Part shown: positions 1 through 64,000 of the stretch, one piece after another
How the letters are laid out: every line of letters starts with the position of its first letter
Numbering within the stretch: position 1 is the first letter of the stretch
Assembly (NCBI RefSeq): GCF_002813775.1
Contig: NZ_CP020370.1
Location: 2,195,501-2,259,500 of the forward strand
Origin: Candidatus Thiodictyon syntrophicum
Lineage (GTDB): Bacteria > Pseudomonadota > Gammaproteobacteria > Chromatiales > Chromatiaceae
Reading direction: 5' to 3'
DNA: 64,000 nt
Program-made: the position numbers and the translations under genes
The notes under the pieces: model-generated
Told to the model about the DNA's origin: nothing
Database searches by the model: none
Seen by the model: only the letters and a program-made list of their open reading frames with translations

Positions 1-2
1 CG

Positions 3-1013
3 GCCAAGCCCCTGCCGGACGAGGCCCTGGGCGAACTCACGCTGGCCCTGAAGGGACTGACGCTCGACGAGGTGAGCCATGTCATGCACCGCGTCCTGGC
101 GACCGGGCGCCTGACCCGCGACGGGATGCTGACCGCGGTCGGCGCGGCCAAGAAGGCGGCGGTGAGCGGCGCCGCCTTCCTCGACTATGTGCCGGACCTG
201 GTGGACCCGGAGCGCATCGGCGGCCTCACCGTCCTCAAGGACTGGATCGTCCGCCGCGCCCCGCTGTTTAATCAGCGCACCGTGGACGCGGGTCTGCCGG
301 TACCCAAGGGGCTGCTGCTCATGGGCATCAGCGGGTGCGGCAAGAGCCTGTGCGCCAAGCTGATCGCCCACGCCTGGCGCGTGCCGCTGTTCCGGCTGGA
401 CATGAACCTGATCTATGCCGACCTCTACGGCAACCCCCAGGCGACCTTCCACAAGGCCCTGCGCACCATCGAATCGGTCGCCCCCGCGGTGCTGTGGATC
501 GACGAGATCGAGAACGGCCTGGGTGGGGGCGAGGGCCGCGCCGACGCCGCCTCCCACATCCTCTCGGCCTTCCTGACCTGGATGCAGGAGAAGCCGCCGC
601 TGGTCTTCGTCGCCGCCACCGCCAACCGCATTGAGGCCCTGCCGGCGGAGATGATCCGCAAGGGCCGCTTCGACGAGGTCTTCTTCTTCGACCTGCCCAA
701 CGACGAGGAACGCGCCGCGATCTTCGCCGTCCACATCCGCCACAACCGCGGCGACCCCGCCGCCTTCGACCTGGAGCGACTGGTGCGCGACAGCCGCGAC
801 TGGACCGCCGCCGAGATCGAACAGATCGTCATCGCCGCGCGTATCGACGCCGAGCGCGACGGCGGCCCCTTCGCCACTGAGCACATCGCCGTCCAGGCGC
901 GCCGCCTGGTGCCCCTGTCCAAGTCCATGAACGAACAGATCCGCTTCATCCGCGACTGGGCCTGGGACCGCGCCACCCCGGCCTCCGCCAATCCGAAGGT
1001 GCGTTTCGACTGA
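3..1013 (+). CDS. Ycf46-like AAA+ ATPase (5' end outside window)
   Basis: The reading frame is open from base 3, so the gene begins before the window; the GTG at 72 is probably internal. Counting from that GTG, a Walker A motif GISGCGKS lies at residues 85-92 and a Walker B VLWIDEIE at 140-147, followed by an arginine-finger region (RKGRFDEVFFFDLP). The upstream residues (LKGLTLDEVSHV) and the CGK-type P-loop match the Ycf46/FtsH-like AAA family known from plastids, cyanobacteria and some proteobacteria, usually about 500 residues. Its substrate is not known. It lies 102 bp before a cyclic-nucleotide-binding gene on the same strand. AAA+ ATPase is certain; the Ycf46 assignment is likely. Confidence 0.8.
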   Translation, partial: AKPLPDEALGELTLALKGLTLDEVSHVMHRVLATGRLTRDGMLTAVGAAKKAAVSGAAFLDYVPDLVDPERIGGLTVLKDWIVRRAPLFNQRTVDAGLPVPKGLLLMGISGCGKSLCAKLIAHAWRVPLFRLDMNLIYADLYGNPQATFHKALRTIESVAPAVLWIDEIENGLGGGEGRADAASHILSAFLTWMQEKPPLVFVAATANRIEALPAEMIRKGRFDEVFFFDLPNDEERAAIFAVHIRHNRGDPAAFDLERLVRDSRDWTAAEIEQIVIAARIDAERDGGPFATEHIAVQARRLVPLSKSMNEQIRFIRDWAWDRATPASANPKVRFD

Positions 1014-1115
1014 GTGCGGCGCTACACTGAGGGGGCCCGCGGCCGCGGACCCCGGTCCGGGTGGACGACAAGCGTCCGTCCTATTCTTGACGCAGCAGAC
1101 AGGGGTGATCGATCG

Positions 1116-1598
1116 ATGAATCAGGCAGACAAGTCGGAAACGCTCAAGGTCTCACTGCTCGGGGCTGAACTCGGCGCGGACGAGATCCAAGTGCTCGCGG
1201 ACCAGATGGGGGTGATGACGCTGCACGATGGTGAGACGCTGCTCGTCGAGGGCGATGAGCACCGTACCCTTTTAATGCTCGCCGCGGGCGCCATCCAGGT
1301 GGTCAAGGTCGTCGGCGACACCGAGGAGACCATCTACCAGTTGCGCGCCGGCGAATGCGCCGGCACGCGCGCCTTCGTCGATGGGTCGCCGCGCAAGGCC
1401 GGGCTGCGCTCAGTCGGCGACAGCCAGGTGTTGACCTTGGAACCCGACGCCTTCGAGTCCCTGGTCGAGACCCATCCATGGCTCGTCTACAAGGTCATGC
1501 GCGCCCTGTTCCGCATCACCCACGCCAACCTCGTGCGCGTTAACTCAGAGACCAGCGAGCTTCGCAATTACCTGTTGAAGACCGGCGGACGCTATTGA
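1116..1598 (+). CDS. Cyclic nucleotide-binding domain protein
   Basis: This 160-residue protein is essentially one CAP_ED/cNMP-binding beta-roll, with the conserved run DGETLLVEGDEHRTLLMLAAG and a later AGECAGTRAFVDGSPRKA that corresponds to the phosphate-binding cassette. There is no C-terminal helix-turn-helix, so it is not a CRP-type regulator and more likely a stand-alone sensor or adaptor. The ATG at 1116 was chosen because AGGGGTG lies 8 bases upstream; an in-frame upstream extension looks non-coding. It follows the AAA+ ATPase gene on the same strand and may be co-transcribed. The ligand cannot be told from sequence. Confidence 0.75.
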   Translation: MNQADKSETLKVSLLGAELGADEIQVLADQMGVMTLHDGETLLVEGDEHRTLLMLAAGAIQVVKVVGDTEETIYQLRAGECAGTRAFVDGSPRKAGLRSVGDSQVLTLEPDAFESLVETHPWLVYKVMRALFRITHANLVRVNSETSELRNYLLKTGGRY

Positions 1599-1645
1599 CC
1601 GCCGGGGATCGTTGGTCCGGGAACCCCCGGCATCCGGCTCCCAGG

Positions 1646-1790
1646 CTCCAGCGCTTGACCGGCGAAACGAGGACGACCGCCATCACCCTGGCCCTGCGCG
1701 AACGGCTGGAGCGCCTGGAGCGGACAATTGCCAGGCGCCGATTGGCGGACGAACTCGACGTAATTGCGCACCACAGCGACGGATCGCTGC
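1646..1790 (+). pseudogene. Remnant of a VapB-type antitoxin (Rv0623 family)
   Basis: In this frame the translation reads LTGETRTTAITLALRERLER and then a basic helix ending RRLADELDVIAHH, which matches the conserved body of Rv0623-type VapB antitoxins (TGE.KTEA...ALRERL). No start codon with a normal N-terminus precedes it, and after about residue 48 the frame loses all similarity. No PIN toxin follows. It is a broken antitoxin that runs directly into a fragment of a different antitoxin at 1780. Confidence 0.55.
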
Positions 1791-1857
1791 GTGCTTGGCC
1801 GCCAACGAGGCTCCGACTGCGGCGTTGCGAGAACTGATGCGTGGCGAACCACACTGA
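1780..1857 (+). pseudogene. C-terminal remnant of a DUF1778 (TacA-type) antitoxin
   Basis: A different frame from the VapB remnant gives AANEAPTAALRELMRGEPH then stop. This matches the proline/asparagine-rich tail of DUF1778 antitoxins (..PN.ALRELM...PW). A GNAT-toxin-like N-terminus begins 17 bases before its stop, as in intact TacAT operons. The N-terminal DNA-binding half is missing. Confidence 0.5.
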
Positions 1858-1957
1858 CTTGCTGATTCGGCCTCTCCAGCAGACCGACGACCGCTCTGCA
1901 TTCTACAGCGGCGATGTCGATCTGGACCGCTTCTTCCACCTAAGGAGAGATAGATGA
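1841..1957 (+). pseudogene. N-terminal remnant of a GNAT toxin (TacT-type)
   Basis: From the GTG at 1841 the frame reads LLIRPLQQTDDRSAFYSGDVDLDRFF and then hits TGA at 1955-1957. The pattern of a short acidic start, SG..DLDRF and no further acetyl-CoA site fits the first 30 or so residues of TacT/GNAT toxins of about 170 residues. The fragment stops exactly where the DUF262 gene begins (ATGA overlap), so it looks truncated by insertion of that gene. Confidence 0.55.
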
Positions 1958-3735
1958 ACCCCATGGCCCTGATCAAAGTCCTTGGCAGCCTGTTTTCATG
2001 TCAAGCTGCCTATGCGGTTCCTGATTATCAGCGCAGCTATGCCTGGGTGCGACAGGAAAATAATTCCAAAGACCATCAGGTAGATGACTTTTGGTCCGAC
2101 CTCTTACAAGCCTACCGAAACTCGGCAGCTAGGGAACAGAACGGTGACGCCGCTCAACCCTACTATTGGGGAACCATCACCGTCAATAAGACAAACCGAA
2201 CGCGAGCTAATGGAATATTGGCGATACCCATTTACGATGTCGTCGATGGGCAACAGCGCCTGATCACCTTGTCGCTTCTCCTCGCCGCATTTGATCATGT
2301 GGTTTTCAAGGATTTGCAGAAGCAACTTCTACCCGGCGGTGCACCTATCATCACCCCCGGTAGCCTGAATCTCGACTCGTTTAACGACCTTATAAGCAAC
2401 GTGCCCGAGAACCAGATTCGCGGCCTCGATCTGGCGACGAATACCCGATTGATGGAGGCGAAAAAGTATCTTTCAGAACAGATTAGGCAGCGTCAACCGG
2501 CCGAGCAACAGGGATTGCTAGACTTCTTTCTCAACAGCACCATCGCGCTTGAATTCGACGCCGGCAACGAGCAGTTGGCGATGCAAGCCTTCCTTACGCT
2601 CAACGACCGCGGCAAACCGCTATCGGTACTCGAAAAACTGAAAGGAACTCTGTTCGCTATCGATCATACGCAGGGTGGCAGGCGCGCCGCGCAAATCAAC
2701 CAGGTGTTCGGCCTGGTCTACCGCACCCTGGACACGATCAATGAGCTAGGGAGGACGGAGCAGCTACCGTTTTTCAGGGACTTGAATGACGAAGGATTCG
2801 TGCGCCTTTTCTATCACTATTTTGCCCATCAAGCCATCGCGGTGCATCATCTCGACAATCCGGTTGACAAGTTGGCGCATAATGCCCTAGCGAGCGCAGC
2901 CTCCGCATTGGACTTTTTCCAGAGGGCGGCATCGCAACTGGCAAATGGAGCTGCCGGGGTCGGCGGCTTCCTTACTGACTTATTGACGGACATGGAGAAT
3001 GTTGCCAACGGATTGAACGATATCGCGTTGTCCAGCAAGGCGCAGGCGAACCCCGCTCTGCTGAAACTGTTTGGCTTTCTCGGTATCCATCCCTCGATGA
3101 TGCCGATTCTGGTTGGAGCCCAGATCCATGGATGGTTGACACCTCAGTTCATCAAAGCGATCGAGACGACGGACGTCCGCGTCTTCAAGGTGGCGAACAA
3201 GACACGCATTACACCGCTGTATCAGGACACGCTACCGTATTTACGTGCCATAAATGAACAGCCCATGATTGCGGCCCTGAACGGTTACTGGAACAACTGG
3301 CAACCCGATGCCTATTTCAGCGCCAACCTCAGCAATCCTTACGGAAGACCAGGGCTCAAGTATTTGTTGTGGGAGTTCATTTCCTCCAGCCATCCTGGTT
3401 TTATTTCTACGAATTTGCGATTGTTCAAGGACGTGACGATCGAGCATGTGTTTGCACGGACGCCAGCGATCACCCTGCCTGGATCTGGATTCACCAACCC
3501 CGATGACTATGCCTCATCTAACAACTTGGCCGGCAATCTATCGTTGCTTGAGAATGTCCTTCAAAATATCGCTAATAATCAACCTCCACCCCTGAAGGTG
3601 CCTGCTTATGGGCGGTCCGCGAATCCCTACATTAAGGGTCTCGGGAACTATATCGCAGCGCAGGGATTCAGCAAGGCGGATGTGATAACCAGGACGAGCC
3701 AGTTTCAGAACTTCGCTGTAGCGCACTGGTGTTAG
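1954..3735 (+). CDS. DUF262/DUF1524 protein (GmrSD-type restriction candidate)
   Basis: The 593-residue protein has the DUF262 signature VPDYQRSYAW at residues 22-31 and the ParB-fold motif DGQQRL at 98-103. C-terminally it has TIEHVFARTP, then NNLAGNLSLLEN, the His and Asn positions of the DUF1524 HNH nuclease. This domain order is that of GmrSD, a modification-dependent type IV restriction enzyme. AGGAG lies 6 bases before the ATG. The gene stands alone, is visibly less GC-rich than its neighbours, and abuts wrecked toxin-antitoxin genes, all of which suggest horizontal acquisition. Phage defence is inference; the target modification is unknown. Confidence 0.8.
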   Translation: MNPMALIKVLGSLFSCQAAYAVPDYQRSYAWVRQENNSKDHQVDDFWSDLLQAYRNSAAREQNGDAAQPYYWGTITVNKTNRTRANGILAIPIYDVVDGQQRLITLSLLLAAFDHVVFKDLQKQLLPGGAPIITPGSLNLDSFNDLISNVPENQIRGLDLATNTRLMEAKKYLSEQIRQRQPAEQQGLLDFFLNSTIALEFDAGNEQLAMQAFLTLNDRGKPLSVLEKLKGTLFAIDHTQGGRRAAQINQVFGLVYRTLDTINELGRTEQLPFFRDLNDEGFVRLFYHYFAHQAIAVHHLDNPVDKLAHNALASAASALDFFQRAASQLANGAAGVGGFLTDLLTDMENVANGLNDIALSSKAQANPALLKLFGFLGIHPSMMPILVGAQIHGWLTPQFIKAIETTDVRVFKVANKTRITPLYQDTLPYLRAINEQPMIAALNGYWNNWQPDAYFSANLSNPYGRPGLKYLLWEFISSSHPGFISTNLRLFKDVTIEHVFARTPAITLPGSGFTNPDDYASSNNLAGNLSLLENVLQNIANNQPPPLKVPAYGRSANPYIKGLGNYIAAQGFSKADVITRTSQFQNFAVAHWC

Positions 3736-3772
3736 CTATCGCGGGCAGTTGCGGCGTTTTCCCGTCGTTTCT

Positions 3773-3859
3773 AAGCTTTGCTTGGGAATGCGACGACGAA
3801 GCTCTGTTTCGCGTATCACGGGAAGTAGATCTCCCCCTTTGGGTTCCCAAGCAGAGCTT
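3773..3859. repeat. Imperfect inverted repeat (AAGCTTTGCTTGGGAA type)
   Basis: AAGCTTTGCTTGGGAA at 3773-3788 is the reverse complement, with one mismatch, of TTCCCAAGCAGAGCTT at 3844-3859. It fills the convergent gap between the DUF262 gene and pnp and has no coding content. Confidence 0.6.
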
Positions 3860-3904
3860 GTGAACCAGGGCATATCCCGCCCGGCCCGGAAGCGCCCCGC
3901 TCAA

Positions 3905-3926
3905 GAAAAAAGGGCCTCTCGGCCCC
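3905..3926 (-). terminator. Intrinsic terminator of the rpsO-pnp operon
   Basis: Read on the minus strand, GGGGCCGAGAGGCCC forms a GC-rich hairpin followed at once by a run of Ts (the As at 3905-3911 on the plus strand). It lies 54 bases past the pnp stop codon. Confidence 0.8.
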
Positions 3927-3979
3927 TTCTTCTTGCCCGGCCATCCGCGGATGGCCGAACCGGTCTTTACACTAGGCAA

Positions 3980-6079
3980 TCACTCGCCCAACTCGATCGC
4001 CTTCATGCTCAACCGAATCCGTCCCTGCTTATCGACCTCCAGCACCTTGACGCGCACCACGTCGCCCTCCTTGAGCTTGTCGGTGACGGACTGCACCCGC
4101 TCTTCGCAGATCTGGGAGATGTGCACCAGACCGTCGCGGCCGGGGAGGATGGTGACGAAGGCGCCGAAGTCCATGATGCGGGCGACCTTGCCCTCATAGA
4201 TCTTGCCCACTTCCACATCGGCGGTGATGAGGCGGATGCGGCGCTTGGCCTCTTCGCCGGCGGCCTTCTCCACCGAGAAGATCTTGACCATGCCGTCGTC
4301 GCTGATGTCGATGGTGGCGCCGGTCTCCTCGGTAATGGCGCGGATGACCGAGCCGCCCTTGCCGATCACGTCGCGGATCTTCTCCGGGTGGATCTTGAGC
4401 TCGATGATGCGCGGGGCGTGCTCGGACATCTCGGAGCGGTGCACCGTGATGACCTTGTTCATCTCACCCAGGATGTGCAGCCGGCCGACCTTCGCCTGGG
4501 CCAGTGCGACCTCCATGATCTCGCGGGTGATGCCCTCGATCTTGATGTCCATCTGCAGGGCGTTGATGCCCTCGGCGGTGCCGGCGACCTTGAAGTCCAT
4601 GTCGCCCAAGTGGTCCTCATCACCCATGATGTCGGTCAGGACGACGAACTGGTCGCCTTCCTTGATCAGGCCCATGGCGACGCCGGCCACCGCGCCCTTG
4701 ATGGGTACGCCCGCGTCCATCAGCGACAGGCTGGTGCCGCAGACGCTGGCCATGGAGCTTGAGCCATTGGACTCGGTGATCTCGGAGACGACCCGCACCG
4801 AATAGGGGAAGGCCTCGATGCCGGGCATGACGGCCAGCACGCCGCGCTTGGCGAGGCGCCCGTGGCCGATCTCGCGGCGCTTGGGGCTGCCGACGCGCCC
4901 GATCTCCCCGACGCAGAAGGGCGGGAAGTTGTAGTGGAGCATGAAGTGCTCGCGCCGCTCACCCTCCAGGGCGTCGATGATCTGGCTGTCGCGCTCGGTG
5001 CCGAGCGTGGTGATGACGAGCGCCTGGGTCTCGCCGCGGGTGAAGAGCGCGGAGCCGTGGGTACGCGGCAGCACACCGGTGCGGATGGTGATGGGGCGCA
5101 CCGTCTTGGAGTCGCGCCCGTCGATGCGCGGCCGGCCTTCGAGGATGCTGCCGCGCACGATGCGGCTCTCCATGCGCTCGATGGCGGCCTGGACCTGCGC
5201 CTCGCTCCAGGGGCAGTTCTCGATGGCGCGGATGCGCTCGACGACATCGGCGCGCACCGCGTCCAGGACGCCGTAGCGGGCCATCTTGTCCTTGATGGTG
5301 TAGACCTCGGCGATCGGATTGGTACCGAACCGGTTGACCGCCTCTTCCAGCGCGGGGTCGGGCTTGACCGGGTTGAAGACGATGGGCGCCTTGTGGACGG
5401 CCGCCGCCAGTTCCCGGATCGCTTGGATCACCACCTGCATCTGCTCGTGACCATACAGGACGGCCCCGAGCATGATCTCCTCGGAGAGCCCGCGCGCCTC
5501 GGACTCCACCATCAGGACGGCGTGCTCGGTGCCGGCCACGATCAGGTCGAGATCGCTGTCCGGTCCCAGGCCGACGACGGCGGGGTTCAGGGTGTATTCG
5601 CCGTCCTTGTAGCCGACCCGGGCGGCGGCGATGGGTCCGTTGAAGGGGGCGCCGGAGACGGCGAGCGCGGCAGAGGCGCCGATGAGGGCCGGGACCTCCG
5701 GGTTCACCGCCGGGTTCAGTGACTTGACCGTGGCGATGATCTGGACTTCGTTGGTGAAACCATCGGCGAACATGGGACGGATCGGCCGGTCGATCAGGCG
5801 CGAGGTGAGGATCTCGTTCTCGCTCGGGCGGCCCTCGCGGCGGAAGAAGCCGCCGGGGATGCGGCCGGCGGCGTAGGTCTTCTCCTGGTAGTCGACGGTC
5901 AGCGGCAGGAAGTCACGCTCCGGGCCGGCCTTCTTCTGCACCACCACGGTCACGAGCACCACGGTGCCGCCCATGTTGACCAGCACGGCCCCATCCGCCT
6001 GGCGGGCGATCTCGCCGGTCTCCAGGGTCATGGTCTGGTTGCCGAACTGGAATTGTTTAACGATTGGCGTGGGAATCAC
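3980..6079 (-). CDS. pnp: Polynucleotide phosphorylase
   Basis: PNPase degrades RNA 3' to 5' by phosphorolysis and is a degradosome component. The product is 699 residues against about 710 in E. coli. It has two RNase PH domains (the [12 protein letters not shown] region near the N-terminus and the [20 protein letters not shown] core in the second), a KH domain with [12 protein letters not shown] near residue 550, and a C-terminal S1 domain ([20 protein letters not shown]). The GTG at 6079 is chosen because GAGGTAA sits 6 bases upstream and the N-terminus then starts like known PNPases; the frame stays open upstream but that stretch looks non-coding. It follows rpsO, as in most gammaproteobacteria. 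Confidence 0.95.
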
Positions 6080-6270
6080 GGGTCTTACCTCGGGTCTGTG
6101 CCTCGGGCCTGGATCGCCGGTCCGGTTCCCCGCCGTCGATCGCTGGTTTGGGCCTCGGGTGTTGAGTCGCCGCAGCTTCAAGCGTCCTGGTGCGTCGGGG
6201 GCTCGGGGGTGTCGTCCTCGCGGCGGCACCTTCAGTGGGGCCCCGGCGGCGCCTCGCGCCGCGGGACCCG

Positions 6271-6297
6271 GGACCGGACGACCGCCGTCGCCGGTCC
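6271..6297 (-). promoter_or_regulatory. Hairpin between rpsO and pnp
   Basis: GGACCGG (6271-6277) pairs with CCGGTCC (6291-6297), and an inner CGAC/GTCG stem continues it. It begins 13 bases after the rpsO stop in the transcript and has no T-run. In E. coli the same interval carries RNA-processing hairpins that control pnp expression; an equivalent role here is inference. Confidence 0.45.
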
Positions 6298-6309
6298 TGG
6301 GGGCTCGCC

Positions 6310-6579
6310 TTAGCGGCGCAGGCCCAGACGCGCGATCAGTTCGCGATAGCGGTCCAGGTTCTCACCCTTGAGATAGTCGAGCAGCTTACGCCGGGAATTG
6401 ACCATCCGAACCAGACCGCGGCGCGAGTGGTGGTCGTGCTTGTGGGTGCTGAAGTGATCGGCCAGACCCTGGATGCGGGCGGTCAGGAGCGCGACCTGCA
6501 CCTCGGGGGAACCGGTGTCGTTCTCGGCACGGGCATAGGCCGTGACGACTTCTTTCTTCTGGGCGGCAGTCATAGTCAT
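6310..6579 (-). CDS. rpsO: 30S ribosomal protein S15
   Basis: At 89 residues this is the normal length for S15, and it carries the family signature ([20 protein letters not shown]-like [28 protein letters not shown]). S15 binds 16S rRNA early in assembly of the small-subunit platform. AGGAGA lies about 7 bases before the first ATG at 6579; a second ATG two codons on is also possible. It sits between truB and pnp, in the order usual for this operon. Confidence 0.96.
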
Positions 6580-6695
6580 TGCGGGTCTCCTGATTCGTAA
6601 TGGGGACTTGAGGATGTGGACCCTGGCGCGGCGGCACCTGCCGCCGCTGACCGCCCCGACAATGACATCAGGGGATCGGGCCGTGGTTAGTTAAG

Positions 6696-6847
6696 AGTTA
6701 GGAGTTAGGAGTTAGGAGTTAGGAGTTAGGAGTGAGGAGTTGATAAGACAGATGGAGCGAGCCGGAACCCATTGCTGGGCTAACAACTCCTCACTCCTCA
6801 CCCCTCACCCCTCACCCCTCACCCCTCACCCCTCACCCCTCACCCCT
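6696..6847. repeat. Two heptanucleotide arrays upstream of rpsO
   Basis: Five copies of AGTTAGG (6696-6730) plus one AGTGAGG are followed, 60 bases on, by seven exact copies of CACCCCT (6799-6847). The inner ends (GGAGTGAGGAGTTG near 6729-6742 and CAACTCCTCACTCC near 6783-6796) are inverted complements. Read on the minus strand, the direction of operon transcription, the second array is (AGGGGTG)n. This is a run of four-G blocks separated by three bases, the classical G-quadruplex pattern. It lies in the truB-rpsO gap. Confidence 0.85.
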
Positions 6848-6857
6848 CACTCAATCA

Positions 6858-7784
6858 TTATACCAAACGTTTCGGCTGCACCTTCCCGTCGTCCTGGATC
6901 TCGCCGACGCCCAGGAAGTGCTTGGAGACGTCGTAGAGCCGCACCAGGCCCTCGGTCGGGGCCTGGGGCACCAGCACGGCCTGGCCCTGCTGGAGATAGA
7001 AGGCGGCATCGGCGGAGAGGCGCACCGCCGGCCAATGGCCGAGCGCCGAGTCGAGCGGGAGAAGCAGGGCGTCGAGCCGCGCCGCCGCGCCCTCCTGGTC
7101 CGCCAGGTCACGCACCTGATCCAGGGTGATGAACTCGACCACGTTCTCCGCGTAGGGCCCGACCCCGGTACGGCGCAACCGGCTCACATGGCCGCCGCAG
7201 CCGAGTTCACGGCCGATATCCTCGGCTAGGGTACGGACATAGGTGCCCTTGGAGCAGTGCACGTCGAGCTCGATCTCCGGCCACTCGCAGGCGAGCAGAT
7301 CAAGGGAGAAGATATGGATGGGGCGCTTGGCGCGCTCGACCTCCACGCCCTGGCGGGCCAGTTTGTAGAGCCGCTCGCCCCCCTGCTTAATTGCCGAATA
7401 CATCGGCGGGAGCTGGTCGATCAGGCCTAAGAACTGCTCCAGAACCGCGCGCACCCGGGCCTCGTCGACCCCCACCACGGGCTTGGTCTCTACCACCTCG
7501 CCCTCGGCATCGGCCGTGGTGGTGGTGACACCGAGTCGTACCCGCACCCGATAACGCTTATCCGCGTCCAGCAGGAAGGCGGAGAACTTGGTGGCCGCCC
7601 CCAGACACACCGGCAGGAGCCCGGTCGCCAGGGGGTCCAGGCTGCCCGTATGCCCAGCCTTGGCGGCCCGATACAGGCGTTTGATACGCTGCAAGGCGTC
7701 GTTGGAGGTGAGCCCGAGCGGCTTGTCCAACAGCAGGATACCGGTGACGTCACGTCCTGGATTGCGCCGTTTGCCGCCCATCAT
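6858..7784 (-). CDS. truB: tRNA pseudouridine(55) synthase
   Basis: TruB makes pseudouridine 55 in the T-loop of tRNAs. The 308-residue product has the conserved GILLLDKPLGLTSND start and the catalytic block GHTGSLDPLATGLLP with its aspartate, then YRVRVRLGVTT and the C-terminal PUA-like part. The ATG overlaps the rbfA stop (ATGA), which suggests translational coupling in the nusA-infB-rbfA-truB operon. Confidence 0.95.
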   Translation of the reverse strand: MMGGKRRNPGRDVTGILLLDKPLGLTSNDALQRIKRLYRAAKAGHTGSLDPLATGLLPVCLGAATKFSAFLLDADKRYRVRVRLGVTTTTADAEGEVVETKPVVGVDEARVRAVLEQFLGLIDQLPPMYSAIKQGGERLYKLARQGVEVERAKRPIHIFSLDLLACEWPEIELDVHCSKGTYVRTLAEDIGRELGCGGHVSRLRRTGVGPYAENVVEFITLDQVRDLADQEGAAARLDALLLPLDSALGHWPAVRLSADAAFYLQQGQAVLVPQAPTEGLVRLYDVSKHFLGVGEIQDDGKVQPKRLV

Positions 7785-8254
7785 CGCGGCTGCTCCGGTG
7801 TGGCTCCGGGTGTCGGCACGTTCCCCTGGTCATCCGCACCGCCGTCGGTGTCGTCCTCCGCCGGGTCCGCAAGTCCTTCGACCGCATGGTCGATGAGGGC
7901 CGACAGGCGCATTCCGGCACCGATGGACTCGTCATAGACGAAGTGCAGTTCCGGCATGGTGCGCAGCCGCACCCGTTGGGCCAGGGCATGGCGCAGAAAG
8001 CCGGCGAGCCGACCATTGAGCAGCCGCGTCTGTGCGACCCCGTGAGTACCGTCGGTGTCGAGGCCAGCCGCGGCGTCGCCCACCGTCGGCAGGCAGGTGA
8101 AAAAGACCTTGGCGTGTGACAGGTCCTTCACCACGCGGACCTCATGGATGGTGAGATCGGCGAGGCGCGGGTCCCGCACCTCGTCGCGCAGCACCTCGTA
8201 GAGCTCACGCTTGAGCTCGGCGCCGATCCGCTCGGTACGATCGAATTCCTTCAC
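7781..8254 (-). CDS. rbfA: 30S ribosome-binding factor A
   Basis: RbfA is a KH-fold factor for late maturation of 16S rRNA and cold adaptation. The product is 157 residues, with the family core [23 protein letters not shown] and [15 protein letters not shown]. It has a longer, acidic, low-complexity C-terminal tail ([11 protein letters not shown]) than E. coli RbfA (133 residues). The start is a GTG that overlaps the infB stop (GTGA), and its own stop overlaps the truB start. Confidence 0.93.
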
Positions 8255-11148
8255 AGGACCCGCGCCCGCTCGGTCCGCTCGAACACCTCGATGTGGTCGC
8301 CGACCTGGACATCGTTGTAGTTCTTCACGCCGATGCCGCAGTCGGTACCGGCCCGCACCTCGGCCACGTCATCCTTGTAGCGGCGCAGCGACTCCAGCGT
8401 GCCCTCGTAGATCACGACGTGGTTGCGCAGGACGCGGATCGGGTTGTTGCGCTTGATCATCCCGTCGACCACCATACAGCCGGCAATGGCGCCGAACTTG
8501 GAGGAACGGAACACATCGCGCACCTCCACCATGCCGATGATCTCCTCGGTGATGACGGGCTTGAGCAGGCCCGAGATGGCCTTCTTCACGTCGTCGATCA
8601 GCTCGTAGATGATGCTGTAGTAACGCAGATCGAGCGCCTTTTCCTCCACCACCCGCCGCGCCGCCGCGTCCGCCCGGACGTTGAAGCCCAGGATGATGGC
8701 GCTGGAGGTCACCGCCAGGTTGGCGTCCGACTCGGTGATGCCGCCGACCCCGGTCGCCACCAGGATGACCTTGACCTCGTCGTTGGTGAGCTTGAGCAGG
8801 CTCTCGCGCAGGGCCTCCAGACTGCCTTGCACGTCCGCCTTGACGATCAGGTTGACCGATTTCAGTTCCCCGTCCTTGAGCTGGGAGAAGATCTGATCCA
8901 GGCTCACACCCCGGTTCTCGTCCAGCTTGGAGCGGCGCATCCGCGAGGAACGGAACTCCGCGACCTCACGGGCGCGCCGCTCATCGACCACCGCCAGGAC
9001 ATCGTCACCGGCATCGGGCGGGGCGGAGAGGCCCAGGACCTGCACCGGGATGGAGGGTCCGGCGGCCTCGACCGGGTTGCCGGCCTCGTCGAACATGGCG
9101 CGGACCCGGCCGTATTCGCCGCCGCTGACGATCATGTCGCCACGCCGCAGCGTGCCCGCCTGGACCAGGATGGTGGCCACCGGGCCGCGGCCCTTGTCCA
9201 GGCTCGACTCGACGATGGTGCCGCGGGCGGGGCCGTCCACCGGGGCCTTGAGCTCCAGCACCTCGGCCTGCAGCAGGATGGCATCGAGCAGATCGTCGAT
9301 CCCCTCGCCGGTCTTGGCCGAGACCTTGACCAGCATGGTGTCCCCGCCCCAGGCCTCGGTCAGTACCTCGTGTTGGGACAGTTCCTGCATGACCCGGTCC
9401 GGGTTGGCATCGGGCTTGTCCATCTTATTGACGGCCACCACGATCGGTACCTTGGAGGCGCGGGCGTGGGCGATCGCCTCGATGGTCTGGGGCATGACGC
9501 CGTCGTCCGCCGCCACCACCAGCACCACGATGTCCGTGACCTTGGCGCCGCGGGCCCGCATCGCCGAGAAGGCGGCATGACCGGGGGTATCCAGGAAGGA
9601 GATGACCCCGCGGGTGGTTTCCACATGGTAGGCGCCGATGTGCTGGGTGATGCCGCCGGCCTCGCCGGAGGCGACCCGGGTGCGCCGGATATAGTCCAGG
9701 AGCGAGGTCTTGCCGTGATCGACATGACCCATGATGGTGACCACCGGGGCGCGCGGCTGGGCTTCGGCCAGGCCGGACTGCTCGTCGGCCTCCTCGATCA
9801 GCGTATCCTCGGTGGTGCGCAGATCGGCGATGACGGCCGTGTGTCCCATCTCCTCGACGATCAGGACGGCGGTGTCACGGTCCAGCATCTGGTTGATGGT
9901 GACCATCATCCCCTGCTTGAACAGGGCCTTGACGACATCGCCGGCCTTGACCGACATGCGGCTGGCCAGTTCGCCGACGGAGATGGTCTCCGGCAGCGCC
10001 ACGTCACGGATCACCGGCGCGGTGGGCCGCTGGAAGACGTGCTTATCCTGCAGTTGGGGTTTGGTGGTCTTGCGCTTGCGGCGCGGACGCCCGCCGGCCG
10101 CGTCGCCGTCCACCTCTTCGTATTCGACCCGTGGGGCCTCCTGGTCCCGACCGCGCAGCGAGTCCTTGCGTCCGGCCTTCTTGACCGATTTCTCCTTCTC
10201 GGAGAGTTCCGGCGGCTTCTTGGCGGCGACGACGACCGGCGGCTTCTTGGCGGGCTTGGCGGCCTCGCCACGACGGCGCACGACCGGCTCCGCCTCATCG
10301 GCGACCATTTCCAGGGGCGCGGGGACCACGGCCGCGGCCGCGGCGACGGGGGCGGTCTCGACCACCGCCTCGGTCTCGCTGAGGTCCGGCTCCGCGACCG
10401 GGCGTGCGGCCTCATCGGCCAGGCGTTTCGCCTCGGCCTCGGTCTCCGCACGGCGTTGCGCCTCTTCGGCCTCGCGCTGCCGCTCGGCGGCCTCACGGGT
10501 CTGGCGCTCGTGATCTTCCAGTTCACCCAGGCGGCGTGCCTCCTGCTCGGCGCGCATGGAGGCCAGTTCGATTCGCCGCCGCCCGTCGTCCATGGGGCTG
10601 CTGCGCAGTGTCTGGCGTTCGCGGGCGGGGCGCGGGGGCGGTGCGGCGGGCCGGCGTGAGGCCGGGGCGGCGGGTCTCACCACCGGGGCGGGCGGCGGCG
10701 CGGTCGCGGCTGCCACTTCCGTCGGGGCCCCCGTCGGAGCTGGCGTCGGCGCCTGCGTCGGCGCTTGCGCCGCCGCCGGTTCGTCACCGCGCTTTACATA
10801 GGTGCGCTTGCGGCGGACCTCGACGCTGATGGTCTTGGCGCGTGCGGCCGGTGTCGGTCGGGAATTGCTGCCGCCCCCGGCGCCCGGTACCCGCGGGGTC
10901 ACGGCCGGCTGACGCAATTCGCTCACGCTCTTACGCTTCAAGGTGACCTGGCTGGGATCGGCGCCGCCCTCGGACCCGCCGCGGCCGTGGCTGCGGCGCA
11001 GGAAGGTCAAGAGTTGGACCTTTTCCTGTTCGGTCAGGGTGGAGTCGGCGTCGCTGGCGCTGATGCCGGCCTCACTGAGTTGGGTCAGGAGACGTTCGAC
11101 TGGGATGCCGACCGTGGAGGCGAGTTGTTTCACTGTCACTTCACTCAT
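8251..11148 (-). CDS. infB: Translation initiation factor IF-2
   Basis: IF-2 is the GTPase that brings fMet-tRNA to the small subunit. At 965 residues it is long (E. coli 890). It has an IF2_N domain at residues 1-52, then about 350 residues of Ala/Pro/Glu/Arg-rich linker, a second IF2_N-like segment, and the GTPase domain from about residue 466 with [22 protein letters not shown] and NKMDKPDA. The beta-barrel and C-terminal domains follow. GAGG precedes the ATG by about 8 bases, and nusA ends 12 bases upstream. Confidence 0.96.
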
Positions 11149-11160
11149 GTAACGAACCTC

Positions 11161-12669
11161 CTAACGGGATTCCCCGCCCGCATCGGCAAACCAGGGCTCA
11201 CGTGCCTTCATGATGAGGCGCGCCGCCCGCTCCGCGTCCATGCCTTCAATCTCCATCAATTCATCGACCGACTGTTCGGCCAGGTCCTCCACGGTCGCCA
11301 TCCCGGCGGCGGCCAGGGCCAAGGCCAGGCCCTCGTCCATTCCCTCCATGTCGAGCAGGTCCTGCGCCGGTTCACCGCCGACCACCTCTTCGGTGGCAAT
11401 CGCGCGCGTGAGCAGTATGTCCTTGGCGCGTTCGCGCAACTCATTGATAGTCGCATCGTCCAGCTCATCGATCGCCTGCATCTCGGCGAGCGGCACATAG
11501 GCCACCTCATCGACGCTGGTGAAGCCCTCGTCGACCAGGATGGAGGCCAGATTCTCGTCCACCCCGAGTTGGTCCATAAAGCTCTGGACCGAGCGGTGGG
11601 CCTCCTGCTCGCTTTTGGCGGCCGCCTCTTCCTCATTCATCACGTTCAACTCCCAGCCGGTCAGTTGGCTCGCGAGTCGCACGTTCTGACCGCCGCGGCC
11701 GATCGCCTGCGAGAGGTTCTCCTCCTTGACCGCCACGTCCATGCTGCGCGCCTCCTCGTCGATGACGATGGAGACCACGTCCGCCGGTGACATGGCGTTG
11801 ATCACGTATTGGGCCGGGTTGTCGTCGTAAAGAATAATGTCCACCCGTTCGCCGTTGAGTTCGTTTGAGACTGCCTGGACGCGCGAGCCGCGCATGCCGA
11901 CGCAGGCGCCCACCGGGTCGATGCGCGGGTCCTTGGTGCGCACGGCGATCTTGGCCCGCGCACCGGGGTCCCGGGCGGCACCCAGGATTTGGATCATACC
12001 CTCACCGACCTCGGGGACTTCGAGCTTGAAGAGTTCGATCAGCAGTTCCGGCGCGGTCCGGCTGACGAACAGTTGCGGCCCCTTGGCCTCGGCGCGCACG
12101 TCGAACAGATACCCGCGCATGCGGTCGCCCGCGCGCACCGATTCGCGTGGGATGACATGCTCGCGGGGAATCAGGGCTTCGGCATTGCTGCCCAAGTCCA
12201 GGAGGATAGAGCCCCGATCGGCCTTCTTGACGATGCCGGTGACCAATTCGCCCTTGCGCTCCGTATAGGCATCGACGATCTTGGTCCGCTCCGCCTCGCG
12301 CACCTTCTGCACGATGACCTGCTTGGCGGTCTGGGCGGCGATGCGACCGAAGAGTTCGGAATCGATCTCCTCTTCCATGAAGTCCCCGGCCTTGAGCCCG
12401 GGCTCCAGCATCTCCGCGGCGGAGAGGGTGATCTGGCGCTCCGGGGCCTCCAGTACGCCCGCCTGCGGGTCCTCCATGACCTCCCAGCGGCGGAAGGTCC
12501 GATAGTCCCCGGTCTTGCGGTCGATGACCACGCGGGCATCGATCTCACCGCCGTGCTTCTTGCGGGTGGCCGAGGCAAGCGCGGCCTCAATGGCCTCGAA
12601 GATCACATCTTCGGGGACATCCTTCTCATTGGATACGGCTTCAACGACCAGCAGGATCTCTTTGCTCAT
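11161..12669 (-). CDS. nusA: Transcription termination/antitermination factor NusA
   Basis: NusA binds RNA polymerase and modulates pausing, termination and antitermination. The 502-residue product has the N-terminal polymerase-binding domain ([17 protein letters not shown]), an S1 domain ([22 protein letters not shown]), KH domains ([21 protein letters not shown] and [17 protein letters not shown]) and two C-terminal acidic repeats ([28 protein letters not shown]). The start at 12669 matches family N-termini; the frame is open for another 28 codons upstream, but that stretch overlaps rimP. Confidence 0.95.
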
Positions 12670-12730
12670 ACCTTCCCATACTCTAGCGCTGTGCCATATT
12701 TTCAGCAGTGGTGCCGGCAGTGACCGCCGC

Positions 12731-13222
12731 TCAAGGGTGCGCGGCCGCTGCAAGATCAGGGATCAGCCGGGCGGATTCGAGGGCCGCCAGGGGCAGGTCC
12801 CAGGTACGGCCCTCCGCTTCCAGTCGGACCACTGCGTTTCCCCCCGTCGCCGACCCCAGGCCGAGCAGCACCCCTTCCAGGTTGCGTCGGCCCTCGACCT
12901 TCTCGGCCAGCCGGACCTTGATCCGCTGCCCGGCGAAGCGCGCGAAATGCTCCGCAAACACCAGGGGCCGATCCAGCCCGGGCGATGAGACCTCCAGGTC
13001 ATAGTGCCCCGGCAGCGGGTCCTCCACGTCCAGGACGCCGCTCAACTGGTGACTCACCAGGGTGCAGTCATCCAGGGTGACGCCGTTGGCGTGGTCGATG
13101 TAAATGCGCAGGGTGGAGGCGCCGCCGCCGCGCTGGAAATGCTCCACCCCGACCAGTTCATAGCCCATGGGCTCGACCACGCGGCGCGCCAACTGGGTCA
13201 GGGTGCTGTCAACCGGCTGCAT
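12731..13222 (-). CDS. rimP: Ribosome maturation factor RimP
   Basis: RimP is needed for 30S maturation. The 163-residue product has the family features [29 protein letters not shown] and [12 protein letters not shown]. The start at 13222 ([11 protein letters not shown]) gives a normal length; the upstream in-frame codons look non-coding. It is the first gene of the rimP-nusA-infB operon and is preceded by a leader with a terminator-like hairpin at 13327-13347. Confidence 0.93.
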
Positions 13223-13326
13223 GGAAAAAATCGTCCAAAAACAAAAAATGGGCCAGCGGCCCACTGCGTTGGTGCGCCGATCTCACGGTTGACCGCGGAT
13301 CGGGCGACCTACCTCGTGACGTACAG

Positions 13327-13347
13327 AAAAACCCCGGGTGCGGGGTT
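13327..13347 (-). terminator. Terminator-like hairpin in the rimP leader
   Basis: On the minus strand AACCCCG, loop CACC, then CGGGGTT forms a perfect 7-bp stem (13330-13336 with 13341-13347) that runs straight into a tract of Ts. No minus-strand gene lies between it and the divergent gene at 13545, so it lies about 105 bases ahead of the rimP start in the likely untranslated leader. An attenuator of the operon, or the end of a short untranslated RNA, are both possible. Confidence 0.65.
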
Positions 13348-13478
13348 CATGACGGGGAACCTCGAGGATCGCGAACCTTCCTGGGGGGCCTTAGTCCGTC
13401 ACAGATTTAGCGCCGGAAGTGTAGGTCCTTCGCGGCCGTTGTGCAAGGCCGTTGTCGGCGGCGGGGTGTGATTAGTCC

Positions 13479-13508
13479 TTGGCGCCGGCCCGCGGGCGGG
13501 GCTAGACT
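13479..13508 (+). promoter_or_regulatory. Candidate sigma-70 promoter for the DUF1703-type gene
   Basis: TTGGCG (13479-13484) and TAGACT (13503-13508) are spaced 18 bp apart and end 36 bases before the ATG at 13545. The -35 matches consensus at four positions and the -10 at four. No other pair in the gap looks better. Confidence 0.35.
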
Positions 13509-13544
13509 CACGCCCATCGTTCGCCCGGTTGCGCCTCCGACACC

Positions 13545-15200
13545 ATGAGCCCGCCCCTCAAAAAGTTGCCGATCGGCATCCAGACCTTCAGTGAGATCAT
13601 CACCGAGGGTTACACCTATGTCGACAAGACGGCGCACGCCCTGGCCCTGGCGAACGGGGGCAAATACTATTTTCTGTCGCGCCCGCGCCGCTTCGGCAAG
13701 AGCCTGTTCCTGGATACGCTCAAGGACCTGTTCGAGGGCCGCGAGGCGCTGTTTCGCGGGCTCGCCATCCACCGCCACTGGGACTGGTCGCGCCGCCACC
13801 CGGTGATCCGGCTCGATTTCGCCGGCGGGGTGGTGCAGACGCGCGCGGCGCTGGACCTGCGCATCGGGCGGCTGTTGCGGGAGAATGCCGAACGCCTCGG
13901 GGTGGACTGCGACTGGATCAACAACGACATCCCGGGGTGTTTCGGCGACCTGATCCGCGCCGCCCAGGCCGCCCACGGGAGCCGCGTGGCGATCCTGGTC
14001 GACGAGTACGACAAGCCGATCCTCGACAACATCGATCAACTCGAGCGCGCGGCCGAGTTGCGCGAGGGGCTCAAGAACCTCTATTCGACCATGAAGGCGC
14101 AGGATGCCCACATCCAGTTCGTCCTCATGACCGGGGTGACCAAATTCAGCAAGGTCAGCCTGTTTTCGGGGTTGAATCAACTCAACGACCTGACGCTCGA
14201 TGAGCGTTTCGCCACCCTCTGCGGCTACACCCAGGCGGACCTTACGACCACCTTTGGCGGGCATCTGGCCGGTATCGATTGGAATAAGCTCAAGCGCTGG
14301 TACAACGGCTACAGCTTTCTCGGCGAGCCGGTCTACAACCCCTTCGACATCCTGCTGTTCATCGATAAGGGCCAAGTGTACCGCAACTACTGGTTCGAGA
14401 CCGGCAGCCCGAGCTTTCTGATCAAGCTCCTGCAACAGCGCCGCGCCTTCCTGCCCGAGCTGGACGGCATCGAGGCCAGCGAGGAGATCCTCGATTCCTT
14501 CGACCTCGAGCGCATCGACCCGGTGACACTGCTGTTTCAGACCGGTTATCTGACCATTGCCGACACCCGTTGGCGGCGCTCGCGCCGGCTCTACCGGCTG
14601 CGGCTGCCCAACCAGGAGGTCAAGATGGCCCTGGCCGACCACCTCATCGACGGCTATCTGGGCACCTTGCCTGGTGGGCGCGACGCGCCCCAGGATGAAC
14701 TCTATGATTGCCTCAGCGAGGGCGATGTCGCCGGTCTGATCGACGCGATCCGTCGGCTTTTTGCCGGCGTACCCTGGCGCAATTTCACCGGCAACAGCCT
14801 GCCCGAGGCTGAGGGCTATTATGCCAGCGTGCTCTATGCCTTCTTCGCCAGTCTCAACGCCGAGATCATCCCGGAAGACATCAGCAACCAGGGCCAGGTG
14901 GACCTGACCATCAAGCTGGCCGATTACATCTATGTGATCGAGATCAAGCTGATACATGGTCAGGCCCCACGCGAGCCGTCCCGAACGGCGCCGCCGACCG
15001 CACCGCTGCCGGGGGATGAGTGCGCGCCCGATCCGGTCCATGACGGCGGCGTCGGCAATCCCGCCCTGGCGCAGATCCGCGCCCGCGGCTACAGCGCCAA
15101 ATATCGCGGTCTGCCGGGCAAGGGCCTGTTCGAGGTCGGGCTGGTGTTCGACAGTCAAGCGCGTAATCTGGTGCAGGCCGACTGGATGGCGGTGGTTTGA
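13545..15200 (+). CDS. AAA-ATPase-like / PD-(D/E)XK nuclease family protein
   Basis: The 551-residue protein matches the family often annotated as AAA-ATPase-like plus PDDEXK_9 (DUF1703). It starts LPIGIQTFSEIITEGYTYVD and has the P-loop-like SRPRRFGKSLF near residue 50 and a VAILVDEYDKPI Walker B-like strand. The C-terminal nuclease-like part contains YIYVIEIKL, with the E-x-K of the PD-(D/E)XK fold, and KYRGLPGKGLFEVGLVFD. A proline-rich insertion of about 35 residues follows the E-x-K strand, so the nuclease core may be disturbed. Members occur in many copies in bacteroidetes and purple sulfur bacteria; their role is not established. It is a single-gene unit, divergent from rimP. Confidence 0.85.
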   Translation: MSPPLKKLPIGIQTFSEIITEGYTYVDKTAHALALANGGKYYFLSRPRRFGKSLFLDTLKDLFEGREALFRGLAIHRHWDWSRRHPVIRLDFAGGVVQTRAALDLRIGRLLRENAERLGVDCDWINNDIPGCFGDLIRAAQAAHGSRVAILVDEYDKPILDNIDQLERAAELREGLKNLYSTMKAQDAHIQFVLMTGVTKFSKVSLFSGLNQLNDLTLDERFATLCGYTQADLTTTFGGHLAGIDWNKLKRWYNGYSFLGEPVYNPFDILLFIDKGQVYRNYWFETGSPSFLIKLLQQRRAFLPELDGIEASEEILDSFDLERIDPVTLLFQTGYLTIADTRWRRSRRLYRLRLPNQEVKMALADHLIDGYLGTLPGGRDAPQDELYDCLSEGDVAGLIDAIRRLFAGVPWRNFTGNSLPEAEGYYASVLYAFFASLNAEIIPEDISNQGQVDLTIKLADYIYVIEIKLIHGQAPREPSRTAPPTAPLPGDECAPDPVHDGGVGNPALAQIRARGYSAKYRGLPGKGLFEVGLVFDSQARNLVQADWMAVV

Positions 15201-15221
15201 CGGCTGCCCACCTAGCCCATA

Positions 15222-15390
15222 ACCCTAGAAAGAGCAGTTCTCACACAGAGACACAAAGATCACAAAGATTTTCAACGCGATATCTAGGTCGAGGAGGTCG
15301 TCCGCGCGGTGACCGGCACAACGCCTTCTAATGATTTGTTTTTGTTTGTGTTCTTTGTGTTCTTTGTGTGAGCAATTCCCGGATTTAGGA
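15222..15390. repeat. MITE-like palindromic element, copy 1
   Basis: The left arm begins AGAAAGAGCAGTTCTCAC and continues with ACAAAG motifs. The right arm has repeated TTCTTTGTGT and ends GTGAGCAATTCCCGG, giving imperfect terminal inverted repeats. The core (ACGCGAT..AGGTCG..CAACGCCTTC.AATGAT) recurs in the copy at 35094-35275. It fills most of the gap between the DUF1703-type and SprT-like genes. Confidence 0.75.
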
Positions 15391-15426
15391 TGACCGAACC
15401 AATGGTAATCCCCTGGTGAGTCCCTT

Positions 15427-16074
15427 ATGCACCCCGCTGACGCCATGAGAGTGGACCGCAATCACAGCGCCCAGGGGAGCGGCGGCGGGCCGGTCGCCGC
15501 GCGAACCCGCGACGAGGCGGCCCTGCAAGCGCGCGTCGTGGCCCACACCCGCGCCCTCCTGGCGCAGGGCGGGCACTGGCTGGGGATCAGCCCCCCGGAG
15601 GCGCAGATCCGCTTCGATCTGCGCGGACGTGCCGCCGGTCAGGCCCGCTTCAGCCCGCGCGGGCCCTGGGTGGTGCGTTACAATCCGGTGCTGCTCGGGG
15701 CCAACGCGGAGGATTTCCTGGCCACCACGGTCCCCCATGAGGTCGCGCACCTGGTCGCCTATGTCCGGCACGGGGCGCGCATCCGTCCCCACGGGCCCCA
15801 GTGGCGGGCAATCATGCAGTTCTTCGGCGTCGCGCCCGAGCGCTGTCACCGCTACGACCTGTCGGCGGTGCGCGGCCGTGCCCTCCAAGAGTTCGACTAC
15901 CACTGCAACTGCCGCGGCCATCGCCTGAGCAGTATCCGCCACAACCGCGTCCTGGCCGGCGGGAGCTACATCTGTCGGCGCTGCGCGACTGCGCTACGCC
16001 CCGGTCTTCACCCCGGCGGGGGCGGGCACTTGAGACCTGACGAAGAAGTTTTGTCCGCAAATGAACGCAAATGA
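15427..16074 (+). CDS. SprT-like zinc metalloprotein
   Basis: The 215-residue protein has the HEVAH zinc-metallopeptidase motif (TTVPHEVAHLVAY, near residue 105) and a following HGPQWRAIMQFFG helix. A C-terminal zinc-ribbon segment (YHCNCRGHRLSS..HNRV...YICRRC) is of the SprT family. Members cut DNA-bound proteins in eukaryotes; the bacterial role is unclear. The last 11 or so residues are encoded by the left end of the palindromic element at 16041-16269, whose sequence provides the stop codon, so the original C-terminus has been replaced. An ATG six codons further in is an alternative start. Confidence 0.85.
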   Translation: MHPADAMRVDRNHSAQGSGGGPVAARTRDEAALQARVVAHTRALLAQGGHWLGISPPEAQIRFDLRGRAAGQARFSPRGPWVVRYNPVLLGANAEDFLATTVPHEVAHLVAYVRHGARIRPHGPQWRAIMQFFGVAPERCHRYDLSAVRGRALQEFDYHCNCRGHRLSSIRHNRVLAGGSYICRRCATALRPGLHPGGGGHLRPDEEVLSANERK

Positions 16075-16269
16075 ACGCAAATAAGACCAACGCCTCGCGG
16101 GCTCTTCAGCCTGAACAGGGCCGTCGATGCGTAAACGTGAATGCAGCGCGGAGAAGAGTCGGTGGCGTCGAAGGTGGGGTCAGTTCACGCCCTGGTGACG
16201 AATATCAGATCTCCAGGATATTCTCTTAATTTGCGTTCATTTGCGTTCATTTGCGGACAATACTCTTCG
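16041..16269. repeat. MITE-like element with about 43-bp terminal inverted repeats
   Basis: TTGTCCGCAAATGAACGCAA and a second ATGAACGCAAAT unit form the left arm (to about 16083). The exact reverse complement forms the right arm (about 16227-16261), and the outer CGAAGA ends pair imperfectly. About 145 bp of unique sequence lies between. There is no transposase inside. The left arm encodes the C-terminus of the SprT-like protein. Confidence 0.85.
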
Positions 16270-16279
16270 GCGGCGGGGG

Positions 16280-17029
16280 TCAGGAGGCCGCCGCCAGCGC
16301 CGCCAGGATACGTTCGACCTGCCCCGTGCAGTGCGCGATGTGACCGTCGATCTCGGCCATGGTGATCGCGCCCGCCGTCTTGCCGGCGGCCCAGTTGACG
16401 ACGAAGGCGAGGCAGGCGTAACGCAGCCCCAATTCCCGGGCCAGGGCCGCCTCGGGCATGCCCGTCATACCCACCAGGTCACAGCCATCGCGCTCCATCC
16501 GGGTGATCTCCGCCGCCGTCTCCAGCCGCGGTCCTTGCGTCGCCCCATAGGTCGCGGCGGCGAGCGCCGGGACCCCGGCGGCGGCGCAGGCGCAGAGCAG
16601 GTCGTGGCGCAACCGCGGGCAGTAGGGTTCGGTGAAGTCCACATGGCGGACGGGGAGCGACTCGCCGTCGTGGAAGCTGTGCTCGCGCCCCCAGGTATAG
16701 TCGATGAGTTGGTCGGGGACGGCGAAGGTGCGCGGGCTCAAGCCCGCGGTGATGCCGCCGACGGCGGCCAGCCCCACCACGGGCCCGGCCCCGGCGGCGT
16801 GCAGGGCCCACAGATTCGCCCGGTAGTTGATACGGTGCGGCGGCAACCGATGGCCGTCGCCGTGGCGGGCAAGAAAAAGCACCGGTCGGCGGGCTAGGTG
16901 CCCGCGCAGGACCGGTGCCGAGAGGGGGCCGAAGGGGGTGTCCGGCCGGAGTTGCGCCGTGACCTCGAGGCCCCCCAGCCGCTGAAAGCCCGAACCCCCG
17001 ATGATCGCAAGAAGACCTGTCACATGCAC
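16280..17029 (-). CDS. mtiP: S-methyl-5'-thioinosine phosphorylase
   Basis: This 249-residue PNP/MTAP-superfamily enzyme splits methylthio-nucleosides with phosphate. It has LLAIIGGSGFQRL at the N-terminus, RHGDGHRLPPHRINYRANLW, AVGGI and GCDLVGMTGMPEAALARELGL. The overall pattern is close to the Pseudomonas methylthioinosine phosphorylase rather than human-type MTAP. It probably serves polyamine-derived methylthioadenosine salvage, with the hypoxanthine passed on to the Hpt encoded 700 bp away. The start overlaps the 3' end of the hemerythrin gene by 10 bp. Methylthioadenosine phosphorylase is the alternative. Confidence 0.8.
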   Translation of the reverse strand: MHVTGLLAIIGGSGFQRLGGLEVTAQLRPDTPFGPLSAPVLRGHLARRPVLFLARHGDGHRLPPHRINYRANLWALHAAGAGPVVGLAAVGGITAGLSPRTFAVPDQLIDYTWGREHSFHDGESLPVRHVDFTEPYCPRLRHDLLCACAAAGVPALAAATYGATQGPRLETAAEITRMERDGCDLVGMTGMPEAALARELGLRYACLAFVVNWAAGKTAGAITMAEIDGHIAHCTGQVERILAALAAAS

Positions 17030-17466
17030 CGCGCCTCATGGAACATGCCGATCTCCACCAGTTTGGGGAAGAGGACCTGCTCCTCGCGTTCGATGCGCTG
17101 CCCGACCATCTCGAAGACCTCGTGGGTCTCGGTCACGAAATCGTCGCTGAAATTGAAGTCACAGTTTTTCAGCCAGTTCTTGTGATAGTCGTCGAAGATC
17201 TTGCGCAGCGGGCGCTCCCCGCTGATGAACCCCCAGGCGATGGACTTCACCTTGGGGTCCTCGTGGATCAGCAGGCTGGGATAAAGGCCGCGGTCCTCTT
17301 CGGCCAGGTGCCGACGCACCCGCTCACCGAGATCGCACAACAACTCGTGCGCGGTGCGGGCGTTCGGGCGGATGCGCAGCTGCTCCGTGGTCAGCAGCGA
17401 GCGCAGGTCGTCGATCATCTGTCGCAGCTCCGAGTGCGTGCTGCGGTAACCGTCTAGGGTCTGCAT
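17020..17466 (-). CDS. Hemerythrin HHE-domain protein
   Basis: The 148-residue all-helical protein has the spaced metal ligands of hemerythrins: STHSELR near residue 11, RRHLAEEDRGLYPSL near 57-68, DDYHKNWL near 113 and REEQVLFPKL near 134. Such proteins bind a di-iron centre and take part in oxygen sensing, storage or iron-sulfur repair. It overlaps mtiP by 10 bp. A possible promoter is at 17611-17639. Confidence 0.88.
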   Translation of the reverse strand: MQTLDGYRSTHSELRQMIDDLRSLLTTEQLRIRPNARTAHELLCDLGERVRRHLAEEDRGLYPSLLIHEDPKVKSIAWGFISGERPLRKIFDDYHKNWLKNCDFNFSDDFVTETHEVFEMVGQRIEREEQVLFPKLVEIGMFHEARCM

Positions 17467-17610
17467 GGATCATCCTCCTCTTCGTTGTTTCGTGAAAACC
17501 ACTCAGAGACGAACTGGCGACGGGCCAAACCGATCCGTGACGCCGAGTGGTAGGCACGCTTGCGGCGCGGTACCCCCAGGGCCGGTGCGCGAGCGATCTT
17601 ATAGCCCTAA

Positions 17611-17639
17611 GAGATACTCCAAAATCGGCTCGAGGTCAA
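17611..17639 (-). promoter_or_regulatory. Candidate sigma-70 promoter for the hemerythrin gene
   Basis: On the minus strand TTGACC is followed after 17 bp by TATCTC, inside an AT-rich stretch of an otherwise GC-rich gap. It lies about 145 bases upstream of the start at 17466. Confidence 0.35.
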
Positions 17640-17718
17640 AAAGCTATCGCTTATATTGTATTTTTAGAGGATTGTTTTTCGTTGTATTGGTTTTTCGCCG
17701 TCCCGCGGTTTCCGCCGT

Positions 17719-18270
17719 CTATCGGTCCTGCTCGGCAACGGCGAAGATGCCGGGGACGTTGCGAAAATAGCCCTTGTAGTCTAGTCCGTAGCCGAACAGG
17801 TAGCGGTCCGGAACCCTGATGCCGACAAACTCCGCCGCGTAGGCATGGGGGCGCTCCTTCTCGATCAGGACCGCCGCGTGTACGGCGGCCGCCCCGTCCT
17901 CGCGGCAGGCGCGGGCGATCGCCTCCAGGGTCAGTCCCTCGTCGAGCACGTCATCCAGGATCAGCACCTGCTCGCCGCGCACGGCCTCCGCGGGGCGGTA
18001 CTGCCAGTCGAGATCACCGCCGCGGGTGGTCCCGTGGTAACGATTCACATGGACATAGCTCAGTCGCAACTGAAAATTCAGCCGGGGCAACAGGAGCCCC
18101 GCGGCGATGACGCCGCCGGTCATCACACACAGGACGACCGGATCGGTCCCGGCCAGACGCTCGGTGATGGCGAGCGCCAGGCGGTCGAGGGCCTCCTCCA
18201 TGGCCTCCTCGGTGACCAGGCAGTCGGCGCGGTCGGCGACCGCGGCATAGGTTTCGGGGGACAGTTTCAT
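17719..18270 (-). CDS. hpt: Hypoxanthine-guanine phosphoribosyltransferase
   Basis: Hpt joins hypoxanthine or guanine to PRPP. The 183-residue product carries the PRPP-binding loop VLILDDVLDEGLTL (near residue 103-116), the VLCVMTGGVIAAGLLL strand and the C-terminal PDRYLFGYGLDYKGYFRN of purine PRTases. Its ATG overlaps the nagZ stop (ATGA), so the two are probably translationally coupled. With mtiP nearby it completes a purine-salvage neighbourhood like that of Pseudomonas. Confidence 0.9.
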   Translation of the reverse strand: MKLSPETYAAVADRADCLVTEEAMEEALDRLALAITERLAGTDPVVLCVMTGGVIAAGLLLPRLNFQLRLSYVHVNRYHGTTRGGDLDWQYRPAEAVRGEQVLILDDVLDEGLTLEAIARACREDGAAAVHAAVLIEKERPHAYAAEFVGIRVPDRYLFGYGLDYKGYFRNVPGIFAVAEQDR

Positions 18271-19349
18271 GAGTGCTTTACCGGTCTTGTGGGGTCGTCC
18301 AGGGCCAGGTCAAGGTCCAGGGTTTCCAGGTCTTCCAGGCGTGCGACCTGATGCACGCCCTCCTGCCAGCGCGGTTCTTCGTGCAGACGTTCGCGGGTCA
18401 GGTGCCCGCGCCCGTGCATGCGCAGCAGGCGCAACTGGGCGGTCGGGTCGGACTGGTCGTGAAACGCCGCGACGATCGCCTCGGCGGCCGGGCGATTGTT
18501 ACAAATCAGCAGCATGTCGCAGCCGGCCCGGGCGGCGGCCCGGGCGCGCTCCACATAGTCGCCGCCGGCACCGGCGGCGGCCATGTTGAGGTCGTCGCTG
18601 AAGATGACGCCGGCGAATCCCAGGCGTTCGCGCAACACGTGCTGGAGCCAGAACGGGGAGAACCCGGCGGGCTCCGGGGCCAGACGCGGATAGACCACAT
18701 GGGCCGGCATCACCGCCTCCAGTCCGTGCTCGATCAGCCGGCGGAAGGGCACCAGGTCCGCGGCCAGGAGGTCCGCCAGGTCCCGCTCGTCGCGGGGTAG
18801 CTCGGTGTGTGAGTCCGCGGCCACGCCGCCATGCCCGGGGAAGTGCTTGCCGACCGCGGCCATGCCGGCCAGGCGCACCCCCGCCGCCCAGGCGCCCGCC
18901 AGGGCGCAGACCGGTTCCGCCGCGGACCCGAAGCCGCGGTCGCCGATGACCTGACACAGGCCCCGGTCCAGGTCCAGCACCGGGGCGAAGCTGAAGTCCA
19001 CCCCGGCCACCAGCAATTCCGCGGCCATCAGCCAGGCGACCGCGGTGCAGGCGGAGCAGGCGCGGCGGGGGTCCCGGGCGTAGAGCGCGCCGAAGCGCCC
19101 GGCCGGGGGCAGGCGGGTGAAACCCGCGCGAAAGCGCTGCACCCGGCCCCCCTCCTGATCCACCCCGATCAGCAGGCGCGGCTCGCGTAGGGCATGGATA
19201 GCCGCGGTCAGTTCCCCGAGCTGGGCCGGGTCCTGATAGTTGCGGGCGAACAGGATGACCCCGCCGACCGCCGGGTGGCGCAGCAGTTCGCGGTCTTCGG
19301 CGCCCAGTTGGGTGCCCGCCAGGTCGACCATGATGGGGCCCAGTGACAT
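18267..19349 (-). CDS. nagZ: Beta-N-acetylhexosaminidase
   Basis: NagZ removes N-acetylglucosamine from anhydro-muropeptides in cytoplasmic peptidoglycan recycling. The 360-residue family-3 glycosidase has IGVDQEGGRVQRFR, the catalytic-loop signature KHFPGHGGVAADSHTELP and VIFSDDLNM with the nucleophile aspartate. There is no signal peptide. GGGAGA lies 8 bases ahead of the ATG, and hpt follows with a 4-bp overlap. Confidence 0.94.
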   Translation of the reverse strand: MSLGPIMVDLAGTQLGAEDRELLRHPAVGGVILFARNYQDPAQLGELTAAIHALREPRLLIGVDQEGGRVQRFRAGFTRLPPAGRFGALYARDPRRACSACTAVAWLMAAELLVAGVDFSFAPVLDLDRGLCQVIGDRGFGSAAEPVCALAGAWAAGVRLAGMAAVGKHFPGHGGVAADSHTELPRDERDLADLLAADLVPFRRLIEHGLEAVMPAHVVYPRLAPEPAGFSPFWLQHVLRERLGFAGVIFSDDLNMAAAGAGGDYVERARAAARAGCDMLLICNNRPAAEAIVAAFHDQSDPTAQLRLLRMHGRGHLTRERLHEEPRWQEGVHQVARLEDLETLDLDLALDDPTRPVKHS

Positions 19350-19533
19350 GGTCAGTTCTCCCGTCCGGGCCGCTGGCGGCCGAACCTCATCTCGGGGGTT
19401 GCAGCGGGTCGTGCGTGTCGTGGTGGCATCTCATCGCCTGGGGCCGGTGACCGGGTGCCTGCCACCCGGTCCTTCGTCGCTGTTTTTAGCACAGCGGCGA
19501 GCGCTTGTCTGTGGCGACGCGGGGCAGGGGCGC

Positions 19534-19726
19534 GATCAGAACTGATGTGTTAACGCACATGTCGTAGGGTACGCATCGCGTACCCTATTTAGGTATGGCT
19601 ACCGGACGTTCTCGGGGAGCGGGCGTCGTTGTCGTTGTCGTTGTCGTTGTCGTAATCGTGGTCGGATCGTTCGATTACGACAACGACAGCGTATCCGGGA
19701 TCTCGGCCGCCACATCAGTTCTGACC
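19534..19726. repeat. (GTCGTT)n palindromic element, family A copy 1
   Basis: The element is bounded by GATCAGAACTGATGTG (19534-19549) and its inverted complement, with one mismatch, at 19711-19726. Inside it are GGGTACGCATCGCGTACCC, ACCGGACGTTCT, a run of GTCGTT hexamers ending GTAATCG, and after a short spacer CGATTACGACAACGAC. The same modules occur in reverse order and orientation at 55575-55744. No ORF is supported within it. Confidence 0.85.
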
Positions 19727-19747
19727 GCACCCGCGCGCGACCTTGGG

Positions 19748-20452
19748 TCAAGCGGGGCCCGGCCGTGCCGCGGACCGCTCACGGCTGGTCAGGCGCCACA
19801 GCCGATAGGCCGCCAGCGCGAAGCAGGCGGTGCCGAGCGCCGTAAGTGTCTGCTCGGTCCAGTGCATAGCAAGCGTCTTGGGGTTCATCATGGCGATCGG
19901 CTGCAACGCGAAGATCATCAGCAGATTGACCGCGAACAGGAGCGCCGTGCCCCACCGGCGCAGGCTCACCGCGGCCCGGATCAGCAGCAGGCTGGCGGCG
20001 AGGTTGCCGAGACTGGCGAGCACCAGCAGCGGCAGGAACCAGCCCCGCGGGATCGCGAGCACCCAGTACCGCAGCGCCGCCGCGGCGAAGGCGAGCGCCA
20101 CCACGGCCAGCGCGACCCGCCACAGCCCCGCGGAGACCGGTCGCCCCCGTTGGCCCCGCACCGCCCCCCACAGGGCCACGGCCAGCAGGGCGAAGCCGGG
20201 GGCCATCAGTGGGAACAGGGCAGCGGCCAGCCAGACCAGGTCCGTCCCGGTGGTCGCGACGATCAGCTTCCAGGACACCTTCGCCAACCCGCCCGCCAGG
20301 ATCAGCCCGGCGCCCAGGAGTGCGAGCCCCCGGTCGGCCGGGTCCTGCTGCGCGACGTAGCGCGTCAGGAACCACAGGGCAAGGCCGGTCAGGGCGACCG
20401 GCAGGACGTTGTAGAGCGCGAGCGAGAGTGGAAAATCGGGTAGATTGGACAT
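19748..20452 (-). CDS. Hypothetical seven-helix membrane protein
   Basis: I do not recognise this 234-residue protein. Seven hydrophobic segments of 18-24 residues can be seen, including LPVALTGLALWFLTRYV, LALLGAGLILAGGLA, LFPLMAPGFALLAVALW, VALAVVALAFAAAAL, LPLLVLASLGNLAASLLLI, LFAVNLLMIFALQPIAMM and ALGTACFALAAYRLW. An in-frame extension of 20 codons upstream looks non-coding, so MSNLPDF at 20452 is preferred. It is divergent from ftsH. Confidence 0.6.
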   Translation of the reverse strand: MSNLPDFPLSLALYNVLPVALTGLALWFLTRYVAQQDPADRGLALLGAGLILAGGLAKVSWKLIVATTGTDLVWLAAALFPLMAPGFALLAVALWGAVRGQRGRPVSAGLWRVALAVVALAFAAAALRYWVLAIPRGWFLPLLVLASLGNLAASLLLIRAAVSLRRWGTALLFAVNLLMIFALQPIAMMNPKTLAMHWTEQTLTALGTACFALAAYRLWRLTSRERSAARPGPA

Positions 20453-20729
20453 GCTGTGGCGACCATTGGGCGTCCGCAGGGGGGACGACGACGTTTCTCT
20501 TGGTGGGAACATTGCGTCAGTATTGCGTTCTTGCCAAGCGACCTGGCCGCCGGATTGAACCCAGCGAGGCGGCCGGAGTCAACCAGAGGAAGAGCAGGTC
20601 CCAGGCGCGGCCCCGGGCGAATCCAGACCAGCGCCTTTGGTTTTTGCGCGTCCTGCCCCGATGTACTCGGTTGCGCGGCTTGGTGTCGGGCCGCGCGCCA
20701 CGGTGCCCCATTTTGCGAGGATTGATCGG

Positions 20730-22661
20730 ATGATGAATGCCAAGAACTTGAATATCCTGCTCTGGGTCGCCGTGTCCCTGTGGCTGGTGATGATGCTGAG
20801 CGGTCTGGCCGGACCCGGCCAGAGCGAGGCCCGGACCCTGAGCTACAGCCAGTTCCTCGCGGAACTCGGTGAGGGCGCCATCCAGGAGGTGCGCATTCAG
20901 GACCAGACCATCAAGGGTACGCGCACGGACGGCAGCCACTTCGAGACCTTCAACCCCGGCGACCCGGGGCTCGTGGCCGATCTGCTCAAGAACGCCGTCA
21001 CCATCCGCGCCGAGCCTCCGTCGCAGCCCAGCATCGTCGGTCAACTGCTGTCCGCCTGGCTGCCCTTCGTCGTACTGATCGGCGTCTGGGTCTGGTTCAT
21101 GCGCCGCGGCGGTGCCGGCGGCGGCGGACCCGGGGGCATCTTCGGCTTCGGCAAGAGCCGCGCCCGCCAGCACGCGGAGGGCGACATCAAGGTCACCCTG
21201 CGCGACGTGGCCGGCTGCGAAGAGGCCAAGGACGAGGTCGGCGAACTGGTCGAGTTCCTGCGCAACCCACAGAAGTTCTCGAGCCTGGGCGGACACATCC
21301 CGCGCGGCGTGCTGATGGTCGGTCCGCCGGGAACGGGCAAGACCCTGCTGGCGCGGGCCATCGCCGGCGAGGCCAAGGTGCCGTTCTTCAGCATCTCGGG
21401 CTCGGACTTCGTGGAGATGTTCGTCGGCGTGGGCGCCTCGCGCGTGCGTGACCTCTTCGAGCAGGCCAAGAAGAGCGCCCCCTGCATCATCTTCATCGAT
21501 GAGATCGACGCCGTGGGCCGCCGCCGCGGGGCCGGCCTGGGCGGCGGGCACGACGAGCGCGAGCAGACCCTGAACCAACTCCTGGTCGAGATGGACGGCT
21601 TCGCCGGCAACGAGGGCATCATCGTCATCGCCGCCACCAACCGGGCCGACGTGCTGGACCCGGCCCTGCTGCGCCCCGGGCGCTTCGACCGCCAGGTGGT
21701 CGTCGGCCTGCCGGATCTGAGCGGCCGCACCGCGATCCTTGAGGTGCACATGCGCAAGGTGCCCCTGGCCGATGACGTGGTCGCCCGCACCATCGCCCGC
21801 GGCACCCCCGGCTTCTCCGGGGCGGATCTCGCCAACCTGGTCAACGAGGCGGCCCTGTTCGCCGCCCGCGCGGGCCTGACCGCGGTCAACATGCAGATGT
21901 TCGAGAAGGCCAAGGACAAGATCATGATGGGTGCGGAGCGCCGCAGCATGGTGATGTCCGACACCGAGAAGAAGCTCACCGCCTACCATGAGGCCGGCCA
22001 CGTCATCGTCGGGCGCCTGGTGCCGGAACACGACCCGGTGCACAAGGTCAGCATCATCCCGCGCGGCCGGGCCCTGGGCGTCACCCTGTTCCTGCCCGAG
22101 CGTGACCGCTACAGCATGAGCAAGCGCCAATTGGAGAGCCAGATCTCCAGCCTGTTCGGCGGGCGCCTGGCGGAGGAACTGGTCTTCGGGCCTGAGCACG
22201 TTACCACCGGCGCCTCCAACGACCTGGAGCGCTCGACCGCCATCGCCCGCAAGATGGTCACCCGCTTCGGCCTGTCCGACAACCTGGGCCCCCTGGCCTA
22301 CGCCGACGAGGAGGGCGAGGTCTTCCTGGGCCATTCGGTGACCCAGCAGCGCCAGATCTCGGACGACACGGCCGTGGCGATCGACAACGAGGTCCGGATC
22401 ATCGTCGACCGCAACTACCAGCGCTCCAAGGACCTGCTGCTGGCGAACATGGACAAGCTCCATCGCATGGCCGAGGCCCTCCTGCGCTTCGAGACCATCG
22501 ACCGCGACCAGATCGAGGACGTCATGAACGGCCGCCCGGTGCGCGAGCCGCCCGAAGACAGCGGTCAGGCCGCGCCGGCCGCGGGCAGCGGGGCGCCGAC
22601 CGGCGGGCAGCCGCGCGGCGAGCCGCCGATTGTCGGCGGGCCCTTGGGTGGTCGGGTCTGA
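20730..22661 (+). CDS. ftsH: ATP-dependent zinc metalloprotease FtsH
   Basis: FtsH is the membrane-bound AAA+ protease that removes misassembled membrane proteins and regulators. The 643-residue product has two N-terminal membrane segments ([16 protein letters not shown] and [19 protein letters not shown]), Walker A GPPGTGKT near residue 199, Walker [12 protein letters not shown], the second region of homology, and the zinc motif HEAGH near 420. The Gly/Pro-rich tail is long. GAGG precedes the ATG at 20730 by 9 bases. A CCCCGATGTA string at 20656 recalls a heat-shock -10 element but lacks a good -35. It is not next to rlmE or folP, so it may be a second ftsH copy. Confidence 0.95.
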
Positions 22662-22752
22662 GCCTGGCTGGCCGGGGCAACGTCCCCGTGCGAGCGGCTT
22701 GCAGCCGCGATGCGAGGCCGCGGTAACCCGCCACGCAACGGCAGAGGGTATC

Positions 22753-22807
22753 CGTCGCGGCCGGGGGGCCGCTCCTACGGCGTAGGAGCGGCCCCCCGGC
22801 CGCGACG
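22753..22807. repeat. Perfect 26-bp stem with a 3-base loop
   Basis: Bases 22753-22778 (CGTCGCGGCCGGGGGG then CCGCTCCTAC) are exactly complementary to 22782-22807, leaving the loop GGC. It lies between the convergent ends of ftsH and the DUF1415 gene. Shorter relatives with GTCGCGGC..GCCGCTCC occur at 35033 and 50105, so it is a dispersed palindrome that may also end transcription from both sides. Confidence 0.85.
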
Positions 22808-22876
22808 GGTTGCCGCAAGGGCAGGTCGCCGGAGCGCAAACGATGGGCAGCGCTCTCGCTCGGCCCATCCTACGGG

Positions 22877-22906
22877 CTACGATTACGACAACGACAACGA
22901 CAACGT
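22877..22906. repeat. Half of a (GTCGTT)n-type element
   Basis: GCTACGATTACGACAACGAC and more AACGAC units match the right arm of the elements at 23552 and 48440. The left arm and core are absent, so this is a solo arm left at the 3' end of the DUF1415 gene. Confidence 0.6.
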
Positions 22907-22917
22907 GGGAGCGAGAA

Positions 22918-23460
22918 TCAGAGACAGTTATCTCGCAGCATCTTCAGGTAAACCAGCCCCTTCTCGCGGGCAAAGGCGATATTCCTGTCCGCGATTCCTT
23001 CCGGATCGGTGTAATGGGCCAAGGCCTGGTCGATGCCCTCTTCGCGGATCAGGTGCAGCATCGGGTAGAGTGACCGGTTGGTATAATTTGCCGGGTCGTC
23101 CGCCGGGGCCTCGGCAAAGCGGTAATCCGGGTGGAAGCCCGCGACCTGATAGACGCCCTCATAGCCTTGCGCGGCCAGCAGGTCCTCCGCCAGCGCGACC
23201 AGGTCCAGATAGTCGTCGAACCCCGGATAGGCCTCGGGAAAGATCAGCAGCGTGGTCTCGATCGCCGGCTGCTCATCCAGCCGGTGACACTCGCGCAGGA
23301 GGGCGTCCAGGCAGGACTGCTCGTCGGCGGCGGCCTCGACCTGGTAATGGATACTGCCGCGCCTGACCGGCTTGGCGGCAAAGGGACAGAAATTGCATCC
23401 GACCACGACCTCGGCCACCCATTTTTTGGTCTGGGTGATGACCTGTTCAGTGTCGATCAT
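22918..23460 (-). CDS. DUF1415 family protein
   Basis: The 180-residue soluble protein matches DUF1415: QTKKWVAEVVVGCNFCPFA near the start (with two cysteines), ETTLLIFPEAYPGFDDYLDL, YQVAGFHPDYRFA and the C-terminal PMLHLIREEGIDQAL. The function of the family is unknown. The start at 23460 gives the family-like N-terminus MIDTEQVITQTKKW; the frame continues upstream another 25 codons without similarity, and no clear ribosome-binding site is visible before either. Confidence 0.75.
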   Translation of the reverse strand: MIDTEQVITQTKKWVAEVVVGCNFCPFAAKPVRRGSIHYQVEAAADEQSCLDALLRECHRLDEQPAIETTLLIFPEAYPGFDDYLDLVALAEDLLAAQGYEGVYQVAGFHPDYRFAEAPADDPANYTNRSLYPMLHLIREEGIDQALAHYTDPEGIADRNIAFAREKGLVYLKMLRDNCL

Positions 23461-23551
23461 AAGGAGAATAAGGGTCCGGTTGAAATGATGGTCGAGACCT
23501 AAGGAACGGTTTACTGATAAGTTAAACAAGTCCATCAGGCAATGCTTGTCG

Positions 23552-23720
<169 letters not shown>

Positions 23721-23739
23721 TTGTGTTCCGGAGTGTCCC

Positions 23740-24948
23740 ATGGGCCACCTGCTGAGCGCCAAGTCTTCCCTGGTGCCCCTGATCGATCGTCTCAACCGCT
23801 ACCCGATCGGACTCGTGGACAGCGCCAAACTCAGGGAGATCCTGGCCCTGCTGTTCACCGAACGCGAGGCCTTCGTCGCCTCCCGCTTCCCCCTGCACGA
23901 GGCGACCGCCGCCGAGCTCAGCGACCTGACCGGGATCGCACCCCCGCACCTGCGCCCGCTCCTGGAATCCATGGCCGACAAGGGCCTGGTGATGGACCTG
24001 CCCTACGGGGCCCAGACCTATTATCTGCTGGTCCCCGGCCTGATCGGCTTCATGGAGTTCACCTTCATGCGCCGCCGGCCCACCCTGACCGCCCCGGTCC
24101 CGGTTGCGGAGCTGGCCCGGCTCATGTCCGAGTATCTGCACGAGAACGGGCGGGCGGGGCAGGGCGGGGAGTTCTTCGGCAGCCCCACCCAACTCACCCG
24201 CGCCCTGGTCTACGCCGAGCATATCCCGGTCACCTCGCGCATCACCGCCTACGAGGATGCCCGCCGCATCATCATGGACGCCGACTACCGCGCCGTCACC
24301 CTCTGTTACTGCCGACACAAGAAGGAGCATCTGGGCGAGCCCTGCCGCAAGGGCGCCCCGGTCGAGGCGATCTGCATGGTGCTGGGCGAGGGCGCCCGCT
24401 TCCTGGTGCGCCGCGGCTTCGCCCAGGAGCAGGACCAGGCGGCGATGCTCGCCACCCTGGAGCGGGCGCGCGCCCTAGGCCTCACCCACGTCACCGACAA
24501 CGTGCGCGAGCGCCCCAGCTTCATCTGCAACTGTTGCCGCTGCTGCTGCGAGCTGATGGCCGGGGTCCAGTCCGGCTTCAGCGACGGCATCGCCAAGACC
24601 CCCTTCCTCGCCGCCGTGGACCCGACCCGCTGCGACTATTGCGGCGAGTGCCTCAAGACCTGCAACGTCAAGTGCATCGGCCTGGCCGACGCCGCCCGCA
24701 CCCTGCCCAAGCCGCAGCGCTGGGCCGCAGTCGACACCGCCACCTGTCTCGGCTGCGGGGCCTGCATCGCCGTCTGCAAACGCGGCGCCATCCAACTGGT
24801 GCCGCGCCCCCACCCCAAGACGCCGCCCAAGAACAAGGGCCGCCTCTTCGCCCGCATCCTGTGGGAGAAGGGCCGCCTCTGGCCCTTCATCGCCGACCGG
24901 GCCAAACAGCAATGGCGGCTGCTCACGCGTGCCGCCCGCCGGCCGTGA
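23740..24948 (+). CDS. 4Fe-4S dicluster protein with N-terminal winged-helix-like domain
   Basis: The 402-residue protein starts with about 100 residues that resemble a winged helix (EATAAELSDLTGIAPPHLRPLLESMADKGLV). A middle part follows with cysteine groups LCYCRHKKEH and FICNCCRCCCELM, then two ferredoxin motifs, CDYCGECLKTCNVKC and CLGCGACIAVCKRGA. The ligand pattern predicts two 4Fe-4S clusters, so it is an electron carrier or redox sensor. The same architecture occurs in anaerobes as an unnamed ferredoxin-type protein. GGAG lies 7 bases before the ATG, within a few bases of a palindromic element. Its partner is not evident. Confidence 0.8.
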   Translation: MGHLLSAKSSLVPLIDRLNRYPIGLVDSAKLREILALLFTEREAFVASRFPLHEATAAELSDLTGIAPPHLRPLLESMADKGLVMDLPYGAQTYYLLVPGLIGFMEFTFMRRRPTLTAPVPVAELARLMSEYLHENGRAGQGGEFFGSPTQLTRALVYAEHIPVTSRITAYEDARRIIMDADYRAVTLCYCRHKKEHLGEPCRKGAPVEAICMVLGEGARFLVRRGFAQEQDQAAMLATLERARALGLTHVTDNVRERPSFICNCCRCCCELMAGVQSGFSDGIAKTPFLAAVDPTRCDYCGECLKTCNVKCIGLADAARTLPKPQRWAAVDTATCLGCGACIAVCKRGAIQLVPRPHPKTPPKNKGRLFARILWEKGRLWPFIADRAKQQWRLLTRAARRP

Positions 24949-25745
24949 GCGGAACCGCCGCACCTACTGGGAGCGCCGCACCCCAGTGCGGCGAGCCCCT
25001 CAACCAGGATGCACCTGAAGGCGAAGCACCATCCCCCAGCGTCGCCACCCCCGCGCCCACTGGGAGCGCCGCACCCCAGTGCGGCGAGCCCGCCACCCAG
25101 GATGCCCCAGAAGGAGAAGCGCCACCCCCCGAAGGCCGCGGCTGGTACTCCCGCGGCTACCTCCCCCACTGCGACTCAAGCCATGTCATCCAGTCGCTCA
25201 GCTACCGCCTGGAGGACTCGCTACCCATCCAAGTCCTGGCACGCCTGCAGGCCGAGTCCCGACGCGAGATCGCAGACCCCAAGACCCGCGACATCGAACT
25301 TCGCAAACGAATCGAAGACTATCTCGACGCCGGCCACGGCTCCTGCATCCTGCGCGAACCGCAGATCGCTGCGTGCATCGTCGATACCTGGCTGCACTTC
25401 GACGGCAAGCGCTATCGCCTCCTGGAATGGGTCGCCATGCCCAATCACTGCCACGTCCTGATCGAACCTCTGCCGGGCGTCGCCCTGGCGACCATCGTGC
25501 TGTCCTGGAAGAACTACACGGCCCGGTTCATCAATCGGTTCTTGACCCGCACCGCGCAGAATGGCGCAGAAGTCCACGGACAGGTCTGGCAACGCGAGTA
25601 TTGGGACCGCTACATCCGCACCGACCAACACCTCGCCGCCGCACGTCATTACATCCGGATGAACCCGGTCAAGGCGGGCCTGGTCAAGACGCCGGAGGAA
25701 TGGCCCTGGGGGAGCGCTGGAATGGGTGTAAAGAGCGATTCCTGA
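24945..25745 (+). CDS. REP-associated tyrosine transposase (RAYT)
   Basis: The Y1_Tnp-type transposase core is clear. GWYSRGYLPHCD opens it, MPNHCHVLI at residues 165-173 gives the two metal-binding histidines H168 and H170, and VWQREYWDRYIR at 213-224 holds the candidate catalytic tyrosines Y219 and Y223. The only upstream in-frame start is the GTG at 24945, which overlaps the stop of the previous gene. Translation from there runs through two REP copies, producing repeated PTGSAAPQCGEP peptides before the catalytic domain. RAYTs act on single-stranded REP palindromes. Here REPs lie inside the gene, in an array just after it and again at 31621. Confidence 0.85.
   Translation: MSGTAAPTGSAAPQCGEPLNQDAPEGEAPSPSVATPAPTGSAAPQCGEPATQDAPEGEAPPPEGRGWYSRGYLPHCDSSHVIQSLSYRLEDSLPIQVLARLQAESRREIADPKTRDIELRKRIEDYLDAGHGSCILREPQIAACIVDTWLHFDGKRYRLLEWVAMPNHCHVLIEPLPGVALATIVLSWKNYTARFINRFLTRTAQNGAEVHGQVWQREYWDRYIRTDQHLAAARHYIRMNPVKAGLVKTPEEWPWGSAGMGVKSDS
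24968..25090 (+). repeat. Two REP palindromes inside the RAYT 5' region
   Basis: TGGGAGCGCCGCACCCCAGT followed by GCGGCGAGCC occurs identically at 24968-24997 and 25061-25090. The inner GCCGCACCCCAGTGCGGC folds into a hairpin. Both copies are read in the transposase frame. Confidence 0.9.
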
Positions 25746-25757
25746 AGGCGCCGCGAC

Positions 25758-26007
25758 TGGGAGCGCCGCACCCCAGTGCGGCGCAGCCTATCGACAGGAC
25801 GCGGCGCCGCGGTCGCTTGCGAGGCTCGCCGCACTGGGGTGCGGCGCTCCCAGTGCGGCGCGGCCTATCAGCAGCACGCGGCGCCGCGGTCGCTTGCGAG
25901 GCTTCGCCGCACTGGGGTGCGGCGCTCCCAGTGCGGCGCGGCCTATCAACAGGACGCGGCGCCGCGGTCGCTTGCGAGGCTCGCCGCACTGGGGTGCGGC
26001 GCTCCCG
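25758..26007. repeat. REP array with three tandem units of 77-78 bp
   Basis: A forward REP at 25758 is followed by tandem units starting at 25801, 25878 and 25956. Each opens GCGGCGCCGCGGTCGCTTGC and contains the inverted REP CGCCGCACTGGGGTGCGGCG. The units differ at only a few positions. The array separates the RAYT from the trypco-trypsin-MoxR operon. It has no spacer diversity, so it is not a CRISPR. Confidence 0.9.
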
Positions 26008-26116
26008 GTGGCGTGCCGCGTGGCACCGATATTGAGGGCGCCGCCGATCCGTCGCCTCCTGCATGGTTTATGCTATCGCCCTGACACCGCATCGAGACAC
26101 AACCCCGGAGCACCCC

Positions 26117-26437
26117 ATGGCACTGCGCGAGATCACAATCAACGGCCAGACGATCCTGGTCGAGGTGGCCGACCTGAAGGTCGAAGGCCAGTCGGCCGAC
26201 AACCGCCGCGAGCCCACCGCGGCCAGCGCGGAGAGTGGCGATATGACGGATCGCATCGACCAACTCCTGAAAGCCCTCACCACCCCGGTCCAGGCCGCCT
26301 GCCAGGCCGCCGGTGCCGCCGAGTGGTCGCTGCGGATCAACATCGGCTTCGGGGGCAAGGCCGCGCTCCCCTTCATCGCCTCCGGCGAGGCCAATGCCGC
26401 GGTCAGGGTCACCGCCAAATGGAAGCCGGCGGCCTGA
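26117..26437 (+). CDS. Trypsin-co-occurring (CU044_2847-like) protein
   Basis: The 106-residue protein begins ALREITINGQTILVEV and ends in a short beta-rich domain, WSLRINIGFGGKAALPFIAS..NAAVRVTAKWKP. This pattern, an acidic linker with a C-terminal strand ending in a conserved Trp, is that of the small trypsin-co-occurring domain found beside trypsin-like proteases in bacterial conflict operons. GGAG lies before the ATG at 26117. The protease gene follows after 4 bases. It may regulate or be processed by that protease; this is inference. Confidence 0.65.
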   Translation: MALREITINGQTILVEVADLKVEGQSADNRREPTAASAESGDMTDRIDQLLKALTTPVQAACQAAGAAEWSLRINIGFGGKAALPFIASGEANAAVRVTAKWKPAA

Positions 26438-26441
26438 GCCG

Positions 26442-27848
26442 ATGGCCCTCGCCGACCTCATCGTCAGCCTCTGGGGCGATCAGGCGGCGTCCCGGTTTCT
26501 GTGCTCCGGCGTGCATGTCGCGCCGGGTCATATCCTGACCGTCGCCCATGCCTTCGAAGACTTGGCGCCCGACGGCCAGACCTTTGTCTGTCAGTTGCCC
26601 GGCCAGCACGGCGCCAAGGCCGCAACCCTCTTGGCTCGTCACACGACGCTCGACGCCGCCATCTTCAAGTTGACGAAGCCCATCGGCGACCTGCGCCTGC
26701 CCCTGCCCGATGCCATCGGCGCCCAGGAGGGCCGCCGGCCCTGGTTCCATGCCATCGACCCCGACACCCATGATGTGGTGAGCCTGGACCACGGTTGCAT
26801 CGGCGACTATGACGGACAGCACTGCGAGTATGTCGTTGCGCCGCAGACCGCCCACGGCTACAGCGGCGGCCTGCTGGCGGTGGGTGAGCAGCCGCTCGGC
26901 CTGCTCAACTGCCGGATCGAGAACGAGCCCATCGCCCGTGCCATCGCGCTCGCGCAGTTGCGGCCCTGGATCGCCTTCCATATCGACCGCCCCCAGGGCC
27001 CCGACGACCAGGCGGGCCCGGACTACGAGGCCCTGGCCGCCCTCCTCGGGCTGCGCGCCCTGCAACTGCTCGCCAACCCCGGCACCGCGGACCTGCGCCG
27101 CCTGGGCGGCTTTCCCCGGCGGGCCGGCGAACTCGTCGGCTGCCCCCCGCGCGACTGCTTTGAAACCCTGGTCCCCGACCTCCACCAGGCCACGCAAGAC
27201 TGTCTCGACGCCTGGCGGACCCTGGGGGTCCCGGTCCCGCGCAACTTCAAGGCCGACTGCCACGCCCTGCTCGGGGAACTGCTCAAGGGTGCCGTGGACC
27301 GTCAGGGCCGCACGCCGGGCGAACTGGCGGAGTTGGCCGCCGCTACCCCGGATCGCATGTTCGTCGCCTGCCGGACCCTCGGCGCCGCGGCCACCGTGTA
27401 TTGCTCCATCACCGACATCCCCTTGCGGCTGGCCGAGCCCAAGGGCGCCCTGGACCTGCACGGCGGTTCGGTCATCGACCTCACCGACCTGGCCCAAGGC
27501 GTCGGCCCCGATGCCGAGCGGGACGCCTTCGACGCCGTCTGGCTATCCTACAAGGGCACGCCGGTGCCGGTGGACTTCGGCAACGGGGAGCAGCGCCTGC
27601 CCTATCTCAAGAACCTCATGAGCCACATCGATATGAAGCGCAGACTCTACCGGGACGACCCCCGGTTCCTGGTGGCCCGGGGGCCGCGCGAGTGGTTGCA
27701 CGGCGTCGGCCTGGCCAGCGCCGGCGAGCGGCTGCGCATCGGTCTCGTCATCCACGCCGCGGGCAGCGACTATGCCTACCTCGCGGTCGAGGAGGACCTG
27801 CTGATCAACCTGGCTTGCGAGTATCTCCAACTCCTGGAGCGGCCCTGA
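26442..27848 (+). CDS. Trypsin-like serine protease with C-terminal conflict-system module
   Basis: The first 200 or so residues are a trypsin-fold protease with a complete triad: H36 in TVAHAFED, D71 in HTTLDAAIF and S141 in GYSGG. The remaining 260 residues hold a helical segment (GPDYEALAALLGLRALQLL, resembling effector-associated domains) and a C-terminal alpha/beta region that I cannot name with certainty; it recalls the modules fused to proteases in vWA-MoxR-type systems. There is no signal peptide, so it acts in the cytoplasm. The stop overlaps the MoxR start (TGATG), which points to coupled translation. The protease is likely the effector or transducer of the operon. Confidence 0.8.
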   Translation: MALADLIVSLWGDQAASRFLCSGVHVAPGHILTVAHAFEDLAPDGQTFVCQLPGQHGAKAATLLARHTTLDAAIFKLTKPIGDLRLPLPDAIGAQEGRRPWFHAIDPDTHDVVSLDHGCIGDYDGQHCEYVVAPQTAHGYSGGLLAVGEQPLGLLNCRIENEPIARAIALAQLRPWIAFHIDRPQGPDDQAGPDYEALAALLGLRALQLLANPGTADLRRLGGFPRRAGELVGCPPRDCFETLVPDLHQATQDCLDAWRTLGVPVPRNFKADCHALLGELLKGAVDRQGRTPGELAELAAATPDRMFVACRTLGAAATVYCSITDIPLRLAEPKGALDLHGGSVIDLTDLAQGVGPDAERDAFDAVWLSYKGTPVPVDFGNGEQRLPYLKNLMSHIDMKRRLYRDDPRFLVARGPREWLHGVGLASAGERLRIGLVIHAAGSDYAYLAVEEDLLINLACEYLQLLERP

Positions 27849-28774
27849 TGCCCATCCCCGACTACCCCATCGATCGGGACCTGGACCTGGACCCCTGCGG
27901 CACCTGGCCGCTGTCGGTCCACCGCTTCGACCGCGACACGGCGGCGGCCCTGCGCGCGGCGGAGGCGGCCGGGCGGCCCCTGCTGCTGCGCGGTGTCCCC
28001 GGCACGGGCAAGAGCCAGACTGCCCGCGCCGCCGCGGCGGCGACCGGGCGGCTCTTCGTCCCGGTGGTGATCGACGGGCGCAGCGAGGCGGCCGACCTGC
28101 AATGGCATTACGACGCCGTCGGGCGCCTGTCCGACGCCCATGCCCCCGGCGCCCAGGCGCGCGACGCCGCCCATTATCTGAGCCCCGGCCCCCTCTGGTG
28201 GGCCTTCGATTGGGCCGGCGCGCACCGCCAGTGGGACCTGCGCCGCCAGGGCGAGGCCCCCGTGCTGCCCCCAGGCTGGACGCCGGGACTTGGCGCGGTG
28301 CTCCTCATCGACGAGATCGACAAGGCCGACCCGGACCTGCCCAACGCCTTCCTGGAGGTCCTGGGCAACCAGGGCTTCAGCCTCCCCTTCCTGGGTCAGT
28401 GCGTCGTGCGCGGCCCGGTCGCGCCGCTCGTGGTCATCACCACCAATGAGGAGCGCGAACTGCCCCCGGCCTTCCTGCGCCGCTGCCTGGTGCATATCCT
28501 CAAGGCCCCCGCGGACCTGCCGGACATGGGCCGGCGCCACCTGGAGCGGCGGGGTCTCACCGGTTACCCGCGGGTCCTGGCCGAGGCCGCGCGCCTCCTG
28601 GACGGGGATCGCGCCCGCGCCCGCGAGCAGAAGACCTATGCCCCCGGCCTGGCGGAGTATCTGGATCTGGTGATCGCCGTCGCCACCCTGGGGGCCTCGG
28701 AGGACGAGCAGTGGGCGCTCCTGGAGCAGACCGCCGGCTTCGTCCTCGACAAGGCTGCGCTCCTGCCCGACTGA
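27848..28774 (+). CDS. MoxR-like AAA+ ATPase
   Basis: The 308-residue ATPase has Walker A GVPGTGKS at residues 49-56, Walker B AVLLIDEIDKAD at 150-161, the VVITTNEERELPPAFLRRC sensor and arginine-finger segment, and the extra strand insert typical of MoxR-type enzymes. MoxR ATPases usually act with a vWA-domain partner to remodel a substrate; the next gene, 6 bases on, encodes a protein with a vWA-like domain. Overlap with the protease stop and tight spacing indicate one operon. Confidence 0.88.
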   Translation: MPIPDYPIDRDLDLDPCGTWPLSVHRFDRDTAAALRAAEAAGRPLLLRGVPGTGKSQTARAAAAATGRLFVPVVIDGRSEAADLQWHYDAVGRLSDAHAPGAQARDAAHYLSPGPLWWAFDWAGAHRQWDLRRQGEAPVLPPGWTPGLGAVLLIDEIDKADPDLPNAFLEVLGNQGFSLPFLGQCVVRGPVAPLVVITTNEERELPPAFLRRCLVHILKAPADLPDMGRRHLERRGLTGYPRVLAEAARLLDGDRARAREQKTYAPGLAEYLDLVIAVATLGASEDEQWALLEQTAGFVLDKAALLPD

Positions 28775-28780
28775 GCCCGG

Positions 28781-31603
28781 GTGGACGCCTCAAGCCTCAG
28801 GTCCCGGGCCGCCGTCGGCCGTGCCGACCTGCTGCGCATCCTGGCCGCCCTGCCGCCGCACCAGTGGCCCGCCGCGGCGCGCGGCCTGGGGTTCTCCCCG
28901 GTGCCGGAACCGCCGCGAGCGCCCCGGCCCGCGCCCGGTGCGCCCGCTGACCCCGGGGCGGGGGGCGCCCCGCGGGGTGGGCCCGAACCCTACCAACCCG
29001 CGGACCTTCCGGACCTGCCCTTCTGGTGCATCGCCGCCGACGAGACCCAGGCGCCGGACCCCGGGGCCGCGGACGCCTTAGCCCCGCTGGTGCAGGCCGC
29101 GCCCTGGGACGCGCTCCCCCTGAGCGATCCCGCGTGCCCAAGACCAGCGCAGCCGCAACTGGTGCCGCGCCCCCGCCAGGGGCGCTTCCTGCGCCGCCAC
29201 CTGGCGACCGCGCGCCCCGGCACCGGCCTGGACCTGGAGCGCCTGTGCCGCGACCTGGCCGCGCTGCGGCTGCCGCCGCACCTGCCGCGCCGCCCCTGCC
29301 CCCGCTGGCCGGCGCGGGTCGATCTGGTGCTGGATCTGACCCTGTCGCTGCGGCCCTATTGGGACGACTTCTGGCAGCTTCAGGACGGACTGCGGCGTCT
29401 CCTGGGCGGCCGTCTGCACCTCTGGCACAGCCGCGGCGGCGATCCCCGGGACCTGGTGTCCGCCCGGGACGGGCGCCCCGGCGGGCCGCCGCCAGGGGCA
29501 GGCGCCCTCGTGGTCCTCAGCGATGCCGGACTTTATAGCCCCGGCAGCGGGCGTCACCGCCGCTGGCAGGACCTGGGCCGCCGCCGGCCGGCCGCACCGG
29601 GGGCCGGCGCCCTGCTCATCGCCCCGGTGCCGCCGCGCCTCGCCGCCCCCGGCCTGGTCCCCGGGTTCCGGCTGGTCCCCTGGGACCGCGGGGCGCCCCT
29701 GCACCCCCTGCGCCCGGGCGCGGCGCCCGGGTCCGCGGCGCCGTCGGCCCCGGACCCGGCGGCCGAGCGCGCGACCGCGGCCCTGCTCGCCGCCCTCGCC
29801 GCGGCCTCGCGTGTCGAGCCCGCGCTCCTGCGCGCCCTGCGCCTGGGCCTGCGCGACCTGGGGACCGACGTCGGCAGTGAATACGCGGTCTGGAACCACC
29901 CCCAGGTCCGCGCCAACCTGCTCGCCTGCGCCCTCGCAGCCGAACATCGCGCCGCGGCGGCGGACGACTTCGGGCGACTCCCGGACGCGGTGAGGCCCCG
30001 GATCATCGCCCTGCGCCGCGCCTACAACCGTCACCAGTCCCCTCTGATCCAGGCTGAGGAGGCCCTCGCCGACGGGCCCTTGGCCCCGCCCGCCGACCTG
30101 GCCGCCGCCCGGAACCTGGTCTGGCGCCTGGCCGCCACCCTGGAGCGTGGGTCCGACGCCGTCCGCGGCGGCGAGTTGGCCGGCTATGTGGTCCACCTGG
30201 CCGCGCGCCGCCCCGAACTCCTGGACCAGAATCGCGAACTGGCCGCCGCCTGGGTCCTGGCCCGGCGCGAGGACCTGCGCCGCGGTACCCTGCACGAATT
30301 TCCCCGCGGCCTGGACCTCGACACCCTGGGCCGCCTCCTGGCGGAGCGGGGCGCGTCCCCGCCCGCCGTCCTCGGCCAGCTCGGGGATGCGCTCGGCCTG
30401 TTTCCGGCCGGGCCGTCCCAGCCTGCCTGTCCCTTGGCAGAGTTCGCCGCGGGCGCCGCCGACTGGCAGGTCGAGACCCTGATCGGCGGGCAGACCGGGT
30501 CCCCCCGGGTGCTGCGCCTGGGCGAATCCCTGCCCCTGGACCCCGCAACCCGCTACCGACTCACCATCGGGCGCCGTCGGCTGGAGCTGGCGTCCGTGCG
30601 CCGCCCGGCCTGGGCCGCCGGTCTGGGGCGCGACCGCGCCGGGCTCTTCGCGGAACTGGCGGACGGCCGGCGGCAGACGTTGGAGCGCCCCGGCTGGGCG
30701 TTGCGCCACGGCATCGACCAGGCCGGCTGGTGGGCCGAGTTCGCGGTCGGCCCCGTGGTCCAGCGGATGCGCTGGGTGCCGCCCGGGGAGTTCTTGATGG
30801 GGTCGCCCGCGGACGAGCCGGAGCGCTTCGGAACAGGCGACTGGGCGGAGACTCAGCACCCGGTGGTCCTCAGCCAGGGCTACTGGCTGGCGGATACCGC
30901 CTGCACCCAGGCCCTCTGGGAGGCGGTGCTGGGGGAGAACCCTAGCCAATTCAAAGGGGCGGAGCGACCGGTCGAGCAGGTCAGTTGGGACGACGTGACA
31001 GGGCGCTTCCTGCCCGCGCTGAACGCCCGGGTCCCGGGTCTGGAGGCGGTCTTGCCGACCGAGGCGCAATGGGAGTGTGCCTGCCGGGCCGGGACCCGGA
31101 CCCCGTTCAGCTTCGGGTCGAACATCACCACGGATCAGGTCAACTATGACGGCAACTACCCCTACGCGGGGGGCGCTAAAGGGGAGTATCGAAACCAGAC
31201 GGTCGAGGTCAAGGCCCTGCCGGCGAATGACTGGGGCCTGTATCAGCTGCACGGCAACGTCTGGGAGTGGTGCGCCGACTGGGTTGGCGATTATCCTGGT
31301 GAGGCCGTGGTCGACCCACCGGGGCCGCCTGAGGGCCGCGAGCGCGTGCTGCGTGGCGGCAGTTGGATCAACCACGCCAGGTACTGCCGGTCGGCGGCCC
31401 GTCGCGGCTTCGAGCCGGCCTACCGCAGCGTGTACTTCGGCTTGCGGCTGTCCCGAGGGTCTTCCCCCAGGCCGGCAGGAGGAGGCGTGGGCGTGGCGGG
31501 CGTGGTTGCCGGGGGCAGAGCCCCGGCAGCCGCGCCTGCCGCGCCCGCGCCGGGGGTGCGCGGTGTCTTCAAGAGCTTCGTGGACCGCTTGCTCAAGCGC
31601 TGA
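28781..31603 (+). CDS. DGR target protein 1: vWA-like domain plus variable FGE-sulfatase domain
   Basis: The 940-residue protein starts at a GTG 6 bases after moxR. An N-terminal helical stretch (ADLLRILAALPPHQW) leads to a vWA-like domain from about residue 180 (VDLVLDLTLSLRPYW, then ALVVLSDAG), with an imperfect metal-binding motif. A long helical middle follows, and then an FGE-sulfatase/C-type-lectin-fold domain at about 659-893 (PPGEFLMGSPADEPERF, LPTEAQWECACRAGT, HGNVWEWCADWVG, RVLRGGSW). Residues 851-893 are the retroelement variable region. A Gly/Ala/Pro-rich tail ends in FKSFVDRLLKR. By analogy with other diversified FGE proteins it should bind a changing ligand and signal through the MoxR and protease; that is inference. 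Confidence 0.85.
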   Translation: MDASSLRSRAAVGRADLLRILAALPPHQWPAAARGLGFSPVPEPPRAPRPAPGAPADPGAGGAPRGGPEPYQPADLPDLPFWCIAADETQAPDPGAADALAPLVQAAPWDALPLSDPACPRPAQPQLVPRPRQGRFLRRHLATARPGTGLDLERLCRDLAALRLPPHLPRRPCPRWPARVDLVLDLTLSLRPYWDDFWQLQDGLRRLLGGRLHLWHSRGGDPRDLVSARDGRPGGPPPGAGALVVLSDAGLYSPGSGRHRRWQDLGRRRPAAPGAGALLIAPVPPRLAAPGLVPGFRLVPWDRGAPLHPLRPGAAPGSAAPSAPDPAAERATAALLAALAAASRVEPALLRALRLGLRDLGTDVGSEYAVWNHPQVRANLLACALAAEHRAAAADDFGRLPDAVRPRIIALRRAYNRHQSPLIQAEEALADGPLAPPADLAAARNLVWRLAATLERGSDAVRGGELAGYVVHLAARRPELLDQNRELAAAWVLARREDLRRGTLHEFPRGLDLDTLGRLLAERGASPPAVLGQLGDALGLFPAGPSQPACPLAEFAAGAADWQVETLIGGQTGSPRVLRLGESLPLDPATRYRLTIGRRRLELASVRRPAWAAGLGRDRAGLFAELADGRRQTLERPGWALRHGIDQAGWWAEFAVGPVVQRMRWVPPGEFLMGSPADEPERFGTGDWAETQHPVVLSQGYWLADTACTQALWEAVLGENPSQFKGAERPVEQVSWDDVTGRFLPALNARVPGLEAVLPTEAQWECACRAGTRTPFSFGSNITTDQVNYDGNYPYAGGAKGEYRNQTVEVKALPANDWGLYQLHGNVWEWCADWVGDYPGEAVVDPPGPPEGRERVLRGGSWINHARYCRSAARRGFEPAYRSVYFGLRLSRGSSPRPAGGGVGVAGVVAGGRAPAAAPAAPAPGVRGVFKSFVDRLLKR
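31332..31457 (+). repeat. DGR variable region VR1
   Basis: These 126 bp align without gaps to the template at 33585-33710 with 13 differences, every one at a template adenine (A to G, T or C). They encode the last 43 residues of the FGE-sulfatase domain. Template asparagines become Y, A, R, F, Y, S and Y in the region WINHARYCRSAARRG to VYFGL. Confidence 0.95.
31505..31530 (+). promoter_or_regulatory. Hairpin downstream of VR1
   Basis: GTTGCCGGGG and CCCCGGCAGC can pair as a 10-bp stem (one G-T wobble) around a 6-base loop, 48 bp after VR1 and still within the coding sequence. The same structure follows VR2 at the same distance. Hairpins just 3' of variable regions promote retrohoming in the Bordetella phage element. 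Confidence 0.55.
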
Positions 31604-31620
31604 AACCCGCGGGCCGCACT

Positions 31621-31715
31621 GGGGCCGCCGCACCCCAGTGCGGCGCGGCCCATCAGCCGCGGCAAGGCCCGCTGCACGGCGCCGCACTCGCCGCACTGGG
31701 GTGCGGCGCTCCCAG
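31621..31715. repeat. REP pair between target gene 1 and the HRDC gene
   Basis: A forward copy (GCCGCACCCCAGTGCGGCG, 31627 onwards) and an inverted copy (CGCCGCACTGGGGTGCGGCG, near 31689-31708) of the RAYT-linked REP flank a short spacer. They form a long imperfect hairpin in the middle of the retroelement operon. Confidence 0.85.
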
Positions 31716-31751
31716 TATGCACAGACCGGCATCGGCAAGGTGACCCAACCA

Positions 31752-32264
31752 ATGAAACTCAAGTTCTTCACCATCCCCGTCGCGAGCCCCGAGGGCGCCG
31801 AGGCGGACCTGAACCGCTTCCTGGGCGCCCATCGCGTCTCCCAAATCGAGCGGCACTTCACCGCCGACGGCGCGGCGAGCTTCTGGGCGGTCTGCGTGAC
31901 CTGGGTCGAGGGCGCAGAGGGCTTGGCCGCATCTGCCCCGGACGCCGCGCGGCGCGGGCGCATCGACTACCGCGAGGTCCTGGAGGCCGACGAGTTCGCC
32001 CTCTACGACCGCTTGCGCACCCTGCGCAAGCAGTCGGCGGAGGCGGAGGGCCTGCCGCCCTTCGCCGTCTTCACCAACGAACAACTGGCCGACATGGTGC
32101 GTCGGCGCGTCAACACCCTGGCGGACCTGGCCCGGATCGACGGCATCGGCGAGGCGCGCCTGAGCCGCTACGGGGCCGCCTTCCTGGAGGTCCTGTGCGC
32201 CGGGGTGCCGCGGCTGGGTCCGCCCGCCGCCGCGCCGGCGGCCCCGGCACCGGCGACCGGCTGA
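31752..32264 (+). CDS. DGR accessory protein with HRDC domain
   Basis: The 170-residue protein has an N-terminal beta-rich part (MKLKFFTIPVASPEGAEADL, FWAVCVTWVEG) seen in helper proteins of diversity-generating retroelements. An HRDC domain follows at about 79-150 (FALYDRLRTLRKQSAEAE, PPFAVFTNEQLADMV, GIGEARLSRYG). HRDC domains bind nucleic acid; in retroelements that lack an Avd protein this helper probably supports template-primed reverse transcription. GGTG precedes the ATG by 9 bases, and the stop overlaps the reverse transcriptase start (TGATG). Confidence 0.88.
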   Translation: MKLKFFTIPVASPEGAEADLNRFLGAHRVSQIERHFTADGAASFWAVCVTWVEGAEGLAASAPDAARRGRIDYREVLEADEFALYDRLRTLRKQSAEAEGLPPFAVFTNEQLADMVRRRVNTLADLARIDGIGEARLSRYGAAFLEVLCAGVPRLGPPAAAPAAPAPATG

Positions 32265-33280
32265 TGCCGCGGCGCACCCGCGTCGAACTGGCGCAGATCG
32301 CCGCCTGGGACAATCTGGAGTGCGCCCTCTGGGCCGCCGCCCGCGGCAAGCATGGCCGCCCCGAGGTCGCGGCCTTCCTCGCCGCAGCCCCCGCCGCCCT
32401 GGCGCTGGTGCAGGCGGCCCTGGCCGCCGGGCGCCTGCCGGTGGGGAGCTTCCGGCGCTTCGCCATCCGCGACCCCAAGCCGCGGGTGATCCATGCCGCG
32501 CCCTTTCCCGATCGGGTCGCCCACCACGCCCTGGTGCGCCTGTTGGAGCCGCGCCTGGAACTGGCCCTGGTGCCGACCAGCTTCGCCTGTCGCCCGGGCC
32601 TGGGTGCGCAGGCGGCGATCCTGCACGCGCGCGAGTGCGCCCGCCGCTGGCCCTGGTATCTCAAGCTGGACGTCGAGCACTATTTTCCCAACATCCCCCA
32701 TGACCGCCTGCTGGCCCTCCTGGCGCGGCGCTTCAAGGGCTCGGTCCTGGGGCTCATCCGGCAGGTGCTCGCGACCCACCAGGCCGCCCCCGGGTGCGGG
32801 CTGCCGATCGGCGCCCTGACCTCCCAGCACTTTGCCAACCAGTACCTGGGCGAGGCCGACCGCTACGCCTTGGCGCGCCCCGAGTGCCGTGCCCATGCCC
32901 GCTATATGGACGACCTGATCCTGTGGTGTGACGGGCGGGCACAGGGCCGCGCCCTGCATGGCGCACTGAGCGCGTACCTGGGTGAGACGCTGGGCCTGCG
33001 TCTGAAGCCGCCCTGCCTGATGCCGTCGGCGGCTGGGCTCGGCTTCTGCGGCATGCGCATCTACCCGGGGACCATCAAGCTCGGCGCGCGGCGCCGTCGC
33101 GCCTGGTCCCAGGGCCGCCGCCGCTGGGAGGGGCGCTGGGAGCGCGGCGAGATCGGCGCGGCGCAGTTGCAGCGCGCCTATGACAGCCTCTGGTCGGCGA
33201 CCCTGCCGGCCGACAGCCGCAGCCTGCGCCGGGCGCAGCTCGTCCGGCGGCCGGCGCCGGACCCGGGCCCTGCGCCATGA
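32264..33280 (+). CDS. DGR reverse transcriptase
   Basis: The 338-residue protein has the reverse transcriptase palm motifs: LKLDVEHYFPNI with D136, GLPIGALTSQHFANQYLGEA at 179-198, and the catalytic YMDD at 214-217. The I-G-x-x-x-S-Q signature (IGALTSQ) replaces the usual QG motif and is the hallmark of diversity-generating retroelement enzymes, linked to adenine-specific misincorporation. There is no maturase or endonuclease domain, so it is not a group II intron protein. It directly follows the HRDC gene, and the template lies 305 bp downstream on the same strand. Confidence 0.95.
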   Translation: MPRRTRVELAQIAAWDNLECALWAAARGKHGRPEVAAFLAAAPAALALVQAALAAGRLPVGSFRRFAIRDPKPRVIHAAPFPDRVAHHALVRLLEPRLELALVPTSFACRPGLGAQAAILHARECARRWPWYLKLDVEHYFPNIPHDRLLALLARRFKGSVLGLIRQVLATHQAAPGCGLPIGALTSQHFANQYLGEADRYALARPECRAHARYMDDLILWCDGRAQGRALHGALSAYLGETLGLRLKPPCLMPSAAGLGFCGMRIYPGTIKLGARRRRAWSQGRRRWEGRWERGEIGAAQLQRAYDSLWSATLPADSRSLRRAQLVRRPAPDPGPAP

Positions 33281-33295
33281 GCGGGCCGCGCGCCC

Positions 33296-33512
33296 CCAAC
33301 CGGAGGTCGAGGCTTCAGCCGGCGGCGGCTTTGGATGGGCTGCGTTGCGCGGGTGCGGGTCCGGCTAACGGCCATGGCGCCCGCGCCACCCCGAAAGATG
33401 AAAGTTGCGGGCGCCATGGCCGTTCCCTCACCCCGCCCTCTCCCAGAGGGAGAGGGGGAATTGGAGCGCGCTCCCGGCGCGACTTTCACGGTAAAGCCTC
33501 GACCTCCGGTTG
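33296..33512. repeat. Nested inverted repeats between RT gene and template
   Basis: The outer pair is CCAACCGGAGGTCGAGGCTT (33296 onwards) against TAAAGCCTCGACCTCCGGTT (33492 onwards). The inner pair is AACGGCCATGGCGCCCGC (33367-33384) against its exact complement GCGGGCGCCATGGCCGTT (33407-33424), an 18-bp stem with a 22-base loop. The outer sequence also occurs at 39647 and 60293-60350, so it is a dispersed palindrome family. Confidence 0.85.
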
Positions 33513-33584
33513 GCGTGCTTGGGCCGGCCCCCGCTGTACCCTGGGTCCGGTTGGCGTTACTCTTGGCACGGTGTCGCGGCGTCA

Positions 33585-33710
33585 AGGGCCGCAAGCGCGT
33601 GCTGCGTGGCGGCAGTTGGATCAACCACGCCAGGAACTGCCGGTCGGCGAACCGTAACGGCAACGAGCCGGCCAACCGCAACGAGAACATCGGCTTGCGG
33701 CTGTCCCGAG
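33585..33710 (+). ncRNA. DGR template region TR
   Basis: This 126-bp template, from AGGGCCGCAAGCG to CTGTCCCGAG, is the non-coding donor for VR1 and VR2. In the reading frame of the targets it would encode WINHARNCRSANRNGNEPAN, with eight AAC codons, the codon that mutates to the widest residue set when adenines vary. It contains 27 adenines; VR1 differs at 13 of them and VR2 at 14, and no other base type differs. It lies on the same strand as, and downstream of, the reverse transcriptase. Confidence 0.95.
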
Positions 33711-33921
33711 CGCCTCCCCCGCGTGGCGGGGAAGCCCAGTCGCGGCACCCGTTCCCGTCCGGGAGATCCCGGCCGGGGCAAACAGGCAGGGCACCGGCGC
33801 GCTGGTAGGGCCAGACCCGAACGCCCGCCGGTGGCCCGCCCCAGGTCGGCACCGGCGCTCGCGGCGCAGGGCGCCTGACATCCGGTGGAGAGACTGGGTA
33901 AGTCATCGCTGCAACCGTTGC

Positions 33922-34028
33922 GTAGCCCGGATGGAGCGCAGCGGAATCCGGGGACGGCCTCGCGGATACTCGCGCAATCCGCGGGTTGCCGCGGGGACCT
34001 GGATTGCGCTGCGCTCCATCCAGGCTAC
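33922..34028. repeat. Palindromic repeat upstream of target gene 2
   Basis: GTAGCCCGGATGGAGCGCAG at 33922 pairs with CTGCGCTCCATCCAGGCTAC ending at 34028, around a 60-bp middle that is itself partly self-complementary (CCGCGG..CCGCGG). This is a common gammaproteobacterial dispersed palindrome. It ends 20 bp before the start of target gene 2 and so forms its upstream region. Confidence 0.8.
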
Positions 34029-34048
34029 GACCTTCGCGGAGGACTGCC

Positions 34049-34963
34049 ATGAACGCCTATGTCCGCCAACTCCCGCCCTGCTTTCCCGAACCCTGGGCGT
34101 CCGGCTGGGGGCAGGACCGCCGCGGGCTCTGGCAGTCGTTCAGCGTCAAGGGCGTGGTCCAGGTCTTGCGGTGGATTCCGCCCGGGGACTTTATGATGGG
34201 GTCGCCGGCGGACGAGCCGGAGCGCCTGACTTACGGCGATGAGACACGGCATCGGGTGGTCCTGACGCAGGGTTACTGGCTGGCGGACACCGCCTGCACC
34301 CAGGCCCTTTGGCAGGCGGTGCTGGGTGAGGACCCGAGCCGCTTCAAGGGTGCCGAGCGGCCGGTCGAGCGGGTCAGCTGGACGGACGTGGTGGAGCGTT
34401 TCCTCCCCGCACTGAACGCTTTGGTCCCGGGCCTGGAGGCGTCCTTGCCCACCGAGGCCCAGTGGGAGCTTGCCTGCCGCGCCGGGACCGACACGCCCTT
34501 CAGCTTCGGGTCCACCATCACCACCGACCTGGTCAACTACGACGGCAACTACCCATACGGCGACGGGGCCAAGGGCGAGTACCGGGCGCAGACGGTCGAG
34601 GTCAAGGCCCTGCCCGCCAGTGCCTGGGGCCTTTACCAGATGCACGGTAATGTCTGGGATTGGTGCGCGGACTGGCTCGGCGACTATCCTGCGGACGCCG
34701 TGGTCGATCCCCTGGGGCCGCCTGAGGGCCGCAAGCGCGTGCTGCGTGGCGGCAGTTGGCTCTACCACGCCGGGAACTGCCGGTCGGCGCTCCGTCTCGG
34801 CCGCGGGCCGGCCAGCCGCCACGGGAGCATCGGCTTGCGGCTGTCCCGAGGGTCTTCCCTCAGGCCGGCAGGAGGCGTGGGCGTGGCAGGCGTGGTTGCC
34901 GGGGGCAGAGCCCCGGCAACCGCGCCTGACGCGCCCGCGCCGGGCAGGCCGGCAGTCGCGTAG
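34049..34963 (+). CDS. DGR target protein 2: stand-alone variable FGE-sulfatase domain protein
   Basis: The 304-residue protein is almost entirely one FGE-sulfatase/C-type-lectin-fold domain (IPPGDFMMGSPADEPERL, LPTEAQWELACRAGTDTPF, HGNVWDWCADWLGDYP, RVLRGGSW). The variable region lies at residues 226-268. A Gly/Ala/Pro-rich tail close to that of target 1 follows (AGGVGVAGVVAGGRAP). It has no vWA part, signal peptide or membrane segment. GGAGG lies 7 bases before the ATG at 34049. Its likeness to the FGE part of target 1 over the whole length suggests duplication. It may be a soluble receptor serving the same system, which is inference. Confidence 0.88.
   Translation: MNAYVRQLPPCFPEPWASGWGQDRRGLWQSFSVKGVVQVLRWIPPGDFMMGSPADEPERLTYGDETRHRVVLTQGYWLADTACTQALWQAVLGEDPSRFKGAERPVERVSWTDVVERFLPALNALVPGLEASLPTEAQWELACRAGTDTPFSFGSTITTDLVNYDGNYPYGDGAKGEYRAQTVEVKALPASAWGLYQMHGNVWDWCADWLGDYPADAVVDPLGPPEGRKRVLRGGSWLYHAGNCRSALRLGRGPASRHGSIGLRLSRGSSLRPAGGVGVAGVVAGGRAPATAPDAPAPGRPAVA
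34725..34850 (+). repeat. DGR variable region VR2
   Basis: These 126 bp align without gaps to the template with 14 differences, all at template adenines. Only a few are shared with VR1, so the two regions were mutated independently. The template stretch with eight asparagine codons here reads WLYHAGNCRSALRLGRGPAS and then RHGSIGL. Confidence 0.95.
34895..34920 (+). promoter_or_regulatory. Hairpin downstream of VR2
   Basis: GTTGCCGGGG and CCCCGGCAAC form a perfect 10-bp stem around the loop GCAGAG, 45 bp past VR2. It matches the hairpin that follows VR1 at nearly the same distance. Confidence 0.6.
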
Positions 34964-35093
34964 GGTGGACGCCCGCAGGGCGATCCGCCATGGGGCGCCG
35001 CGGTGACTGCCGAGGCCGCGTTCCCCGCGCGGCCCGTCGCGGCTGAAGCCGCTCCCACGGCCGCGGATGCCCGCGGGGCGATCCGCCATCGCT

Positions 35094-35275
35094 GAACCCA
35101 GAAAGAGCAGTTCTCACTCGGAGACACAACGATTACAAAGATCGTCGACGCGATCCGCAGGTCGCGGCGCTCACCCCCGCGGTGATCGCCCCAACGCCTT
35201 CAATGATCTTTTTTCTTCGTGTCTTTGTGTCTTTGTGTCTTTGTGTCTTTGTGAGAGCAATCCCCCGATTCAGAT
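35094..35275. repeat. MITE-like palindromic element, copy 2
   Basis: This copy shares the AGAAAGAGCAGTTCTCAC left end, the core GACGCGAT..AGGTCGCGG..CAACGCCTTCAATGAT and a right end of repeated GTCTTTGT units followed by GAGAGCAATCCCC with the element at 15222-15390. The 130 bp before it (34964-35093) hold only palindromic REP-type pieces (GTCGCGGCTGAAGCCGCTCC near 35033); no gene is visible there. Confidence 0.75.
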
Positions 35276-35301
35276 TGCACCGCCCAAGCCCCGGAGGCCC
35301 C

Positions 35302-36180
35302 ATGACCGACTGGACCCTGATCGCCCGCCACATCGCCGCGGCCACCGGCCGGCCCTTCGCCCCGACCGCGGCCCCGCGCCCGGTGGGCGGGGGCTGTATC
35401 AACGCCGCGGCGATCCTGGGTGACGGGGAGCGCGCATTCTTCGTCAAGACCAACACCGCCGCCCGGCTCGGGATGTTCGAGGCGGAGGCGGCGGGGCTCG
35501 CCGAACTGGCCGCCGCCCGGGCGCTCCGGGTGCCGGCGCCGGTGTGCTGGGGCGCGACCGACGCCCTGAGCTATCTGGTCCTGGAGCGCCTGGTGTTGGA
35601 CGGACCGAGCCGGGGCGCCGTCGCCGGGCGTCAGTTGGCCGCGCTGCACCGCAGTACGGCGCCGAGCTTCGGCTGGTCGCGGGACAACTTCATCGGTTCC
35701 ACCCCCCAGGTCAATACCCCAAGCGAGGACTGGGTAGACTTCTGGCGCGACCGGCGCCTCGGCGTGCAACTCGCGCTCGCCGGGCGCAACGGCCATGCCC
35801 GCGCCCTCCAGGACGCCGGGGAGCGCCTCGGTGCGGACCTGGGCATCCTTCTGAATCACGGGCCCCGGCCGTCACTGCTGCACGGCGACCTGTGGGGCGG
35901 CAACCTGGGCTATCTTCCCGATGGGCAGCCGGTTATCTTCGACCCGGCGGTGTACTATGGCGACCGGGAGGCGGACCTGGCCATGACCGAGCTGTTCGGC
36001 GGTTTCGGTGCCGATTTCTCCGCCGCCTACCGGGAGACCTGGCCGCCGGCGCCGGGCTACGGGGTCCGCAAGACCCTCTATAACCTCTATCACATATTGA
36101 ACCATCTGAATCTGTTCGGGACCGGCTACCTGGGGCAGGCGCGCGGCATGATCGACCGGCTGCTCGCCGAGGTCCGCTGA
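35302..36180 (+). CDS. Fructosamine kinase family protein
   Basis: The 292-residue protein belongs to the fructosamine/ribulosamine-kinase family, which phosphorylates sugar-lysine adducts so that the glycation falls off. It has VGGGCINAAAIL near residue 28, FVKTN with the ATP-binding lysine, LVLERL, and the catalytic HGDLWGGN (H194) followed by VIFDPAVYYGDREADLAM. GGAGG precedes the ATG at 35302. It may be co-transcribed with sixA, 69 bp on. E. coli YniA is the closest named relative I can suggest. Confidence 0.88.
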   Translation: MTDWTLIARHIAAATGRPFAPTAAPRPVGGGCINAAAILGDGERAFFVKTNTAARLGMFEAEAAGLAELAAARALRVPAPVCWGATDALSYLVLERLVLDGPSRGAVAGRQLAALHRSTAPSFGWSRDNFIGSTPQVNTPSEDWVDFWRDRRLGVQLALAGRNGHARALQDAGERLGADLGILLNHGPRPSLLHGDLWGGNLGYLPDGQPVIFDPAVYYGDREADLAMTELFGGFGADFSAAYRETWPPAPGYGVRKTLYNLYHILNHLNLFGTGYLGQARGMIDRLLAEVR

Positions 36181-36249
36181 GACGCGCCCGGCGGCGTACG
36201 GCGCAGCGGCCCCAGGGGCGCCCGGACGGGCGAGGATGCGGAGCACTCG

Positions 36250-36774
36250 ATGTCACGCGAATTGCTGATCATGCGTCACGCCAAGTCCGACTGGGACGGC
36301 GGCGGCGCCGACTTCGACCGGCCCCTGACCCGGCGCGGTAAGGCCGACGCCCCCAAGGTCGGCGCCTGGCTGGCGCAGGAGGGCCTGGTGCCCGATCATG
36401 TGGTCAGTTCCCCGGCGCGGCGCGCCCACCAGACGGCGCTGCGGGTGTGCAAGGCCCTGGGGCTCCCCAAGGGGCAGATCGACTGGGACCCGCGGGTCTA
36501 TGACGCGGACCTGGACGGCCTGCTCGAGGCGCTCGGCTGCTGCCCCCCGGACGCCCCCCGGGTCCTGCTGATCGGCCACAACCCGGGGCTCCAGACCCTG
36601 CTCCTGCACCTGGCCGACGCCGCCCCGGTCGAACGCGAGGACGGCAAGCTGCTCACCACCGCCGCTCTGGCCCGGTTGACGATGCCAGAGCACTGGACCT
36701 CACTGCCCGCGGGCTGCGCCCAGCTCATCTCCATCACCAGGCCGCGCGACCTTCAGGGGACGGCCCCGCAGTAG
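36250..36774 (+). CDS. sixA: Phosphohistidine phosphatase SixA
   Basis: The 174-residue histidine-phosphatase-superfamily protein opens LLIMRHAKSDW with catalytic H10, has the LTRRGKADAP motif, SSPARRAHQTA and the second catalytic histidine in LLIGHNPGLQ. SixA removes phosphate from phosphohistidine proteins such as those of the nitrogen PTS. The last 22 bp overlap the 3' end of the convergent Kunitz-type gene. Confidence 0.88.
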   Translation: MSRELLIMRHAKSDWDGGGADFDRPLTRRGKADAPKVGAWLAQEGLVPDHVVSSPARRAHQTALRVCKALGLPKGQIDWDPRVYDADLDGLLEALGCCPPDAPRVLLIGHNPGLQTLLLHLADAAPVEREDGKLLTTAALARLTMPEHWTSLPAGCAQLISITRPRDLQGTAPQ

Positions 36775-37022
36775 TTGACACAGTCCTCCAGGGTCTCGAA
36801 CGGCACGCGCCCGCCACAACCGCTGTAGTTGAACGACTTGCAGCGGTTGTCCCGATAATCATAGTAATACTTGACCCGGCGGCCCGCGCAGTTGCCGCGC
36901 GCGGGCTTGGCGACGCAACTGACCGGCAGGTCCTCCGGGTCGCTGGTCGCGAACCGGCCGCCGCCGCAACTGCCGAGCAACAACACCGCCGCCAACCCAC
37001 CGCAACACCAGACGAAACGCAT
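36753..37022 (-). CDS. Kunitz/BPTI-type lipoprotein
   Basis: An 89-residue protein with a lipoprotein signal (AAVLLLGSC, lipidated C19) is followed by one Kunitz domain. Its six cysteines (36, 45, 61, 69, 81, 85) have spacings 9, 16, 8, 12 and 4, against 9, 16, 8, 13 and 4 in bovine trypsin inhibitor. It keeps the YYYDYRDNRC and SFNYSGC core. The residue at the inhibitor P1 position is A46, which would suit elastase-like rather than trypsin-like proteases. Kunitz domains are common in animals and rare in bacteria. The start at 37022 fits the signal; the frame is open eight codons further. Confidence 0.85.
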   Translation of the reverse strand: MRFVWCCGGLAAVLLLGSCGGGRFATSDPEDLPVSCVAKPARGNCAGRRVKYYYDYRDNRCKSFNYSGCGGRVPFETLEDCVNYCGAVP

Positions 37023-37097
37023 AGCACCCCCGGGACAGACCGACACGCGAACCTAGGCGCGGGATTCTAGTACCCTCGGGCGCATTTGTTTCGACTA

Positions 37098-38054
37098 TTA
37101 GGGGGCGGGTGCACCGCGCGCACCCTGAGCGGCTGAGTCCGAGCGCACCCGCAGCCAGATCCCGTTGCCGTAGCCCTGGTGGCCGCGGGCGACCCCGTCC
37201 CACAGGGCATCGACCGCGCTGCGCAGTTCGGCGTCCCCGGCGATGAAGGTGCAGGGCAGGAGGATCTCGTAGCGCCGCCCCGCGTCGGCCATCAGCAGGA
37301 CGGCCAGCAGGTATTGCTCCGAGTAGTAGTGGTCGTGCCAGTGCGGCGGATAGTCCAGCGGCAGATAGATGTCGTCGATATACACGAGCACCCCGGCCTT
37401 GAGTCGCGGCAGCAGGTCGAGGAAGACGGCGGTCACGTCGCTGTTCTGAAAACAGCGGTGAGAGCTGTCGATCATGAGGATGTCGTTCGCCTCCAACGTA
37501 TCGACCACGGCCGGGTCCAGGGCCTCCAGCGGCTCGCGGATGAAGGCGTCGCAGAGCGCGTCGACCGCGGCGCGGGGCTGCGGGTCGATGGAGGTGATGG
37601 ACATCGCGAGCCCATGGTCGCGGCAACCGCGGCGGACAAACCGGGTGGAGTGGCCGGAGCCGATCTCCAGGTAGTGCCGGGAGGCGAACAGGGCCGGGAA
37701 GGCGTAGAGGCTGGCGGCGTTCAGCCCGCGGCAGAAATCGTTCTCCCAGACCGGCTCGCCGGCCGTGCCCCCGGTCAAGGGGATGCGCCCCAGGCCGGCG
37801 GCGAAGGCCGGGAGTTGCGCGAGCAGGTGCGCGTAACGCTCGCGGCCGGTCTCCATGAGCCGGTTGAGCCGCGGGTGCGGCGGTGCGCCATAGCCCCAAC
37901 GCGGGCGCGGCTGCACCGGATACTCAAGGAAGATCGCCTGGCCCCCGCTGCTCAGGACCCAGCGCAGTTCCTGGGCGGATCTGAGCCAGCGCAGGAAGGG
38001 AGAGTGCCGCGACCAACGCCGCAGCGGTGCCGAATCGAGAAGCTTGCCGAACAT
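37098..38054 (-). CDS. Class I SAM-dependent methyltransferase-like protein
   Basis: The 318-residue protein has a Rossmann-type SAM site (YLEIGSGHSTRF, then SITSIDPQPRAAVD), an acidic strand (NDILMIDSSHRCF) and VLVYIDDIYLPLDYPP. These place it with Methyltransf_24-type enzymes often found in polysaccharide or natural-product contexts. The substrate is unknown. The start at 38054 (MFGKLLDS) is preferred over upstream in-frame codons. It lies 74 bp downstream of the phosphatase gene on the same strand and may be co-transcribed with it. Confidence 0.7.
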   Translation of the reverse strand: MFGKLLDSAPLRRWSRHSPFLRWLRSAQELRWVLSSGGQAIFLEYPVQPRPRWGYGAPPHPRLNRLMETGRERYAHLLAQLPAFAAGLGRIPLTGGTAGEPVWENDFCRGLNAASLYAFPALFASRHYLEIGSGHSTRFVRRGCRDHGLAMSITSIDPQPRAAVDALCDAFIREPLEALDPAVVDTLEANDILMIDSSHRCFQNSDVTAVFLDLLPRLKAGVLVYIDDIYLPLDYPPHWHDHYYSEQYLLAVLLMADAGRRYEILLPCTFIAGDAELRSAVDALWDGVARGHQGYGNGIWLRVRSDSAAQGARGAPAP

Positions 38055-38128
38055 GGTGACCCCACTGCCGCACGCGAAACGTTGGATTGGCGCCTCCTGC
38101 GTTGGTCCACCCGGCATCCACCCAGGGA

Positions 38129-38617
38129 TTACAGGCCCCGGCGGGTGATGTGGTCGAGCAGTCCACGGGCGGCGGTCTCTACCATGTCGAGGACCTGATC
38201 GAACCCCCGTTGCCCGCCATAGTAGGGGTCCGGCACCTCGCGACGCTTGAGGTCCGGGGCGAAATCAAGGAACAGCGAGAGCTTGCGCTCCATCCCCGGC
38301 GGGCAGATGCGGGCCAGGCTATGGTAGTTGTCCTGGTCCATGGCGAGGATGTAGTCGAAGGCCAGAAAGTCCTCCGGCTCCGCCCGGCGCGCGCGCAGGT
38401 CGCTGATATCGATCCCCCGCGCCCGCGCCGTCTCCTCCGCCCGTTCGTCGGGCGGCTCACCGATGTGGTAGCCGTGGGTCCCGGCGGAGTCGACCTGGAT
38501 CCTCGCGCCGTAGCCGGCCTGCTGCACCAGGTGCCGGAAGACACCATGGGCCGTGGGGGAGCGGCAGATATTGCCCATGCACACAAAGAGGACCTTTACG
38601 CGTGTCGTGTCGTTCAT
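38129..38617 (-). CDS. Low molecular weight protein-tyrosine-phosphatase
   Basis: The 162-residue enzyme has the CX5R loop as CMGNICRS (C13, R19) near the N-terminus and the C-terminal acid motif DPYYGGQRGFDQVLDMVE. Such enzymes remove phosphate from tyrosine kinases and other proteins, for example in capsule export (Wzb type), but no partner kinase is in this window. The ATG at 38617 has only a weak ribosome-binding site. Confidence 0.9.
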   Translation of the reverse strand: MNDTTRVKVLFVCMGNICRSPTAHGVFRHLVQQAGYGARIQVDSAGTHGYHIGEPPDERAEETARARGIDISDLRARRAEPEDFLAFDYILAMDQDNYHSLARICPPGMERKLSLFLDFAPDLKRREVPDPYYGGQRGFDQVLDMVETAARGLLDHITRRGL

Positions 38618-39104
38618 AACTATCTAATCTCGTGAGCCTTTCAGTTTCTGTCCGCGTGCCGGTGCCGCCCCGGGGATCGCCAAGTCTGCCACCCGGTCGC
38701 ACACCCCGAGGCGTCGTTGCGTCTTTCACAGAGCGACAGGCTACGGCCGAACGTTGGGATGGTAAAGACCCCTTGGTATCGGTTTTACGGCCTTGATCAT
38801 AATCCCGGCCCATCAGCCAACGGCCATGTCTTTCATGAACGGCTGATGGCCGGTTTCATCGCCGACGTGGAACGGTTGGGAGGTTGAGATGGCAAGCAAG
38901 GATTCGGTTCACTTGCGCGCGAATCTCGGGCATGATTGGGCCGGGTCCGCCCCCGCAGGCACCGATAATCGTTTTAGCTAACAGTTATTTACTAATTTGC
39001 CTGGGAGTGTCGGCGACGGCCCGGCCCCGCTGCCGGGACCCGCGGACCCAGAAGACCACCCGCAAAGCAATAAGCAGCCCACCCATGGGCGGAGGACAGT
39101 AACG
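38618..39104. other. Divergent intergenic region, no gene seen
   Basis: I see no credible gene in these 487 bp between the phosphatase (minus) and the DsrC-type gene (plus). CATCAGCC near 38812 and GGCTGATG near 38842 form an inverted repeat, and an AT-rich stretch at 38966-38998 is the likeliest promoter area for the DsrC-type gene. No matching -35/-10 pair is convincing. Confidence 0.5.
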
Positions 39105-39440
39105 ATGATCACCCAGCAAGTCGCCGGTCGCGATCTGAACACGAAAGGCCACCTGGCCCATTTCGATCATTGGGATGAGGACGTGGCCCTGGCCCTGGCG
39201 GAAGAGGAGGGACTGACCCTGAACGCCCGTCACTGGGGCGTGATCAACTTCCTGCGGGACTACTACGGGGCCCATGAGATGCCCCCGACCCCGCGAGTGG
39301 TGCTGAAGGCCGTCGGCCACCTGATCTCCCCGCACGTCCCCTGCACCCGCCGCCACCTGGAGTTCCTGTTCCCGGACGGCGGCTGCAAGCAGGCGTGCCA
39401 CATCGCCGGACTGCCGGACTATTACTGCCACGGGTGCTGA
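39105..39440 (+). CDS. TusE/DsrC/DsvC-family sulfur carrier, variant C-terminus
   Basis: The 111-residue protein matches the DsrC/TusE family (LAHFDHWDEDVALALAEEEG, HWGVINFLRDYYG, the C-terminal swinging arm KQACHIAGLP). DsrC carries sulfur as a trisulfide between two arm cysteines. Here the arm reads CKQACHIAGLPDYYCHGC. The inner cysteine of KQAC is kept, but the arm cysteines fall 10 and 13 residues later, not 11, and the protein ends on a cysteine. An extra cysteine precedes the arm. It is thus a DsrC paralogue with altered chemistry rather than canonical DsrC. GGAGG lies 9 bases before the ATG. Confidence 0.82.
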   Translation: MITQQVAGRDLNTKGHLAHFDHWDEDVALALAEEEGLTLNARHWGVINFLRDYYGAHEMPPTPRVVLKAVGHLISPHVPCTRRHLEFLFPDGGCKQACHIAGLPDYYCHGC

Positions 39441-39479
39441 ACCACCCAGCCCGCCTCCAAGGCCCCGCTCCGGGGCCTG

Positions 39480-39674
39480 CCGGGCGGGACGGGGCATTCG
39501 TCCCGTCCCGACTGTTTACTCCGTCGCCGACCCCTGGCGCGGGGCCGCGAGTGCGGAGAAAACGTTTCGGACGGGGCGAATGCCCCGTCCGGCGTGGGCT
39601 GATTGACCCCTTCGCGGTTTAGCTCGAGGCGCGGGCGTCGGCCCACCCCAACCGGAGGTCGAGGCTTCAGCCGG
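39480..39674. repeat. Cluster of dispersed palindromes
   Basis: Two hairpins of the GACGGGGCATTCGTCCCGTC type lie at about 39488-39510 and 39570-39593 (the latter as GGACGGGGCGAATGCCCCGT), matching one at 49943-49966. CCAACCGGAGGTCGAGGCTT at 39647 belongs to the family seen beside the retroelement template. No gene is seen in 39441-39694. Confidence 0.7.
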
Positions 39675-39694
39675 ATGGGGCCGATCGCCGCGGT

Positions 39695-41749
39695 TCACAG
39701 TTGCGCCAGGTGTTCCACCGGCGCCTCGCAGTGGGTCCCGCGGCAGCGGTAGGCGCGCGGACCCGCGCCGGGCTTCATGCCGGCGAGTGCCCCGGGCAGG
39801 TCGGTCGCGCTGTTGGGGATGGCCAACACCAGCCGCCGCGGCTGGTAGCCCTGCTGCGCGGCGGCCTGCCAGTCATCCAGCAGGTCCGTGTCGGCGCGGA
39901 TGATGAGGGTCTCGGGCGGGTTGAGGTGCTCGTCCAGGGCGAACAGCAGGGTGCCATGGGCATAGGGGAGGCGGCGGATGAACTCGGCCGCAAGCTTCAG
40001 GGTACCCTCGGCGGCGTCCAGGTAGCGGGGTTCTCCGAGCAGATGGCCCAGGCGCTGCAGGGCCCAGGCGGCGACCCCGTTGCCGGACGGCATGGACTCG
40101 TCGCCCAGGGGTTTGGGGCGCGCGATCAGCGGCTCGTGGTCGCGGCCGGTGAACCAGAAGCCGCCCGCGTCCGGGTCGTGGAACTGCGTGAGCAGGACCT
40201 CGGCGAGTTCGATCGCGAAGGCCAGGTCGGCCGCCGACCAGCGGGTCTGGAGCAGTTCCAGCAGGGCGTCGAGCAGGTTGGCGTAGTCGTCCAGGTAGGC
40301 CTGGAGCTGGGCACGGCCGTCCTTGCAGGTGGCGAGCAGGCGCCCGTCGCGCCACAGGGTGCGGCGGATGAAATCCAGGGCCGCCTGCGCCGATTCCAGG
40401 TAGTCCGCCCGCCCCAGGACCCGGGCGGCGCGGGCCATGCCCTTGATGGCGAGCGCGTTCCAGGCGGTCAGGACCTTGTCGTCCAGGCCGGGGCGCACGC
40501 GCAGCTCGCGCTCCGCCAACAGGGTGGCACGCGCCGCGCCTAGCAGGGACTCGACCTGGGCCAGGGGCAGCCCTTGGGTCTGCGCGACCTGGGCGGGGGT
40601 CTGGTACTGGTGCAGGTGCCACTGTCCCTCGAAATTGGCCGGGCGGTCGAGACCGTAGACGGCGGCAAAGGGGGCGTATTCGGTCGGCGTCAGCAGGGCG
40701 CGCACGCGCTCGCGGTCCCAGCAATAGAAGCGGCCCTCGTGGCCCTCGCTGTCGGCGTCCAGGCTGGACCAATAGCCGCCGTCCGGGGACTGCAGCTCGC
40801 GCATGATCCAGTCCGCGGTGGCGCGCGCCGCGTCGCGAAACAGCGGGTCGGCGGTGATCTGCCAGGCGTCGCAGCACAGCGCGAGCAGGGGGCCGTTGTC
40901 GTAGAGCATCTTCTCGAAGTGGGGGATCATCCAGAGGTCATCCACCGCATAGCGGCAGAAGCCCCCGCCGAGCTGGTCGTTGAGCCCGCCGCGGATCATG
41001 CGCTCCAGGGTGAAGGTCGCCATCTGGAGTGCCGAGTCGTCCGGCTGCCCGGCCGCCGCGCCGACCGCCCAGCGGCGCAGCAGAAATTCCAGATTGGTGG
41101 CATGGGGAAACTTGGGCGCCCCGCCGAACCCGCCCTGCTCGGTATCGAAACTGTCGGTGAGTTCGTTCAGGGCGGCGTCCAGCACCCTGGCCGCGGGGAC
41201 CCGCCCGGACGGTGTCGGTGCCAATCCGGCCAGGGCCGTCATCAGTTCGTCGCCCTGGGCGTTGATCGCCTCACGGCGGTCCCGGTAGGCGTGCTCCACC
41301 CCTTGCAGGAGTTGGGTGAAGGCGGGCAGGCCATGGCGCGGCTCGCGCGGGAAGTAGGTCCCGGCGAAGAAGGGGCGCTGGTCGTGCGGGTTGAGGAAGA
41401 CCGTGAGCGGCCAGCCGCCGGAGCGCCGGGCCATGAGTTGATGGGCGGTCTGGTAGACCCGGTCGAGATCGGGACGCTCCTCCCGGTCCACCTTGATGTT
41501 GACGAAGAGCCGGTTCATCAGGTCCGCCGTGGCCGGGTCCTCGAAGGACTCGTGCGCCATGACATGGCACCAGTGACAGGCGGAGTAGCCGATGGAGAGC
41601 AGGATGGGCCGGTCCTGGGTCCGTGCCAGGTCGAGGGCCTCGGCGCACCAGGGCCACCAGTCCACCGGGTTGTGGGCGTGTTGTTGCAGGTAGGGACTGG
41701 CGGTCGCGGCGAGCCGGTTGGCGGGGACGGATGGGTGGGGGCTGGTCAT
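39695..41749 (-). CDS. DUF255 thioredoxin-fold protein (YyaL/SPATA20 family)
   Basis: The 684-residue protein starts [21 protein letters not shown] and has a thioredoxin-fold active site SACHWCHVM (CxxC near residue 55), then the six-hairpin (alpha/alpha) part with [33 protein letters not shown] and [11 protein letters not shown]. The family is widespread from bacteria to man (SPATA20), and its biochemical role is not settled. The start at 41749 is chosen by family N-terminus. The gene is convergent with the DsrC-type gene and divergent from the hox operon. Confidence 0.9.
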
Positions 41750-42070
41750 GGGCGGGGTCCACGGCGGGGGCAAACCACGACAGTGGGTCCAGCCGGGGGG
41801 GCTTTCTACGCCGCCGGGCAGCATTCAGGATTGCCACCGGCGGGCGGGCCGGGTCCGCGGCAGACCCTCTGAAACACTCTATTAGCCGAACCTAATAAAC
41901 AACCTAGCATAAAATCAGGGATGGACCAGCCGGCAATTGCGCGCTAGTCTCTACCCCGCCGCGCGCCTCCCGGACGCGGCCGGGCCCCCGCGGACCCGGC
42001 GCCGGGAGCACGGAAGACCGATCGCAAGGCTCAACCCAACCCTTTTGACGGCCCTCGACGAGGAGGGGAC
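41750..42070. other. Intergenic region with the presumed hox promoter
   Basis: No gene is visible. The half near the DUF255 gene is GC-rich. An AT-rich block at about 41872-41920 (AACCTAATAAACAACCTAGC) is the likely promoter area for hoxE. TTAGCC and TAGCAT, 17 bp apart within it, are a weak sigma-70 pair; no sigma-54 site is seen. Confidence 0.45.
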
Positions 42071-42571
42071 ATGACCCTGCTGCAAACCCGGCCCGCCCTG
42101 CCCAGTGACGACAAGCGCTGGAAGCTCGTCAACGCGACCATGCGCCGCACCGGCTACGCCGATCATTCGCTGATCGAGGCGCTACACAGCGTGCAAGAAT
42201 CCTTCGGGTTCCTGGACGAGACCGCCATGCGCTTCGTGGCCGGCTCCCTGGACCTGCCCTTGTCGAAGGTGTACGGGGTCGCGACCTTCTATCACCTGTT
42301 CCAGCTCAAGCCCAAGGGCCGCCACGCCTGCGTGGTCTGCACCGGCACCGCCTGCTACATCAAGGGCGCCGGGGCCCTGCTGGGTGCGATCGAGGAGCGC
42401 TTCGGCGTCAAGCCGGGCGAGACCACGGAGGACGACCTGCTCTCGGTGCTCACCGCCCGGTGCGTCGGTGCCTGCGGCCTGGCCTCGGCCGCGGTCGTGG
42501 ACGGTCAACTGCTGGGCAAGCTGACCCCGGAGAAACTGATGGAGCGCATCGAACTGGAGACCGCCAAGTGA
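42071..42571 (+). CDS. hoxE: Bidirectional NiFe hydrogenase, diaphorase subunit HoxE
   Basis: HoxE is the NuoE-like 2Fe-2S subunit of the NAD-linked hydrogenase diaphorase. The 166-residue protein has the four ligands C90, C95, C131 and C135 in [13 protein letters not shown] and [10 protein letters not shown], and the thioredoxin-like core ([10 protein letters not shown]). GAGGAGGGGAC gives a strong ribosome-binding site before the ATG. The stop overlaps the hoxF GTG (GTGA). Confidence 0.95.
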
Positions 42572-44181
42572 ATATCGACGACATCGACGAGTTGGCCCAG
42601 AAACACCGCGACAAGTTCGCCGGCATCGACACCGAGGTGCGCGTCTGCCTGGCGACGAGTTGTCAGTCTTCCGGCGCGCCCCCGGTGTTCGAGGCACTGA
42701 CCGAGGCCCACAAGGCGCACGGCTCCGGCACCTGCCGTGTCAAGGGCGTCGGCTGTATGGGCCTGTGCTCGGCCGGACCCATGGTGGCGGTCGCCCGCAC
42801 GGATGAACCACCGGAGCTCGAGGTGCTCTATCGCGAGGTGAAACCCGACGACGCCGCCGACATCATCGCGAGTGTGGGCGGCACGCCGGTGGAGCGCATC
42901 CGCTTCCCGACCGACGCCCCCTTCTTTACCCGGCAGCAGCGCATCGTGCGCGAGAACACCGGCATCATCGATCCGGAGAGCTTCACCGGCTATGTCGCGG
43001 TCGGCGGCTACCGCTCCATGGTGCAGGCCTTGACCGAGATGACCCCGGGCGCGGTGGTCGCCGAGGTCACCACCAGCGGACTGCGCGGGCGCGGCGGCGG
43101 CGGCTATCCGACCGGGCTCAAGTGGTCGACCATCGCCAAGATGCCGGCCGGCCAGAAATATGTCATCTGCAACGCGGACGAGGGTGACCCGGGCGCCTTC
43201 ATGGACCGCGCTATCCTGGAGTCAGACCCGCATCGGGTGCTCGAGGGCATGGCCATCGCCGCCTATGCCATCGGCGCGAACAAGGGCTACGTCTATCTGC
43301 GCGCCGAGTATCCGCTCGCGGTCGAGCGGGTGGAGACCGCCATCCGCAAGGCCAAGCGCGCGGGCTTCCTGGGCAACCACATCTGCGAGACCCAGTTCAA
43401 TTTCGATGTCGAGATCCGGCTTGGCGCCGGGGCCTTCGTCTGCGGGGAGGAGACCGCGCTGATGGCCTCGATCATGGGCAATCGCGGCCAGCCCCGGCCG
43501 CGTCCGCCCTATCCGGCCGAATCGGGACTCTGGGGCTGCCCCACCCTGATCAACAACGTGGAGACCTTTGCCAACATCACCCCCATCATCCGCAACGGCG
43601 GTGAGTGGTACGCGGGGATCGGCACCGAGCGTTCCAAGGGCACCAAGGTCTTCGCGCTCGCCGGTGCCATCTCCAACATCGGGTTGATCGAGGTGCCGAT
43701 GGGGATCACGCTGCGCGAGATCATCGAGGAGATCGGCGGCGGCATCCCCAACGGCAAGGCCTTCAAGGCGGTGCAGACCGGCGGCCCCTCCGGCGGTTGT
43801 ATCCCGGCGGAGCACCTGGACATCCCGGTCGATTACGACAGCTTGAAGACGCTCGGCACCATCATGGGCTCCGGCGGCATGATCGTCATGGACGAGACCT
43901 CGGACATGGTGGACGTGGCCCGGTACTTCATGGAGTTCTGCATGACCGAGTCGTGCGGCAAGTGCGTCCCCTGCCGCACCGGCACCCAGCAGATGCACGG
44001 ACTCCTGGACACCATCGCCAAGGGGCAGGGCACCCACAAGGACCTGGCCCTGCTGGAAGAGTTGTGCGAGGTGGTGCAGGCCACGAGCCTCTGCGGCCTG
44101 GGTCAGACGGCGCCCAATCCGGTCCTGAGTACGCTGCGATTTTTCCGCGACGAGTATGAGCAGAAGCTGACGGCCGAATGA
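42568..44181 (+). CDS. hoxF: Bidirectional NiFe hydrogenase, NAD/FMN-binding subunit HoxF
   Basis: HoxF exchanges electrons between NAD(H) and the iron-sulfur chain through FMN. The 537-residue protein has an N-terminal 2Fe-2S domain ([18 protein letters not shown]), the NADH/FMN site ([38 protein letters not shown]) and the C-terminal 4Fe-4S motif [13 protein letters not shown] with a later cysteine. The GTG start overlaps the hoxE stop. Unusually, two unrelated small genes separate it from hoxU. Confidence 0.96.
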
Positions 44182-44317
44182 TGTCGATGAAACAGGTACT
44201 TGTCCGCAAGTAGCAAGCCCCGAAGGGGCCTAACATACCAGCCCAGGGCAACGCCCTGGGTCGGTCGTGTGTGCCCAGCCCTGAAAGGGCGTGACATGAT
44301 GCCTGGCGGAGACGGTG
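44182..44317. repeat. REP-like hairpins after hoxF
   Basis: GCCCCGAAGGGGC (about 44217-44229), CCCAGGGC-AAC-GCCCTGGG (44242-44260) and CAGCCCTGAAAGGGCG follow one another. This is the layout of a short palindromic repeat cluster and suggests that the two genes after it were inserted here. Confidence 0.6.
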
Positions 44318-44566
44318 ATGGCGGACAAAGTTGATAACCTGATTCTCGAACATCTTCGCGCGTTGCGCGGGGGGCAGGATCGTATCGAGCATGAACTGCG
44401 CGAGGTCAAATTGCGACTGAGCAGCCTTGAGTCCGCGGTCGTCGGCACGAAACGCGATACCGTCCACGCGCAGGAGGACGTTGCTCGACAACAGGTCAGC
44501 ATCGATTGGCTCAAGGAGCGACTGGACCGCATCGAGCGGCGACTGGATCTGCGCGAAGAGGCATAA
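44318..44566 (+). CDS. Small coiled-coil protein, hypothetical
   Basis: I do not recognise a family. The 82-residue protein is charged and almost wholly helical with heptad spacing (ILEHLRALRGGQDRIEHELR, then VKLRLSSLESAV and DWLKERLDRIERRLDLREEA). Small proteins of this type often precede DUF29 or toxin-antitoxin genes. GGAG lies 7 bases before the ATG at 44318. It stands 3 bp before the DUF29 gene and is probably coupled with it. Confidence 0.6.
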   Translation: MADKVDNLILEHLRALRGGQDRIEHELREVKLRLSSLESAVVGTKRDTVHAQEDVARQQVSIDWLKERLDRIERRLDLREEA

Positions 44567-44569
44567 GCG

Positions 44570-45025
44570 ATGCTTCATCTGCAGCATGATCGCGACTTCT
44601 ACGCCTGGGCGAACGACAGCGCCGCCCACCTGCGCGCGGGACGCTGGGCGGAGGTGGATGTGGATCAGGTCGCCGAGGAACTGGAGGACATGGGCAAACA
44701 GCAAAAACATGCCCTGGCCGGACACCTCAAGATTCTGATGCTCCATCTGCTGAAGTGGCGCTATCAGCCGGCTTTGCGCGGTGTCAGTTGGCGTTTGTCG
44801 ATCGACAATGCCCGGGACGAAATCGCCGAATTGCTGGAGGACAGCCCGAGCCTTGCAACCAAGTTGCCCGAGATCGCGGCGCGGCGTTACCCGGCGGCGC
44901 GCTCGCGCGCGAGCCTGGAGACCGGGCTTGCACTTGAAACCTTCCCGGTCGAATGCCCCTTTACCCGAGAGCAGTTGGTGGACCAGGATTTTTTGCCTGA
45001 CGAGAGCGCTTCCGGCCAAGCATGA
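44570..45025 (+). CDS. DUF29 family protein
   Basis: The 151-residue protein has the DUF29 pattern: HDRDFYAWANDSAAHLRAGR, VAEELEDMGKQQKHAL, LKILMLHLLKWRYQP and the C-terminal PVECPFTREQLVDQDFLP. The function of DUF29 is unknown; members are abundant in cyanobacteria and purple sulfur bacteria, often in mobile or repeat-rich places. It is unrelated to hydrogenase and sits inside the hox operon between hoxF and hoxU. Confidence 0.85.
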   Translation: MLHLQHDRDFYAWANDSAAHLRAGRWAEVDVDQVAEELEDMGKQQKHALAGHLKILMLHLLKWRYQPALRGVSWRLSIDNARDEIAELLEDSPSLATKLPEIAARRYPAARSRASLETGLALETFPVECPFTREQLVDQDFLPDESASGQA

Positions 45026-45074
45026 ACCGGTACACCCCCGATGCCCCAAGCTTTAGTCTAATTGCAGATCCACA

Positions 45075-45104
45075 CCCCAGGCCCGCCGGGAAGCGGGCCT
45101 GGGG
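45075..45104 (+). promoter_or_regulatory. 12-bp stem-loop upstream of hoxU
   Basis: CCCCAGGCCCGC (45075-45086) is exactly complementary to GCGGGCCTGGGG (45093-45104) around the loop CGGGAA. Only two Ts follow, so it is a poor intrinsic terminator. It ends 34 bp before the hoxU start. It may be an mRNA stabiliser or processing site within the interrupted operon. Confidence 0.55.
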
Positions 45105-45138
45105 TTGACCAAGACACCCGACGACACCCGGAGCCCAC

Positions 45139-45870
45139 ATGCCCCCACCCGCAAACCCAGCCAGTGTCCGCGTCGTTACGCTGAACATCGACGGCAAGGA
45201 CTACTCCGCCCGCGCGGATGAGACCATCATCGAGGTCTGCCGGGAGAACAAGATCCCGATCCCGAGCCTGTGTTACCTGGACGGACTGAGCATCTGGGCC
45301 GGCTGCCGCCTGTGCCTGGTGGAGATGGCCGGTCAGTCGCGCCTCTTTGCCGCCTGTTCGACCCAGGTGGCGGAGGGCATGACGGTCTCCACCAACACGG
45401 AGCGCCTGCAACGCTACCGCCGCACCATCGTGGAACTGCTCTTCGCCGAGCGCAGTCACGTCTGCTCGGTGTGCGTCTCCAACGGCCACTGCGAGTTGCA
45501 GTTCATGGCCCAGAAGTGCGGGGTGGACCATGTGCGCGTTCCCTATCGTCAGGCGCGCAATCAGGTCGACAGCTCCCACGAGGCCTTCCGGCTCGACCAC
45601 AACCGCTGCATCCTGTGCACCCGTTGCGTGCGCGTCTGCGACGAGATCGAGGGCGCCCATACCTGGGACGTCATGGGCCGCGGCAGCGACTGCCACGTCA
45701 TCACCGACCTGGCCCGCCCCTGGGGCGAGAGCGATACCTGCACCGGCTGCGGCAAGTGCGTGCAGGTCTGCCCCACCGGCGCCCTGGTAAAGCAGGGAAC
45801 CTCGGCCGGGGAGATGGTCAAAGACAAACACTTCCTGCCCATTCTCGCCCGCCGGAGGCACGCCCAATGA
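45139..45870 (+). CDS. hoxU: Bidirectional NiFe hydrogenase, iron-sulfur subunit HoxU
   Basis: HoxU passes electrons between diaphorase and hydrogenase modules. The 243-residue protein matches the N-terminal part of NuoG: a 2Fe-2S domain ([28 protein letters not shown]), a His/Cys 4Fe-4S region ([18 protein letters not shown]) and two 4Fe-4S motifs ([27 protein letters not shown]). GGAG lies before the ATG at 45139. The stop overlaps the hoxY start (ATGA). Confidence 0.95.
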
Positions 45871-46406
45871 GCGATCCCAAGATCACGGTAGCCACCGCCT
45901 GGCTCGATGGTTGCTCCGGCTGCCATATGTCCTTCCTCGACATGGACGAACGGCTGGTGGACCTGGCGCAGAAGTTGGACATCGTCTACAGCCCGCTGGT
46001 CGACACCAAGGTGTTGCCGGAGCAGGTGGACGTGGGCATCCTGGAGGGGTCCATCAGTTCCGAGGGCGATCTGCATCACGCCAAGGAATTCCGCAAGCAC
46101 TGCAAATTGCTGATCAGCCTGGGAGACTGCGCGATTACCGGCAATGTCCCGGCGATGCGCAACCCGTTCAAGCTCGAGGCCGTGCTGAACCGGGCCTACG
46201 TGGAGACCGTCGATGTCCAGCCCCAGATCCCGACCGTCGGTGTGCCGGCCCTGTTTCGCCAGGTGCGCCCCATCCACGGGGTCGTGGAGGTCGATGTCTT
46301 CATCCCCGGCTGCCCGCCCCACGCGGACGCGATCTTCTATGTGCTGAACGAGTTGATCGAGGGACGCACGCCGGACCCGAGCAAGGTGACCCGCTTCGGG
46401 GCCTGA
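45867..46406 (+). CDS. hoxY: Bidirectional NiFe hydrogenase small subunit HoxY
   Basis: HoxY holds the proximal 4Fe-4S cluster next to the NiFe site. The 179-residue protein has the ligands in [25 protein letters not shown] and [13 protein letters not shown]. There is no twin-arginine signal, as expected for a cytoplasmic enzyme. The ATG overlaps the hoxU stop. Confidence 0.95.
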
Positions 46407-46474
46407 CCGAGGAGCGGCGGCGTGGCCGTAGACGGCCGCGGCGCCCAACCACCAATACCATCGGGGATGGCCCA

Positions 46475-46783
46475 ATGACCGACCAGACTGCCCGAGACGA
46501 TACCGGCCTCATCGTCACGCTGCTGGAGCGTTTGCGCAAACAGCGTCTTCCCCGTGTCCTGGACCTCAAGGCGAAGGTGGATGCGGGCGGCACCCTGGAC
46601 AGCTTCGACTTCGACTTCCTCCACGAGGTCTTCGCCGACGCCAACAGACTGCGGCCCTTATGGGAGCGCCACCCGGAGTTCAATGACATCGCCGGCCAAT
46701 TGATCCGTATCTACCGCGAGATTACCGAGCGGGCCCTCGCCAATGAGACCGGCGCCAATGAAACCGGCGCCACACCGACCTGA
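46475..46783 (+). CDS. Small conserved-looking protein between hoxY and hoxH
   Basis: I cannot assign a function. The 102-residue acidic, helical protein (LLERLRKQRLPRVLDLKAKV, FDFLHEVFADANRLRPLW, GQLIRIYREITERAL) ends in a short repeat, ANETGANETGAT. GGGGATGG lies upstream of the ATG at 46475. Its place between the two hydrogenase subunits suggests a role in hydrogenase assembly or regulation, but this rests on position only. Confidence 0.65.
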   Translation: MTDQTARDDTGLIVTLLERLRKQRLPRVLDLKAKVDAGGTLDSFDFDFLHEVFADANRLRPLWERHPEFNDIAGQLIRIYREITERALANETGANETGATPT

Positions 46784-46851
46784 CCCGCTTGAATACGCTC
46801 CGCGCCGACCCGCCGGACCGTTCCACTGACCTATCAAAGGGGACTGCACCC

Positions 46852-48279
46852 ATGAGCCGCACCGTCACCATCGAACCGGTTACCCGCATCGAGGGGCACG
46901 CCCGTATCACCCTGCAACTCGGCGACCAGGGCGAGGTGCAGGACGCCCGCTTCCACCTCACCCAGTTCCGCGGTTTCGAGAAGTTCTGCGAAGGCCGCCC
47001 CTACCGCGAGATGCCGGCGCTGACCGCCCGCACCTGCGGCATCTGCCCGGTGAGCCATGTCCTGGCCTCCAACAAGGCGTGCGACTACCTGCTCTCGGTC
47101 ACGATCCCCCCGACCGCCGAGAAGCTGCGCCGCATCATCAACCTGGCCCAGATCACCCAGTCGCACGCCCTGTCCTTCTTCCACCTGTCCTCCCCCGACC
47201 TGCTCCTGGGGTGGGACTCGGACCCGGTCAGTCGCAACATCTTCGGCGTCATGCGCCAGGACCCGGCGCTCGCAAAGGACGGGATCAGGCTGCGCCAGAT
47301 CGGTCAGACCATCATCGAGACCCTGGGCGGCAAGAAGATCCACCCGACCTGGGTGGTCCCGGGCGGCGTCAGCGAGGCACTGACCCCGGAGAAGCGCGAG
47401 GCCATGCTCAAGATGCTGCCCGAGGGCCTTGAGATCGCCAAGCGGACCTATGCCTTCTTCAAGACCCTGGTACCCAAGTTCAAGGACGAAGCGAGCAACT
47501 TCGGTACCCAGGACACCATGTTCCTGAGCCTGGTCAGCCCGGAGGGCAACCTGGAACACTACGACGGCTTCCTGCGCATCAAGGACGCCCGCGGCCATAT
47601 CGTCGAGGACATGGTTCCGACCTGGGAGTACGAGCGCCTGGTCGGCGAGGCAGTGGAGGACTTCAGCTACATGAAGTTCCCCTATTACAAGCCCATCGGC
47701 TATCCGCAGGGGATCTATCGGGTCGGCCCCCTGGCCCGGCTCAACAACGCCGATTCCTGCGGTACCCCCTATGCCGACGTGGCCCTGGCCGAATTCCACA
47801 TGCTCCAGGAGTCCGGCCCCATCGCCAGCAGCTTCCACTACCACTATGCGCGGCTGGTGGAGATCATCTATGCGATCGAGATGATGGAGCGTCTGCTCAA
47901 GGACCCGGACATCCTGGACCATCGCGTCCGCGCCCGCGCCCGCAGTAACCGTGACGAGGGCATCGGCGTGTCCGAGGCGCCGCGCGGTACCCTGATGCAC
48001 CACTACAAGATCGACGACGACGGGCTCATCACCTGGGTCAACCTGATCATCGCCACCGGCCACAACAACCTGGCCATGAACGCCGCGATCCGCCAGGTCG
48101 CCGATGCCTATGTCGACGGCAACAACCTGCAGGAAGGCATGTTGAACCGGGTCGAGGCGGTGATCCGCTGCTATGACCCCTGCCTGTCCTGCGCCTCCCA
48201 CGCCTTCGGTGAAATGCCGCTCGTGATCGAGCTCAAGGACGCCAAGGGTCAGGTGGTGGATCGGTTGAGTCGGGGCTAA
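46852..48279 (+). CDS. hoxH: Bidirectional NiFe hydrogenase large subunit HoxH
   Basis: HoxH carries the NiFe active site. The 475-residue protein has the L1 motif RTCGICPVSH (C62, C65) and the L2 motif DPCLSCASH (C444, C447, H450), the four nickel ligands. A 25-residue tail after H450 is to be removed by a dedicated protease, which hoxW, 296 bp downstream, can supply. AGGGG precedes the ATG at 46852; the frame is open 21 codons upstream without similarity. Confidence 0.97.
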   Translation: MSRTVTIEPVTRIEGHARITLQLGDQGEVQDARFHLTQFRGFEKFCEGRPYREMPALTARTCGICPVSHVLASNKACDYLLSVTIPPTAEKLRRIINLAQITQSHALSFFHLSSPDLLLGWDSDPVSRNIFGVMRQDPALAKDGIRLRQIGQTIIETLGGKKIHPTWVVPGGVSEALTPEKREAMLKMLPEGLEIAKRTYAFFKTLVPKFKDEASNFGTQDTMFLSLVSPEGNLEHYDGFLRIKDARGHIVEDMVPTWEYERLVGEAVEDFSYMKFPYYKPIGYPQGIYRVGPLARLNNADSCGTPYADVALAEFHMLQESGPIASSFHYHYARLVEIIYAIEMMERLLKDPDILDHRVRARARSNRDEGIGVSEAPRGTLMHHYKIDDDGLITWVNLIIATGHNNLAMNAAIRQVADAYVDGNNLQEGMLNRVEAVIRCYDPCLSCASHAFGEMPLVIELKDAKGQVVDRLSRG

Positions 48280-48439
48280 TCCCGCACCGACCGTCGTCCC
48301 GGCCGGGAAGCCGGGATCCAGGCCATGGACGGTAACCCGGCGCCACGCGATGACCCTGGCGCAGCGAGGCGCAACTCCCATGGCGTCGTGGCTGTTGACC
48401 CGCCTTAGTAACGAGTCAAGAACAAGTTAAACACAATCG

Positions 48440-48570
48440 ATGTCGTTGTTGTCGTTGTCGTAATCGTAATCGGAGAAGCGATGCAATTTGGCGTGCGAGA
48501 GAATCCGGGGCGCTACGATAACCTCGATTACGACAACGACAACGACAACGACAACCACAACGACAACGGC
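48440..48570. repeat. (GTCGTT)n palindromic element, family B copy 2
   Basis: GTCGTTGTTGTCGTTGTCGT leads to GTAATCGTAATCGGAGAAGC and the core GAGAGAATCCGGGGCGCTAC, then GATTACGACAACGAC units. The core is the inverted copy of that at 23590-23645. It separates hoxH from hoxW and ends 6 bp before the hoxW ATG. The rest of the gap (48280-48439) holds a GTCCCGGCCGGGAAGCCGGG hairpin and no gene. Confidence 0.85.
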
Positions 48571-48575
48571 ACGCT

Positions 48576-49043
48576 ATGACCAACCCCAAGACCCTGATCA
48601 TCGGCTTCGGCAGCCCCATCCGCGGTGACGACGCCATCGGCCCCCTGGCCGCCGACGCACTGGAGGCCGGTCCCCTGCCGGCAGGCGTCAGCGTCATCTC
48701 CCGCCACATCCTCACCGCGGAACTTACGGAAGACATCGCCGCCGCCGACCGGGTGATCTTTCTCGACGCTACCGTCGAGGGCGAACCCGGCGAGGTCCGG
48801 GTCCGCCGCCTGGATCCCGATGCCACGGCACTCTCCAGCATGGCGCATTTTCTGGACCCGCGAGAACTGCTCGCCTGGGTCCAGACCCTCTACCAGCGCG
48901 AGCCTGCCGCCTATCTGATCTCCGCCGCCGGGCAGTCGTTCGGCTATGCCAACTATGCCTTGAGCCCCACCGCCGCCGCCGCCCTGGACCCCATGATCGC
49001 CCAGGTCCGCGCCCTCATCGCCGAGCCGCCGGCCACTCCCTAG
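48576..49043 (+). CDS. hoxW: NiFe hydrogenase maturation protease HoxW
   Basis: This 155-residue endopeptidase of the HyaD/HycI family starts TLIIGFGSPIRGDDAIGPLA. It has the nickel-sensing acidic residues in the D of GDD and in VIFLDATVEGEPG, and the conserved histidine in MAHFLDP. It should clip the C-terminal tail of HoxH. An ordinary ribosome-binding site is not visible because the palindromic element reaches to the start codon, so translation may depend on the element or on upstream coupling. Confidence 0.9.
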   Translation: MTNPKTLIIGFGSPIRGDDAIGPLAADALEAGPLPAGVSVISRHILTAELTEDIAAADRVIFLDATVEGEPGEVRVRRLDPDATALSSMAHFLDPRELLAWVQTLYQREPAAYLISAAGQSFGYANYALSPTAAAALDPMIAQVRALIAEPPATP

Positions 49044-49085
49044 GGTCCGCTGTACGGACCGCGGTATCTCCGTTGTCCGCATGGG

Positions 49086-49114
49086 TTGACGGGTTGTAGG
49101 ACATGAGCTAGCCT
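49086..49114 (+). promoter_or_regulatory. Candidate promoter with a long leader for the small lipoprotein
   Basis: TTGACG and TAGCCT are spaced 17 bp apart. Between the presumed start near 49121 and the ATG at 49359 lies a 240-base GC-rich leader with several hairpins, such as CAACGCCC-GGC-GGGCGTTG at 49122-49140. It matches no riboswitch class I know. A GGTCCG/CGGACC hairpin at 49044-49060 just after hoxW may end the upstream transcript. No other gene is seen in 49044-49358. Confidence 0.4.
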
Positions 49115-49358
49115 GTAACTGCAACGCCCGGCGGGCGTTGGAAGACGGGTACGCGACCCGGGGGCAACAGGGATGCACCGGCCCAGGCAGTCGCGAGCCG
49201 GACGGAATCAGTCCGGTACGGCAGACGGGCAGTCCGTCGCGCGCTTCCACTACCGACGTCCGGCCAACGGGGACGGTGGCTAGTACGGCACCTGATTGTC
49301 CCCTGGATCGTTACTCATGAGGCGGGAATGAGCCCGGCAGGGCAAGGGGTAGAGCACG

Positions 49359-49616
49359 ATGAAGCGAGGTAGGCAATTGCTATTAGTATGCGGGGCACTG
49401 GGTCTCGCGTCCTGCGTGGCGCCCGGCTTCAAGGGGCCCGGCGGCTCGGTGCAAGGCACAGGAAGCGTTGAAAACCTGGAGCGGCAGTCACCTGTGACAC
49501 CGGCGCCGACCGATGGAGGCGGCTATTACGATCCGGGCGGCTATTACGGCCCGGGTGGCTATTACGGCCCGGGTCCCTACTACCAGCGCCGGTACTACGG
49601 GCCACGTTACTGGTAG
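49359..49616 (+). CDS. Small Gly/Tyr-rich lipoprotein, hypothetical
   Basis: The 85-residue protein has a lipoprotein signal (LLLVCGALGLASC, lipidated cysteine at 19). Its C-terminal half is made of GGYY-containing repeats (DPGGYYGPGGYYGPGPYYQR). No family is recognised. Such low-complexity lipoproteins are often surface-exposed or bound to peptidoglycan. AGGGG lies ahead of the ATG. It may form a pair with the next small lipoprotein, 41 bp on. Confidence 0.7.
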   Translation: MKRGRQLLLVCGALGLASCVAPGFKGPGGSVQGTGSVENLERQSPVTPAPTDGGGYYDPGGYYGPGGYYGPGPYYQRRYYGPRYW

Positions 49617-49657
49617 TCACGACCTTTTCAACTCAATCTTGCGAAGGAACCACCGAC

Positions 49658-49924
49658 ATGAAAGCGCATTTCGCAATCGTCTCCGCGGCACTGATCCTGT
49701 CCGGCTGTGCCGCGACCATGAGCGCGCAACAGGCCGCGGATTATAACGGCGACGGGCTCATTTCGGATGCGGAGCTGAAGCAGTTCAACAAACAGGCATC
49801 AGTACAGGAGCGTAATGTGCAAACCGAGGCCATCAAGCGCCACGGCGCGGTCGACACCGTACACTCAGTCAATGATACCGTCTGGACCGCCCGCAGCATT
49901 CTCTCGGGAGTCCGCAGCTTCTAG
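49658..49924 (+). CDS. Small lipoprotein with an EF-hand-like loop
   Basis: The 88-residue protein has a lipobox (ALILSGC, cysteine near 17) and one canonical calcium-binding loop, DYNGDGLISDAEL, with aspartates and glutamate at positions 1, 3, 5, 9 and 12 of the EF-hand pattern. A helical C-terminus follows. A single EF-hand in an outer-membrane lipoprotein could sense or bind calcium, but the family is unknown to me. Confidence 0.7.
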   Translation: MKAHFAIVSAALILSGCAATMSAQQAADYNGDGLISDAELKQFNKQASVQERNVQTEAIKRHGAVDTVHSVNDTVWTARSILSGVRSF

Positions 49925-50396
49925 CCGGAAGGTCAGACCTCGGGCCGGACGGGGCATTCGCCCCGTCCGGAATGTTCTTGGCGCCGCCCTCACTCTGAAG
50001 CGCTTCTGGCTCCCACGCCCCTTCGTGGGAGCAAGTGCGGGCGCTCCGCGTCCAGCGCCAAGACCGGACGCGGAGCGCCCGCACGGGATTCCCACGCTGG
50101 AGCGCGGGAACGAGAGAGGCATCGTCGCGGCCGGAGGCCGCTCCCACAACGTCGCGGCGCGACTTTCGCGGTAAGCTTTTTCCAACGGTAGCGTATCCCG
50201 TCCAGAGCCATCCGCGCTGCGCCCGGTTGATATTGGGCAGGGTTTTGTCGCCGAGGACGCAGGAGGAAGCGGTGCGGCTTTCACGGGCCAGATGCACCAG
50301 AGGCCGATCTTCGATTCCGCTGGCTGACCGAGCGCCGGAGTGGCTTTTGGTGCCCAGCAGTTCACACTATGTCAGTTTGACACTGAGGAAAGAGAA
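49925..50396. repeat. Mosaic of dispersed palindromes, no gene seen
   Basis: The stretch holds GGACGGGGCATTCGCCCCGT (about 49945), GCGGGCGCTCCGCGTCC at about 50037 with its complement at about 50070, GATTCCCACGCTGGAGCGCG (about 50087) and GTCGCGGCCGGAGGCCGCTC (about 50128). Similar pieces occur at 22753, 35033 and 60222. Long open frames on the minus strand here have no family resemblance and follow the repeats. Confidence 0.6.
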
Positions 50397-52711
50397 ATGG
50401 CGACCGTTTTTTCAGAACAGGACATTAAACTCCTTGGCTATGCTAACCCACAGCGTGTGGAAACGAGTGCTGGCGATCCCTGGGTAATATTCCGTGCTAC
50501 GGCGACTGCTGGATTGGAAACGATTGATACCGCGTTTCTCTATCTGAAATCTGACTGCACGATAGAAAACGCTCAGCGTGCGACCGAGGCTATACGATCT
50601 GACCGGCACGCATATGTTATTATTCCAAAGTCATTGAGAATATCTATTGATCGCCTGAAAGGTATTTGCGGAAAGCAAACGCCTGTATTTGTACATGAGG
50701 ATCTAATTTGGGAAAAAATACACAATATTTTTTTGGATTATATCACATCTTTAGAACAGGGGATCGTTACAGAGCAATATTACGTTCCGCCCCGTTCTAC
50801 AAATGAGGAAATTGGAGACCGACTTGCGGACGTGACCCAGGATTATCTCACAAGAAAGCAGCCTTCTGAAGATGGAACGCTATTCGTATTGGCGGCATTC
50901 GCTGGTGTTGGCAAGACCACATTATCACGATATTTGGTAAAGAGACTTGCAACCAGCGTCGCGAAGAATAGAACAATACCTGTTTATGTCGAGTCTTCGC
51001 ACTGGGGCCGGCTTCACCTGGAATCGGTGGATGAGCTGTGGGAAATCATTGATAATTCGTTGCGCGCATTCAGCCACACGTTGAGAATACCAGAGGATTT
51101 GTTTCAGCACGCATTGAAACAGGGCTACATTGCCTTCATATTCGACGGCTTTGACGAGTTATGCGGGCATAAGTCGCTCATTTCGCTCCGTCGGCCGTCT
51201 TAGAGGGTCTGGCTGACATTACCAGACAGTCGAGCGCCAGGATCGTTATCACTACCAGGACACTCTATTGGGATTCCGAAATAAAAGACCCTCCAGAGAA
51301 TGTAAGAAAAGAGGAGATTAACTACTTTAACACGCAGCAAGCAAAGGGGTATTTCAACAAGTTCTTCCACGATGACAAGAAGAAACTCCAGAGTGCCTTA
51401 AGCCAGTATAGCGAACTTGTGGCTGGATCATCTCGGCCGAAGGAACTTGGGGGGGTTCGGAGTCAATTTGTTAATCTGCCATTGTGTGTGGCAATGGTCG
51501 CCGAGCATGTCCGCCAAGGTGGTACTCCGATAGCAGCGCGAGGGACTAGACAACTTTTAGAGAATATTCTGGGACAAATCTGTGACCGTGAGGTAGGTCG
51601 CAAGAAACTTCAGACGAAGGCCGCTGATCAACTGTCCGCTTTTAGGGAAGTGGCGCTTTCTGAATCAGGTACAAACCCGGAGTTCGCACTTCAGATCCTT
51701 GAAGCTGCAGGAATAGCGGCGTCAGATATGGGCAAGATGGTCGATCATCCATTGCTTAATGTTGGCCATGACGGCAATTACCGATTCAGCTTTGATTTCT
51801 TAGCTTCTTATCTCAGGGCACTGCACATTGCAGACGCGATCTCTAACATGGGCGTCGCGCCAAGCAGTAGTATCTGGCCGTTCCTACGCGAGGAGGCGAA
51901 TGGCAAAGGGTTTATACTGGAACATCTCGAGTCGCTGTTGGAACCGGAGGCCGTAGATTCGGTTGGCGGCTTAGTCGCATCAGTACCGTTGAAGTACCGA
52001 GAATCGCAGAGCTTCTTGCTTCATGTTGTACTTGATCTCATACGGACCGACGCCAATATAGTAACAGGCGTGGAGCGGACAGAGCGATTGTTTACTGCCG
52101 TCTTTGGCGCCGATTTCACCGTCGCAAAGAAGGTGACAGGCCTGTACTTAACTGGCCCGTTTGATGCGCTCGATTTATCCGGCGTCATTTTTTCTGGCTG
52201 TCGTTTTGAAGACGTGACTTTGCGAAACTGCCGTGCTGACAGAAATACGAAATTTGAGCGTTGTGCGTTTGTTGGGGAATTCGAGTTCCAACCTGAATCC
52301 TGCAAGAGAGAGGGATGGAGTCTCGTAACGATGGTGGATTGCGATATTGCATTTCCCGCAAGCCTGATTTGGGACGGCGTGATTGAGAGCGACTTTGCAT
52401 CGCGAGCTGAACTGGTGAAAGATGCCGTTCGTCTTGGTCTAAGCAAATTTTGGTGTAATGGGCGCTTAAAAACCAGTTTGTGGAGAGCGGATTGGGCGAA
52501 AGGCTTGCTTGGTCGCTCCGGATACTGCAAACCCTTGTTAGAGGCGATGCTAAAATCCGGCTTGGTGCAGGAAGTAACCATCAGCGGGGTCCCGGAAGGA
52601 GGGCTCGCCTTCCGCAGAGAATCGCTTTTTGATCTGCAAAAGTTCATGGATAACCAACAGATGATTGGCAAGGTCTTGGAAACTTACAACACAATGCTCG
52701 GAGACTCATGA
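50397..52711 (+). pseudogene. NACHT-type NTPase gene with an internal frameshift
   Basis: The first frame (50397-51203) encodes an unclassified N-terminal domain and the NACHT start, with Walker A AAFAGVGKTTLS near residue 180 and Walker B IAFIFDGFDEL near 250. It then runs into a stop. The continuation is one frame away: from about 51179 the other frame reads AHFAPSAVLEGLADITRQ, then RIVITTRTLYW, the next conserved NACHT motif, and stays open to 52711 with pentapeptide-like repeats (LSGVIFSGCRFEDVTLRNC). One base gained or lost near 51170-51185 explains it. AGGAAAG precedes the ATG. The gene is clearly AT-richer than its surroundings. Intact relatives are anti-phage STAND proteins. Confidence 0.8.
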
Positions 52712-52892
52712 GCAACCCCGGGTAGGGCGATCAAGACCAATGTTTCAGGAAGACCGAGCGCCGCAGCATCTATTTCTCGATAGCATTATGCGTTAGGAAA
52801 ACGTATCTGTTGCCGCTCCAGTTGCCCAAGTTCCCGCGCGACACTGGAGCGCGAGAACTAGCCACACGATCACCCCAAGTAGTAGTGACGCC

Positions 52893-53102
52893 ATGCCCTC
52901 CGCCACCCTCTCCAGTAAGTTCCAACTTGCCATCCCCAAGCCCATCTGCGACGAGTTGGGTCTCCATGTGGGGCAACGCTTCGCGATCATCCCCAAGGGC
53001 CGGGGCATCGAACTGGTGCCGCTACCGTCTTTGGATGAGGCACGCGGCTTGCTGAAAGGCGCAGATCCAACTGGTTACCGGGATCGCGAGGATCGGTATT
53101 GA
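52893..53102 (+). CDS. vapB: AbrB/MazE-type antitoxin
   Basis: The 69-residue protein has the swapped-hairpin AbrB pattern SATLSSKFQLAIPKPICDEL, LHVGQRFAIIPKGRGIELVP and an acidic tail for toxin binding (DPTGYRDREDRY). It should bind its own promoter and the PIN toxin encoded next. The stop overlaps the vapC start (TGATG). Confidence 0.85.
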   Translation: MPSATLSSKFQLAIPKPICDELGLHVGQRFAIIPKGRGIELVPLPSLDEARGLLKGADPTGYRDREDRY

Positions 53103-53506
53103 TGGCGCTACTGGTGGACACTTGCGGCTGGATCGAATGGCTCACGGACGACACTCTGGCGGAATCCTTCCGGCCCTACTTGGAGAACATCGATCGACTT
53201 GTGGTGCCCACTGCAATCCAGTTCGAGCTTTACAAATGGGTCTGTAGGGAACGCGATAGCGAACAGGCGCTACGGGTCATCGCCCTGACGGAACAAGGCC
53301 GGGTAATCCCACTGTCCACCGCGTTGGCCCTCTATGCCGCGGAACTGGCTATCGAACACAAACTCTCCTTCGCCGACGCAATCATTTACGCCACGGCGCG
53401 TCAGGCCGATGTGCAACTCGTCACGTCTGACGACCATTTTGAAGGTCTACCCTGGGTCATATACTTCCCGAAGAAGCCGCGCGGTGAGGGGCCTTTGGCG
53501 GACTGA
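53102..53506 (+). CDS. vapC: PIN-domain toxin VapC
   Basis: This 134-residue PIN-domain ribonuclease has the acidic residues D6 (LLVDTCGW), E42 (FELYKW), D91 (SFADAIIYATA) and D109/D110 (VTSDDHF), so the active site is intact. It forms a normal vapBC operon with the preceding antitoxin. The ATG at 53102 is preferred to the TTG one codon earlier because of the coupling overlap. Confidence 0.88.
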   Translation: MALLVDTCGWIEWLTDDTLAESFRPYLENIDRLVVPTAIQFELYKWVCRERDSEQALRVIALTEQGRVIPLSTALALYAAELAIEHKLSFADAIIYATARQADVQLVTSDDHFEGLPWVIYFPKKPRGEGPLAD

Positions 53507-53577
53507 TTCGATATGCCGACCCGGGTCCAACACGGTTTCTGGGGCGTAAGAGCAAGAGCGGCGAGGCGGCCGGCACC

Positions 53578-54174
53578 TCACTCCTGAATGCGGATCGGCG
53601 TCCCGTCCCGGACCAGGCGCCAGATCTCCTCGATCTCCTGGTCATTGACGGCGATGCAGCCGTTGGTCCAGTCCCGCCGTTGATACTCCGCCCGGACCAC
53701 CGGCGACGTAACGTAGTTGGGCAACCCGTGCACCATGATGCTGCCGCCCGGGCTGACGCCCAGTGCCTTCGCCAGTTGCACGTCCTGCGCGTTGGGGTAG
53801 GACACATGGATGGCCCGGTGGTAGTCACTGTTCGGCTTGCGCCAATCCAGGACATAGTCCCCGACCGGGGTGCGCTTGTCGCCCTCCTGCATCTTGTGGC
53901 CCGCCGGGTTTGCGCCCAGGGCGACCCGGTATTCCTTCAGCACCTTGCCGTTCTTCAGCAATTGCAGCTTGCGCTCCGACTTCTTCACCAACACCCGGTC
54001 CGCGTAGGCGACCTTGGTGGTCGCCTGCTCACCCCCGCAGCCGCCCAGCGTCAGGGCATAGACCGCGGCAAGCGCGGCAGCGAGGCCAAGGCCGACGCGG
54101 CCGGTCCTGCGCGGACCGGGGCGCGCGCGGCGCTGGGTTGAACGGCGGGCGGTGCGGATGGCGTCGTCACACAT
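53578..54174 (-). CDS. L,D-transpeptidase (YkuD domain) lipoprotein
   Basis: The 198-residue protein has a basic N-terminus, a membrane segment and a lipobox (LTLGGC, C46). The YkuD domain follows with RKLQLLKNGKVLKEYRVALG, TPVGDYVLD, H148 in IMVHGLPN and the catalytic C172 in DWTNGCIAV. Such enzymes make 3-3 peptidoglycan cross-links or attach lipoproteins. The start at 54174 gives an ordinary signal; 28 further in-frame codons upstream are less likely to be coding. Confidence 0.88.
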   Translation of the reverse strand: MCDDAIRTARRSTQRRARPGPRRTGRVGLGLAAALAAVYALTLGGCGGEQATTKVAYADRVLVKKSERKLQLLKNGKVLKEYRVALGANPAGHKMQEGDKRTPVGDYVLDWRKPNSDYHRAIHVSYPNAQDVQLAKALGVSPGGSIMVHGLPNYVTSPVVRAEYQRRDWTNGCIAVNDQEIEEIWRLVRDGTPIRIQE

Positions 54175-54275
54175 GGGTCTGGTCCCCCAGATTGGCGGCA
54201 GGGTGCCGGAACTAGAAACTACACGGAGAATTCTAGGTAACGCGCTGAGAATAAACAACCTCGTTTCGTCGCTTT

Positions 54276-55472
54276 TCAGGACCCGGGCAAGACGCGCAGG
54301 AACAGGGTCTTGAGATAGGCGGTCTCCGGGATCGCCGGATGGACCGGGTGGTCGGGCCCCTGCTGGCCGGTCTCCAGGAGTTGCAGGAAGCGTCCGGCGC
54401 GCCGCCCGGCCTGCTGCACGGTGCGCAGGAAGGCGTCGCGGTTCATGTGGAAGGAGCAGGAAGAGGTGACCAGGAGCCCGCCGGGGGCCAGCAGTTCGAT
54501 GCCCAGCCGGTTGAGTCGGGCATAGGCCTGCACACCCTCCTTCTCGTCCTTGCGGCGCTTGATGAAGGCCGGGGGATCGAGGATCACGGTGTCGAACTGC
54601 CGACCCTCGTCGCGCAGGGCGCGCAGGACCTCGAAGGCGTCACCCTGGAGGGGGTGGACCCGGGCGGCAAACCCATTGCGCTGTGCGTTGTCCGCCACAC
54701 GTTCCAGGGCGCTGTGTGAACTGTCCACACAGGTCACGTCATCGGCCCCCAGGGCGGCGGCGCGCAGCCCCCAGGCGCCGCTATAGCTGCAGACATCGAG
54801 TACCCGCTCGCCCACCCCATAGCGGGCCAGGCGGGTGCGATTCTCCGCCTGGTCGAAGAACCAGCCGGTCTTCTGGCCGGTGATCGGGGCGACCACGAAA
54901 TCGAGGTCGTGCTCGGTCAGGATCAGCGCGTCCCCGGGGTCGCCCAGGATGGTCTCCACCCCCTGGGCCAGGCCCTCCAGTTCACGCACTGAAGTGTCGT
55001 TGCGCAGCACGATGGCGCTGGGCTTGAGCACCTGCTCCAGGGCGGCCAGGACCTCCCCGCGCACCCGTTCCATACCGGCGGTGGTGAACTGGACCCCGAG
55101 CAGATCGCCGTAGCGGTCGACGACCAGTCCCGGCAGACCGTCGCTCTCCCCGAAGACCAGGCGGTAGAAGGGACGCTGGTACAGCCGTTCGCGCAACGCG
55201 AGCGCATCGTGGATACGCGCCAGCCACAGGGCCGGGGTCAGGGGGCGGTTGCGCTCCCGGCTGACCAGGCGGGCGCAGATCAGCGAATGCGGGTTGACAT
55301 AGCCGTGGCCGATCCAGCGCTCATGGTCGCTCAAGACCTCCACCGGCGCCCCCGGTGTCAGGTCCTTGAGCGGGGTCGCCTGAGTGTCCACCTCATTGCT
55401 GTAGACCCAGCAATGGCCGGCGAGCAGGCGGCGTTCCTGGTCTTTGCGCAGCAGCAGCGGCATGGGTTTCAT
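54276..55472 (-). CDS. RlmI-like 23S rRNA cytosine methyltransferase
   Basis: The 398-residue protein has an N-terminal PUA domain (MPLLLRKDQERRLLAGHCWV, APVEVLSDHERWIGHGYVN), a middle domain (FGESDGLPGLVVDRYGDLL) and a Rossmann methyltransferase domain (VLDVCSYSGAWGLRAAALGA, VILDPPAFIK, TSSCSFHM). Length and layout equal E. coli RlmI (m5C1962 of 23S rRNA), but close paralogues exist. AGGA lies 9 bases before the ATG at 55472. Confidence 0.85.
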   Translation of the reverse strand: MKPMPLLLRKDQERRLLAGHCWVYSNEVDTQATPLKDLTPGAPVEVLSDHERWIGHGYVNPHSLICARLVSRERNRPLTPALWLARIHDALALRERLYQRPFYRLVFGESDGLPGLVVDRYGDLLGVQFTTAGMERVRGEVLAALEQVLKPSAIVLRNDTSVRELEGLAQGVETILGDPGDALILTEHDLDFVVAPITGQKTGWFFDQAENRTRLARYGVGERVLDVCSYSGAWGLRAAALGADDVTCVDSSHSALERVADNAQRNGFAARVHPLQGDAFEVLRALRDEGRQFDTVILDPPAFIKRRKDEKEGVQAYARLNRLGIELLAPGGLLVTSSCSFHMNRDAFLRTVQQAGRRAGRFLQLLETGQQGPDHPVHPAIPETAYLKTLFLRVLPGS

Positions 55473-55574
55473 GGGGGTGGTCCTGTGGTTCCGGGTAGGG
55501 GAGGGGGCTCGCGCCAACCGGTAAGGATACCATCGACGGGCGCCGCTCCCGAGCGGCCGACGGCAAGAGGGTGC

Positions 55575-55744
55575 GATCAGAACTGATGTGGTGACCGGGA
55601 TCCCGGGTACGCTGTGGTTTTCGTTGTCGTTGTCGTTGTCGTTGTCGTAATCGAATAATCCGACTACGACTACGACAACGACAACGACAACGACGCCCGG
55701 TTCGTCAGAACGTCCGGTAGCTGTAGGGTACGCATCGCGTACCC
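55575..55744. repeat. (GTCGTT)n palindromic element, family A copy 2
   Basis: The element begins GATCAGAACTGATGTG and holds CCGGGTACGCTG, GTCGTT hexamers ending GTAATCG, CGACTACGACTACGAC with AACGAC units, AGAACGTCCGGTAGCTGTAG and GGGTACGCATCGCGTACCC. It is the reverse complement of the copy at 19534-19726 in module order. The terminal repeat expected at the right end is missing; it stops next to the MltD-like gene. Confidence 0.85.
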
Positions 55745-55750
55745 GGCGCC

Positions 55751-57895
55751 TCAGGTCCCGACCTTGAGCTTCTGTCCCGGGCGCACGTTGTTCTCGTTGG
55801 GGCCCATCTTGTTCAACCGCCGCAGTTCAGCCACCGAGATGCCGCTGGCACTGGCGACCCGGTACAGGGTCTCCTGGGATTTCACCACGTGGTACTTGGC
55901 ATTGGCTGCGGCTTCCGACTTCCCGCCCTTAGCAGTCTTGGCCTCGGCGTTGCTGCCCTTGGCGCCGGCCTTGGCCGTCTTGGCGTCGGCCTTGTCGCCC
56001 TTCGCCTCGGCCTTCGCGGTCTTGGCGTCGGCCTTATCGCCCTTCGCCGCGGCCTTGGCGGTCTTGGCATCCGCCTTGTCGCCCTTCGACGCGGCCTTGG
56101 CGGTCTTGGCCTCGGCCTTGTCGCCCTTCGCCTCGGCCTTCGCGGTCTTGGCCCCCGCCTTGTCGCCCTTCGCTGCGGCCTTGGCGGTCTTGGCCTCGGC
56201 CCTGTCGTCTCTTGCCTCGGCCTTGACGCCCTTGGTGTCCGTCTTGGCGGTCTTCAACTCGGCCCTGGCACGCGGTGCCGGTGCCTTGGCGGGCTTCGCC
56301 TCGGCCTCGGCGACGACGGCCTCAGCCGCGGCCCGCGCCTTGGCCTTGGCGGCCCTGGTCTGCGAGGCGGTCGGCCTGGACTCCGCCCGGGCGGCCCTGA
56401 CGGGTTCCGGCCACTCGTCCGGCACGTCCTCCAGTGCGGGCCTGGATTGGACCCTGGCGGGATTGGGTTCAACCATGGCCAGCATTGGTTCGATCGGCGG
56501 CCCGGCCGGCTGCACACGTGCGGCGTAGGCCGGGTCGCGGGCGGGCAGGTCCGCGAAGTCCGGCTCCGCCTCGGTCGCCCGCAAGGCCATGGAGGTCGCC
56601 GCGGCCACCGGCTCGGCCATGGGTTTGGCGCTATCGCGCGCGGCGATGGCGTCGCCGGAGTAGGACGGCTGGCCGCCGCCCCGCGCCAGACTGCCGGCGG
56701 GCACCCACACGGTACTGCCGGCGGGTAACGCGGTCCGCCCGTCGCGGGCAGCACCGCGCCAATGCGCGTTCAGACCGGCGAGGCTCCCGCTGGAGATCCC
56801 GTAGCGGCGCGCCAACTGATCGGCGGGCGTGGCGCTGGCCAGGACCAGACGGTCATGGGGCCAGGGTGTCTCGTAGCGCACGCCCTCCGGGAAATAGCGT
56901 GCCGGATGGCTGGCCACCTCGCGGGCGGCGATGAACTCCGCGTAATAGTTGCGCGAGGCGAACTTGAACGCCTTGCCCTGATAGTTCTTGACGATGCGCC
57001 CGAAGTCGTGGCCGAACTGCGCCTTGGCATTGGCCATGCCGCCCTGGCCATGGTTGTAGCTGGTGATTGCGAGCGGCCAACTGCCCAGGCGTTTGTGCGC
57101 CTGGGACAGATAGCGCGCGGCCCCGTCGGCGGACACGATGGGGTCCATGCGATCGTCCACCGCGCCGTTCACCTGCATGTAGGCGCGGCCGGTGGCCGGC
57201 ATGAACTGCCAGACCCCGGTGGCGCCGGCGCTGGAGACCGCATTGGTCTGGAACGACGACTCCACATGGGGCAGGTAGGCCAGGTCCTCCGGCAGCCCGG
57301 CACGCCGCATGGAGTCGCGGAAGGCCTTGTCGTAGCGGCCGCTGATCTCCAGCCCGCGGCGGAAGCGATCACGCAGCCCGCGCTGGCTGCGCACCCGCTC
57401 GGCGGCCCCATAGACACCGCGGGCGCCGCCGTCCTGCTCGAACTTGGCGAGCAGTACCCGGTCCTGCGCCGTCAGGGTCTGGTTGCCGGACAGGCGGCGC
57501 TCCAGTTCGCGCACCTGACCCTTGTAATACTCCAGACGGTCGCGGACGAAGGCGCGCTGCATCTCGCTGTAGCCTTCCTGAGTCGCGCCGGGCAGTTCCG
57601 CGACCTCGTAGATCACGCCCATGTGCTCGTCGTCGTGGATGGCGACCTTGTTGCGGCCCCAGACCCCGTAGACGTTGCGCCAGAAGTTCACGTTCGGCCC
57701 GATCTCCGGCGGCACCGGGAAGTCCGCCGAGGAGCCCACCGGCCCTTGGTTCATGGCGGCTTCCCGCTGGTCGCCCCCGCCGCCGCAGCCCCCCAGGGAC
57801 AGCAGGGCGATCAGGGCCAGGACCCCAACCAGAAGTGACACGGCGCGCCAGTGACGTGCCCGTCCAATAGTGAAAATAGATAAAGCCTCAGTCAT
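55751..57895 (-). CDS. MltD-like lytic transglycosylase with LysM domain and Lys/Ala repeats
   Basis: The 714-residue lipoprotein (SLGGC, C37) has an SLT domain with catalytic glutamate near residue 212 (HVESSFQTNAVSSAGATGVW, then QFMPATGRAY), a LysM-like segment near 360-400 and a C-terminal LysM (VKSQETLYRVASASGISVAE). The region between, about residues 555-655, is a repeat of AEAKGDKADAKTAK units, lysine/alanine-rich and probably disordered. It cleaves glycan strands; the cationic repeat could bind wall polymers. E. coli MltD is only 452 residues and lacks the repeat. Confidence 0.88.
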   Translation of the reverse strand: MTEALSIFTIGRARHWRAVSLLVGVLALIALLSLGGCGGGGDQREAAMNQGPVGSSADFPVPPEIGPNVNFWRNVYGVWGRNKVAIHDDEHMGVIYEVAELPGATQEGYSEMQRAFVRDRLEYYKGQVRELERRLSGNQTLTAQDRVLLAKFEQDGGARGVYGAAERVRSQRGLRDRFRRGLEISGRYDKAFRDSMRRAGLPEDLAYLPHVESSFQTNAVSSAGATGVWQFMPATGRAYMQVNGAVDDRMDPIVSADGAARYLSQAHKRLGSWPLAITSYNHGQGGMANAKAQFGHDFGRIVKNYQGKAFKFASRNYYAEFIAAREVASHPARYFPEGVRYETPWPHDRLVLASATPADQLARRYGISSGSLAGLNAHWRGAARDGRTALPAGSTVWVPAGSLARGGGQPSYSGDAIAARDSAKPMAEPVAAATSMALRATEAEPDFADLPARDPAYAARVQPAGPPIEPMLAMVEPNPARVQSRPALEDVPDEWPEPVRAARAESRPTASQTRAAKAKARAAAEAVVAEAEAKPAKAPAPRARAELKTAKTDTKGVKAEARDDRAEAKTAKAAAKGDKAGAKTAKAEAKGDKAEAKTAKAASKGDKADAKTAKAAAKGDKADAKTAKAEAKGDKADAKTAKAGAKGSNAEAKTAKGGKSEAAANAKYHVVKSQETLYRVASASGISVAELRRLNKMGPNENNVRPGQKLKVGT

Positions 57896-58147
57896 GCTCG
57901 CAGTTCCCCCCCGGGTGTGACATGGCTGGCCGACGGCCAGTGGCGGTAAATGCGAAATCTTCGCCGATCAGCCCCTTGGAAGCAATCCTTGAGACGCCTT
58001 TGAGATGCCGCGAAAAGGCCCCGCAAAGAGGTCCAGTGGGCACTTGCGGGGTGACTCAGGCCCATCATCACGGCCGGGACGCCGGTCGCCAGGGCAGGGC
58101 AGTCAAGTGGCGAACCGGCATGACGGCGCGGGCGCCAACGCGACGCC

Positions 58148-58738
58148 CTAGTCGCCGCCCAGCGGGTCCAGCCCCTCGGTCTCCAGCAGCGTGATCAGCC
58201 GGATCAGCGGCAACCCGATGAGCGCGCTGGGGTCCTCCCCCTCCAGACGGGCGAAGAGCGCGATCCCCAGCCCCTCCGACTTGAAGCTGCCCGCGCAGTC
58301 GTAGGGCCGCTCGCGGTCCAGATAGGCCTCGATGCGCGCCCGCGTCAGGCGGCGGAAGTGGACACGGAAGGGCTCCACCAGCGTCTGGGTGCGCCCGGTG
58401 ATGGCGTTGAGCACGCACAGCCCCGTCTGGAACACCAGGGTGCGCCCGGAGGCGAGTTCCAATTGGGCGATGGCCCGCTCCCGGTTGCCGGGCTTGCCGA
58501 GTACCTGGTCATCGATACAGGCGACCTGATCCGAGCCGATGATGATCGCCTCCGGGTGCCCGGCCGCCACCGCCACCGCCTTGGCCTCGGCCAGGCGCAG
58601 CACCATAACCTGGGGCGGCTCGTCGGGCCGACGGTCCTCCGCGACCGCGGGGGCCGCGGTCGTGAAGGGCAGCCCCAACCGCTCCAGCAGGGCGCGGCGA
58701 AAGGGTGAGGTCGAGGCGAGGATCAGTGGCTGGTTCAT
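58148..58738 (-). CDS. Maf-family nucleotide pyrophosphatase (YceF type)
   Basis: The 196-residue protein has the Maf start LILASTSPFRRALLERLGL and the active-site strand IIGSDQVACIDDQVLGKPGN. The SDQV form with this spacing is that of the YceF subgroup, which hydrolyses 7-methyl-GTP and prevents its entry into RNA. CAGSFKSEGLGI, further on, is also typical of that subgroup. It is divergent from the secreted repeat protein gene. Confidence 0.9.
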   Translation of the reverse strand: MNQPLILASTSPFRRALLERLGLPFTTAAPAVAEDRRPDEPPQVMVLRLAEAKAVAVAAGHPEAIIIGSDQVACIDDQVLGKPGNRERAIAQLELASGRTLVFQTGLCVLNAITGRTQTLVEPFRVHFRRLTRARIEAYLDRERPYDCAGSFKSEGLGIALFARLEGEDPSALIGLPLIRLITLLETEGLDPLGGD

Positions 58739-58905
58739 GGTGGTAGCAAATCGGCTTGGGGTTGGCCGGCGATGGCCGGCCCTGGTCGCGCTATCCTAAG
58801 CCGTCCGCGCGCCCGCGGCATCTGGTCCCGCGTCGTCGGCGGGATTAGCATCATGCCGGTTTCGGACCCACCCACCACACCGCACGACCATTGGGAGCAC
58901 CCGCG

Positions 58906-60114
58906 ATGACGAGTTACACCCTGCCCCTGCTGGGGCTTCTGATCCTCGCGCCGCTGCCGGCCGGCGCCGCCCCTGACCAGGGCGCGCCGGACACCCCGGG
59001 CACGGCAGCCGAGCGGGCCGCCGCAGCGCAGCAGCGGGACGCCCCGGCGGCCAAGTCCGAAGCCAAGCCCAAGTCCAAAGAGGAGGCCCCGGCCGCGACG
59101 GCGGGCAGGTCCGACGCCAAGCCCGAGTCCAAACAGGAAGCTCCGGCTGCGACCAAGGGCAAGCCCGAGTCCAAAGAGGAAGCGCCGGCCGCGACCAAGG
59201 ACAAGTCCGAGTCGAAAGAGGAAGGTCCGGCCGCGACCAAGGGCAAGCCCGAGTCCAAAGAGGAGGCTCCGGCCGCGACCAAGGGCAAGCCCGAGTCCAA
59301 AGAGGAGGCTCCGGCCGCGACCAAGGGCAAGCCCGAGTCCAAAGAGGAGGCTCCGGCCGCGATCAAGGGCAAGTCCGAGTCGAAAGAGGCAGCCCCGGCC
59401 GCGACCAAGGGCAAGCCCAAGGACGGCGCCGCCGCCCAGCCCGCGGCGACGAAGGAGGAGCCCCCCGCGCCCCCGCCCCCTCAGGCCGTGGTCGACCCGG
59501 CAGCCGCGGCGGCTGCCACCACGGCCGCTACCGGCTATCTTACGGCGCTGAAGGAAAAGGGGTTCGCCGCCGCCCCGGCCTGGCTGCACCCGGCCGCGCT
59601 GGCGCGCTTCAAGGACCTGGTCATGCCGCGTCTCAAGGACGAACAGGCGCGCGGTACCCGCACCCTGCTCAACGCCACCTTCGGACGGGATGCCGGCTAC
59701 CCCGCCGCCGCCGCCGCCGACCCGGCCGATTTCCTGACCCGCTTCGCCCGCCTCATCAGCGCCCGCGAGCCGGACGCCGCCCCCCGCTTCAGCGGCCTCA
59801 CCCCCCTCGGCGTCCTGCGCGAGGGCGAGCAACTGCATGTGCTGATAAGGCTCACCCTGGGCGGTGGACCCGAGGCCGTCGAGCGCATCGAGGTCGTCTC
59901 GCTCCTGCCCCAGGACAAGGACTTGAAGGTCTTGCTCGACGGCCGCCTGCAATCCCTGGCAAGCACCCTGGGCAGCCAGCCCCGCACGGACGGCCCGCGC
60001 GGCCCCCAACTCCGCCTGGAGCCGCTCCCCGAGGGCCTGCCCCCGGCCCCCGCTGCGCCCGCGGGACCGGCCGGCCCCCAGCCCACGCCGCCGACGCTGC
60101 CCGCGCCGCGCTGA
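58906..60114 (+). CDS. Secreted protein with 14-residue KGKPESKEEAPAAT repeats
   Basis: The 402-residue protein has a signal peptide (LPLLGLLILAPLPAGAAP) and then about ten degenerate copies of KGKPESKEEAPAAT at residues 45-175, encoded by near-identical 42-bp units. A proline-rich joint and a folded C-terminal domain of about 150 residues follow (AATGYLTALKEKGFAAAPAW, FTRFARLIS-like), which I cannot name. The charged repeat is probably an extended periplasmic stalk. GGGAG lies 8 bases before the ATG at 58906. Confidence 0.7.
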   Translation: MTSYTLPLLGLLILAPLPAGAAPDQGAPDTPGTAAERAAAAQQRDAPAAKSEAKPKSKEEAPAATAGRSDAKPESKQEAPAATKGKPESKEEAPAATKDKSESKEEGPAATKGKPESKEEAPAATKGKPESKEEAPAATKGKPESKEEAPAAIKGKSESKEAAPAATKGKPKDGAAAQPAATKEEPPAPPPPQAVVDPAAAAAATTAATGYLTALKEKGFAAAPAWLHPAALARFKDLVMPRLKDEQARGTRTLLNATFGRDAGYPAAAAADPADFLTRFARLISAREPDAAPRFSGLTPLGVLREGEQLHVLIRLTLGGGPEAVERIEVVSLLPQDKDLKVLLDGRLQSLASTLGSQPRTDGPRGPQLRLEPLPEGLPPAPAAPAGPAGPQPTPPTLPAPR

Positions 60115-60389
60115 CCGCGGGCGCATCGTCTCGCCAGACCTTGAGTTCTATTCCCAGGGTCACCGCACCATAGTGCGGACACAGGTCCATGCGCCCGGAG
60201 CCGATGGCATAGTTCTCTCGTTCCCACGCTCCAGCGTGGGAATGCAGTCCGGCCGCTCCAGCGGCCCGTCATCCGCAAGCGGGCGCGGGACCGGCTGAAG
60301 CCTCGACCTCCTGGGCGCTCGCGCCCCAACCGGAGGTCGAGGCTTCAGCCGGACGGGGTGCCGAAGGCGCTCGGACGATTCCTCTCCGG
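60115..60389. repeat. Palindromes between convergent genes
   Basis: GTTCCCACGCTCCAGCGTGG (about 60221) and the pair GGCTGAAGCCTCGACCTC (60293-60310) with GAGGTCGAGGCTTCAGCC (60333-60350) form strong hairpins. The latter belongs to the family next to the retroelement template. No gene is visible. Confidence 0.7.
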
Positions 60390-60738
60390 TCACGGGACAG
60401 CGTCGGGGTCGATCCCCAGCGCCCGCAACCGTTGCGCGAGTTGCTCGGCGCGCATACGCTCCTGCTCGGTCGCGCGGATCGCCTGCTGGGCGCGGTCCTC
60501 GGCCTGAGTGGCGCGCTCCTCGGCCTGCCGGGCCCGTTGCGCCAGTTCGACCGGGCTGCGGAAGGGATTGCCCGCCGGGTCGAAGATCTCCAGGGTGTGC
60601 GGGCGCAGCGCGAAGCGGATACCCAGGCGCGGGCTGGTCCAGCCGTTGAGATGCGCGATCGGTGCCAGGCGCTCGCCCTGACGCAGCCACAGGTTCAGGC
60701 GGTTGCGCTCGGGGTCGTAGAGATAATATTCCTCCACC
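60390..60738 (-). pseudogene. Uma2-family protein, 3' part, cut off by IS66-type element
   Basis: The frame reads VEEYYLYDPERNRLNLWLRQ and continues to a coiled-coil end (AQRARQAEERATQAEDRAQQ), the C-terminal half of a Uma2 (DUF820) protein with its usual helical tail. Its N-terminal half is at 63576-63951. Joining both across one copy of the 8-bp duplication restores FYDTYGVEEYYLYDP in frame and a protein of about 238 residues. Confidence 0.88.
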
Positions 60739-60978
60739 GTGTCCTTCCGGCAAGGCTGCATGAATGCCGAGCGCGGTTCCGGTAGCGTGGGAGCCCCGCG
60801 TCATTGGCGAACCCAAGGCCCGCCGTTGTCGCTGTTGGCGGAGCGGGCGAGCCGCCAGTAGCAAGCTGGGATGACGTCTGCCTGCCCGTGCGCGCCCACG
60901 CCCCAGCGCGGTGACGGGTCGGGACCTTGGGCGGTGTGGGGAGGAGGCCCGCACGGGCGGCACGGGGCCGCCGCGGGA

Positions 60979-62721
60979 TCAGTCCGGCGCGGGTTCGGCG
61001 GCCAGGCGCGCCAGCGCCGTGGTGTAATTCCAGGGCATCCAGGCCGGCGGGTCGAGTGCCACCGCGGCGGGATGGCGCTGCAGCGCGACCAGGTAATCAA
61101 ACGGCGCCACTTGGTGCAGTTCCGCGGTATGGATCAGACTCATGAACAGATCGCCGACCTTGGCGCCGTTCAAGGTGCGATAAAACAGCGAATTGTTGCG
61201 ATGCAGGATGGCCTTCTTGAGCGCCCGCTCGCAGATGTTGTTGCTCAGCGGGGCGCCGGGTACGCGCAGAAACAGGGTCATTTTTTGCCAATGATTCTGC
61301 ATGTAGCGGATCGCCTGACCGAGCCCCGAGTTGGGCTCCACGGCGTGCGTCTCCAACTGCGTGGCCATCCAGTCGTGGAGCGCCTGCATCCGCGGGCCGC
61401 TTTCCTGTTGGTGCAGGAGTAAGCGCGCGTGCGGGTCGAGTCCCTGGTGCTGGGCCTGGTGGTCAGTGTGGAACACGGGACGCAGGGTTTCCAGCACGAA
61501 GGCGACCTCGTCGGGAAAGGCGTCATGGACCTCGACGAACTTGCGGCGCCCATGGGGAATACAGGACGCGGCCTGCGTGGGATGATCCCCCGGGGTGTTG
61601 CGCGCCAGGGCGTCGGACATCTGGATCGGGGGCACGGGGTCGTGGCGCCGGTTGAGGACCTCGGCGAGGTGCTCCCCGGCATGACAAGGTCCGGTTTTGA
61701 ACAGGGCGATCGGGCCATTGACGGTCTCGGCGACGACGCCGCTGGTGAACACCCCGGTGCGCTCGGCGTTAGCTCCCGGGGGCAGCGCCTCGGCCCGCGC
61801 CTCGGCGGTGAATTTCAGGATGCGCATGGTGGTGTCGTCGTTATAGAGCACCGTGCCCTGCGCCGCCTGCTGGGCCAGCTCCTCCACCGCGGGGGCGAGG
61901 CACGGCGCGGCCGCCGCGACCACATCCCATTGGGTAGTGGCCGGCAGGGGGATGGCCAGCGCCTGCTCCAGGCGTTGGATGCGATGAAACGGCAGCCCGC
62001 AGCCGTATTTCAGCAAGGCGATCATGGCGGCGGCGGTCGCGTCGTATTTCGCCGCGCCCACGCCCGCGGGGGGGTCGGCCGTAAACACCGTGCCGCACAG
62101 CCCACAGCGCAGCCGCTCCAGGGTGTAGACCTGCGCCTGCAGGGGCGCCACGCCGGTGACGCGCACCAGGACGGCGGGCTCCTGGCGTTGGACATAGACC
62201 CGGCCGGTGCAACCGGGCTCGGGACAGGGGTCGCCCTGCTTCAAGGTGGCGTGGGCAACCGGGATGCGCGGGGCGCGGGGATACTTGTCGGCCCCGTTGC
62301 GGCCGTGGCCAGTGCGTGTCTTTTGGTGGGGCGGCAGCGTGGCATCGCCGTCGCTGGCGCCCGGCGCCGCCGGGTCGGCGTCGGCCGGCGGCGCCGGGGC
62401 ATCGCGCGGCGCTGGCTGGTCCTTGCCCAGGACCGTGTCCGTGGTCTCGGTGCGGGGTCCGAAAATCAGCCGACGCACCCGCTCCAGGGTGGTGGTCGTG
62501 GTCTCCAGTTCCTCGGTCAGGCGCGCCAAGGTGTCGACCGCCGCCTTGAGGGTGGCGTGGTCATCCACCGGCAGCGCTTGGGTACGGGTGCGCTCGACAA
62601 TGGCATCGAGTCGCGCGATGGGGACCGACACCCGCGGGGTGCGCGGGTTCTTACGCCAGCTCATGCCGCGACTGGCCGGTGGTGCAGGAGCGTCGTGTTC
62701 ATACACGGCGTTATACCGCAT
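60979..62721 (-). CDS. tnpC: IS66 family transposase (TnpC)
   Basis: The 580-residue transposase has an N-terminal leucine-zipper-like segment (LKAAVDTLARLTEELETTTT), a zinc-finger region (CPEPGCTG, CGLCGTVF) and the DDE catalytic core with LYNDDTTMRIL, IPHGRRKFVEV and LSNNICERALKKAILHRNNS. The length is slightly above the usual 510-550. The start at 62721 is 14 bp from the tnpB stop. Confidence 0.93.
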   Translation of the reverse strand: MRYNAVYEHDAPAPPASRGMSWRKNPRTPRVSVPIARLDAIVERTRTQALPVDDHATLKAAVDTLARLTEELETTTTTLERVRRLIFGPRTETTDTVLGKDQPAPRDAPAPPADADPAAPGASDGDATLPPHQKTRTGHGRNGADKYPRAPRIPVAHATLKQGDPCPEPGCTGRVYVQRQEPAVLVRVTGVAPLQAQVYTLERLRCGLCGTVFTADPPAGVGAAKYDATAAAMIALLKYGCGLPFHRIQRLEQALAIPLPATTQWDVVAAAAPCLAPAVEELAQQAAQGTVLYNDDTTMRILKFTAEARAEALPPGANAERTGVFTSGVVAETVNGPIALFKTGPCHAGEHLAEVLNRRHDPVPPIQMSDALARNTPGDHPTQAASCIPHGRRKFVEVHDAFPDEVAFVLETLRPVFHTDHQAQHQGLDPHARLLLHQQESGPRMQALHDWMATQLETHAVEPNSGLGQAIRYMQNHWQKMTLFLRVPGAPLSNNICERALKKAILHRNNSLFYRTLNGAKVGDLFMSLIHTAELHQVAPFDYLVALQRHPAAVALDPPAWMPWNYTTALARLAAEPAPD

Positions 62722-62735
62722 CGTACACCGCCACG

Positions 62736-63092
62736 TCACGCCCCCGGCGTCAACGCCCGCCACACCGGCGCCCCCGCCGCGGCGCGCCAATCCCCACCGG
62801 CGAGCAATACCGCCAGTTCCTGGGGGGCCAGCACCTGCCCCGGCGGGCCGCTCGGCCAGTGCCGAAAGCGGCCTTCGGACAGGCGCTTCTGACACAGCCA
62901 GAAACCCTGGCCGTCGTAGACCAGGAGCTTGATCGCGGTACCGCGGCGGTTGCGGAAGACGAAGAGTGCTCCACTCATGGGCTCGTCCGCCAACACCTGG
63001 CGCACCCGCCGGGCAAGACCATCAATGCCTTGGCGAAAGTCCGCCGGGTCCGTCGCGACCAAGACCCGCAACTGCGGGGTCAGGGCAAGCAC
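62736..63092 (-). CDS. tnpB: IS66 family accessory protein TnpB
   Basis: The 118-residue protein has the IS66 Orf2 signature: VLVATDPADFRQGIDGLARR, GALFVFRNRRGTAIKLLVYD and GFWLCQKRLSEGRFRHWP. It starts with a GTG at 63092 and overlaps tnpA by 13 bp, which suggests coupled translation. Its role in transposition is unresolved. Confidence 0.92.
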   Translation of the reverse strand: MLALTPQLRVLVATDPADFRQGIDGLARRVRQVLADEPMSGALFVFRNRRGTAIKLLVYDGQGFWLCQKRLSEGRFRHWPSGPPGQVLAPQELAVLLAGGDWRAAAGAPVWRALTPGA

Positions 63093-63490
63093 GGCGCCGC
63101 CTCCCACAGGCGACACGCCACCGTCGCGACCTCGCCGGTCGCCGCCCCGGTCCACTCGATGCGCAACGAACGACCACGGGCGTCGGACAGGGTCAGCACG
63201 CAGCCCGGCCCCGACGGTGGTAAGCCCAGCATCATTTCCACAAAGGCCGGCGGCGCCGTGGTGGGCACCGGCAGGGGCGCTGTCCGCGCCGTCAGCCGCC
63301 GCTTCAAACCGGCGTAGTCCAGTCGCAGCGTCGTGGCGACCTTGCTTACCCCATGGCGGGCGGCCAGTTCAACCGCCCGCGACCACAGTTCCGCGGGAAT
63401 GCGCGCGCCCTGGGACGTGGTGTTGCGCCAGTGGGCAAAGGCCGCGGCCGTCTGTGCCAGATCGGCCGCGGCGGCAAGTGACAGTGACAT
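63080..63490 (-). CDS. tnpA: IS66 family accessory protein TnpA
   Basis: The 136-residue protein has a helix-turn-helix-like first half (PAELWSRAVELAARHGVSKV, TLRLDYAGLKRRL) and a short C-terminal beta segment, the layout of IS66 OrfA proteins that probably bind the element ends. It begins 86 bp from the right terminal repeat. Confidence 0.82.
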   Translation of the reverse strand: MSLSLAAAADLAQTAAAFAHWRNTTSQGARIPAELWSRAVELAARHGVSKVATTLRLDYAGLKRRLTARTAPLPVPTTAPPAFVEMMLGLPPSGPGCVLTLSDARGRSLRIEWTGAATGEVATVACRLWEAAPCLP

Positions 63491-63575
63491 CGTGGAGCCT
63501 CCGGATCACCAAAAACGGGGCTCCTACGCTACCGGGCTAGGGACGGGATTTCATGCAGCCTTACCGGAAGGACAC

Positions 63576-63951
63576 CCTCCACCCCATAGGTATCGTAGAA
63601 CTCCAACTGGTCGCGGAGATCCTTGGCGCTGTTGGACGGCGACAGGACCTCGAAGACGACCTGGGGGGCGATGCCGTCCTCCTCCCACTGGCGATAAGAC
63701 CGGCGGGGGCCCTTGGGCCGGCCGAAGGCGACCATGGCGTCCGGGGCCATGGGGCCGATGATGTGCCGGTCCGGCACCGGGTACCAGAAGAGGTCACCGG
63801 CGACGAAGACGTCCGGGCGGTCGGCGAACAGGATCTCCAGGTTCTCCTTGATCTTGACGATCCAGTCGAATTGCAGGGTATTGTCCGCCATCGGCGCTCC
63901 GTCACTCTCGGGGTAGGGGTCGGCGGGATCGATGCGCAACAAGGGGTTCAT
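63576..63951 (-). pseudogene. Uma2-family protein, 5' part, cut by IS66-type element
   Basis: This half starts MNPLLRIDPADPYPESDGAP and carries the Uma2 (DUF820) nuclease-fold motifs, VFVAGDLFWYPV, GPMAPDAMVAFG and PQVVFEVLSPSN with the D and E-x-L/V strand, up to FYDTYGVEG, where the insertion begins. Without the insertion it continues into the fragment at 60390-60738. The native gene would be a PD-(D/E)XK-like protein of unknown role, common in cyanobacteria and purple sulfur bacteria. Confidence 0.9.
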
Positions 63952-64000
63952 AACGCTTGCTCCAGGCCGCCGCGGCGGCCCCTGGGACCGTCGGGCCTGC

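Follow-up and report, generated by a model that had tools for sequence, protein, structure and literature searches.

A diversity-generating retroelement beside protease and MoxR genes in Candidatus Thiodictyon syntrophicum, and its possible place in a MoxR/vWA-type conflict operon

In the 64,000-nucleotide stretch of the Candidatus Thiodictyon syntrophicum genome analyzed here (the window), we found a diversity-generating retroelement (DGR) beside genes for a trypsin-fold protease and a MoxR ATPase (Table 1). Since two Thiodictyon species diverged, the element has overwritten the variable repeats (VRs) of its FGE/C-lectin targets in both, using the template repeat (TR) as source and mutating adenines alone. 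We consider it fairly probable that this is a working DGR built into a MoxR/vWA-type conflict operon, in which target 1 would be the sensor, MoxR the relay, and the protease the output.

Table 1. Features of the locus, numbered from the first base of the window
Feature	Position	Strand	Evidence
Trypco1 (trypsin-co-occurring domain 1), 106 aa	26117..26437	+	Pfam PF19493, E 2.6e-12, 47.6 bits, above cut-off 24.6
Trypsin-fold protease, 468 aa; N-terminal protease domain and C-terminal region, possibly of shared adaptor domain	26442..27848	+	Foldseek DegS/trypsin; triad; C-terminal profile
MoxR-family AAA+ ATPase, 308 aa	27848..28774	+	Pfam AAA_5, E 5.4e-11; ATG overlaps protease stop (TGATG)
DGR target 1, 940 aa, GTG start	28781..31603	+	Pfam FGE-sulfatase, E 3.3e-34
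VR1	31332..31457	+	13/13 core mismatches to TR at TR adenines
GC-rich hairpin 3' of VR1, 8-bp stem, loop GCAGAG	31507..31528	+	
HRDC-domain DGR accessory protein, 170 aa	31752..32264	+	Pfam HRDC, E 6e-19
DGR reverse transcriptase, 338 aa	32264..33280	+	Pfam RVT_1, E 3.1e-12; ATG overlaps HRDC stop
TR, 27 adenines	33585..33710	+	TR/VR comparison
DGR target 2, short FGE-only protein, 304 aa	34049..34963	+	Pfam FGE-sulfatase, E 3.7e-36
VR2	34725..34850	+	14/14 core mismatches to TR at TR adenines
GC-rich hairpin 3' of VR2, 11-bp stem, loop GCAGAG	34894..34921	+	

An earlier, sequence-only reading of this DNA had placed a diversifying retroelement beside the protease and MoxR genes, and this was confirmed: a reverse transcriptase (RT), an HRDC gene, a TR, and two VRs are present, and all 27 core mismatches of the two VRs fall at template adenines (P = 1.3e-9 for VR1 and P = 1.7e-10 for VR2, Fisher; one boundary base included in each). 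The predicted DGR-type RT, the adenine-specific TR/VR pairs, and the HRDC accessory gene together mark the element as a DGR. The RT frame is open, with a YMDD motif seen by eye, and its best PDB match is 8ub7 (phmmer, E = 6.7e-43), which we take to be the BPP-1 DGR RT. At locus L019 all 28 TR/VR mismatches are at A; at locus L075, 25 are at A and three at C, two of the three lying at the 3' boundary.

A GC-rich hairpin with a stem of 7-10 bp and a 4-nt GRNA loop is described downstream from the VR in DGRs (PMC3240598). Hairpins also follow VR1 and VR2, but with 6-nt loops in place of the 4-nt consensus. Among 1500 random 110-nt segments drawn from the window, 95 hold a stem of at least 8 bp, and the best stems downstream from nine VRs of five other loci have 3-7 bp. 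An 18-bp hairpin between RT and TR was rejected as a DGR element: It belongs to a repeat with dozens of copies among the matches listed. In a distant kinase-FGE gene considered as a candidate third target, 14 out of 23 mismatches are at A and nine elsewhere.

Evidence on the activity of the element comes from a sister species (G472, locus L135), whose HRDC-RT is 93.1% identical to that of the window and whose RT lies on a different contig. The TRs of the two species differ at four out of 127 bases, none of them A, and all four differences are mirrored in the own VR(s) of each species. Within the sister, all 13 TR/VR core mismatches are at A, and VR2 differs from its own TR at A alone. Between the two VR2 sequences 25 sites differ: 21 TR-A sites, the four mirrored sites, and none elsewhere; the FGE2 bodies differ at 61 out of 676 positions. 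Since the VR(s) of each species carry the states of its own TR at these four distinguishing bases, the DGR was active after the species split. In the window strain, repeats that are absent from the sister locus lie in the RT-TR interval and ahead of target 2, which might suggest a relic that no longer works, but this is highly improbable given the open RT and VRs that match their own-species TR at four out of four diagnostic sites, with no stray change.

The gene run is tightly packed, as the sequence-only reading had it (gaps of 4 nt between Trypco1 and protease and 6 nt between MoxR and target 1). TGATG overlaps occur at just two joints, protease/MoxR and HRDC/RT, and not at several as that reading held; the fused HRDC-RT gene that it named is in fact two separate frames joined by the second of these overlaps. 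A 148-nt gap with two palindromic repeats separates target 1 from HRDC. Scans of the window gave two terminator-like sites (shuffle mean, 2.4), a single minus-strand promoter-like site (0.3 in the shuffle), and no Rfam match at gathering cut-offs. PADLOC matched the RT, HRDC, and AAA-type genes alone, with no match for Trypco1, the protease, or targets 1 and 2, and an IMG/VR scan with query A3 found no relative.

In the neighborhood search, a MoxR match adjoins the target N-terminal domain in 26 out of 26 family loci examined, among 40 matches listed, and in 17 out of 18 wider loci, the single miss being at a contig end. Effector and MoxR genes overlap by 4 nt in seven of the 14 relatives with both called. 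These observations argue against regarding the protease and MoxR genes as mere neighbors of the DGR targets with no joint function, a reading that the palindrome-bearing gap before HRDC and the mobile repeats elsewhere in the locus might favor but that we regard as extremely unlikely. The gene 5' of MoxR varies in related loci, encoding trypsin, TIR, calcineurin-like, or nucleosidase effectors, while the target N-terminus is constant. Because the slot holds such different effectors, the diversified sensor appears to be constant and the output interchangeable. Of the 26 family loci, 22 show no RT match in the stretch examined, some of these stopping at a contig end, so many such operons may lack diversification in cis.

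The 468-residue protein is a predicted chymotrypsin-fold serine protease with a complete catalytic triad. Its Trypsin_2 score (18.5 bits) is under the Pfam cut-off of 27.6, and Foldseek finds 511 PDB entries matching its structural model at E <= 0.001, with DegS and trypsin-type proteases ranking first. The triad already named from the sequence, H36-D71-S141, is intact and invariant in six out of six homologs. The predicted product of the neighboring ATPase gene fits the MoxR AAA+ component of a MoxR-vWA ternary conflict system; its best NCBIfam match is the MadB ATPase (71.2 bits, under the cut-off of 475).

Target 1 appears to comprise a vWA-like region (residues ~165-305), a helical and beta linker, and a C-terminal FGE/C-lectin domain (662-890), with the VR predicted to sit at the C-terminal end of the C-lectin/FGE fold. 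Foldseek matches its AF2 model (pLDDT 72.1) to TvpA, a DGR variable protein (2y3c, E = 4.8e-13), and at rank 6 to NorQD chain 9qhe_G (E = 0.042, prob 0.82). A variable domain fused to a vWA-like partner of MoxR had been proposed. The first half of this stands, a diversified FGE/C-lectin domain (also found by Pfam) being carried on the gene that adjoins MoxR; the vWA half holds at fold level only. Pfam scans of the 940-aa protein and family members gave no vWA match above cut-off, and a PDB profile search with query A5 found none. Among weak Pfam matches in target N-termini VWA_CoxE is the commonest (six of 25; best E = 0.0026). The target N-terminal profile matches pooled vWA domains at 69%, vs. 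1.4% and 15.8% for two vWA subsets and 0.3% for the reversed control. Two Asp columns of the domain are D in 22 out of 24 members each, and DxS/TxS is kept in just three of 24. Taken as fold and profile evidence, this is suggestive of a divergent vWA.

The swapped effectors have a C-terminal domain in common: Profiles of groups s1 and s2 match at 99.1% (reversed, 0.1%). The window protease, whose model has pLDDT <50 from residue 303 onward, matches this domain with its C-terminus at 76.7-88.1% for group s3, 5.1-19.1% for s1, <=0.4% for s2, and 17.4-21.7% for the pooled set, in a comparison of 24 other proteins in three groups chosen after inspecting the sequences (L087, L089, and L091 omitted from the "other" set and L017 from the window family). 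An earlier, shallower test on 290-residue tails of few sequences was negative for the window family. That the window protease carries a copy of this putative adaptor domain is thus weakly supported.

We propose the following mechanism, in which a sensor role for target 1 is plausible. Target 1 would be both the sensor and the partner of MoxR: Its FGE head would bind a variable ligand, and binding would change the state of the MoxR ATPase via the divergent vWA co-chaperone domain. MoxR would then act on the protein encoded just 5' of its own gene, releasing or activating it. In this locus that protein would be a cytoplasmic trypsin-fold protease, which would have Trypco1 as its partner and may be held by the C-terminal adaptor domain. 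The protease output would probably damage or kill the cell itself upon contact with phage or non-kin. Target 2, a free FGE domain, may serve as co-receptor or decoy. Were this sensor reading true, a pre-diversified receptor wired to a suicide-type output would be a bacterial parallel to adaptive immunity.

The steps may also run in another order, that of the published VMAP model (Kaur 2020, as restated in PMC10907252): The peptidase protein would detect invasion and, once activated by MoxR, would cleave the vWA-FGE protein, freeing FGE as binding effector or decoy. The intact triad suits this order, and step order is not readable from sequence, but the part swapped beside a constant target N-terminus is the effector gene, which suits the role of an output more than that of a common sensor, and we consider this order rather unlikely. 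Unlikely as well is a reading in which the targets act in adhesion or in recognizing kin within aggregates and the operon, instead of detecting phage, kills or excludes non-kin; it overlaps with our own, whose trigger is left open. Kin recognition is raised by Doré 2024 (PMC10907252), in which multicellular or aggregate-forming bacteria contribute 82% of those clade 5 DGR RTs that belong to described species. However, no signal peptide or membrane segment was seen in targets 1 and 2 read by eye, so a cell-surface role is less likely.

The concept itself is not new: DGR-diversified MoxR conflict systems are described in Kaur 2020 (PMC7159879) and Doré 2024 (PMC10907252), as the sequence-only reading had held, and our literature search found no paper combining Thiodictyon with diversity-generating retroelements. 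VMAP-C was found at E <= 1 in 0 out of 22 and 0 out of 10 upstream proteins, and in 96 family genomes including the window's own there was none above cut-off and one, in another genome, below it. Since VMAP-C was not found in the proteins scanned or in the window's own genome, the locus falls outside the VMAP definition and we reject its membership. No STAND family is among the Pfam hits listed for the upstream proteins.

The locus resembles the VMAP ternary systems with DGRs of PMC7159879 in combining MoxR, a vWA-FGS fusion (putative here), and a peptidase protein with Trypco, but no VMAP-C was found in the proteins scanned, and the putative vWA is too divergent for Pfam. According to that paper, ~80% of the VMAP systems in cyanobacteria and gammaproteobacteria are linked to DGRs. 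By the same account, iSTAND ternary systems occur in proteobacteria, FGS is their commonest vWA-fused domain, and their third component bears TIR, trypsin, and similar N-termini. In Treponema denticola the DGR likewise has an FGE-type variable protein, TvpA (PDB 2y3c), and an HRDC gene overlapping the RT gene, and the HRDC-related passages of that account mention no MoxR or protease (PMC4891356). A trypsin/MoxR locus without VMAP or a recognized vWA is described in PMC10907252: The target of Thiohalocapsa PB-PSB1 DGR 9 adjoins MoxR and a trypsin-like peptidase, as here, canonical VMAP was not found, and an N-terminal extension of unknown type replaces the vWA. In clade 5A DGR loci MoxR likewise lies directly 5' of the target; most of them pair a long target with a short, CLec-only one, and Trypco and TIR/peptidase genes are often near (PMC10907252). 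Where that paper describes the extension as having no predicted domains, our analysis supports a divergent vWA, and also a C-terminal domain that the effectors share. New here are the two-species evidence that a DGR rewrites its own targets (retrohoming), a likely vWA fold for the "unknown" extension, which gives its partnership with MoxR an interpretable basis, and a common adaptor domain by which different effectors may be linked to one sensor type. We tentatively raise the possibility, somewhat short of an even chance, that the locus belongs to a MoxR-vWA ternary class of its own, separate from both VMAP and iSTAND (the latter compared by description only). In such a class a constant, DGR-written vWA-FGE sensor and MoxR would drive plug-in effectors (trypsin, TIR, calcineurin-like, nucleosidase, and possibly nucleotide cyclase), and all of these would dock via a single, so far undescribed adaptor domain at the C-terminus, giving an adaptive sensor whose outputs can be exchanged.

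The element, a diversity-generating retroelement (DGR), is real and has worked. Its template repeat (TR) differs at 13 core positions from the variable repeat VR1 of target 1 (the 940-aa FGE protein, a putative sensor) and at 14 from VR2 of target 2 (a short FGE-only protein of 304 aa), and every one of these mismatches lies at a TR adenine; non-A differences start only where homology stops. The adenines fall at codon positions 1 and 2 at 26 of 27 sites, so that each target could take on about 10^15 protein sequences. The same signature is seen in the related locus L019 (reverse transcriptase [RT] 73% identical, gene order as in the window), with 28 of 28 TR/VR mismatches at A. In L075 there are 25 mismatches at A and three at C, two of the latter at the boundary, and the L087 repeats are eroded, with many mismatches at non-A bases.

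GC-rich hairpins follow VR1 and VR2 on the 3′ side, with a 6-nt loop in place of the 4-nt GRNA loop of phage DGRs, and an 8-bp hairpin with a similar loop lies downstream of a remote VR-like site in a kinase-FGE gene. We regard the hairpin as weak evidence, since the best stems after nine other VRs (L018, L019, L075, L085, and L087) are 3–7 bp and stems of ≥8 bp also turn up in 95 of 1500 random stretches.

A sister species (genome G472) carries the second half of the locus on contig C22 (L135), its HRDC-RT 93.1% identical to that of the window. Of 127 sites, the two TRs differ at four, and adenine occupies none of these. At these diagnostic sites (44, 71, 101, and 111), the base of the window TR recurs in both window VRs, and that of the sister TR in the sister VR2; the comparison uses this one sister VR, VR1 being on neither of the two contigs examined. 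The two VR2s differ at 25 sites, made up of 21 of the 27 adenine positions and the four diagnostic ones, with none elsewhere; the target 2 gene bodies differ at 61 of 676. Because the diagnostic bases are mirrored in each species' own VR or VRs and the VR2 differences are confined to adenine and diagnostic sites, we take this as proof of retrohoming: after the split, the TR of each species served to rewrite that species' VRs. Targeted diversification is observed in both FGE heads of the window and in one of the sister.

Features of the locus and of related loci (window positions unless another locus is named; G000, own genome)
Feature	Position	Strand	Remark
Whole locus	26117-34963	+	
TR	33585-33710	+	27 A
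REP-associated tyrosine transposase and 27-mer repeats (sites given together)	25170-25745, 24966-26009, 31618-31716		
Repeat between RT and TR	about 33361-33512		~150 bp, 18-bp perfect hairpin
Second stretch, ahead of target 2	about 33842-34047		
DGR with HRDC and two FGE targets (L038)	G000:C1 2963001-2983000		own genome
DGR with nSTAND1-FGE target (L039)	G000:C1 3488001-3508000		own genome
Ser/Thr kinase-FGE gene	L037:7696-9780 (G000:C1 about 2.87 Mb)		640 kb off
HRDC genes beside FGE targets	L079:12128-12511, L080:12160-12543		

The window sits on a 6.84-Mb contig of the 7.74-Mb genome. The genes run in the order Trypco1, trypsin-fold protease, MoxR ATPase, target 1, HRDC, RT, TR, and target 2. 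HRDC and RT, taken as a single gene in the sequence-only reading, are two genes, and the TGATG overlaps that it placed at several joints are found at two, protease/MoxR and HRDC/RT. The protease triad H36-D71-S141 proved exact and is invariant in six of six homologues; the protease of an uncultured Thiodictyon (L015) is 95% identical. Walker motifs are present by eye in MoxR. The window also holds eight copies (two or fewer mismatches) of a palindromic 27-mer against a shuffle mean of 0; two of the copies lie in the gap from target 1 to HRDC. Dozens of copies of the RT/TR repeat are listed across Thiodictyon genomes, and the sister locus has a different sequence there; the stretch ahead of target 2 is partly repeated in relatives and absent from the sister locus.

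Pfam sees only FGE in target 1. Homologues of its N-terminal part occur in 26 of 210 family genomes, and a wider profile matches in eight of 369 class and 20 of 398 phylum genomes (samples evenly drawn, own genome counted each time). Among the 40 family matches listed, we examined 26 loci (the window, L016–L020, L050, and L073–L091; some share a genome). MoxR is matched in all 26, and FGE within the locus in 22, although in some of these the open frame is a different one. Of the four loci without an FGE match, L016, L020, and L084 are contig ends, and L091 is not. Among 18 loci of the wider search (L094–L111, one being the own genome's 6.0-Mb copy), MoxR is matched in 17, the single miss being a contig end, and FGE in 16. 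An RT match is present in four family loci (window, L019, L075, and L087), with none in the stretches examined of the other 22. The own genome has four matches to the wider profile and 68 to FGE-sulfatase (PF03781), all over cut-off.

The proposal that the variable domain is fused to a vWA-like protein stands in part. The commonest Pfam match to the N-terminal part is VWA_CoxE, seen in three of 24 and six of 25 members of two sets that overlap. Its best E is 0.0026, and no member passes the cut-off; a PDB sequence-profile search found no vWA. A 39-member N-terminal profile matched 14 pooled PF05762 sequences from related genomes, including some under the family cut-off, at 69%, and the alignment pairs both metal-site Asp (reversed controls, 0.3%; FGE and trypsin profiles, ≤0.7%), but two subsets of these vWA domains at only 1.4% and 15.8%. 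The AF2 model (pLDDT 72.1, 24 rows) matched NorQD chain 9qhe_G (E 0.042, prob 0.82), which ranked sixth after five FGE-family matches; NorD is a vWA protein that partners a MoxR-family ATPase. Of 24 members, 22 keep Asp 185 and 22 keep Asp 248, but just three retain DxS/TxS. A vWA fold is, on balance, quite probable.

The gene ahead of MoxR was readable in 22 of the 26 family loci (L050, L073, L076, and L088 excluded). By Pfam and reading, it is trypsin-type in 14 (among them the window and the five relatives closest to it), TIR in four, calcineurin-like plus TIR in two, calcineurin-like plus nucleoside phosphorylase in one, and unassigned in one; at E ≤ 1, Trypsin_2 is matched in 12 of the 22. 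The window-type proteases come with Trypco1 (seen by Pfam in the window and L017–L020 and by tblastn in L016). Of the eight other trypsin loci, six have Trypco2 (L078, L079, L080, L082, L084, and L090; L086 and L089 lay outside the test). Among 20 loci from other families of the phylum, one lacked an N-terminal profile match, and a simple gene caller found MoxR in 12 of 19. Ten of 11 upstream genes picked (L156 without a called MoxR) were scanned: three TIR, two calcineurin-like, one trypsin (below cut-off), two cyclase-like (very weak, E about 0.1), and two with none. A 4-nt overlap joins the effector gene to MoxR in seven of the 14 relatives with both called.

For 24 effectors, sorted into three groups, we compared C-terminal stretches of 150, 200, and 270 residues: s1 (six TIR, two cyclase-like, one calcineurin-like, one unassigned), s2 (nine trypsin-type, one unassigned), and s3 (four calcineurin-like). 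Groups s1 and s2 match at 95.8–99.1% (223 columns at 270 residues), s1 and s3 at 96.7–97.7%, and s2 and s3 at 28.1–86.0% (reversed controls, 0.1%). The window protease family (five proteins) matches s3 at 76.7–88.1%, yet s1 at 5.1–19.1%, s2 at ≤0.4%, and all 24 pooled at 17.4–21.7% (reversed controls, 0.1–1.2%). A shared C-terminal domain is thus solid for the other effectors; for the window protease it is possible without being certain. A previous comparison on a smaller sequence set came out negative, and no upstream protein matched VMAP-C in Pfam.

The FGE head would bind a ligand, vWA and MoxR would relay the signal, and the protease would then act. That the diversified sensor is the constant partner and the effector the swapped one favors, without deciding, the order sensor, MoxR, effector (Doré 2024) over peptidase to vWA protein (Kaur 2020). 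Phage defense and kin discrimination are both possible roles.

Two further DGRs lie in the own genome: in L038, presumed-TR adenines (coding strand) account for 14 of 16 mismatches in one target and 22 of 24 in the other, and in L039 adenines account for 12 of 12. The kinase-FGE gene ends in a VR-like stretch that shares 81% identity with the window TR; 14 of the 23 mismatches are at A, and a VR-type flank and a hairpin are present. The gene may be an old target, one that was written in trans. The L079 and L080 HRDC genes, with no RT match within the 18-kb stretch, may be either orphan accessory genes or beside targets served in trans.

Trypsin/MoxR systems had, as the sequence-only reading stated, been described computationally, and the diversified-sensor reading is already published (Kaur 2020, PMC7159879; Doré 2024, PMC10907252). 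Judged by titles and partial abstracts, PMC8195603 included, neither this adaptor domain nor the vWA assignment is named in the papers listed on DGRs with MoxR (2021 on) or on DGRs with Chromatiaceae; the two structural additions are worth following. In cyanobacteria and gammaproteobacteria, about 80% of VMAP systems are stated to be DGR-linked, mostly with vWA fused to FGS (Kaur 2020), and HRDC is a known DGR accessory (PMC4891356, PMC10053308). Doré 2024 proposes antigen sensors and shows VR variation in aggregates. Its DGR 9 is a MoxR/trypsin locus without VMAP or recognized vWA, as here, and its clade 5A loci, like the window, pair one long with one short target; the window locus may be among its supplement tables.
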